Assembly (NCBI GenBank): GCA_008080685.1
Contig: VKGY01000006.1
Coordinates: 5,857-42,913 of the forward strand
DNA: 37,057 nt
Origin: Spirochaetota bacterium
GTDB lineage: Bacteria > Spirochaetota > Spirochaetia > Treponematales > Rectinemataceae
Direction of reading: 5' to 3'
This document shows, piece after piece, positions 1 through 37,057 of this stretch; the stretch's first letter is position 1; every line of letters begins with the position of its first letter. The notes beneath the pieces were generated by a model, which saw nothing but the letters and a program-made list of their open reading frames with translations, was not told the origin of the DNA and searched no databases. The translations under genes and the position numbers were made by a program.

Positions 1-183
1 TCCTCCAAGCTCCAAGGCGAAAACGCTGATTTTTCTTCCGCCTACTCAGTACGCGGTGGCGACACCCTCTGGGACATCGCCATCCGATTCGGTGTAAGCC
101 CTGAAATCCTAGCGAAGAAAAACGGACTCTCCATAGATGGGGTGCTGAGAATTGGGCAAAAGCTCAAAGTCCCTTCGCAATAA
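1..183 (+). CDS. C-terminal end of a LysM domain protein (5' truncated by window)
   Basis: Frame 1 reads SSKLQGENADFSSAYSVRGGDTLWDIAIRFGVSPEILAKKNGLSIDGVLRIGQKLKVPSQ*, a canonical LysM motif (YxVxxGDTLWxIA...NGL...L.IGQxLxVP). Confidence 0.85.
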   Translation, partial: SSKLQGENADFSSAYSVRGGDTLWDIAIRFGVSPEILAKKNGLSIDGVLRIGQKLKVPSQ

Positions 184-187
184 AACC

Positions 188-1429
188 CTACAGGAGCGCT
201 AGGGATGCGAATACCTTGGTGTCTCCGACGAGGTTGGCCAGATCCGCCGATTCGTTGGGCTGATGGGCGGTTTCATTCATCCTCGCCCACACGACGCAAT
301 CGAAGCCGGCGGTCCTCAGGTAGGCTCCCACCGTCCCGCCGCCGATCCCAATGGGGTGGGCATCGACGCCGTACACTTCCTTGATCGCCTTCGCCAGCTC
401 TTTGACCACCGGCGCGTCCGGCGCCGTAGCCTTGGATTCGTTGCTCTGGATCACTTCCAGCGAAATTTTGACCTTATGCTCTAGGGCTACCTTATCCGCT
501 TCCTTCCTCACTTCCGCGAGGACCTGGGCCACGGGGTACTTGGGCAGTATCCGCATGTCCACGCAGAATACATCGTCGCCGGGAATGGTATTCACATTGG
601 GTACGTTGGCTTCCTTCTTCGTGGGGCTTAGGGTAGTCCGGTTGGGCTCGAACAAATCATCGACAGCGGAGAACACTTTTTTCTCCAACGCATGGATGCG
701 CAGGGCAAGGTCGCAGCCTGCCAGGAAGGCGTTGGCGCCCCGATCAGGCCTTGATCCATGGGTCTGCACGCCCTTGGTTGCCACCTTGAGCCAGCAGATA
801 TTCTTTTCAGCCACTTCGATCTCGGTGCCTTCCGGATTTCCTCCATCGGGAATGAGGATCAAATCATCCTTGCGGAAAAGATCATGGCGAGCCAACAAAT
901 GCTGGATCCCAAATTTGGACCCCACTTCTTCGTCGGCGACGAAAAGCAGCTTGATGGTGCGCTCAGGCACGATGCCTTGTTCAACGAAGGCCAGGGCTGC
1001 GAACACGGAGGCCACGAGTCCCTGCTGGTTGTCCTCCACGCCACGCCCGAACACCTTGCCGTCTTTCACCGTCACCGTCCAAGGATCGCTGGTCCACATC
1101 GACCTCTCGCCTTCGGGCACGACGTCCAGATGGGTCATGATCCATAGCCGCGAGGAGTCGCTCTTGCCTTGTATCGTGGCGAGAAGGTTTGGCCTGATCC
1201 CCGATGCCACACGGGGATCTTCGGCGTCCAGGCGGACGAGGTCGTCTATTCCCCTTCCTCTCAGCCACGACTCCAGGGCTTGGGCTTTGGCTAATTCGCC
1301 CTGGCCGCCCGATTCAGGCGCGAGGGCTGGGATGGAGGTAAGGAGGGTCTCCAGTTCGATCATTCCGGGAATTGAAGATTCTATGCGCTGATATACCTTG
1401 TTCTTTACATCGTTCTTTTCATTGCTCAT
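188..1429 (-). CDS. M20 family metallopeptidase / dipeptidase
   Basis: ORF with the M20 motifs WIMTHLDVVPEG, GRGVEDNQQG, ADEEVGS; start taken at the internal Met MSNEKNDVKNK after an SD-like GGAG. Confidence 0.85.
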   Translation of the reverse strand: MSNEKNDVKNKVYQRIESSIPGMIELETLLTSIPALAPESGGQGELAKAQALESWLRGRGIDDLVRLDAEDPRVASGIRPNLLATIQGKSDSSRLWIMTHLDVVPEGERSMWTSDPWTVTVKDGKVFGRGVEDNQQGLVASVFAALAFVEQGIVPERTIKLLFVADEEVGSKFGIQHLLARHDLFRKDDLILIPDGGNPEGTEIEVAEKNICWLKVATKGVQTHGSRPDRGANAFLAGCDLALRIHALEKKVFSAVDDLFEPNRTTLSPTKKEANVPNVNTIPGDDVFCVDMRILPKYPVAQVLAEVRKEADKVALEHKVKISLEVIQSNESKATAPDAPVVKELAKAIKEVYGVDAHPIGIGGGTVGAYLRTAGFDCVVWARMNETAHQPNESADLANLVGDTKVFASLALL

Positions 1430-1446
1430 GGGGCTGTCTCCTTTTG

Positions 1447-2436
1447 TTATGCCAAAGGGGTTGATTCCTGAGCGGCATAGGCGGCCCAGGTGGTTTCTAT
1501 GATGGTTTCGAGGCTTGAATGCCGGGCTTCCCAACCGAGGACCGTTTTTGCCAAGGCGCTTGAAGCCACGAGCGTTGCTGGATCTCCAGGGCGCCTGGGA
1601 CTGATGACCGAGGGAATAGGCCTGTGGGTTACTCTCCTGGCGGTTTCCAGGATCTTCAGCACCGAGAGTCCCGATTCTGAGCCAAGGTTTACGGTGATGC
1701 TTTTTTTCTCCCTCTCCAGGTATTCAAGGGCGAGAAGATGTCCCAGCGCGAGATCCGAGACATGGATGTAATCCCGGACTCCGGATCCGTCGGGGGTGGG
1801 ATAGTCCACGCCAAAAACATCCAAAGACTTCCTGATCCCCACGGCCACTTCCATGATGACGGGGATCAGGTTGGCGGGCTTCTTTTCCAATCCCCGCACC
1901 CTCAGCCCAGGATCATAGCCGGCGGCGTTGAAGTACCGCAGGGCGGCGAATTTAATGCCCTTGAGCCTGTCGTACCAAGCCAAGATCCTTTCGATTTCCA
2001 GTTTGGTGAAGCCATAGTAGTTTTCCGGCTCTTTGGGATGGGATTCATCGATGGGCAAATACCGAGGTTCTCCGTAGACCGCCGCGGAGGAGGAAAATAC
2101 AATCCTTTCAACGCCGGCTTCGCAAGCGGCGTTGAGTATGTTTATCGTGCCGCATAGATTCTGGGTGGAGTACTTCTCGGGCACCAACATGGATTCGCCC
2201 GCAGCCTTGGCCGCCGCCAGATGGATGATCGCTCCATAAGACCCCTTTGCCACAACTCCCGCCAGCCAGGGATAATCCAAGATATCGCCGCGAAAAAACC
2301 CGTACTCGGGAAAAAGGTTCCGCGTCGAACCCGTGGAAAGGTTGTCGACCACGTCGACAGCATAGCCTCGATCGGAAAGCAGCCTCGCCACATGTCCGCC
2401 TATGTAGCCCGCGCCGCCTATAACCAATACCTTCAT
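1447..2436 (-). CDS. galE: UDP-glucose 4-epimerase (NAD-dependent epimerase/dehydratase)
   Basis: MKVLVIGGAGYIGGHVARLL Rossmann start, YGEPRYLPIDE, YYGFTKLEIERIL (YxxxK), LRYFNAAGYDP, VRDYIHVSDLA. Confidence 0.9.
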   Translation of the reverse strand: MKVLVIGGAGYIGGHVARLLSDRGYAVDVVDNLSTGSTRNLFPEYGFFRGDILDYPWLAGVVAKGSYGAIIHLAAAKAAGESMLVPEKYSTQNLCGTINILNAACEAGVERIVFSSSAAVYGEPRYLPIDESHPKEPENYYGFTKLEIERILAWYDRLKGIKFAALRYFNAAGYDPGLRVRGLEKKPANLIPVIMEVAVGIRKSLDVFGVDYPTPDGSGVRDYIHVSDLALGHLLALEYLEREKKSITVNLGSESGLSVLKILETARRVTHRPIPSVISPRRPGDPATLVASSALAKTVLGWEARHSSLETIIETTWAAYAAQESTPLA

Positions 2437-2500
2437 GGGCTTCCTCCGAGAATCGATGATACATGCTAATCCTAAAGCGCGAAAGCGGGAGGAGAAGGCG

Positions 2501-2532
2501 AAAAAAAAGCTGCCCGGCGAAAGCCGGGCAGC
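2501..2532 (-). terminator. Rho-independent terminator downstream of the tRNA pair
   Basis: Minus strand GCTGCCCGGC-TTTC-GCCGGGCAGC-TTTTTTTT: perfect 10-bp stem followed by a U-tract. Confidence 0.9.
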
Positions 2533-2538
2533 CAAGCT

Positions 2539-2610
2539 GCCGCCGATCAGAATTGAACTGATGACACATGGATTTTCAGTCCATTGCTCTACCAACTGAG
2601 CTACAGCGGC
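2539..2610 (-). tRNA. tRNA-Phe(GAA)
   Basis: RC GCCGCTGTAGCTCAGTTGGTAGAGCAATGGACTGAAAATCCATGTGTCATCAGTTCAATTCTGATCGGCGGC folds as a cloverleaf; anticodon loop CTGAAAA. Confidence 0.95.
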
Positions 2611-2617
2611 CTAAGAT

Positions 2618-2690
2618 GGGCGGTGCAAGAGTCGAACTTGCGACCCCCAGCGTGTCATACTGGTGCTCTAACCAACTGAGCTAACCGCCC
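2618..2690 (-). tRNA. tRNA-Val(GAC)
   Basis: RC GGGCGGTTAGCTCAGTTGGTTAGAGCACCAGTATGACACGCTGGGGGTCGCAAGTTCGACTCTTGCACCGCCC; anticodon loop ATGACAC. Confidence 0.95.
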
Positions 2691-2727
2691 GAACCATGAG
2701 CCCATTATGGGCACGACACGGGGAAAT

Positions 2728-2757
2728 CTTATAACAGAGGGACAGCAATCATGTCAA
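2728..2757 (-). promoter_or_regulatory. Sigma70-like promoter for the tRNA-Val / tRNA-Phe unit
   Basis: Minus strand TTGACA - 18 nt - TATAAG about 38 nt upstream of tRNA-Val. Confidence 0.65.
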
Positions 2758-2864
2758 GGGTGCGTGTTGATAGATTGCAGTGAACAAAAAGATATGCTAC
2801 ATTCGTTTTGAACGAATATTTTATTATTATATAGACGATATATAAAAGGCATACCGGAGGATCG

Positions 2865-3596
2865 ATGAAATCGAAGCGCTTTTTTGCTTTGACCCTCTTC
2901 TCGTTTTTTGCCGCTTTGTCCTTGGCCGCCTTCTCCTTCACACCCATGTCGGCATCCATCGCTCCTTCGGGATCGCAAAGCGTGCTCAGCTTCAGAGTCA
3001 ACAACAACACAACTCAATCCATCGCTGTGGTTATCAAGGTGATGACGAGGTCGATTGACCAGGAAGGGGTTGAGACCAATACCGAAGTGGGAAAGGATTT
3101 CGTGGTATTCCCCACGAGGGTGGTAGTGCAGTCCAATTCATTCCAGACTGTCAAGGTTCAATACAAGGGCGCGCCAAATCCGCCCAGGGAATTGAGCTAC
3201 CGGGTGATCGCGGAGCAGGTGCCCATCGATTTCTCCAAGCAGGAGACTTCGGGAGTAAAGGTGCTTTTCAAGTACATCGCCGCCCTCTATGTCACGCCGC
3301 CCAGAGTCAGCGCCAAGTTGTCGATCGATAAGGCTGTCGCGGCGGAGAAGGATGGGGTCAAGGGATTGAGGGTAATTATACGGAACGACGGAACCCGGCA
3401 CGCTCTTGTGACGAACCCCCAATTGAAGTTGCAGGAAAGCGCTTCCGCGCTGCCCATCGTATTCGCAAACGAACAGGTTGCCAACATCGACGGCCAGAAT
3501 ATTCTCCCGGCCTCGGGCAGGGCGTTCTTCATCCCCTGGGATGGAGCCCAGGAAGGCGTTGTCTACACGGGGACGATTACCGCAGAAATAGAGTGA
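2865..3596 (+). CDS. Fimbrial/pilus periplasmic chaperone (PapD-like)
   Basis: Signal peptide, then FTPMSASIAPSGSQSVLSFRVNNNTTQSIAVVIKVMTR...FVVFPTRVVVQSNSFQTVKVQYKG...ELSYRVIAEQVPI, typical of the PapD N-domain; SD CGGAGGATCG before ATG; followed by an usher gene. Confidence 0.8.
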   Translation: MKSKRFFALTLFSFFAALSLAAFSFTPMSASIAPSGSQSVLSFRVNNNTTQSIAVVIKVMTRSIDQEGVETNTEVGKDFVVFPTRVVVQSNSFQTVKVQYKGAPNPPRELSYRVIAEQVPIDFSKQETSGVKVLFKYIAALYVTPPRVSAKLSIDKAVAAEKDGVKGLRVIIRNDGTRHALVTNPQLKLQESASALPIVFANEQVANIDGQNILPASGRAFFIPWDGAQEGVVYTGTITAEIE

Positions 3597-3605
3597 GAGC
3601 TTGTT

Positions 3606-6034
3606 TTGCTGGAAATAAAAAAGTTTAGCGCATACCTAATCCTATTCTTCCTCTTATTGGTCTCAGGCGTGAATTCTCAGACGTCCCCGCCCGCCCAGGA
3701 CGTCGAAGTTGAGCCCGATCTCATTGGACTTGTTACCCTGGGCGTCAACGGACAGGTGCTGGGAGATTTTGAAATCGGCATCCTTGCGGATGAACCGGTC
3801 CTCACCAGGGAACTCCTCCTGAACGTCCTCAATCCCTATTTGCGCCCCGACATATACGACACAATTTTCAACGCCGCCTTTCTGGATATCCAGTGGATCA
3901 CCAAAAGGGAAATAGAATTGGTGGGCATCGGCTGGGAGTGGGACATATCGAGGATCGCGCTGAACCTGCGCATCCCCCCCTCGTATTCGCCTGTGGTGGA
4001 CATCGACGCCTCCAGCCTCTACACCATGAATATCAAGCCTATCCTGAAACCTTCGCCGGTCTCGGGATATGTTAATCTCCGCGCTTCGGGAGCCGCCGAC
4101 CTGGACAGATCTGGCTCCTCATTCCCCCTGGACGCTTCGCTCAGCGGGCAGGTGGATATTTTGTCCTGGATCGCCGTGGGCACCGGGTCGATAGCCTATT
4201 CCACCACCGGATTTTCAGGCGCCATCTCGGGGTATTATCTTTTGAAGGAGGCAAGGTATACGCCCCCGGCCTATCCTACCAGTCGCAGCCGGAACTCCTG
4301 GGATTCTCGCTGAAAAGCGAAGAAATCATTAAATATAGGGTAAAACCGGGATATAGCGAGCTCTTCTCGGAATTCACCATCGAAAAAACCTCCGTGGTGA
4401 GGATTATCCTGAACGGCTCCGTATACCGGACCACCACCATGAGACCGGGCAATTACCGACTCCTGGATCTGCCGTTTACCTACGGGTTGAACGATTTCGT
4501 CCTGGAAATCGAAGACGAGGAAGGAAAAATCTCAAGCCGCCGGGTGATCATACCCCGGGAGATGAATCTACTCGTGCAGGATACCGCGGATTTTGCGATC
4601 TCCGCGGGTGTGGGCAGCGTTCAAACCAGCCAGCCCATGGCCTCGGCCTATTATCGGTATGGCTTCTCCCCTCGTTTTACCGCCGGCGTGTATGGCCAAT
4701 CGGATGCAAGGTCCTTTCTTGGGGGGATCAATTTCGTCAACGCTTCCCTGGTGGGCAACTGGTCGGGAGGCCTCGCCGGCGCAGCGGCCTGGGACGGCCG
4801 GGCATCACCACTCTCCTTCGCGGGGAACCTTCAATATCGTTTTTCCCTGCCTGGCAGGGACAGAATTCCATCCTTCGGGATATCGGCGGAATACAGTTCG
4901 ACCGGATTTGCCGCACCCTCTTTCGCCACGGTAACAACGCCTGCCGCAAGGGCGCTCAGGCTCGCCGGACAGGTAGGGGGACGCCTGGGCAAATCGGCCA
5001 GCCTCAATGTATCGGGAAGTTGGTCGACCAGTCTTGGTGCAGGATCTTCGGATTTAGGAAATCTCAGCGTATCCTTGAGCAAGAGCTTTCGGGCCGGGGT
5101 GAGCATGAGCCTGATCGCCAACCTGAACATGCCCCAGGGAAGCACTCCGGTCATGAACGCGTCGCTCATGCTGTTCATCATACCTAAGGACAGGCCAGGC
5201 AGATCCTTGAGCTACATCCAGACAAGCCAAGGATCCTCCTCGATTAGTGTCTCGGAAAAACTCGATCTGCTCGGCGGCATCGACCTGAGCGCCCGGGGTA
5301 ACAACCTCCTTCTTGGAACTTCCTCAGGATCCTCCATCGGGCTTTCGGCCAAGAAAACCCTCGCCTTGGCCGACCTTTCCTTGAGCGGAGATTTTGAATA
5401 CCAGAATCCCTCGTCCACCCGGATAGGCAGGATACGTTTGTCAGCCAATTCGGCCTTGGCCTTCGCAGGTCCCTATTTCGCCTTCAGCCGCTCCATCGAT
5501 GATGCTTTCATGCTCTTCGTCCCCAAGGGCGAAATGAAGAATGAAATCATCTATGTGCGGGTCGATGGATCTGGCACGGGCACCAGTATAAAAGGACGGC
5601 CATTGATCCTGCCCATAACCTCCTACAAGGCCGCGGTGGTCAATATCGACATGCCGGAGGCTTCGCCGGAAATCCTTCCCCGCATCCAAACAGCCCTATT
5701 GGCGCCGAACTTAAGAAGCGGGATAGTCTTGGCAGCCGATATTCTCAAGCGATATAGAGTCAACGGAACCTTGCTGGACCGGGAGGGCAATGCGCTTGGG
5801 TATGTAGCCGGCGATATCGTGGACATGGGGGGCTCCCATATTTCATCCACCTTCACGGACGAAGCGGGTTATTTCGAAATATACGATTTGCTTCCCGGCG
5901 ATTACTATATCGAGTGGCCTGCGTCCATCGGCATCTCCCAGTTCTCACTCGTGGAGAATGCGGAGGGCGAGCTTTTGCTAGGCTCCATTAAGGCCACCTT
6001 GGTGGAGGCTTTCAAGGAAGAGCCGTATCCCTGA
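3606..6034 (+). pseudogene. Outer-membrane usher (FimD/PapC-like), interrupted by an apparent -1 frameshift (ORFs 3606-4313 and 4394-6034)
   Basis: First ORF has a signal peptide and usher-like N-domain; the second frame is open upstream of its nominal GTG (YAPGLSYQSQPELLGFSLKSEEIIKYRVKPGYSELFSEFTIEKTSVVRIILNGS) and continues an usher-like barrel and C-terminal domain (FTDEAGYFEIYDLLPGDYYIEW). Frames join near 4245-4262. Confidence 0.7.
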
Positions 6035-7499
6035 GATCCTTGGGGATTTTAATTTGCTTGGCGTGGAATTTCTCCAATATCAGCCTTGAGGCTTCTTCTA
6101 TCTTGTGTTCTTCTACCAAAATGGTGACCAAGTCGCCTGGAGACAACGCAGTGTTCCCCCGGGGCGCGAGGATCCTTTCGCCTCGGGATACCATGGTCAC
6201 CGTCGCCTCCTGGTCAAGTCCGATGTCGGATACGTATACCTCCCCCTCGTACAGTTGAGGATCCACATACACTTCCGCAAGCTCGTACTTGGTGTCATGG
6301 ACGGTCACCAACTCCATCTTCTGCGTCTTCCGGGGTTTCTCCTTGGCAGTCAGCCTAAGGAAGCGCGCAACGCTTCCTACGCTTGTTCCCTGAACGAGTA
6401 TCGACAAGGTGACCGCAAAAAACGCCATGTTGAATATTCTATTGCCCGGATCCAAGCCCGCCGCCGCAGGATAGGTGGCCAGTACTATCGGAACGGAACC
6501 GCGAATGCCGCTCCAGGCGAGAAAGGCCCTTTCCTCCATTTTCAATTTGAAGACCGAGGTGCAGATGAAAACCGAAAGGGGTCTTCCAACAAAGGTAATG
6601 AGGAGGAAAAGCAGGAGCCCCTCGGGCCAGATTTCCAAGAGGCTTCGGGGAAAGACCAGCAAGCCCAGGAGTATGAATAGTCCTGCGTTGGCCACGAAGG
6701 AGAGCGTGCCTGTGAAAGAGGCAATAGAAGACTTATGTGGGATCTTCGCGTTTCCCAGGACCAATCCGGCGAAAAAAGCGGCAAGCATCCCCGAGGCTCC
6801 CGCAAGATCAGCCAAGGAATACGAGGCTAAGGCGATGCCGATTATCAGGATGTAATAATAACCTTCCTCGACTTCCCGGATTTTTCTGAACACCAGGCTT
6901 CCCAAGCGGCCGATTCCATACCCTATCAGCAACCCGCCGGCCAGGCTCCACAAAAACTGAAAAACCGCTCTTCCGGCTCCCACTTCTCCACCTGCGAGTA
7001 TCCCGATGAGAAATGTAGTGGAGATGATAGCCATGGGGTCGTTGGCCGCGGATTCTATCTCTGTAATCGCGGAGACGCGGCGCTGGAGGGGCGTATTGCG
7101 CAGGATGGAAAAAACCGCCGCCGCATCCGTGGAGGAAATGATTGCGGAAACCAGCAACGCATCCATGAAGCGCCAGCCCGCAAGGAGGTGAAATAGAAAG
7201 GCCGTAGACAAAGCGGTGCCCAAAACCCCAAGGGTAGCCAGCGAAAGTGTAGGAGCGGCCACTGGCTGCAGGTCATTTTTCTTGATGCTGAATCCTCCGG
7301 CGAAGAGGACGAACACCAAAACCAGGTCGGCGATGCGCTGGGTGAGGGCAGCGTTGTCGAAGTAGACGATGCCAGTGACATCCGAACCGAAAAATATGCC
7401 TATCGAAAGGGCCAGGATTATCATGGGAATATTGAAACGCCGGAATATCGCGGCGGAAAGGGCGAGGAAAATCAAAATCATAGAACCGATGAAAAGCAT
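6012..7499 (-). CDS. CPA1-type K+/H+ (or Na+/H+) antiporter with C-terminal TrkA-C-like domain (CvrA/NhaP2-like)
   Basis: MLFIGSMILIFLALSAAIFRRFNIPMIILALSIGIFFGSD...SSTDAAAVFSILR...ESAANDPMAI; C-terminal EATVTMVSRGERILAPRGNTALSPGDLVTILVE. Start set at the internal ATG with upstream SD, not the ORF-track start 7913. Confidence 0.85.
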   Translation of the reverse strand: MLFIGSMILIFLALSAAIFRRFNIPMIILALSIGIFFGSDVTGIVYFDNAALTQRIADLVLVFVLFAGGFSIKKNDLQPVAAPTLSLATLGVLGTALSTAFLFHLLAGWRFMDALLVSAIISSTDAAAVFSILRNTPLQRRVSAITEIESAANDPMAIISTTFLIGILAGGEVGAGRAVFQFLWSLAGGLLIGYGIGRLGSLVFRKIREVEEGYYYILIIGIALASYSLADLAGASGMLAAFFAGLVLGNAKIPHKSSIASFTGTLSFVANAGLFILLGLLVFPRSLLEIWPEGLLLFLLITFVGRPLSVFICTSVFKLKMEERAFLAWSGIRGSVPIVLATYPAAAGLDPGNRIFNMAFFAVTLSILVQGTSVGSVARFLRLTAKEKPRKTQKMELVTVHDTKYELAEVYVDPQLYEGEVYVSDIGLDQEATVTMVSRGERILAPRGNTALSPGDLVTILVEEHKIEEASRLILEKFHAKQIKIPKDLRDTALP

Positions 7500-7512
7500 T
7501 CGCCGCCCTTCC

Positions 7513-8589
7513 TTAAACGTGGAATCCGCTCGAAGCCGATTCGCCTGCGATATAGTGGCCGTAGGAATTCTTATCATACGGGTAATCCCAGGCCCCTTGG
7601 CGGTGCAGTAAGGCGCCGCCGAATCCCGCCTTGAATTGGTACAAGCCGTGCATCGGATGGTCTGGATCCGGGCGCGGCGAGACGCCGAAGAGGTCGTAGC
7701 TGGAGCACCCGTGAAGCAAAGCAAGGCGGATCGCCGCCCACTGGAGGGCGTAGGGACCCATGAGATGCCGGTTTTCCCCTGAGGAAGCGCCGTAGAGATA
7801 TGTCGCCCGGTCTGCTGAAATGGAGAGGAACATTGCCGCCAGGGCTTCGCCGTCCTTTTCAGCGATGAGAAACCTAACCCTGGAATCCCCATCCTCGCGC
7901 ACGAAAAGGGCATCGAAGAATTTGGACTCGTGGGCTACAATGCCGTTGCGGCGGGCAGTTGCCGCGTAAAGTCGATTCCAGAGACCCAAATCCCCGATTC
8001 CGCCCGGGCGCACACATACTCCTTTCTTTTCCGCGAGCCGTATGTTGTACCTTGTCTTAGGTCTCATCCTGGATAGAATGGCTTCCTCTCCTCCCCTCAG
8101 ATCGATGATGATCGTATCCGGGGGGAGGATATCAGTAGGGGCTTTCCGCAAGCCCGATTCCCCTACTCCCCAATTCATCCTCAATTCGCGCAGCCGCGTT
8201 TCCGGAGGTCCAAGCCAAAATCCCGCTTCGTCAAACCTATCCTCATCCTCGGAATATGGCGACTTCCATGGCAGGTCCCACCGGATAAAGAGGCAATCCG
8301 GTCCTAGAAACTCGGACAATTCCGAAGACAAGGCGGAGAGATAGAGGCCTCGTTGCTCGGTGTCGGGTAGCTTTTCTGGCCCGAAGGGCGAATAGGCGAT
8401 GGACGTGCCTGTCCCGATCGCCCTGCTGAGCACAAGCACATCGCCCGAGGAGAGATTGTCTGTCTTGATATCGAAGGCGGCGACAGACCATCCCAAACGA
8501 CGCTTGACATGGCTCCAAAGGGTTGTCTGCTGGATAAGTCTCGTTGCCTGAAGCGTAGTCACCGGTTTGGGAGTTACGCGGACGTCCAC
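7513..8589 (-). CDS. FemAB-like / lipid II:glycine glycyltransferase family protein (GNAT-like)
   Basis: MRPKTRYNIRLAEKKGV, ARRNGIVAHESKFFDAL, GEALAAMFLS, YLYGASSGENRHLMGPYALQWAAIRLALLHGCSSYDLFGV...HGLYQFKAGFGG are FemAB family signatures; GTG start. Confidence 0.85.
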   Translation of the reverse strand: MDVRVTPKPVTTLQATRLIQQTTLWSHVKRRLGWSVAAFDIKTDNLSSGDVLVLSRAIGTGTSIAYSPFGPEKLPDTEQRGLYLSALSSELSEFLGPDCLFIRWDLPWKSPYSEDEDRFDEAGFWLGPPETRLRELRMNWGVGESGLRKAPTDILPPDTIIIDLRGGEEAILSRMRPKTRYNIRLAEKKGVCVRPGGIGDLGLWNRLYAATARRNGIVAHESKFFDALFVREDGDSRVRFLIAEKDGEALAAMFLSISADRATYLYGASSGENRHLMGPYALQWAAIRLALLHGCSSYDLFGVSPRPDPDHPMHGLYQFKAGFGGALLHRQGAWDYPYDKNSYGHYIAGESASSGFHV

Positions 8590-8660
8590 AGGGCGTCTCC
8601 ATAAAATATTGTAGGCCCGCGGCGCTCGCCACAGGCCTCCATTAGAGAGTAAACAATATT

Positions 8661-9590
8661 TCAGATTCCGGCAAGAAACCGCTCGACTTCCGATCGAACA
8701 GGCATTTTTTCCAAAGGACCCTTCCCTGTGCAGGTGAGCGCGGCGGTCGCGGCGGCGAAGCGAATCGCCTCGGAAAGCACCTGTCCTTCCACAATCTGGG
8801 TCAGGAATCCTGCGTCGAAACTGTCGCCGGCTCCAACTGTATCAACCACCGAAACCGGGAAGGCTGGATGGGATATCCGCTGGCCATTGGAAACAAGCTC
8901 TGCCCCCGCCGCGCCGCGCTTCAAGGCAATTGTTTCCACCATGGGGAATCTATGCTCCACATCGGACAGGCAATCGCCCCAGGCGAGGGCTTTCATTTCG
9001 TCGTCCGTGATTTCGAGGATATTGACGCCGAGGGCAAGGGCTTTGGAAAAGCATGCGGAGGCAGCCTGGGGGGATTCCCATTGGGCCTTTCGATAATTCA
9101 CATCGAAGGAGACCATGGATCCGGCAAGCTTCGCACGCCGTATGAGTTCAAGCCCAACATCACAGGCACCAGGGCTCATCCCCAAGCTTATGCCTGAAAG
9201 ATGCAGGACACGGTACGATTCAATCGCCAAGGAATCAAGGGAAGCAAGGGAGATAGCGGAAGCCGCGGAATCTGTCCGGTAATAGGTAAGCGAATGCTTA
9301 TTCCCATCGAAGGAAACGAAGTAAAGCCCGGTCTTCCGGGCTTTGTCAATTTCTACCAAGGAAGTGTCGACCCCCGTGGAGCGCCAAAGCTCGAGGAAGC
9401 CCCGGCCGAAGGGCTCGTCGCCCACCCTGGTGAGGTAGGACACGGTCTTGCCCAGCTTGGCAACTCCTATGGCGAAGTTGGAGGTATCCCCGCCCCATGT
9501 CTTCACTACTCCAGGGGAATCGATGAGGGAAGGACCGTCGGAAGGGTAAAACCCAACCAACGGTTCCCCAAAGGAAAGGAAATCCCTCAT
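8661..9590 (-). CDS. PfkB family carbohydrate kinase, 2-keto-3-deoxygluconate kinase-like
   Basis: WGGDTSNFAIGVAKLG and DTVGAGDSFDAGFL PfkB motifs; start overlaps the TctA stop (TTGATGA). Confidence 0.8.
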   Translation of the reverse strand: MRDFLSFGEPLVGFYPSDGPSLIDSPGVVKTWGGDTSNFAIGVAKLGKTVSYLTRVGDEPFGRGFLELWRSTGVDTSLVEIDKARKTGLYFVSFDGNKHSLTYYRTDSAASAISLASLDSLAIESYRVLHLSGISLGMSPGACDVGLELIRRAKLAGSMVSFDVNYRKAQWESPQAASACFSKALALGVNILEITDDEMKALAWGDCLSDVEHRFPMVETIALKRGAAGAELVSNGQRISHPAFPVSVVDTVGAGDSFDAGFLTQIVEGQVLSEAIRFAAATAALTCTGKGPLEKMPVRSEVERFLAGI

Positions 9591-11092
9591 CAAGCGGCCT
9601 TTTTCGTCCTCAATTTCTTAACAAGGAGGACTGCGGGCTCATAGAGGAAGAGCGCCAATAAAATCAAGGCGAAGGTTGCGGATATGGGACGGGTCAAGAA
9701 GGGCAGGATTCGTCCGTCGCTCTTGATGAGGCCTATCCTGAGGTTGTCCTCGATCATTGGTCCCAGCACCAAGCCCAGGATGAAAGGAGCCAGCGGGACT
9801 TTGACCTTCTCCATGAAAAATCCAATTATCCCAAACAGAACTACCATGAAGACATCAAAGGAATTCATCCTTATCGCGTAGGCGCCGACCAAAGAGAAAA
9901 TTGTGATCCCAGCCAAGACGACATTCTTGGGGAATTTAAACACCCAGGTGAACGCTTTTATCCCTAGGAAACCAAGGATAAGAAGGAAAACTTGAGAAAT
10001 CAAAGCGACGGAAAATATTTGGTTGATGAGAATTTTATTGTCTTGGAAGACCAGCGGACCCGGCTTCAAGCCATACATGAGCATGGCGCCCAGCACGATC
10101 GCGGTGATTGTATCGCCGGGAATACCAAAGACCAAGGCAGGTATCCAAGTACCGCCCAAGGCGGCATTGTTGGCGGTGGTCGGCGCGACGACCCCCTCTT
10201 CGGAACCGGTTCCAAACGCTTCGGGCTTTTTAGATGTTTTCTTTGCCACGCCGTAGGATACCCAAGCGGCGATGTCCGCGCCGGCGCCGGGCAATGCGCC
10301 TATGATGGTGCCAATGAGGGAACTTTGGGCGATGACGCGTTTATTGCGACCCATTACCTTGAAAACATCCAGGATTTTCACCCTTCCCCTCTGCAGAACC
10401 GCGGCTCCAGAAAGCTGGTCTTGGGACTGGGAGGATATCGCTCTCAACACCTCGGAGATGCCGAAGAGTCCAATCATGACCGGGATGAAATTGATGCCGC
10501 CCATTAAATTCAGATTGTTGAAGGTAAATCGAGGGAAGCCCGTCGATGGATCAATGCCGATAGTCGAAATCAAAAGCCCTCCGGAGATGGAGATGAGCCC
10601 TTTGACATTGGACTCTTTCGTGATCACCGCGCTCATGGACAATCCCAGGACGCCAAGCCAGAAATATTCGAAGTGGGTAAATTTCAAGGCGAATTTGGCA
10701 AGGGTTGGCGAGACCGTTATCAATAGGATGACACCGATTAAGCCCCCGAGGGTGGAGCAGAAAAGATCGATCATTATCGCAAGCGAGCCCTTTCCCTTCT
10801 TGCTCATTTCATATCCGTCCAACACTGCCGCTCCTGACGCAGGAGTTCCTGGAACCCTGAGGAAGGTGGCGGGAATGTCGCCGGCGAATATTGCGGTGAA
10901 AGAGAGCCCCAATATCATGGCAAGCCCGGCGATGGGCTGCATGTGGAAGGTGAGCGGCACAATAAGCGCCACCCCCATGGTTGCGGTCAAACCAGGCATG
11001 GCGCCGATAAATACGCCCAATACCATGGCGAGGATCCAAGGCAGGAGGATATCCAGCCTCATAAGGCTCAATGCAGCTTCTAGCATATTCAC
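9590..11092 (-). CDS. Tripartite tricarboxylate transporter large permease (TctA family)
   Basis: Polytopic protein with GAMPGLTATMGVALIVPLTF, GLSFTAIFAGDIPATFLRVPGTPASGAAVLDGYEM, PGAGADIAAWVSYG; GTGA overlap with TctB. Confidence 0.93.
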   Translation of the reverse strand: MNMLEAALSLMRLDILLPWILAMVLGVFIGAMPGLTATMGVALIVPLTFHMQPIAGLAMILGLSFTAIFAGDIPATFLRVPGTPASGAAVLDGYEMSKKGKGSLAIMIDLFCSTLGGLIGVILLITVSPTLAKFALKFTHFEYFWLGVLGLSMSAVITKESNVKGLISISGGLLISTIGIDPSTGFPRFTFNNLNLMGGINFIPVMIGLFGISEVLRAISSQSQDQLSGAAVLQRGRVKILDVFKVMGRNKRVIAQSSLIGTIIGALPGAGADIAAWVSYGVAKKTSKKPEAFGTGSEEGVVAPTTANNAALGGTWIPALVFGIPGDTITAIVLGAMLMYGLKPGPLVFQDNKILINQIFSVALISQVFLLILGFLGIKAFTWVFKFPKNVVLAGITIFSLVGAYAIRMNSFDVFMVVLFGIIGFFMEKVKVPLAPFILGLVLGPMIEDNLRIGLIKSDGRILPFLTRPISATFALILLALFLYEPAVLLVKKLRTKKAA

Positions 11093-11586
11093 AACTCCAG
11101 GAAGCCGAGGATTCCGGCTGGCAAACCAATGGTGAAGAGCTTTCCGAATAACAAATAGATCACCGCGACGAAAAGCAGGGAGAAGAGCAGGCTTTTGAAC
11201 GGCGGAACACCGAGCAAAACCATGAGGAGGAAGAGAAAAGCTAGGCTTGTCACGATAAATCCGAGTATGTCGAAAAATACTACGAATCCAACGAGCAATA
11301 CGACATAGAGAAGAGTAGTCTTGAGCGATTTCTCATCGATTTTAGATTTTCCCTTCGTCGTTTCTCCATGCTTGCCATTCCGTTCTTTCAACGGCAAAGC
11401 AAAGCCAAGGATCAGCTCGCAAATGCCCAGCAAGAGATAAAGCACGGCAAGCACGTTGGGAAAAAACGCCGGTCCTGTGTATTTCGACTCGTCCGTGCCG
11501 GCTGGGAAAGAAGGCGTCACCAGCAACACGGCGGCTGCGACGGCAATGCAGACAAGGCCGACTATATGATCTCTATTGATTTTCAA
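11089..11586 (-). CDS. Tripartite tricarboxylate transporter small permease (TctB family)
   Basis: Four-TM small protein between TctC and TctA; likely TTG start (LKINRDHIVGLV) with SD GCAGGAG; ORF track extends to 11625. Confidence 0.85.
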   Translation of the reverse strand: MKINRDHIVGLVCIAVAAAVLLVTPSFPAGTDESKYTGPAFFPNVLAVLYLLLGICELILGFALPLKERNGKHGETTKGKSKIDEKSLKTTLLYVVLLVGFVVFFDILGFIVTSLAFLFLLMVLLGVPPFKSLLFSLLFVAVIYLLFGKLFTIGLPAGILGFLEL

Positions 11587-11667
11587 AGGAGTGCTCCTGC
11601 TCGAAGTCTGAGGGAAACAGCACACGAATCGGGCGAGATGGATACACCATCTCGGAATTAAAGCGAA

Positions 11668-12639
11668 TTATTTCTTGAGATATCCCGCTTCGTCCATGAC
11701 TTTTTCGAGGGCTGCGAACTCGGAATCCAGGAAGGCACTGAAGTCTTTGGAATTGCGCACTTTGATGCCAAACTGATTCTTGGCCATGAAATCCCTAAAT
11801 TCCTTAGTATCGGTGATCTTCTTAAAGGCATCTTCAAGGAATTTGACGATGTGATCAGGGGTTTTGAGCGGGAGGGCGAATCCGCGCCATGTGCCGCCGA
11901 CGACATTGTAGCCCTGTTCCTTGAGGGTGGGAATCTGGGGGAACATGGGATTGCGCTCCTCGGAGAAGGTTGCCAGGGTCCTTACCGTGCCGGCGTCGAC
12001 TTGCGAGGCGATTTCGGGATAGGAGCAGGTGACTACATCCACGTGTCCTCCGAGAAGCTCGGTGATGGCAGGAGCCGCGCCGCCCTGGGTGGGAATGTAT
12101 TTTACCGATTTGGGGCTGATGCCTGCGGCAAGGAGGAGCTTGATGCGGGGCAGGTCCCAGGCTGAGGCTATGGTGGAGCCGGAGAACAAGAAGGTTCCCG
12201 CCGGCTTGGCCTTGATCGCGTCCATGAGATCTTTTACGTTCTTATAGGGGGAATCTGCTTTGACCGAGAGGGCCGCCGCATCTTCATTGAACTGGAACAG
12301 GGGGATCAGCATGGAGGGGGTGATATTGGCGTAGCCGAGATATTTGAAGGTGCTGAGTTCGAAGGTGACATTGACGATGGTATATCCATCCGGCGCGGCG
12401 GTAAGGACTTCAGAATGTCCGATGACGCCTGAGCCGCCGGTTTTATTCACCACGTTGACAGGAACGCCCAGCTCTTTCGATAGGGCTTCGGCCACGTAGC
12501 GGGCTGTTCTATCCGTTCCGCCGCCTGAAGACCAGGGACATACGATGGTGATCGGCTTGTTCGGGTATTTGGCTTGGGCGGCTAAGGGAATGCTGACAAT
12601 TGCCATGATCGCCAGAGCGAGCACTAGGATTCGTTTCAT
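11668..12639 (-). CDS. Tripartite tricarboxylate transporter substrate-binding protein (TctC/Bug family)
   Basis: Signal peptide, YPNKPITIVCPWSSGGGTDRTARYVAEAL, NKTGGSGVIGHSEV, SD GGAGGAATCTCGTATG. Confidence 0.93.
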   Translation of the reverse strand: MKRILVLALAIMAIVSIPLAAQAKYPNKPITIVCPWSSGGGTDRTARYVAEALSKELGVPVNVVNKTGGSGVIGHSEVLTAAPDGYTIVNVTFELSTFKYLGYANITPSMLIPLFQFNEDAAALSVKADSPYKNVKDLMDAIKAKPAGTFLFSGSTIASAWDLPRIKLLLAAGISPKSVKYIPTQGGAAPAITELLGGHVDVVTCSYPEIASQVDAGTVRTLATFSEERNPMFPQIPTLKEQGYNVVGGTWRGFALPLKTPDHIVKFLEDAFKKITDTKEFRDFMAKNQFGIKVRNSKDFSAFLDSEFAALEKVMDEAGYLKK

Positions 12640-12776
12640 ACGAGATTCCTCCTTTTAAAACCTGGAGAAAGGGTAGCATAGGATTTTTTCCCCGTCAATA
12701 AAAAAATTTTTTTCTTTTCTTGCAATTTTCAAGAAATCGCGCTATCATACAATAAAATTTCTTTACGGAGGCTTCG
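12640..12776. promoter_or_regulatory. Divergent promoter/operator region between tctC and the aldolase operon, with A/T tracts
   Basis: Divergent starts; AATAAAAAAATTTTTTTCTTTTCTTG tract and TTGCAA-17-TATCAT upstream of the plus-strand gene. Confidence 0.45.
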
Positions 12777-13658
12777 ATGAGTACCGATTTCAAGGGCGTC
12801 ATACCGCCAGTGATCACCTGTTTTGACAAACACGGCGAGATTGACGTTTCAGCCCAGCGGGAGATCGTTCGCTTTCTATCCAAGCATGTCGACGGATTCT
12901 ACCCTTGTGGAACCTATGGCTCAGGTCCCCTCATGAATCTTGAGGAAAGAATGAAGGTAGCCGAGATCGTCATAGCCGAAAAAGGCAAAGCATACGTCAT
13001 AGTCCATGTTGGGGCGGCTTCTACCAGGAATGCGGTGGAATTGGCCACGCATGCCGAGATCATTGGCGCCGATGCGGTAGGGGCGATTCCTCCCTATTAT
13101 TACGCTTACAGCCAGGCCCAGCTTGTGGATTACTACCGCGCCATCCTGAAAGCGGTCAAAATCCCCGTCTTCCTTTACAACAATCCGGAACTCTCCCGAA
13201 ACCCAATCTCTCCCGAGTCCTTGCGCATCCTCGCGGAAGAAGGTCTGGCTGGCGTCAAGGATTCAGCTTTCGATATCCTGAGCTTCTACAATTACCTCAA
13301 CGCGGTAAAGAAGCCGGGCTTCAAATTCATCATCGGCACCGAGGCAATAGCCGCGGCGGCGCTGGATGCGGGCGCCTGCGCCGTCATCGCGGGCCTGGCC
13401 AACGCCTTCCCTGAATACATGGCGGACTTTTACGCTACCTGGAGGAGAGGAGACGCCGCTGCTACGGGCAAATGCCAACTGGAAGTCATCAAGGTGAGAA
13501 ACGCCCTCAAGATGGGTCCCACGCTCACGATGACCTACGCCGCATTGAGGATGCGCGGCCTCAACCCGGGGTATCCCAGGGCTCCCTATTCAGAAATATC
13601 CCCAGAGCTCTACCAAAAAGCCAAGGTTGAGTTTTCCGCCTTGGGCATGCTGCCATGA
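12777..13658 (+). CDS. Dihydrodipicolinate synthase / N-acetylneuraminate lyase family protein (sugar-acid aldolase-like), paralog 1
   Basis: GVIPPVITCFDKHGEIDV, YNNPELS, LAGVKDSAFD (Schiff-base Lys context); SD ACGGAGG. Confidence 0.9.
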   Translation: MSTDFKGVIPPVITCFDKHGEIDVSAQREIVRFLSKHVDGFYPCGTYGSGPLMNLEERMKVAEIVIAEKGKAYVIVHVGAASTRNAVELATHAEIIGADAVGAIPPYYYAYSQAQLVDYYRAILKAVKIPVFLYNNPELSRNPISPESLRILAEEGLAGVKDSAFDILSFYNYLNAVKKPGFKFIIGTEAIAAAALDAGACAVIAGLANAFPEYMADFYATWRRGDAAATGKCQLEVIKVRNALKMGPTLTMTYAALRMRGLNPGYPRAPYSEISPELYQKAKVEFSALGMLP

Positions 13659-14530
13659 GCCCTCCCGCACGACCTGTCGCAAAGAGCATACTGGCCTCGA
13701 TCCGGGAAGACCTTGAGCATCTGCCCCAGATCCAACAGCAAATCGCAGGCTATATCCTGGAAAATCCCAAAGACGTCGTGCGGATGTCCATTTCCCATCT
13801 CGCCATGAAAACCGGAGCCAAGAGCGAGGCTTCCATTGTTAAGTTTTATAGAAGCCTCGGCTTCTCCGGATATCATGATTTCAAAGTAACCTTGGCCACA
13901 GAGATCGCAGGACAAAGCTTTCACAATCCTGATGATTTCACCCAGATTTCCGTAGACGACGACATTTCCACGATCCGCAACAAGATTTTCCGTTCCAGCA
14001 TCCATGTGCTGGAAGCCAACAATAATTCAATGGACGACAGTATAATCGCAAAGACCGTGGAATTGCTCCATTCGGCGAAACGGGTGATAATCCTGGGCTA
14101 CGGGACTTCCGCCGTGGCCGGCTACGACCTCTACGTCAAGCTCTCCCGGCTGGGCATGCATTGCCACTATTCCCTGGACGCCCATGTGAATGCCCTCATC
14201 CTTGCGGAACCAAGGGAAGGGGACGTGGTTTTCGCCATCTCCTATTCAGGAGAATCTAGGGACGTGGTCCTCCAGGTGGAACGAGTCCGCGGCATCGCCA
14301 AAATCATCGCCCTCACGGGAGAAGCCGACTCTCCTTTGGCGGAAATTGCAGATATATGCGTTGCGGTGCGGTCCTTCGAAACCTCCTTCAGGACCGACGC
14401 CATGGTGTCCCGGATGGTGCAGATCACGGTTATAGATATTCTCTTTACCATTCTGGCCTTGAAGGGAGGGGACGAAGCCCTAGCCCGGCTCTCCCGCTCC
14501 CGCCAAGGGCTTTCATTCTTGAAATTTTGA
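13655..14530 (+). CDS. MurR/RpiR family transcriptional regulator (HTH + SIS)
   Basis: N-terminal HTH (QQIAGYILENPKDVVRMSISHLAMKTGAKSEASIVKFYRSLGFSGYHDFKV), C-terminal SIS; ATGA overlap with the upstream gene. Confidence 0.92.
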   Translation: MSPPARPVAKSILASIREDLEHLPQIQQQIAGYILENPKDVVRMSISHLAMKTGAKSEASIVKFYRSLGFSGYHDFKVTLATEIAGQSFHNPDDFTQISVDDDISTIRNKIFRSSIHVLEANNNSMDDSIIAKTVELLHSAKRVIILGYGTSAVAGYDLYVKLSRLGMHCHYSLDAHVNALILAEPREGDVVFAISYSGESRDVVLQVERVRGIAKIIALTGEADSPLAEIADICVAVRSFETSFRTDAMVSRMVQITVIDILFTILALKGGDEALARLSRSRQGLSFLKF

Positions 14531-14543
14531 CAAAGGAAGCGCT

Positions 14544-15428
14544 ATGAAACTCTACGGTGTCATCCCTCCCATGGTCACTCCCTTCACCAAGACAGGCGAG
14601 GTGGATTTCGAAAACCTGGAAGCCCTGGTGGACTATCTTTCCACCCACGTGGACGGCTTATTCGTGTGCGGCTCCTACGGCTCGGGTCCGCTCATGAGCC
14701 CGGAAGAGCGAATGCTTGTAGCCGAAACCTGCATGGCCGCGGCCAAGGGACGTCTGCCCATCATAGTCCATTCCGGCGCGGCTTCCACACAGGATGCGGT
14801 TCGCCTCTCCGCCCACGCCGCCCAGATAGGTGCCGCAGCGGCCAGCGCCGTGGCACCCTATTACTTTCACCACAGTGCCGCGGCGGTATTCGAGTATTAT
14901 CAGAAAATCCTCGCCTCTTTGCCCAAGGATTTCCCTTTCTACGTCTATCATAATCCCCGATTCTCAGGCTACGATATTGAATTCAATACCATTGAAGCCC
15001 TGCGGGCCATCGGAATAGCCGGCATAAAGGATGCCACCTTCGATATCGCCAAGTTTACCCTCTACATGAGGGAATTGGCGCCCAAAGGCATGGATGTAGT
15101 CCTGGGCACGGAATCCATGTGGCTTTCCGCACGGGCCCTAGGGGCGGAGGCCTACATACCCGGCCTGGCCAGCGCCTTCCCCGAATTGTGCGTAAAAATG
15201 CATAGGCAAGGAATGGCGAACGATTTCGAAGGGTGCAGGGAGACTCAGTTCCTCGTCAACAAGGTACGAGACATTATGTACCTGGCTGGATCAACCCAGC
15301 AGGCTGTCTACACCATGTTGAAGCTCCGCGGCATTGTCCAGGCCTATCCCAGATCTCCCTTCGTGCCCTCCGATCCCTCCCAGGAAGAGAAAATCCGCAA
15401 GGCCCTCGCCGCCTTGGGCGTGCTTTGA
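14544..15428 (+). CDS. Dihydrodipicolinate synthase / N-acetylneuraminate lyase family protein, paralog 2
   Basis: GVIPPMVTPFTKTGEVDFENLEALVDYLSTHVDGLFVCGSYGSGPLMSPEERM; YHNPRFSGY; IAGIKDATFD. Confidence 0.9.
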   Translation: MKLYGVIPPMVTPFTKTGEVDFENLEALVDYLSTHVDGLFVCGSYGSGPLMSPEERMLVAETCMAAAKGRLPIIVHSGAASTQDAVRLSAHAAQIGAAAASAVAPYYFHHSAAAVFEYYQKILASLPKDFPFYVYHNPRFSGYDIEFNTIEALRAIGIAGIKDATFDIAKFTLYMRELAPKGMDVVLGTESMWLSARALGAEAYIPGLASAFPELCVKMHRQGMANDFEGCRETQFLVNKVRDIMYLAGSTQQAVYTMLKLRGIVQAYPRSPFVPSDPSQEEKIRKALAALGVL

Positions 15429-15439
15429 AAGCCCGCGAA

Positions 15440-16495
15440 ATGGCCTACATCGGTTGCATCGACTGCGGAACCACCAATTCACGAGTCGCAATAGTAGACG
15501 AAAATGCTAAGGTCCACGGCTGGAGTTCGGGTAAAATAGGAGTGAAAACCACCGCCATTACCGGGTCGAACGCCGCGTTGAAGGAAGGGCTTGCGGCCTT
15601 GTTCGAAAAAGCTGTTTCAGATATGGGTATTCGAGAAAACGAAGTGGAATTTGTCATTTCTTCTGGGATGATCACTTCCGAACTCGGAATAATGGAGATA
15701 CCGCACCTGGTAGCCCCCGCTGGAAAGGCCGATTTTTCCTTAGGCCTTAGGAAGGCGGAAGGCAAGGCGCGGCTTGAAATCGGACCTTCCCTTTATCTCA
15801 TTCCTGGAGTCAAGAACCGCGCCAACCCCAGGACCGAAGAAGGCCTTATGGCGGCGAGAAGCCTGGATTTCATGCGCGGCGAAGAGACCCAGATAGTAGG
15901 ATTGCTGGCATCCTCTGGCGGAGGATGCCGAAGCACGGTAGTGAACCTAAGCTCCCATACCAAATATATCAACATAGACGAGAAGGACAGAATACTCGGC
16001 AGCATTACAACCCTCTCGGGGCAAGTTTACGAAAGTCTTATCAAGGAAACGTTCATAGGCAAGTCGATCCTCCCGCCGTCCCACGCTGCCACCTCCGAGG
16101 CGGAAAACGTATCGGAAAAGGAATTGGAGGAAGCGACCGACTTGGCCTACGAACTTGTGGAAAAATCCGGCCTTTTACGCAGCTTTATGCTTCCCCGGTT
16201 CATGGATACTCTCATGGACACGGACTGGAGGATACGAAGAAGATTTGTGGAAACCTGCCTTATAGCCGACGACCTAAAAGCCATGAACCTATTTCCGGAA
16301 TATGGCTTCGGTCTTGGAGGGCGCATGGTGTTGGTAGGCCTGCCCGAGCGCTGCTGGATATTCCAGCGTCTCCTAGAGAGAAGCGGCAGATCCGGCCATG
16401 CTTCTGTCGTGTCAGTAACCGATCCCGAGACCGTCGCCGGACTGGCGATCCGGGGTTCCCTGGAAATTGCCCGGGGCGCGGGTCTCATCCGATAA
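15440..16495 (+). CDS. dgoK: 2-dehydro-3-deoxygalactonokinase-like (DgoK family)
   Basis: MAYIGCIDCGTTNSRVAIVDENAKV, ISSGMITSELGIMEIPHL, VKNRANPRTEEGLMAARSLDFMRGEETQIVGLL; start at the internal ATG 15440. Confidence 0.85.
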   Translation: MAYIGCIDCGTTNSRVAIVDENAKVHGWSSGKIGVKTTAITGSNAALKEGLAALFEKAVSDMGIRENEVEFVISSGMITSELGIMEIPHLVAPAGKADFSLGLRKAEGKARLEIGPSLYLIPGVKNRANPRTEEGLMAARSLDFMRGEETQIVGLLASSGGGCRSTVVNLSSHTKYINIDEKDRILGSITTLSGQVYESLIKETFIGKSILPPSHAATSEAENVSEKELEEATDLAYELVEKSGLLRSFMLPRFMDTLMDTDWRIRRRFVETCLIADDLKAMNLFPEYGFGLGGRMVLVGLPERCWIFQRLLERSGRSGHASVVSVTDPETVAGLAIRGSLEIARGAGLIR

Positions 16496-16508
16496 TACGT
16501 CCCGCCCG

Positions 16509-17360
16509 ATGGGTGACGCCACGCCCATCCTCCAGTATTATTCTCCCATGTGGAATTATTTTGAACCGAAGGAAGCGGTGTGGTACCGTTGGGATTTAGA
16601 CGGCGCTGGCGCATGGTTGAGGAAAAACGGCGAAGAATGGAAATTCGCCCTACAGAGCATTCCTTTCAAATCCATAGACTCCCGCGAGGGTGGACCTATG
16701 GAAAACGGCGAGCCCCCCGACCTGCCGACAGCCTTCACCGTTTCGGGCGGGAAAACGATAGCCCTGCGGCCTTCGCTTAGTGACATACCCTACCTGGTCT
16801 CCGCGAGGAACGAGGTGAAAATCATGCCCAGTTCGGAGGCGTGGTTCGCCATAGCCCTTCCCCCGGTGCTGAAGTTCATGACAGAAAGCCAAGCTCCATT
16901 GCATTCCTTCCATCCTTTTACCGTCTCCAAAACCTGGTTCGGCGATAAAACCGCGGGAAACCTCTGCCTTTCCCTTCCCATAGAGCTCGACCCCTCATGC
17001 AATAGAGAACAGAATTTCAACCAGGAGATGGATGAGGCGATTAAGGCGAAATCCAGCAAATACCTTAATTGCCGGTCTCTCATCCAATGCAAGCTGGTGG
17101 TGCGCAACCGTTCCAAGGAACCTATCGAAACCAAGCGGCTGGCAATTTTCACCGATCTCTTGAGCCTTTATGAAAAAGGAACTTCCCTTGTTTCCGACAC
17201 GGTTGTCATCGTCGCCACGCAAGATGGCACCTTGCAGAACAACATCGACAGCGCTCCCTACCGAGGGCTTCCCAAAATTCATTCGGCTCCGAATGCGGGA
17301 CTGAGCGAAGTCTTGGTCAAGCGCGGCGTAAGCTTCCTGCGAAGCATCGCAGGCATTTAG
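16509..17360 (+). CDS. Putative DUF432-like protein of unknown function, paired with MscS
   Basis: Soluble ~284-aa ORF (YYSPMWNYFEPKEAVWYRWDLDGAGAWLRKNG) directly 5' of an MscS gene; family assignment is from recall, not a search. Confidence 0.55.
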   Translation: MGDATPILQYYSPMWNYFEPKEAVWYRWDLDGAGAWLRKNGEEWKFALQSIPFKSIDSREGGPMENGEPPDLPTAFTVSGGKTIALRPSLSDIPYLVSARNEVKIMPSSEAWFAIALPPVLKFMTESQAPLHSFHPFTVSKTWFGDKTAGNLCLSLPIELDPSCNREQNFNQEMDEAIKAKSSKYLNCRSLIQCKLVVRNRSKEPIETKRLAIFTDLLSLYEKGTSLVSDTVVIVATQDGTLQNNIDSAPYRGLPKIHSAPNAGLSEVLVKRGVSFLRSIAGI

Positions 17361-17369
17361 GATTGCGGC

Positions 17370-18194
17370 ATGAACAACGTAAATATATCCGAAACGGTGA
17401 CTGCTTTTTTCGCCCATGTGCTCAAGCCCGATTTTTGGGAGAAGGCAACGAGCCTGGCGATATCCATCGCCCTCATCCTTGTCATTTCCCGAATCCTCCA
17501 GGTATTGATCGGAAGAACGCTTAAAAAAACCATGCCCGAGCCCAGGACTCAGATGATACGGAAGGGTGTGCGGTACCTCGCCTATGTCATCATCGCCACC
17601 ACCCTGCTGAAAGCCTTCGGCGTCGATCTTTCCGCACTGCTGGGCGCCGCGGGAATCGCCGGAATAGCCATAGGCTTCGCAGCCCAGACTTCCATATCCA
17701 ACCTCATATCGGGCCTTTTTCTCATCTCGGAAAAACCCTTCGAACCCGGCAACTCGATCCAGGTCGGGGACATCACAGGCGTCGTACTGTCCGTTGACCC
17801 CCTGTCCGTAAAAATCCAGACCTTCGACAATCGCTTTGTCCGGATTCCGAACGAATCCATCATTAAAACAAACGTGATCAATATCTCCAGGTTCCCGATT
17901 CGGCGCCTCGATGTGATGGTTCCGGTGTCCTACAAATCCAATCTCGACAGAGTGAGAGGACTGCTCGCGGAGGTAGCCGCGAAAAACACCAATGTACTGG
18001 ATAATCCCGCCCCTCTTATTCTGATAGATAAGTTCGATGCTTCTGGCATAAATATCCTCTTCGGCGTCTGGTTCGAATCCTCGAACTTGATGGAAACCAA
18101 GAACTCGATAATCTCGGACATCCATTCTCGCTTTTCCCTTGAGGGAATCGCGATTCCATATCCCAAATTGGATGTGTTTGTTAAAGAAAAATAG
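17370..18194 (+). CDS. MscS-family small-conductance mechanosensitive channel
   Basis: LSALLGAAGIAGIAIGFAAQTSISNLISGLFLISEKPFEPGNSIQVGDITGVV matches the MscS TM3/beta-domain signature. Confidence 0.93.
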   Translation: MNNVNISETVTAFFAHVLKPDFWEKATSLAISIALILVISRILQVLIGRTLKKTMPEPRTQMIRKGVRYLAYVIIATTLLKAFGVDLSALLGAAGIAGIAIGFAAQTSISNLISGLFLISEKPFEPGNSIQVGDITGVVLSVDPLSVKIQTFDNRFVRIPNESIIKTNVINISRFPIRRLDVMVPVSYKSNLDRVRGLLAEVAAKNTNVLDNPAPLILIDKFDASGINILFGVWFESSNLMETKNSIISDIHSRFSLEGIAIPYPKLDVFVKEK

Positions 18195-18196
18195 GC

Positions 18197-18225
18197 TTGA
18201 AAATTATTGCTTCTTAGGCCATACT
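18197..18225 (+). promoter_or_regulatory. Candidate promoter for the corA leader
   Basis: TTGAAA - 17 nt - CATACT. Confidence 0.4.
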
Positions 18226-18246
18226 GGCGCTGTCATTAGAAGAGCC

Positions 18247-18266
18247 CGACCCCCGTGCGGGGGTCG
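18247..18266 (+). promoter_or_regulatory. Strong hairpin in the corA 5' leader (or U-tract-less end of the upstream unit)
   Basis: CGACCCCC-GTGC-GGGGGTCG, perfect 8-bp stem, not followed by a T run. Confidence 0.6.
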
Positions 18267-18291
18267 TAAAACCATGCAAGGAGGGAGCACC

Positions 18292-18387
18292 ATGTCCGAC
18301 ACGGACGGTGGGGGTAGTAGCGTACCTTACCATAGTAGTAGCACGCATTTAACCAAGCCGGCGCTTCTTCCGGGCTACCGCTTCTAG
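18292..18387 (+). CDS. Candidate 31-aa leader peptide (uORF) upstream of corA
   Basis: ATG...TAG encoding MSDTDGGGSSVPYHSSSTHLTKPALLPGYRF, preceded by a near-ideal SD AAGGAGGGAGCACC. Confidence 0.55.
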   Translation: MSDTDGGGSSVPYHSSSTHLTKPALLPGYRF

Positions 18388-18443
18388 CGCATCCGCGCAG
18401 ACGGTTTCTCCCGAAGACAGGCCGTTTTCAAGGAGAAATCGCC

Positions 18444-19424
18444 ATGACAATTATCCGGTCCCAAATCCATAAAGGCCTCGTTCAGAGCCAGTCCCTGGAA
18501 AAGGACTGCTGGGTGGATATCCGCGATGCGAGCAAGCAAGACTTGCTGAGATTGGAAAGAGAATTCGGGGTAGCTCCAGAACTCCTTGCCGACATCATGG
18601 ATATTGACGAACAGGCCCGGATAGAAAAGGAAGAAACCTATACCGCCCTGATCATGCGCCTGCCGGTATACGACGAGTCGTATGAAGTATCGTTTTTCAC
18701 CGTGCCCGTAGGGATTTTGCTCTTCAACGACAAAATCATCACCGTGTGTCAAAAGAGCAGCGACGTATTGGATGAAATGTCGGGGTCCAGGGTGAGGGAT
18801 CTCAATTTAAGGAACAAGAGTTCCTTTGTCCTCAATCTCATGGGAAGGGCCGCGCTAGTCTATCTGAAGGCCTTGAAGGAATTGAACAAAAAAACCGCGA
18901 TCATCGAGCGGGAGCTGCAGAAATCGGTGCGGAACAATGAGCTTGTCCAACTTCTATCGATTCAGAAATCCCTTGTGTTCTTCACCACCAGCATCAAGAC
19001 AAATGAGCTCTTGCTGGAAAAGCTTCAGAAATCGCCTCTTATCCACTTCAAGGAAGATGAGCAGGAACTCCTTGAGGATGTATTGACGGACAATAAGCAG
19101 GCAATCGAAATGGCGAACATCTACTCGTCCATCTTGACCGGCACGATGGATGCCTTCGCCAGCGTCATCTCCAACAACCTCAATATTGTGATGAAGCGGC
19201 TCACCATCGTGTCCATAGCTCTCATGATCCCTGCCATGGTATCAGGACTCTTTGGGATGAATGTACCCCTGCCGTTCCAAGACAGCCCCTTCGCCTTCGC
19301 GTGGATTGTCGGCCTCAGCCTTTCGGCCTCGATAATCGGTGCGACGGTCTTAGGCGATAGAAAGAGGAAAAAACTAATAACCAAGGCTTTGCCGTATACC
19401 CACAACCTCATGGTGCATCGCTAG
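18444..19424 (+). CDS. corA: CorA family magnesium/divalent-cation transporter
   Basis: C-terminal MVSGLFGMNVPLPF (GMN motif) with two C-terminal TMs; SD CAAGGAGAAATCGCC. Confidence 0.93.
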   Translation: MTIIRSQIHKGLVQSQSLEKDCWVDIRDASKQDLLRLEREFGVAPELLADIMDIDEQARIEKEETYTALIMRLPVYDESYEVSFFTVPVGILLFNDKIITVCQKSSDVLDEMSGSRVRDLNLRNKSSFVLNLMGRAALVYLKALKELNKKTAIIERELQKSVRNNELVQLLSIQKSLVFFTTSIKTNELLLEKLQKSPLIHFKEDEQELLEDVLTDNKQAIEMANIYSSILTGTMDAFASVISNNLNIVMKRLTIVSIALMIPAMVSGLFGMNVPLPFQDSPFAFAWIVGLSLSASIIGATVLGDRKRKKLITKALPYTHNLMVHR

Positions 19425-19450
19425 TTTGCCTTGACTGCACGCAGCAATAC

Positions 19451-19481
19451 CGCCCGGGGAGCTTTTCCTCGGGCGTTTTTT
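19451..19481 (+). terminator. Rho-independent terminator after corA
   Basis: CGCCCGGGGAGCTTTTCCTCGGGCGTTTTTT. Confidence 0.85.
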
Positions 19482-19521
19482 AAAAAAGTGAAGAATTCTC
19501 GATTTTTTTCTAACCTTGCCC

Positions 19522-19589
19522 TTGACTTGTGAAAATCAATTCCTATAATACGTCTATATACATCATAAGATGTATTATATCGTATTATA
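19522..19589 (+). promoter_or_regulatory. Promoter and operator-like repeats of the frl-like operon
   Basis: TTGACT - 16 nt - TATAAT (19522-19549), perfect inverted repeat ATACATC-ATAA-GATGTAT (19558-19575), then direct repeat GTATTATA at 19572 and 19582. Confidence 0.75.
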
Positions 19590-19599
19590 GGAGTAATCG

Positions 19600-20574
19600 A
19601 TGAGTACGACCTATGACGGTTTACTGAACGCGGCGATCGCCGCGGCAACGAAGGTAAAACCCCGCAATATGTATTTCGTCGCATGCGGAGGCTCCCTCGC
19701 ATACATGTACAACCAGCAGTACATCATCGACCGCGAGACCGACATCCCCTCGGCCATCCTAAGCTCGAATGAATTCATCCACCGGAATCCCAAGGGTCTT
19801 GGCCCTGGCTCCGTGGTGGTGCTTTGCAGCCATTCAGGCAACACGCCCGAGACCGTGGCTGCGGCCGAGTTCGCCCGGAAGAAGGGCGCCCTCACCATAG
19901 CCTACTCCTACAAGGTGGACTCCCCCCTCTGGAATGCCGCGGAATACCAGCTCCAATACGATTGGGGTCCCGAGGCTGACGCGTACAACCATCGGTCGGG
20001 CATGGCCTTGCGCTTCGTCTTCGGATTCCTCAACGCCCTCTCCCCCTCGCCCCTTTATGCCAAGGCTTTGGAGGCCGCGAAGAAACTGCAGGCCATATTC
20101 AACGCCAACAAGGCGATCTTTGCCGCCCGCGCTGATGTCTGGGGATCCAGCCACAAGCGGGAGCCAATCGTCTACACCATGGCTTCTGGGCCGGTGTACG
20201 GCGAGGCTTACTCCTTCTCCATCTGCCTCCTCCAGGAAATGCAGTGGGTTCACTCCTCCTCGATTCATTCCGGCGAATACTTCCACGGCCCCTTCGAGAT
20301 CACGGACTACGATGTGCCCTTCATGATCTACAAGACCTCAGGCGAGACCCGCCCCCTGGACGACCGCGCCGAAGCCTTCGCCAAGAAGTTCTCCAAGAAC
20401 GTCACCACCGTGGACGCGCTGGATTTCGACTGGACCGGCGTGGACGAATCCTTGAAGAGCTATTTCTCAGCCCCCATCTTCGGCGCGGTCTTGAGGACCT
20501 ACGCCGAGCGGCTTGCCGAGCACCGGGGACATCCCCTCTCGGTGCGACGCTACATGTGGAAGATGGAGTATTAA
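19600..20574 (+). CDS. frlB: SIS-domain protein, fructosamine-6-phosphate deglycase-like (FrlB)
   Basis: SIS motifs YFVACGGSLA, VVLCSHSGNTPETVAAAEFARKKGALTIAYSYKVDSPL; gene order frlB-SBP-permease-permease-PfkB kinase-GntR. Confidence 0.8.
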   Translation: MSTTYDGLLNAAIAAATKVKPRNMYFVACGGSLAYMYNQQYIIDRETDIPSAILSSNEFIHRNPKGLGPGSVVVLCSHSGNTPETVAAAEFARKKGALTIAYSYKVDSPLWNAAEYQLQYDWGPEADAYNHRSGMALRFVFGFLNALSPSPLYAKALEAAKKLQAIFNANKAIFAARADVWGSSHKREPIVYTMASGPVYGEAYSFSICLLQEMQWVHSSSIHSGEYFHGPFEITDYDVPFMIYKTSGETRPLDDRAEAFAKKFSKNVTTVDALDFDWTGVDESLKSYFSAPIFGAVLRTYAERLAEHRGHPLSVRRYMWKMEY

Positions 20575-20587
20575 AGTTTGGTTATCC

Positions 20588-20608
20588 ACTTCGCGCATCG
20601 CGTGAAGT
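20588..20608 (+). promoter_or_regulatory. Intercistronic hairpin between frlB and the SBP gene
   Basis: ACTTCGCGC-ATC-GCGTGAAGT, 9-bp stem with one G.U. Confidence 0.55.
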
Positions 20609-20630
20609 TATGGCAAGATAGGAGGTTATC

Positions 20631-21899
20631 ATGCGCAAGAAATTCTCGGCTTTCCTTTTTGTCCTTCTGGTGGCCGCTTCCCTGGTGGGAGCCCAGCAGA
20701 AAGTCACCATCAAGTTTTTCCACCGCTGGCCGATGGAGCCACGCTTCAGCTTTTTCAACCAGGTAGTGGCAGAATTTGAAAAGCAGAACCCGGACATCAA
20801 GATAGAGATGGACAGCGTGGTGAACGATGCCTACAAGGAGAAGATCCGCGTCCTGGTATCGTCCAATAACGTCCCCGACGTCTTCATTTCCTGGTCGGAC
20901 ACCTTTGCCTACAACCTGGTCAAGTCTGGAAGGGTCAAGGTCCTGAATGACATGCTCGCCAAGGACAAGGCCTTCGCCGACAGCTTCATCGCCTCCCAGG
21001 TCAAGCCCTTCACCTTCGACGGCAAGACCTACGGCATGCCCCTGACCATCGACGGCAAGGTATTTGTCTACAACAAAGACTTGGTTTCCAGGGCCGGGGT
21101 CACCACGATGCCCAAAACCTTCGACGACCTTCTGGCAATGCTTCAGAAGATCAGGGGCGCCGGAATGAATCCTCCCTTGCTCGAGGGCCTCGCGGACGCC
21201 TGGGCCATTTCCCACTACCAGGGCACGATGCTTCAGCGTTACATGCCTGCGGAAGTCCTGGCCAAGGATTACGCTGAAGCCACCGGCGAATTCACCAACC
21301 CAGGCTACAAGGTCGTGCTCGAGCGCTTCCAGAAGCTCGTTGACTTTATGGGTCCCAACGCCACCTCCCTCACCCATACCGAAGCGCGGAACCTCTTCCT
21401 GGCAGGCAGGCTCCCGGTCATCTATCTGCAACTGGCGGAGTTCGCCTTCATCAAGGCCGCCAATGTTAAGTTCGAGTGGGACTACTTCAACTTCCCCGCC
21501 TTCGCTGATGGCAGGGGCGATCCTGGAACCCTCACTGGCGCTCCCGAAGGCTTCATGATGTCAAACACCTCCAAGAACCCCGAAGCGGCTGAGAAATTCT
21601 ACAAGTTCCTCCTTTCCAGGGAAAATGCCGCCAAGTTCGTAAAGGATGTCGGAGCCCCCGTGGCGATCAAGGGAGCGGTCAACGCCACCAACGCCTACCC
21701 CGCCCTCATCGAAGCGGTCAACCTCATCAACAGTGTCACCGGATCGACTCCCTGGTTTGACAATGCGGTGAACATCAAGGTAGCCGACGCCTTCATGCGC
21801 GGTTCCCAGGCTGTGGCAACCAAGGACAAGACCATCGACCAGGTGTTGCGGGATGTCCAGAACGCGGCGAAGATTGTAGCGTCCGAAGCGAAAAAGTGA
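20631..21899 (+). CDS. frlO: ABC sugar transporter substrate-binding protein (FrlO-like)
   Basis: Signal peptide and family 1 extracellular SBP pattern (VVAEFEKQNPDIKIEMD, VPDVFISWSDTFAYNLVKSG, YGMPLTIDGKVFVYNKDL). Confidence 0.85.
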   Translation: MRKKFSAFLFVLLVAASLVGAQQKVTIKFFHRWPMEPRFSFFNQVVAEFEKQNPDIKIEMDSVVNDAYKEKIRVLVSSNNVPDVFISWSDTFAYNLVKSGRVKVLNDMLAKDKAFADSFIASQVKPFTFDGKTYGMPLTIDGKVFVYNKDLVSRAGVTTMPKTFDDLLAMLQKIRGAGMNPPLLEGLADAWAISHYQGTMLQRYMPAEVLAKDYAEATGEFTNPGYKVVLERFQKLVDFMGPNATSLTHTEARNLFLAGRLPVIYLQLAEFAFIKAANVKFEWDYFNFPAFADGRGDPGTLTGAPEGFMMSNTSKNPEAAEKFYKFLLSRENAAKFVKDVGAPVAIKGAVNATNAYPALIEAVNLINSVTGSTPWFDNAVNIKVADAFMRGSQAVATKDKTIDQVLRDVQNAAKIVASEAKK

Positions 21900-21925
21900 T
21901 GTAATATAGGTTCATAGGCCTTGAA

Positions 21926-21949
21926 AAGGCGCCGGGCAACCGGCGCCTT
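21926..21949 (+). promoter_or_regulatory. Perfect intercistronic hairpin between SBP and permease genes
   Basis: AAGGCGCCGG-GCAA-CCGGCGCCTT, 10-bp stem with GNRA tetraloop, no U-tract. Confidence 0.75.
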
Positions 21950-21982
21950 CCCTTTCCTTCCATTTCAATAGGGAGTCGTCGA

Positions 21983-22873
21983 ATGGCGTCAAAACGAACA
22001 TTGAAGACCCTGGAACCTTTAGGTTTCATTTTCCCCGGAGTGGCGATTCTTCTCATATTTGTCTACTACCCTTTGATTCAAAATTTCATCAACAGCTTTT
22101 TTCGATTTTCGGCTTTTTCGCCTTCCAAGATCTATGTGGGCTTCGACAACTTCAAGATGCTATTCCAGGACTCAGTGGTCCTTACCGCAATCCGTAACAA
22201 CGTTCGGTATGCCATCGTATCGGTTCTCATCCAGGTCTGCTTCGGACTTGTCCTCGCCTCGATCCTGGAGGACAAGGCGTTCTCTAAAGTGGCGATCATT
22301 TTCCGCACTACGTTCTTCCTTCCTGTGCTCATTTCCGTCACCGTGGTCTGCCTTCTCTTCAGCTTTGTCTACAATCCTATGGACGGCCTCTTGAATCGCT
22401 TCCTCGAACTCGCCGGATTGGGCTCTTTAGCCAGACCTTGGCTAGGATCATCAAAAACCGCAATCTGGGCGACAATCGCGGTTTCACAATGGCACAGCAC
22501 CGGGTACATCATGATGCTCTTCATCGTCGCCATACAGAAAATTCCCGAGGAACTCTACGAAGCGGCGGAAATAGACGGGGCGAGCAAGGTCAGGAGATTC
22601 TTCATGGTCACCCTTCCCCAAGTGAAGGAAATGTTTTTCGTCACCTCGGTGGTGACGGTGACCGGATCCTTCATGGTATTCAACGAACCCTACATCCTCA
22701 CGCGGGGCGGCGGGCCGGGAACCAGTTCCACTACCCTGGCGGTGCATATGTACCAGTCGGGATTTTTCAAGGACATGATGGGATACGCATCGACCCTGGC
22801 GGTCATCATCTTCCTCATTTCCGCGGCCCTTGCGGTTGTACAGCTCACCGCATTCAAGACTGGGGAGGACTGA
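21983..22873 (+). CDS. frlN: ABC sugar transporter permease (FrlN-like)
   Basis: Six-TM permease with the EAA loop EELYEAAEIDGASKVRRFFMVTLPQ. Confidence 0.9.
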   Translation: MASKRTLKTLEPLGFIFPGVAILLIFVYYPLIQNFINSFFRFSAFSPSKIYVGFDNFKMLFQDSVVLTAIRNNVRYAIVSVLIQVCFGLVLASILEDKAFSKVAIIFRTTFFLPVLISVTVVCLLFSFVYNPMDGLLNRFLELAGLGSLARPWLGSSKTAIWATIAVSQWHSTGYIMMLFIVAIQKIPEELYEAAEIDGASKVRRFFMVTLPQVKEMFFVTSVVTVTGSFMVFNEPYILTRGGGPGTSSTTLAVHMYQSGFFKDMMGYASTLAVIIFLISAALAVVQLTAFKTGED

Positions 22874-22875
22874 AT

Positions 22876-23710
22876 ATGATCTCAGCCATCGCCTTGGGGC
22901 GGAAACACAAGATTTCTTTTTCTTGTGCTTGTGGTGGGCTTCATCCTCGTGGCCTATCCGCTCTTCTGGATCCTGATGTCCTCACTCAAGAAGAGCGAAG
23001 AAATCTCCATCAATATCTGGTCGCTACCCCAGGTCCCGCAGTGGAATAATTACAAGGTCGCCTGGGACAAGGGAATTTCCCAGTATTTCATCAATAGTTT
23101 CATCGTGACCCTTTCCACCATCGCCGGAGTCGTCCTTTTCGGATCCCTGGCGGCTTTTGGGCTTTCGCGGTACAAGAGCGCCTGGACGAAATACGCCCTC
23201 CTCATTGTCACCGGCGGCATGATGCTCAATCCCCAGGTCTGCCTCATCCCGCTTTACCAACTCCTCACACGGCTCAATATCCGCAACACCTTATTCGCCC
23301 TCATCATTCCCTACATAGCCTTCAGGTTGCCGCTGAACACCCTGCTCATCCGCTCCTTCTTCCTCAGCGTGCCGAGGGAGATAGAGGAGTCCGCCACGCT
23401 GGACGGCTGCGGAAGCCTCCAAACCTATTTCAAGATTTTCCTTCCCATGTCGTCGCCCATCCTCATCACCAGCGCGATTCTCACCGCGTATTACGCCTGG
23501 AATGAGTTTCTCTTCGCGGTTATCTTCATCGATTCCAACAAATACAGGACTATTCCCGCGGGACTCATGAGCTTCAGAGACGCCCTCCAGGTCGACTGGG
23601 GTCCTTTGCTCGCCGGCATGGCCATTTCCGCGATACCGATCATGATTTTCTTCATCTCCGTTCAAAAATACTTTATAAAAGGCATGCTCGCCGGCTCTGT
23701 GAAAGGCTAG
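22876..23710 (+). CDS. frlM: ABC sugar transporter permease (FrlM-like); N-terminus appears frameshifted at ~22906-22920 (intact ORF 22925-23710)
   Basis: EAA loop EIEESATLDGCGSLQTYFKIFLPMSSPIL; ATG 22876 with a good SD gives MISAIALGRKHKI, then frame +1 gives FLFLVLVVGFILVAYPLFWI. Confidence 0.85.
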
Positions 23711-23743
23711 CGCCGAGGCTAACTAAGGCTAAGGAAGGACGTT

Positions 23744-24571
23744 ATGCGACTTATTTGCGTGGGCGACAATGTCGTCGACTGCTATCTCGACCAAGGGCTT
23801 TACTACCCCGGAGGCAACGCCGTCAACGTGGCGGTGAATTGCAGGCGCAACGGCGCGGAGGCGGTTGAATACATGGGTGTCTTCGGGGACGACCCCGAGG
23901 CGGATCATATAAAATGGGCTCTGGATCAGGAAGGCGTGTCCTGGGCAAGGTCAAGGAAAACCTACGCCGCCTCGGGGCATCCCGCGGTGAGCCTGAATCC
24001 GGACGGTGACAGGGTTTTCGTGGGAGGTCCCAAGGACACAGCCCAGCACATATTTCGAATTCGCCTAACGCCCGTCGATCTGGCGCATATCGGCACCTTC
24101 GACCTCTGCCACACATCGTGCTACTCCGGCATCGAGCCCGAGCTTCAGGCCTTGGCCAAAGCCACCTCCGTATCCTTCGATTTCTCAACGCGCAGGGAGC
24201 CGGAATATATCGAAGCTGTCGCACCTTATGTGCGAATGGCCTTCTTTTCCGGGTCGGAATTGACGGATGTTGAAATAGGCTCTATAATCGGGCGTTGCCA
24301 CGGGCTGGGAACCGAAATCGTAGGCATAACCCTGGGTTCAAAGGGCGCATTGTTTTCCCGCAGGGGAGAGCGTTTCACCCAGGGGATTAAGCCTGTCGAA
24401 AAAATGGTGGACACCATGGGCGCGGGAGACAGCTTCATAGCCGGTTTCCTCACCAAATTCATGAGCGGCGCGGCGATGGCCGAAAGCCTTGATTACGCAG
24501 CGGGACGAGCGGCGCAAACCTGCGGTTTCCACGGCGGTTTCGGATACCCTAGGCCTTTCGAGAAAACATAA
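23744..24571 (+). CDS. frlD: PfkB family kinase, fructoselysine 6-kinase-like (FrlD)
   Basis: VGDNVVDCYLDQGLYYPGGNAVNVAVNCRRNGA and DTMGAGDSFIAGFLTKF; frl context. Confidence 0.82.
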   Translation: MRLICVGDNVVDCYLDQGLYYPGGNAVNVAVNCRRNGAEAVEYMGVFGDDPEADHIKWALDQEGVSWARSRKTYAASGHPAVSLNPDGDRVFVGGPKDTAQHIFRIRLTPVDLAHIGTFDLCHTSCYSGIEPELQALAKATSVSFDFSTRREPEYIEAVAPYVRMAFFSGSELTDVEIGSIIGRCHGLGTEIVGITLGSKGALFSRRGERFTQGIKPVEKMVDTMGAGDSFIAGFLTKFMSGAAMAESLDYAAGRAAQTCGFHGGFGYPRPFEKT

Positions 24572-24589
24572 AACGAATATGGAAGTCAC

Positions 24590-25351
24590 ATGGTACTTGT
24601 AGAAACTTCTTCCCGGCCTCTCTATGAACAGTTGAAACTCATTGTCTTGCATGATATAGAGGTCGGCATCTACAAGCACGGCCAACGCCTGCCCAGCGAA
24701 ATGGAGCTCTCGGCGCGGTATCAGGTATCGCGGATCACCGTGCGCCGCACCATCTCGGAGCTTGCGAAGGACGGCTACCTGATCTCCCAACAAGGCAAAG
24801 GCACCTTTGTAAACTACATCAAGGGCGAATACAAATATCTCTCCTTCGACAGCATCTCGGACAGCACCACAAATCCCAAACTCAAGCGGACCAATAGAAT
24901 ACTTTCAAAGGATATCGTGCCGGCCAACGGCACGGTGAGCGGCTACCTACGGATAGAACCCGAGGCAGGATTGATCCGGCTCAAGCGGCTCATGTTTGAA
25001 AACGACAAGCCCTACATGATCGATACCGCGTTCTTCCGCCTGGACCTCTATCCGGACATCTTCGATCTGCTGACGGACAATATTTCCACCTTCGCCCTGC
25101 TCCATCAGCGCTACGGCATCAGCTTCGCAAAGGCCGACAAGGCCTTGAGCGTCGTCCGCGCGGGGCTTGAGGAAGCGGAGTTCCTGGGATGCGTCCCGGG
25201 GGACCCTCTCTTTTCCACCTCTAAAATCATTTATCAAGACGACGGAATCCCAGTCCATTACTCCCATTACCTGGTCCACGGCGACCGTTGCATCTACACC
25301 TTGACAGTCCAAGGCGGCGCGGACGATATCAAGATCCATTACAAGGATTGA
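24590..25351 (+). CDS. frlR: GntR family regulator with UTRA domain (FrlR-like)
   Basis: HTH RLPSEMELSARYQVSRITVRRTISELAKDGYLISQQGKGTFV; C-terminal UTRA-like region. Confidence 0.88.
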   Translation: MVLVETSSRPLYEQLKLIVLHDIEVGIYKHGQRLPSEMELSARYQVSRITVRRTISELAKDGYLISQQGKGTFVNYIKGEYKYLSFDSISDSTTNPKLKRTNRILSKDIVPANGTVSGYLRIEPEAGLIRLKRLMFENDKPYMIDTAFFRLDLYPDIFDLLTDNISTFALLHQRYGISFAKADKALSVVRAGLEEAEFLGCVPGDPLFSTSKIIYQDDGIPVHYSHYLVHGDRCIYTLTVQGGADDIKIHYKD

Positions 25352-25400
25352 CGCTTTCGATTCCTCGGCTTACGCACTATACTTAGGCCTGGAGGAAAAG

Positions 25401-26039
25401 ATGCATAAAAAAAACAAGAGCGCTTTAGTCGCGGCCCTCGGTTTCGCCTTCCTAGTGATGGCGTCCTGCGCGACCGCGCCCGCGGGCGGAGCCAACGATA
25501 TCATCATCGCGGACAAGGGCAGCGCCGAAGGAAAGCCAACTCCGTCATGGGTTCAGGTAGCGGTAGCGGGAAATTCCCGCAATTTGGAGACCTTGCCCGA
25601 GTTTGCCGGCATGATAGTGGTAGTGACGAGTTTTGAATCCGAAAAATTGTCCGAAGCCCAGGCCATTGCCAATAATACAAGGCCGGAAACCGAAATGGGC
25701 TACTTCCTATCCCTCCGTGTCCGGGAAATTCTAAAGAAAGCCAAGGTTCCCGCCCAGGATTTCAAGACCTTCGCCGCCTATCGCGAAGCCTTCGAGAAAG
25801 GAGTGGCCGAAGCACTCTATCCGCAATTCAGGCTAGGTCCGGATTGGTGGGTGAAATTCCAATCGGGAAAAGAAATATTTAAAGTCGTAAAACTTTGGAC
25901 CATCGACAAGAAGGTGCTGGAGAAGAAATTCGATTCCATCCTCGCGGCAGTACATGGAAAAGCCCCCGCGTCGCCTGCCAACGTGAGGGCTAAAAACCTT
26001 GTCGAAAATACCTTGGTGGCTGATTTATTCGGCCGCTAG
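25401..26039 (+). CDS. Putative lipoprotein of unknown function
   Basis: Signal peptide with lipobox VMASC; TPSWV segment; no confident family. Confidence 0.7.
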   Translation: MHKKNKSALVAALGFAFLVMASCATAPAGGANDIIIADKGSAEGKPTPSWVQVAVAGNSRNLETLPEFAGMIVVVTSFESEKLSEAQAIANNTRPETEMGYFLSLRVREILKKAKVPAQDFKTFAAYREAFEKGVAEALYPQFRLGPDWWVKFQSGKEIFKVVKLWTIDKKVLEKKFDSILAAVHGKAPASPANVRAKNLVENTLVADLFGR

Positions 26040-26046
26040 CGCCGGA

Positions 26047-28611
26047 TCAGAACGAGATTCCTCCGGTTACGGTGACGCTGGCGGTTAGAGTATCCTGGGT
26101 GTTATCCACCATGGAGTTGAAGTAGCCAACCTCCGCCGAAGCGTTGGCGCTCAAGATTCCGAACCGCTTTCCGACGCTGAACACGCCTCCTAAGGAAATG
26201 TCTTCGAGGCTTGAGGCGACATAGGTTTGGTCAAAACTGACCGCCAACGACAAGGTATCGAAGAAGCTTTTTAAGAGGCTGAACTTTAGGTCATATTTGT
26301 TGATCGAATCCGACCCCGCCTTGGTGCTCCACTCGTGTTCGAAGCCAGCGTTCACTTTATATCGATCGTACTGCAGGCTACCATCCAAAGCGTATGAAAA
26401 ATCCCATTCCGAGGCTCCCGACACCGCGCCGTCCACCTTCCGCTTAAGGATATAGGAATCTTCTGTTGCAGCGCCCAGGGTGGCGATGAATTTGCCAAAC
26501 TTGAGGCGCCCGCTCTTCCATTTCAAGCCCGCCGTGTTGGTCATCGTTCCATCGTTGTACGTCGATCCCATAATCGCCGCCGCGGCGACCGCGTCGTCGG
26601 TGATCTTCGCCGCCAAGGCGTTTGCGTTCGTATCGGTCCAGTCGAAGGTATAGGTGAAGAGCAGGTTGCCGAAATTTCCCATGGTCGGCGTGCCTACTGA
26701 GAGATCGACAATGTGGCTGATGTTCGAGATATCGTACTCCGAGGGATCCGCGCTGGAGTCCATGCCAAAAAGCGGAAGGATATCGTTGAACAAAATATCG
26801 GGGATATTGTCCTTGAGCCAGTTGTAGCTGAGGAAAATATCGTAGTCCTTTATCGACTTCTCCCATGCGGCTCCCCAATCTAGCACGTCCGTGTCCACCG
26901 CTGCGCCAAGGCTCTTGTACGCTCCGTCGGTCTTGTGGAACCACCCTTCGATGCCCAAGAGCGGAATTTCAAGATTGCCGCCGTAGGTTATGCCCCACAG
27001 ATCCCGGCTTACCGCCGCGGCGGTAAGGCCTGTGGTCAGGGGGAAGTAGTCGAATACGGGGAAAATGCCGTTCACTGTATCTACATAGCCGAGGTAGGGG
27101 CTGATGTCGAATCCGAAGGCGCTGTTGATGTCGCTGGCCAGGGTGTCTATGTCCAGGATACCCGTAGCGTCGTCTGTGTAGAGGGTCAATCCCATGCCCA
27201 GGGAGAGGTTGAAGAACTTGTTCTTCGATCCTGTGTTGAGGCCAAAGACAAGGCTTTCCTCGGGCTTCACCGCTCCCAGGTCGTAGAGGGTCCCGATGGC
27301 GGAAACGCCTGAGGCGGCGATGTCATCATACCGGCCTTGGAGCGAGCTTATGAAGTTGACGTTGGTCTGGAGCCACCAGTAGTCGAAGAAGCCTATCCCC
27401 ACCTGGAGGCCGAAGAAATTCTGGGGCCAGGCGCTCTGGTAAAGCCCAAGATCCGAGAGTCCCTTGGCCACCGTAAGATCCAGGAAGGGCGTGTTGACCG
27501 AAACCGCGGTGCCCCGGAATTCGAAATCCTTGATGGTTTCCTTTTGGTAGCTCAGTTTCTGATCGCCGAAGGAATAGGAGAGAATCGGATCAAAAAGGGA
27601 AACCCGGGCTAGGAATTGGTTTTCATTGTAGAACTTGCGGGGAACCTCTCCCGCGTAGTCGAATTCGTTCGCAAAATTCCATGGATGCCAGAGATTCATG
27701 ATGTTCTGGAAATCGGCTATGTGGGAGTTGGGAAATGCGGCTGGAATATCGAAGACCGAGAGGTCGTCGGCGAGGAAGCCCGAAAGCTTGATGCGCAAGG
27801 GGCCTGCCTTGACGCCCACGCTTCCGCCGAGTTCATAGTCCAAGGTCACGTCGTGCTGCATGTCCGCCAGGAAGGTTGGGAGATCCAAGGTATTGGCGCT
27901 CTCTCCCATGACAAGGCTGTATTCCGCCTCAAGGCTGCCCACGTAATCCGCCTCAGCGGAGAAAAAGGGTTCAGCGCCCTTTTCAAGGGCGAAGGTGATG
28001 ACTTCTTTAGTGGCGTTGCCGAAGGAATCCGTTACATTGATCTCCACCGTGGCTTCCCCGGACTTTTCCTTGGAGGGAGTTATGAAAAATGTAAGTGTGT
28101 CTTGGATTACTGCTGATTTTGTAAGGGGTTTGTTCTTGTAGAGAATCGAGAATGAGCTTATCTCGCTTTCGTCCTTTATGCCAAAGATAACCATCTGTTC
28201 CTGGCCGGTGAGAAGCGTTTTGGCCTCAGGGCTCGAAAGGACCAAGGCCGGAGCAACCGTGTCGGTCACAAGCCGCGCCTTCTTCGTCCCAAGCTCAGGA
28301 AATCGCCTCACCTCCCCTTTGTCGGTGCGAATCTGGACATAATAGATAAGTTCATCGCCTTTCAAGTACTCGAAGGGGATGACCACCGTCCACTTTCCCT
28401 TCTCCTCCGCGAATTTGGCGAATTGCGGCACGTCCTTCCGCTCAGGCAGAAGGTAGAAGCGGGCCTCGTCGATCTTAAGGCCCGCCTCCAAGTTGAGCGA
28501 TACAGCCAGGTCCTTGTATGAGGGGACTTCGTTGGGCACGGTCACGTCGAATCCAAAGAGAGATCCCGCGGACAGGATGAACAGGATTGCGATTATGTAT
28601 AGTTTTTTCAT
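26047..28611 (-). CDS. Outer-membrane beta-barrel protein with N-terminal Ig-like segments
   Basis: Signal peptide MKKLYIIAILFILSAGSLFGF; Ig-like repeats; long run of alternating amphipathic strands; terminal Phe (VTVTGGISF). Confidence 0.75.
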   Translation of the reverse strand: MKKLYIIAILFILSAGSLFGFDVTVPNEVPSYKDLAVSLNLEAGLKIDEARFYLLPERKDVPQFAKFAEEKGKWTVVIPFEYLKGDELIYYVQIRTDKGEVRRFPELGTKKARLVTDTVAPALVLSSPEAKTLLTGQEQMVIFGIKDESEISSFSILYKNKPLTKSAVIQDTLTFFITPSKEKSGEATVEINVTDSFGNATKEVITFALEKGAEPFFSAEADYVGSLEAEYSLVMGESANTLDLPTFLADMQHDVTLDYELGGSVGVKAGPLRIKLSGFLADDLSVFDIPAAFPNSHIADFQNIMNLWHPWNFANEFDYAGEVPRKFYNENQFLARVSLFDPILSYSFGDQKLSYQKETIKDFEFRGTAVSVNTPFLDLTVAKGLSDLGLYQSAWPQNFFGLQVGIGFFDYWWLQTNVNFISSLQGRYDDIAASGVSAIGTLYDLGAVKPEESLVFGLNTGSKNKFFNLSLGMGLTLYTDDATGILDIDTLASDINSAFGFDISPYLGYVDTVNGIFPVFDYFPLTTGLTAAAVSRDLWGITYGGNLEIPLLGIEGWFHKTDGAYKSLGAAVDTDVLDWGAAWEKSIKDYDIFLSYNWLKDNIPDILFNDILPLFGMDSSADPSEYDISNISHIVDLSVGTPTMGNFGNLLFTYTFDWTDTNANALAAKITDDAVAAAAIMGSTYNDGTMTNTAGLKWKSGRLKFGKFIATLGAATEDSYILKRKVDGAVSGASEWDFSYALDGSLQYDRYKVNAGFEHEWSTKAGSDSINKYDLKFSLLKSFFDTLSLAVSFDQTYVASSLEDISLGGVFSVGKRFGILSANASAEVGYFNSMVDNTQDTLTASVTVTGGISF

Positions 28612-31600
28612 CGTACCCTTCTTAATTCTCTTTCAATTAACTCGTTTACCTCAGCGACAAAATCCATGATATCGCCTAACAATTCCTCAGCTCTTTCCAA
28701 CTGCAGTTCCGCTGCCTCTTTAATTTCCTCGGTTAACTTCCGCGAAGCCTCCGCTTGGGCTGTGTTGCCCGTCACTTCCGCCGCCATCGCCCGCGACGCA
28801 GCTTTCTCGGAATCCCGAGTATAAATCGTCATCTTTGCAGAGTATTCCCTCAAATAAAGATGGTACCTACTTTCTTTAGATCTATATAGATTCAAATATT
28901 TGCTACTTATTCGACGATCAACGTCCTTATTATAATACAACAAAGTTTTATATATTAAATATTCGGCTTTAGCACGGTATTCCGTTTTGTATCTTCGCTC
29001 AAGGAAGGCCGTTTCCGCCGCCGCCGCCATTGCCAAGATGCCGTTGCTCATCTGCCTTGGCTGCCTCGGACCTCGGTGCATTTCTTCGCCTTCATCCAAA
29101 TCGTCCTGGTCGTCAGAGTCGCCATCTTCGGAATCATCCTCGCCCCCGGGGCTTCTGCCTCCCGGATCCCCCGCCTGGTGCACACGGACTTGGATGCGCT
29201 TGAGAGCGGAAATCTTGTTTCCTCCTGCTCCCGTTCCTTCCACGGTAATGATATGGTCTCCGCCGGAGAGGAGGGCCAAGGGCGCCAAATCAAGGGATGT
29301 ACCCTTGCCCAGGAGGCCGTCAAGGTGGGAAGTCCAGGTAATGGCGTCTCCCGTGATGGCGGATCCGTCCCTGTCTACCACCCTCGCTTCCAAGGTGAGG
29401 GCGCCGCCCCGCTGAACGATCAATGGCTCGTCCGCAGGCAGAATAGCGATCTCCATCGCGCCCAGCACTTTGAGCAGGAAGGTGGCCGATGCCAGGGTTT
29501 GGGTTCCCGTCTTGGCCTCGACGGTAATCGCCCGGTTGCCCGGCTTGAGCCCCGCGGCGGAGAGATCCAGGCTCGTCCCGCTTCCAATAACCGAGGAGGA
29601 AAGGTCGTTCTTCCATTGGATTTCCGTCACACCCACCAATCCGGCGACGTTCGCGTTCACCGTGCGCGGGCCGCCGAGCAGATCGTACTGGGTCGGGGCG
29701 TCGTCGACGAATATGCCAACCCGAGGCTTGTAAACGTTGAGCGTATAGGCGATAGAACTGGAGGCCCCGTTTTCGGAAGCCACAATCGCCAATTCATAGA
29801 CTCCTTCGCTGGGCAAGGCCGAGGAGGGGATTTCGCTTGAGTAGAATGCCTCGCCCTCCTGTTTTGCCCATTGTACCGGCACCGCCGCGCCATTGAGGGT
29901 AAGCGCGAAGGTTGGCGCATTGAATCCCGCGACGCCGACTCTCAAGGGAACAGCCTCGCCTACCCTGAACAAATCGCCCTGCACAGGGCTAGCCAACGTG
30001 GCAACAGCGTCCTTTACCAGGGCGACGGGGAAGTCCTTCCGGAAGATCTCCCGAGCCGCCTCGTCCGCAAGGCCAGGATCCGCGATATTCAAGGTCAGCA
30101 CCGCGGGACCCTCTTCGAATTGGGCGAGTTCGCCGAAGCTGAAACCAACCTCCGCGCCGTCCTTGGCTTGCTCCTTATCACCTTGGCGGAAAGTCCAGGT
30201 CGCAACGGGGTTGATGCCGCCCAAGAAGGCCACCTTGGCGCCGAAGGCCGGGCTGGTTGACACAAGGAGGTAGACGGAATGGCCGCCGTTCACCGTGGCC
30301 GCGATGTTTGAAACCGGCGCGTAGACTGTGAATCCGACGCTTGCGGTCCCCGAGGCCCCATATCGATCCTGGGCTTCGGCGGAAACTTGGTAGAACCCCA
30401 CAGGAGCGCCTGTATAGACCAAGGGATTGCCGGCGCCCAAGGCTGCCGTTCCTGATTTCCAGGCGATGGTTCCATCGAAGGGCTGATCGTCCTCTACCTT
30501 TGCCGCCAGGACTATAGGAGATCCGAAGGCGAATTGCCTTCCTGCAGCCGGACTTTCTATCGTCAGTCTAGGAGCTGCGTTGACCGAGAAGGCCGCTTGG
30601 GCGGTCTGGCTCGCTCCGTTGGCACCGTAGGTCGCGGCAAGGAGATATTGCCCCGCTTCCGCCGGCGCCGTAAATGCGGCGATGTTCGCCACCGGAGCGC
30701 CGTTCAAGGTCCAGGCTACCGATTCGGGCGCTGAACCCTGGGGCAGGCCTAAGAGTCTCGGCTTTAGAGAATCGCCTGCATTCACCATGGCCCCATGTGG
30801 CCAGTCGATGCTCAATTCCAAGGGTTCCCGCTCTATGAGAATGCCTACGGACTTGGAGCCCCGCTCCTTTCCTGTCCCATCGAAATACCGAGCGGTTACC
30901 GTCGCGTCGCCCAAGGCTTTGGGCGAGAAGGTGGCATTCTGGCCGCTTGCAGACTCGGCTTGGGCGGCGGTGTCGTCAAGATAGGTGACAGTCCAAACAA
31001 AACTTCCAGGTCCACCGGAGATCCCCGATCCCGCGCCCAGGGATGCGATGAGGGCAATGTCATACCCGAGGTAGTAGGGCTTGGCGGAAAGGGGCGATTG
31101 AATTTCTATCGGGACTTGGCTCGGCTCCACCATAAGGGAAACTTGCAGGGTCGAGGCGACGCCGTGCTTGTCCTTTGCCCGGGCCAATAGGCTGTGCTGC
31201 CCAATATCCCCTGATTCGAGGACCCGGGGATTTCCCACCGCCACCGGCACGCCGTCGAAGAATATCTCAATTTGCGGGCTCTCCTGGTCCTCAGTATCGA
31301 AGGCCGTGGCGCTCCAGGACAGGGCTTGGCCGGTGAACTGGGGCGAGGGCGCGGATAGGGTAAGGATGGGCGGCGAATCGACTGCAAGGGTTACCGTGAC
31401 CAAGGTCTCTTTGGTCCGCCCGAAGGCTGTTGTGGTGAGCTTCAGCTGTTTCTGGCCTGAGATGCCCTTGGGGTCAAAGCTGGCTTGGTTTCCATAGGCT
31501 ATCGTCATGCCCTCGATGCTCCACGCAAAGGTCGCTCCTGGTTCTCCCTCGGCGACGAGGGCTACAGTATCCCCTTGGGCGTAGATAATGCTGGTTCCGT

Positions 31601-34600
31601 TAGCCGGCTTTTGGATTGTCGGATCGGCGATATCCCTGACTTGAATTGTTCTTTCCAGGGTCGAGTGGACCATGCCGTCCTTCTCGTACCGCGCTTGGAT
31701 TACTTGAGCTCCTGCGGCATCGGCGGTGAAGGTATAGGTCAGGCCTTTGCCCTTGGAGGTTCCGTTGAGGTACCAGGTGATAAAACCTGCGGCGTCGGAA
31801 AGGGAGATGTCCGAGCCCGCCACCTTGTCGATTCCTACGATGCACGACACCGAGGATCCCAGTATTGTCTCAATGTTCGTGGAAGGTGAAAGCAGGTTGA
31901 GTTGGAAATCGCTCTGGACCTCTATGGTCACCGAAGCGCTTAACGTGTTTCTGAGGGCGTCTAGGGCGCTTACCCCGATGACGTGGGTTCCCGGCCTCAG
32001 CTTGCCCAAGGATCCGGCGGTGAAGCTTGCGTTCGCCACCGGCGCGCCGTCCAAGCTCCATATCAGGTTCGTGTATTGGCTGGAGGAAGGGCTCACGGAA
32101 ACCATGAGATTGGCGTCCGGAGAAAGCCTGGCCTCATTGGCCGGCTGGTTGATAACAAGGCTCAAGGGAGGATATACGGTGACGGTAGCTTCATTGGCGG
32201 AGGTTCCGCCGAAGAGATCCACCGACTTGACCGATATCACATGGGTTCCCGCCGCCAGGGTTGGGATCGCGAGGGTCGCGCTCTTTCCCTGGAAATACAC
32301 GGAGCCGTTGATGCTGTAGGTAAAGTAATCCAGGATGGTTCCGTTGCCCGCGGTGGTCACCGAAACGTTCACAGGCTGTCCTGTATAGAGAACTGCGGGG
32401 GTTGCGGTCATGGTTGCGAGGGAGAGGGCTTCAGCGACCGCGAGGGTGGCGAAATTCGGAGCTCCGGAGGGGGAAACCTCGAAATCTCCATAAGCCAGGG
32501 AGGGGAGCCTCACGCCTGTGGCGATTCCTTTAACCGCCACCGTATGGTTGCCCGGAGCGAAGCTCACGGTTTGGCCCGAGTAGTCTTGGTTGTCCACCGT
32601 CCAGACGATGCGGTTGACGTCAAGGGATTCAGCCTGCAAGGGAAGAGGTGTCTGGGGAGGATAGAAGCCGTTGCGCGCCATGGTGGTGGGCAGCACAATC
32701 CTGACCGACGGGGATATCACCTTTACTTCAACGGTTTTCTCAGCCGCCACGCCTCCAGGAACGCTGGTCAGCCGTGCGGTGAGCCTGATTTCACCTTCAT
32801 TGGCTTGGGGTGTAAAACGAATCGCATCGGGACTTGCCCCATCTGCGTCAACTTTGGTTCCGTTCTTGAACCACTCGACCCTAACGTTGACATTGCCGCG
32901 AGCGCGGAAGGTATACTCCCTTCCCGCTACTATGCGGTCTCCGTCGGCGATTCCTTCCAGGGTGACTTCCGGGGGTCTCATGTCTACCACGGAGAATGCA
33001 ATCTCCTGGCTTGTAATCTCCCGGGGGCTTGATTGGCTGGTTACCGTGTAGGAGCCTACCGCCCTGAGGCGATGCTCCCCCGCCGCCAGTCTCGCCCAAT
33101 TGAAGCCCTGCCCGATGGTCTGTCCATCGAGGACGATTACGAAGGAAGCGATGTCCTGGCTGGTCACGGTAGGAGCCGGAACCGCGCCAAGGCCGTAGGC
33201 CGTGCCTGCGGTTGGGGCTGAGATAGCTATCGCGGGATCGATGACCTTGACCGTCCATTCCTTTGTCGTCCTGTATCCATAAGCATCCAGAACGATGCCG
33301 CGGACCGTATATTGGCCTGGATCGGCGAAGGTATAGGAGAAGGTCCTGCCAGCCCCATCCGCCTTGAAGGAGCCATCCTGCAGCACCGACCACAGGGTAG
33401 GCTGGAGAGTGTTGTCGCTAAGCGCGTCCAGGCTGAAGCTTATGGCTGTGCCTTTGGTCTCACGTAGAGCTACAGCGCTGGGAGCGAATCCACTTATGGA
33501 AGGAGCCGCGGTGGAGTAGATGGTAAGCCGCAGGAGGCGGGACAAACCCGTATACTCCCTCTGGCCGCCGGATCCGTCGACAGCGGAGGCCTTCCATCCG
33601 GCTTGCACGGAATGCAACCCATGGGTGGTGAAAATCTTGTTCCAATCCGCAACTTCTGTCCCATCCACCAGCCAGAATAGGCTTGCGTCGATAGCAGTGG
33701 CGCTCACTGGCACCGGAGAACCCATGGGGTACTGGTTTGCGGCGGGTTGGGCGAAATACACCGAGGGATTGATTATTTGCACGGATACAGACTTGGATCC
33801 CACCACGCCGTCCACATTTTTAGCCCAGTAGGCGAAGGTCATGGATTTTTTGGTGGTATTTTCGGGAATTGTATAGGACGCGGAGTTAAGCCTTGTTCCG
33901 TCCACGGTCCACCAGGTCTCATCCACGCGGGAGTCGGATTCGGCGCTGGCCTGCAAGGTGTAGGACTCTCCGGCTTTCAAGACCATCCTGCTCTCCGGGA
34001 AGGACAGGGCGACTTGTGGAGGGGTCAGGTCCTTGACGGTGAAGCTGACTTCGACACTTTCGTTGTATTCGGTGGGGTTGCCGTTCATATCCACCGTAGC
34101 CCAATAGCCTGTGGCCTTAAGCGTGAACTCGCCCGTGCCACCCTTCGCCAACACGTAGGAAGAACCGGAGACTTGTGCGTCGTCGATAAACCAGGCAATT
34201 CTAGAGGCGTTGGGCGCCGAGATCGTCGGCGTCAAGGCACCCGTGAGGGGGAATACCTGGCCTCTGGTCGGGGCGGAGATGGCGATGGCCGGGTTGCTGA
34301 CAAGGATCCGGATCGAAGCCTGTCCCTTTTTCTGGAATTCATCGGTGACGACGCAGGTTAGGGTGTACTCCCCTACCTTTGTCGGCCTAAAGCTGAGCTC
34401 TTGGCCTGCCGCGCCATTCTGGGAGGTGTCGGGTCCTTGCACCGTCCATACGGTGGAGCGCAGAGCGTTTTCATTCTCCACAGCTGCGACGACTCGGACT
34501 GTATTGTTCAAGATTAGGCCTGAGCCGGCGGCAGGCCGGGAAATTGAGACGGCGGGAGCCGCGCCGCTTACTGTGACGGTGACCTTGCCCGACTGGACTG

Positions 34601-36344
34601 TCTTGGCGTTGCCAAGCACGTCCACTGCGCTGGTTCCCTGGACGTAGAGTTCGAAAGTTCCCTTCTCATCGAAGCGGAGACTCTTGGGGCCGCTTCCGGT
34701 TCCGGCGCTGGATCCGCCAAGGAACCATTCATAGGCCGCGATGTCCTGGGTTTTGCCCCCATCCAGGCTGAATGTCCGGGTGACACCCTTGTCGATCGTG
34801 AGGGCTGTGGCGCCAGCCAAGGCGATGGCTGGATCTATGACGGTGAGCTGGAGGGCCGGTGCGGATTTTTGGAGGTTCAAGGAATCCGTGACGGTGAGAG
34901 TGGCGGTGAGGGAATTGGCGGAGTAGCGGGCGCCTGGGGCATAGCGGACTTCCCGGCCGTTCCGCGTATCGTTGCCGATTTTCCATACCGAGGTCTTTTC
35001 TACGGCTCCATCGCTGAATTCCGCTCTCCCGGCGAAATCATAGGTTTCTCCCTTGATGAGGATGCTTCGACTGGCGGGCTCCCGAGTGGCTACCGTCAGC
35101 TCCGTGTGGGCTTTTATAGGTAGACTTTGGACAAGTCCAGACGAGGAGGCGAAGAAGGGTGTTCCATCCTTATTGTACGGCATGACGTACCAGGTGTTGG
35201 ACGAGCCTGGGACGAGGGCCTCGGTAAGGGCGTAGCTGGTGTCGGTGGTTTTGCCCATATAGGCATTGTTGACAAAAACCCGGTATTCCAGAACCCAGGA
35301 AGAATAATCCTCGGATCGGAAGTTCCAGGCGAAGCTTGGCTTGAAGGGATCCTCAGGGTCGATGGTATAGCTTTCATCGACCTTCGGGGTCGGGAAAGTG
35401 ACGCTCTTAGTTAGGGATATGATGGTATCGCCGTTCCAATCTATGTAGCTCATCTCGATGGAGTAGGTCTCGCCGGCGCGGAACTTAGCGCCGCCCAAGG
35501 CGTAGGTCACCCTGCCCTCATCCGCCTTGAGGTCCGACGGATAGCCCTTGAAGCTCAAGGATCCGGCAGTGGATTTCTGGTGCTGCTTGACGGCGGTGTA
35601 ACTGTAATTGTCCGAGCCGGTGATCCGCACGCGGGTGGAAGATACAGACACCCCCTTGGCATCATCGTATACGGGTATCTCAGGAACCTTGAAGGCGAGG
35701 TTGAGGTCGTTGTACGTTGGCAGCTTCACCACCTCCAGGTTGCCGATGGTTACCACGTTGAACTCGACCTTGGCGCCCGAGTCGTTTTCTTTGATCCATT
35801 CCTTCTTTACATCATAGGTAGAGTTGATATCTGCTGGATCTGAGAGGGTGATCTCCGATACCGATATGCTTATGGAATAGGTGCCTTCAGGCAGGCGGAG
35901 GCTGCCTATGTTGGCGATCTGGCTTACGTCGCTTATACCGGTCTTGGTTATCAGGGTCTCGCTGTATTTCAGGTCCGAGGTACGGATACCTCCCAGGTAG
36001 CTGATCAAATCCTTGTTGGTGAAGGTGAAGCCCGTGCTTTTAAGCATCTTTTTCACAAAGCTGGCTTCCACGAATTCGCTGGACCAATCCCCTCCGAATT
36101 GGATTTTCATCTTTATAAGGAGGAAGGCATCGGCGTCCGCGCCGTTGTTGATGGTCACGGATATGAGGGAGGAGCCTAGGATGTCGCCGGCCTGGAAGTT
36201 AGCCTTCCGGGTGGTCATTATGTCCCCCGGTTGCTGCAGGGTCTTTGCCCTGACATTGCGCACTTGCCCGAAGGCGGGAACAGCAAGGGCAAATAGCAGC
36301 GCGAGAATGATGATCATGACTTTAGTAAAGGGGGAATGACGCAT
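28608..36344 (-). CDS. Giant (2578 aa) secreted Ig-like/PKD-like repeat protein with acidic linker and charged helical C-terminal domain
   Basis: Single uninterrupted ORF with signal peptide (MIIILALLFALAVPAFGQ), many ~90-aa Ig/PKD-like repeats, GGEDDSEDGDSDDQDDLDEGEE linker; SD CTAGGAGGGCGTCCC. Confidence 0.85.
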   Translation of the reverse strand: MRHSPFTKVMIIILALLFALAVPAFGQVRNVRAKTLQQPGDIMTTRKANFQAGDILGSSLISVTINNGADADAFLLIKMKIQFGGDWSSEFVEASFVKKMLKSTGFTFTNKDLISYLGGIRTSDLKYSETLITKTGISDVSQIANIGSLRLPEGTYSISISVSEITLSDPADINSTYDVKKEWIKENDSGAKVEFNVVTIGNLEVVKLPTYNDLNLAFKVPEIPVYDDAKGVSVSSTRVRITGSDNYSYTAVKQHQKSTAGSLSFKGYPSDLKADEGRVTYALGGAKFRAGETYSIEMSYIDWNGDTIISLTKSVTFPTPKVDESYTIDPEDPFKPSFAWNFRSEDYSSWVLEYRVFVNNAYMGKTTDTSYALTEALVPGSSNTWYVMPYNKDGTPFFASSSGLVQSLPIKAHTELTVATREPASRSILIKGETYDFAGRAEFSDGAVEKTSVWKIGNDTRNGREVRYAPGARYSANSLTATLTVTDSLNLQKSAPALQLTVIDPAIALAGATALTIDKGVTRTFSLDGGKTQDIAAYEWFLGGSSAGTGSGPKSLRFDEKGTFELYVQGTSAVDVLGNAKTVQSGKVTVTVSGAAPAVSISRPAAGSGLILNNTVRVVAAVENENALRSTVWTVQGPDTSQNGAAGQELSFRPTKVGEYTLTCVVTDEFQKKGQASIRILVSNPAIAISAPTRGQVFPLTGALTPTISAPNASRIAWFIDDAQVSGSSYVLAKGGTGEFTLKATGYWATVDMNGNPTEYNESVEVSFTVKDLTPPQVALSFPESRMVLKAGESYTLQASAESDSRVDETWWTVDGTRLNSASYTIPENTTKKSMTFAYWAKNVDGVVGSKSVSVQIINPSVYFAQPAANQYPMGSPVPVSATAIDASLFWLVDGTEVADWNKIFTTHGLHSVQAGWKASAVDGSGGQREYTGLSRLLRLTIYSTAAPSISGFAPSAVALRETKGTAISFSLDALSDNTLQPTLWSVLQDGSFKADGAGRTFSYTFADPGQYTVRGIVLDAYGYRTTKEWTVKVIDPAIAISAPTAGTAYGLGAVPAPTVTSQDIASFVIVLDGQTIGQGFNWARLAAGEHRLRAVGSYTVTSQSSPREITSQEIAFSVVDMRPPEVTLEGIADGDRIVAGREYTFRARGNVNVRVEWFKNGTKVDADGASPDAIRFTPQANEGEIRLTARLTSVPGGVAAEKTVEVKVISPSVRIVLPTTMARNGFYPPQTPLPLQAESLDVNRIVWTVDNQDYSGQTVSFAPGNHTVAVKGIATGVRLPSLAYGDFEVSPSGAPNFATLAVAEALSLATMTATPAVLYTGQPVNVSVTTAGNGTILDYFTYSINGSVYFQGKSATLAIPTLAAGTHVISVKSVDLFGGTSANEATVTVYPPLSLVINQPANEARLSPDANLMVSVSPSSSQYTNLIWSLDGAPVANASFTAGSLGKLRPGTHVIGVSALDALRNTLSASVTIEVQSDFQLNLLSPSTNIETILGSSVSCIVGIDKVAGSDISLSDAAGFITWYLNGTSKGKGLTYTFTADAAGAQVIQARYEKDGMVHSTLERTIQVRDIADPTIQKPANGTSIIYAQGDTVALVAEGEPGATFAWSIEGMTIAYGNQASFDPKGISGQKQLKLTTTAFGRTKETLVTVTLAVDSPPILTLSAPSPQFTGQALSWSATAFDTEDQESPQIEIFFDGVPVAVGNPRVLESGDIGQHSLLARAKDKHGVASTLQVSLMVEPSQVPIEIQSPLSAKPYYLGYDIALIASLGAGSGISGGPGSFVWTVTYLDDTAAQAESASGQNATFSPKALGDATVTARYFDGTGKERGSKSVGILIEREPLELSIDWPHGAMVNAGDSLKPRLLGLPQGSAPESVAWTLNGAPVANIAAFTAPAEAGQYLLAATYGANGASQTAQAAFSVNAAPRLTIESPAAGRQFAFGSPIVLAAKVEDDQPFDGTIAWKSGTAALGAGNPLVYTGAPVGFYQVSAEAQDRYGASGTASVGFTVYAPVSNIAATVNGGHSVYLLVSTSPAFGAKVAFLGGINPVATWTFRQGDKEQAKDGAEVGFSFGELAQFEEGPAVLTLNIADPGLADEAAREIFRKDFPVALVKDAVATLASPVQGDLFRVGEAVPLRVGVAGFNAPTFALTLNGAAVPVQWAKQEGEAFYSSEIPSSALPSEGVYELAIVASENGASSSIAYTLNVYKPRVGIFVDDAPTQYDLLGGPRTVNANVAGLVGVTEIQWKNDLSSSVIGSGTSLDLSAAGLKPGNRAITVEAKTGTQTLASATFLLKVLGAMEIAILPADEPLIVQRGGALTLEARVVDRDGSAITGDAITWTSHLDGLLGKGTSLDLAPLALLSGGDHIITVEGTGAGGNKISALKRIQVRVHQAGDPGGRSPGGEDDSEDGDSDDQDDLDEGEEMHRGPRQPRQMSNGILAMAAAAETAFLERRYKTEYRAKAEYLIYKTLLYYNKDVDRRISSKYLNLYRSKESRYHLYLREYSAKMTIYTRDSEKAASRAMAAEVTGNTAQAEASRKLTEEIKEAAELQLERAEELLGDIMDFVAEVNELIERELRRVR

Positions 36345-36512
36345 GGGACGCCCTCCTAGGGGGAAGAGTGGTTTTTTTAATTGACATTACTACTCTTACC
36401 CTTCACCTTCGTGCAAGCCGGATTGGTTGTCAACGCAATTTCGTGCAACCTTACTCGATTTTTTCTTAAGGCTTGTAGTCTTTGCCTGGAGGCATTAATC
36501 TGTTACTGTATA

Positions 36513-36539
36513 AGAATTCCTTATGCGACAAGGAATTCT
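36513..36539 (+). promoter_or_regulatory. RBS-sequestering hairpin
   Basis: AGAATTCCTT-ATGCGAC-AAGGAATTCT, perfect 10-bp inverted repeat; the 3' arm contains the SD AAGGA and abuts ATG at 36540. Confidence 0.7.
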
Positions 36540-37057
36540 ATGATCAAACGCTTCGCCCTGATTGCGCTGGTCCTGGCCTCATGTTTTGACGTAGGCGCAC
36601 AGGTGACCTACACAATAAGTTATCCCAACCTTCCAACGGGGTTCATCGAAACCATAAGCTCGACAGAAGACACAACAGTCATGGTGCAAGTCCGAGTCAC
36701 AAGGAGCGCCACAAACAACACCGCCTTTGAGTATTATCTATTGGTGGGCTCTATCGTTCCCGGAAGCTCCAATCCTAGTGAAAGGAGAGCCTACGCGAGC
36801 AGCAACTCCCAAAATGATTCGATACTATTCAAAGTATTGCCAACCTACTCCTCACTCGTCGAGATGGACTCTGTCCAAAGCATTAATCCTACCATCGAGC
36901 TCGCCGGGGGCATGCTGAAGAACAAGACCGATGATTATAACCAATTTTATATAAAAATCCCCAAAGGATGCGTTCCTCTGGGCAATTCACCAGCACCTTG
37001 AGCCTGGCCCTTTATATCGGCTCCAAGATTGCTCCTAATGGAACGGCCACCCCGGCC
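36540..37057 (+). CDS. Secreted SCPU/pilin-like protein (apparent frameshift near 36972-36982; 3' truncated by window)
   Basis: Signal peptide MIKRFALIALVLASCFDVGAQ; beta-rich body; after a -1 shift the frame continues SGQFTSTLSLALYIGSKIAPNGTATPA to the window end. Confidence 0.5.

Follow-up and report, generated by a model that had tools for sequence, protein, structure and literature searches.

A very probable magnesium-responsive switch, not described before, in the corA leader of a spirochaete

The window, by which we mean the whole 37,057-nt stretch of DNA that was analysed, comes from a spirochaete genome of 2.5 Mb assembled in 215 contigs. Among its genes are mscS (17370-18194; Pfam MS_channel, 3.3e-19) and corA, and the names that an earlier, sequence-only reading had given to these two are right. 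The gap between them is the corA leader, and the features that it contains or adjoins are as follows.

18197-18225, plus strand: putative promoter, TTGAAA-17-CATACT
18247-18266, plus strand: hairpin H0, 8 bp, CGACCCCC-GTGC-GGGGGTCG, some 20 nt downstream of the predicted start of transcription
18280-18288, plus strand: strand 1, the Shine-Dalgarno (SD) region of the uORF, GGAGGGAGC; pairs with strand 2
18292-18387, plus strand: uORF of 31 aa, MSDTDGGGSSVPYHSSSTHLTKPALLPGYRF, with ATG at 18292 and stop codon at 18385-18387; a type-I spirochaete Mg2+-channel leader peptide
18295-18305, plus strand: hairpin P2, TCCG-ACA-CGGA, in codons 2-5
18313-18326, plus strand: hairpin P3, GGTA-GTAGCG-TACC, in codons 8-12
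18363-18371, plus strand: strand 2, the uORF tail, GCTTCTTCC, coding for ...L-L-P; pairs with the uORF SD
18402-18411, plus strand: strand 3, the anti-SD, CGGTTTCTCC, beginning 15 nt past the uORF stop; pairs with strand 4
18432-18441, plus strand: strand 4, the corA SD region, GGAGAAATCG, occluded by strand 3
18444-19424, plus strand: corA, 326 aa (Pfam CorA, 3.9e-53), the Mg2+ channel gene regulated in the proposed model

The sequence elements on which the sequence-only reading had built its candidate leader peptide are all in place: the promoter-like TTGAAA-17-CATACT, the 8-bp hairpin, the SD (GGAGG, 18280-18284), the ATG, the 31 codons and the 56 nt that separate the uORF stop from the corA ATG at 18444. 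So are the three stems that it drew within the uORF, GTCCG-ACA-CGGAC, GGTA...TACC and AGCCGG/CCGGGCT. It missed both the pairing of the uORF SD with the uORF tail and the sequestration of the corA SD, and the latter is the omission that matters most. The leader RNA as a whole folds to -95.1 kcal/mol, as against -76.4 +/- 4.7 kcal/mol for dinucleotide shuffles (z -4.0). The same genome has a second corA-like gene (L046), whose upstream region showed no leader of this family.

Taken in the window alone, the promoter match is at chance level, with one site found and 1.1 expected; ahead of 49 homologous uORFs, sigma-70-like sites outscore shuffles (z 4.9). Several relatives have a hairpin of differing sequence at the position of H0, namely GGTCCCC-CTA-GGGGACC, GAGTTCCC-CTA-GGGAACTC, GAGCCTCC-TTCA-GGAGGCTC and GGACTTC-GCAT-GAAGTCC. 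Over 49 leaders the H0 hairpin reaches a Stouffer Z of 4.9, with individual p<0.05 in only 29%; it is clear in the window and in some relatives, and modest overall.

Several searches were made for related leaders. In a DNA search of 59 related genomes, four other genomes gave short, strong matches that fell exactly on the SD-start region of the uORF, with corA downstream at three of the loci (L002, L003 and L005) and mgtE at the fourth (L004), and with peptides beginning MSGTDGGGSSTPYHS, MSGSDGGGSSTPYHS, MSGTDGGGSSTPYPS and MSDSDGGGSIPRHR. A DNA pattern of the uORF start (SD, ATG and MS..DGGGS), scanned over one genome per species in about 85,000 species, matched 29 contigs, of which 28 are records of Treponema, Breznakiella or Spirochaetaceae/Spirochaetales and one (G010) belongs to the window's own family. 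The gene downstream is corA or mgtE wherever it can be read; one match (L093) is cut by the record edge, and the same locus is readable as L002. Finally, a covariance model (R1) built from 15 leaders and run over 200 genomes of a neighbouring family found a match in 57 of them, the weakest matches (E>0.01) including false positives such as L162 and L164. Every match of the model that has a uORF and a readable gene has corA or mgtE downstream.

The merged set holds 92 copies, among which 50 type-I leaders (37 before corA and 13 before mgtE) are left once near-identical ones are removed, and the leader is conserved across at least three families of spirochaetes, all in one order. A regulatory leader peptide at a Mg2+ transporter gene, as the sequence-only reading had proposed, is strongly supported; the uORF is conserved in these 50 non-redundant leaders before corA or mgtE. 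That reading had staked its idea on conservation of the peptide or the RNA structure in homologous corA leaders; both turn out to be conserved, and the idea has come through. All statistics given here assume that the leaders left by a crude redundancy filter are independent, and since related leaders are not, the p-values are optimistic. A search of host-associated treponemes, covering 22 genomes and 10 mgtE loci, turned up no type-I leader. Only one of these organisms (G056) carries, under a strong SD before mgtE, a related-looking uORF, MPDGSSGNPASGQSLNAVPPPVNF (L182), which may belong to the family in diverged form, a run of Pro standing in place of the Asp residues.

The most conserved feature of the peptide is the early Asp residues to which the sequence-only reading had drawn attention. 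The type-I consensus is MS[DEG]x[DE]GGGS, and the core common to the family is M-x-[D/E]-x-[D/E]. Residue 5 is Asp or Glu in 49 of the 50 non-redundant type-I leaders and residue 3 in 48 (Gly in the others), a conservation that, like that of the rest of the N-terminus, is partly imposed by the search patterns and less so in members derived from the covariance model. Replacement of Asp by Glu occurs at both positions, as in MSETD (L159) and MSDAE (L150). The C-terminal part is variable, and the peptides range from 16 to 80 aa. The longest uORF, of 80 codons (L090/L130), overlaps the corA start in another frame, unlike all other leaders. No Pfam family matched the leader peptide at E<=1.

Five peptide subtypes occur before corA or mgtE, and all of them share an SD and an acidic-x-acidic core in the first codons (within the first 12 in type V), usually followed by Ser (an AGT codon) and often by Pro. 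Type I is MSDSDGGGS, before corA or mgtE. Type II is MPD[SP]DS...EPLSPFIRxPRRG, for example MPDSDS..EPLSPFIRxPRRG (genomes G001, G002, G014 and G016). Type III (MPDPDSCSRQDIPPFLRWPP; MPDPDSCSRQDIPPFLRWPPREPDRP) belongs to family f4, type IV begins MNDSDGPGSSQPPEPH and stands before mgtE, and type V, ...DTDSDPYGSK..., likewise precedes mgtE. Three matches to the type-IV pattern were set aside as chance: L171 and L172 yielded no uORF, and the start of L166 showed no Mg2+ transporter. In the type III leaders (L098-L106) the full-length peptide MPDPDSCSRQDIPPFLRWPPREPDRP is almost invariant, and in most of them a hairpin with a CCCGTACGGG core lies just upstream, its outer pairs differing between genomes. 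One genome (G420) has two type III copies on different contigs (L104 and L106), which may be an assembly effect because L104 breaks off at the contig end.

Evidence that the uORF is maintained as a reading frame comes from the placing of strand 2. In all 30 leaders where helix 1:2 could be placed strand 2 lies within the uORF, at a start-codon distance of 53 to 94 nt, and in 26 of the 30 it is in one reading frame (p 2e-9, relatedness ignored), from which it follows that the frame is kept. The type II block EPLSPFIRxPRRG points the same way and is constrained at the level of codons: its differences among four sequences are mostly synonymous (61%, as compared with 21% when columns are permuted; 0/3000). 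In type I, codons 2-9 show no significant synonymous excess (119/1500 permutations with column variability kept), so the N-terminal conservation of type I could be partly or wholly due to RNA. In codons 2, 5, 8 and 9 the wobble position hardly varies (TCC in 46/49, GAC in 48/49, AGT in 43/49), and together these two results argue that the 5' DNA of the uORF also serves RNA structure. Of the late Pro residues that the sequence-only reading had singled out, those that matter sit in pairing strand 2, where RNA pairing at least partly accounts for their conservation.

Two helices between the numbered strands co-vary. Helix 1:2, between the uORF SD and the uORF tail, has a Stouffer Z of 11.5 against shuffles, and helix 3:4, between the anti-SD and the transporter SD, one of 11.2; when strands were swapped between leaders, neither helix was equalled in 5000 trials (0/5000 each). 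At p<0.05 helix 3:4 is present in 62% of leaders and in 13% of 101 control gene starts at the same loci (p 1.5e-9). It is weaker before mgtE, reaching p<0.05 in 31% of mgtE leaders as against 70% of corA leaders, and a clear 3:4 is absent from some leaders, such as L016 and several of those before mgtE. Across leaders the median distance from the uORF stop to strand 3 is 14.5 nt. The local hairpins are also maintained. The 4-bp stem of P2 is found in 48 of the 50 type-I leaders, with the compensatory form TCTG...CAGA in L083 and L150, and P3 co-varies (codons 6-9 by nt 30-50; swap test 1/5000). Because helix 1:2 encloses P2 and P3, the start codon lies in a multibranch junction. Helices 1:3 and 2:4 showed no co-variation in the swap test across leaders. 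A helix 2:3 gave 1/5000 in an initial swap test with overlapping windows; non-overlapping windows gave 284/5000 and 1134/5000, and with them the signal was gone.

The M-box riboswitch (ykoK leader) is a structured leader of Mg2+ transport genes, among them mgtE in other bacteria. The spirochaete leader resembles it in being structured and in preceding such genes, and differs from it in having a conserved uORF that, to judge from its sequence, is translated. Identity with the M-box was rejected, as cmscan of the leader and of ten related loci matched neither the M-box nor any other Rfam family at the gathering or E<=5 thresholds.

Closer parallels are found among leader peptides. MgtQ, a uORF in the mgtC-mgtB intergenic region of Salmonella, is experimentally proven: it has acidic codons 2 and 5, an AGGAGG SD and a hidden mgtB ribosome-binding site, its acidic nascent residues impede translation, its Asp2 and Glu5 codons are needed for mgtB translation, and mutation of its start codon lowers mgtB translation (PMC8092293). 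The spirochaete leader probably works most like MgtQ, by analogy and with no claim of homology. Both are short uORFs under a strong AGGAGG-type SD, upstream of a Mg2+ transporter gene and kept in relatives; both place acidic residues within the first five codons; in both a helix (1:2 here) overlaps the uORF; and in both the ribosome-binding site of the transporter is hidden, here in the 3:4 stem (strongly for corA, more weakly for mgtE), so that translational control is predicted. In contrast to MgtQ, strand 1 of the spirochaete leader is the uORF's own SD, and the mutually exclusive 2:3 helix that frees the ribosome-binding site, the heart of the MgtQ model, is unsupported. MgtQ is moreover a peptide of 8 aa encoded within an operon, before a P-type ATPase gene, whereas the spirochaete uORF encodes 16-80 aa in a 5' leader before genes for CorA or MgtE channels, and no similarity between the peptides is visible by eye.

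CorL and MgtL, the leader peptides of enterobacterial corA and mgtA, also offer a likeness, with a uORF in a corA 5' leader, acidic and Pro residues and, possibly, overlapping alternative RNA structures (PMC11552253). They use Rho-dependent termination governed by stems A/B versus C (PMC11552253), whereas the conserved feature of the spirochaete leader, which appears to differ from them in sequence and occurs also before mgtE, is SD sequestration.

Since the leader is common to corA and mgtE, which encode unrelated Mg2+ channels, its likely signal is Mg2+, given the established function of the two families. The Mg2+ response itself, and its sensing through destabilisation of the ribosome by acidic residues, are suggested by analogy with the enterobacterial systems. 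We favour, with moderate confidence, a reading in which the corA 5' leader is a cis-acting, Mg2+-responsive translational switch that combines an acidic leader peptide with two blocked ribosome-binding sites in series. When Mg2+ is plentiful, helices 1:2 and 3:4 would both be closed and corA would be off. At low Mg2+ the early Asp and Glu codons (and, in other subtypes, the Pro runs) would slow or abort elongation, and the RNA junction would loosen. A ribosome on the uORF would have to open 1:2 and would near strand 3 at the stop, strand 3 being within its reach from the last codons; uORF translation should therefore make it easier for the transporter SD to come free. Ribosomes moving along the uORF would part strand 3 from strand 4, and corA would be translated.

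Alternative readings concern both the sensor and the sign of the coupling. A serious rival, though in our judgement an unlikely one, places the sensor in the RNA: the junction of P1 (1:2), P2 and P3 round the start codon would bind Mg2+ or a related ligand directly and gate initiation on the uORF, the peptide being only a relay to the transporter SD. The enclosure of the start codon by helix 1:2, the compensatory changes that preserve P2 and P3, and wobble positions in codons 2, 5, 8 and 9 that are more nearly fixed than the peptide alone explains would all suit such a sensor; the exchange of Asp for Glu and the kept reading frame point instead to translation and to the peptide, and by inspection subtypes II-V have the acidic core without the type-I P2 hairpin sequence. 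Of similarly low probability is control in the inverse sense, as for MgtL and CorL, in which efficient uORF translation would repress the transporter, by way of either Rho or a refolded RNA, and a low Mg2+ level would abort uORF translation and relieve the repression. MgtL has N-terminal acidic and Pro residues, as does the spirochaete peptide, and the poor efficiency with which MgtL is elongated at low Mg2+ raises mgtA expression; between corL translation and corA expression the relation is inverse (PMC11552253). Against this, the conserved feature at the spirochaete gene is SD sequestration rather than a terminator, and no alternative helix was found for a ribosome on the uORF to protect; for the latter reason positive coupling, in which transporter translation needs uORF translation as with MgtQ, seems somewhat the likelier of the two relations.

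A further explanation is that the leader is only a fragment of an upstream gene, translated constitutively, or an ORF that has come to stand under a good SD by chance, and that its conservation reflects close kinship. The variable C-terminal part and the range of 16-80 aa would fit, but the leader is conserved in at least three families and before two unrelated genes, its helices co-vary and its frame is kept, and we consider this explanation highly improbable. Going beyond the translational switch that we favour, the structured junction round the start codon and the acidic nascent peptide might together form one joint Mg2+ sensor of a new class, a portable module of CorA and MgtE across the whole spirochaete order; this we offer tentatively, as a possibility short of likely.

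Searches of the open-access literature brought up no earlier account of a spirochaete leader of this sort. Leader peptides of Mg2+ transporter genes are a known kind, which the present leader joins, and what is new is a spirochaete family of apparently unrelated sequence. The proven Mg2+-responsive leader peptides in the literature found are all enterobacterial, and the occurrence of an apparently unrelated family on corA and mgtE in spirochaetes suggests that acidic uORF sensors of Mg2+ arose more than once. The five subtypes, with their 16-80 aa, are natural variants for separating the roles of peptide and RNA. Many spirochaetes from the environment and from insect guts carry the leader, and its presence predicts that Mg2+ regulation occurs in termite-gut and environmental species, for which the literature searched held no report of such control. 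Elsewhere in the window, two tRNA genes lie side by side on the minus strand (2538-2690).
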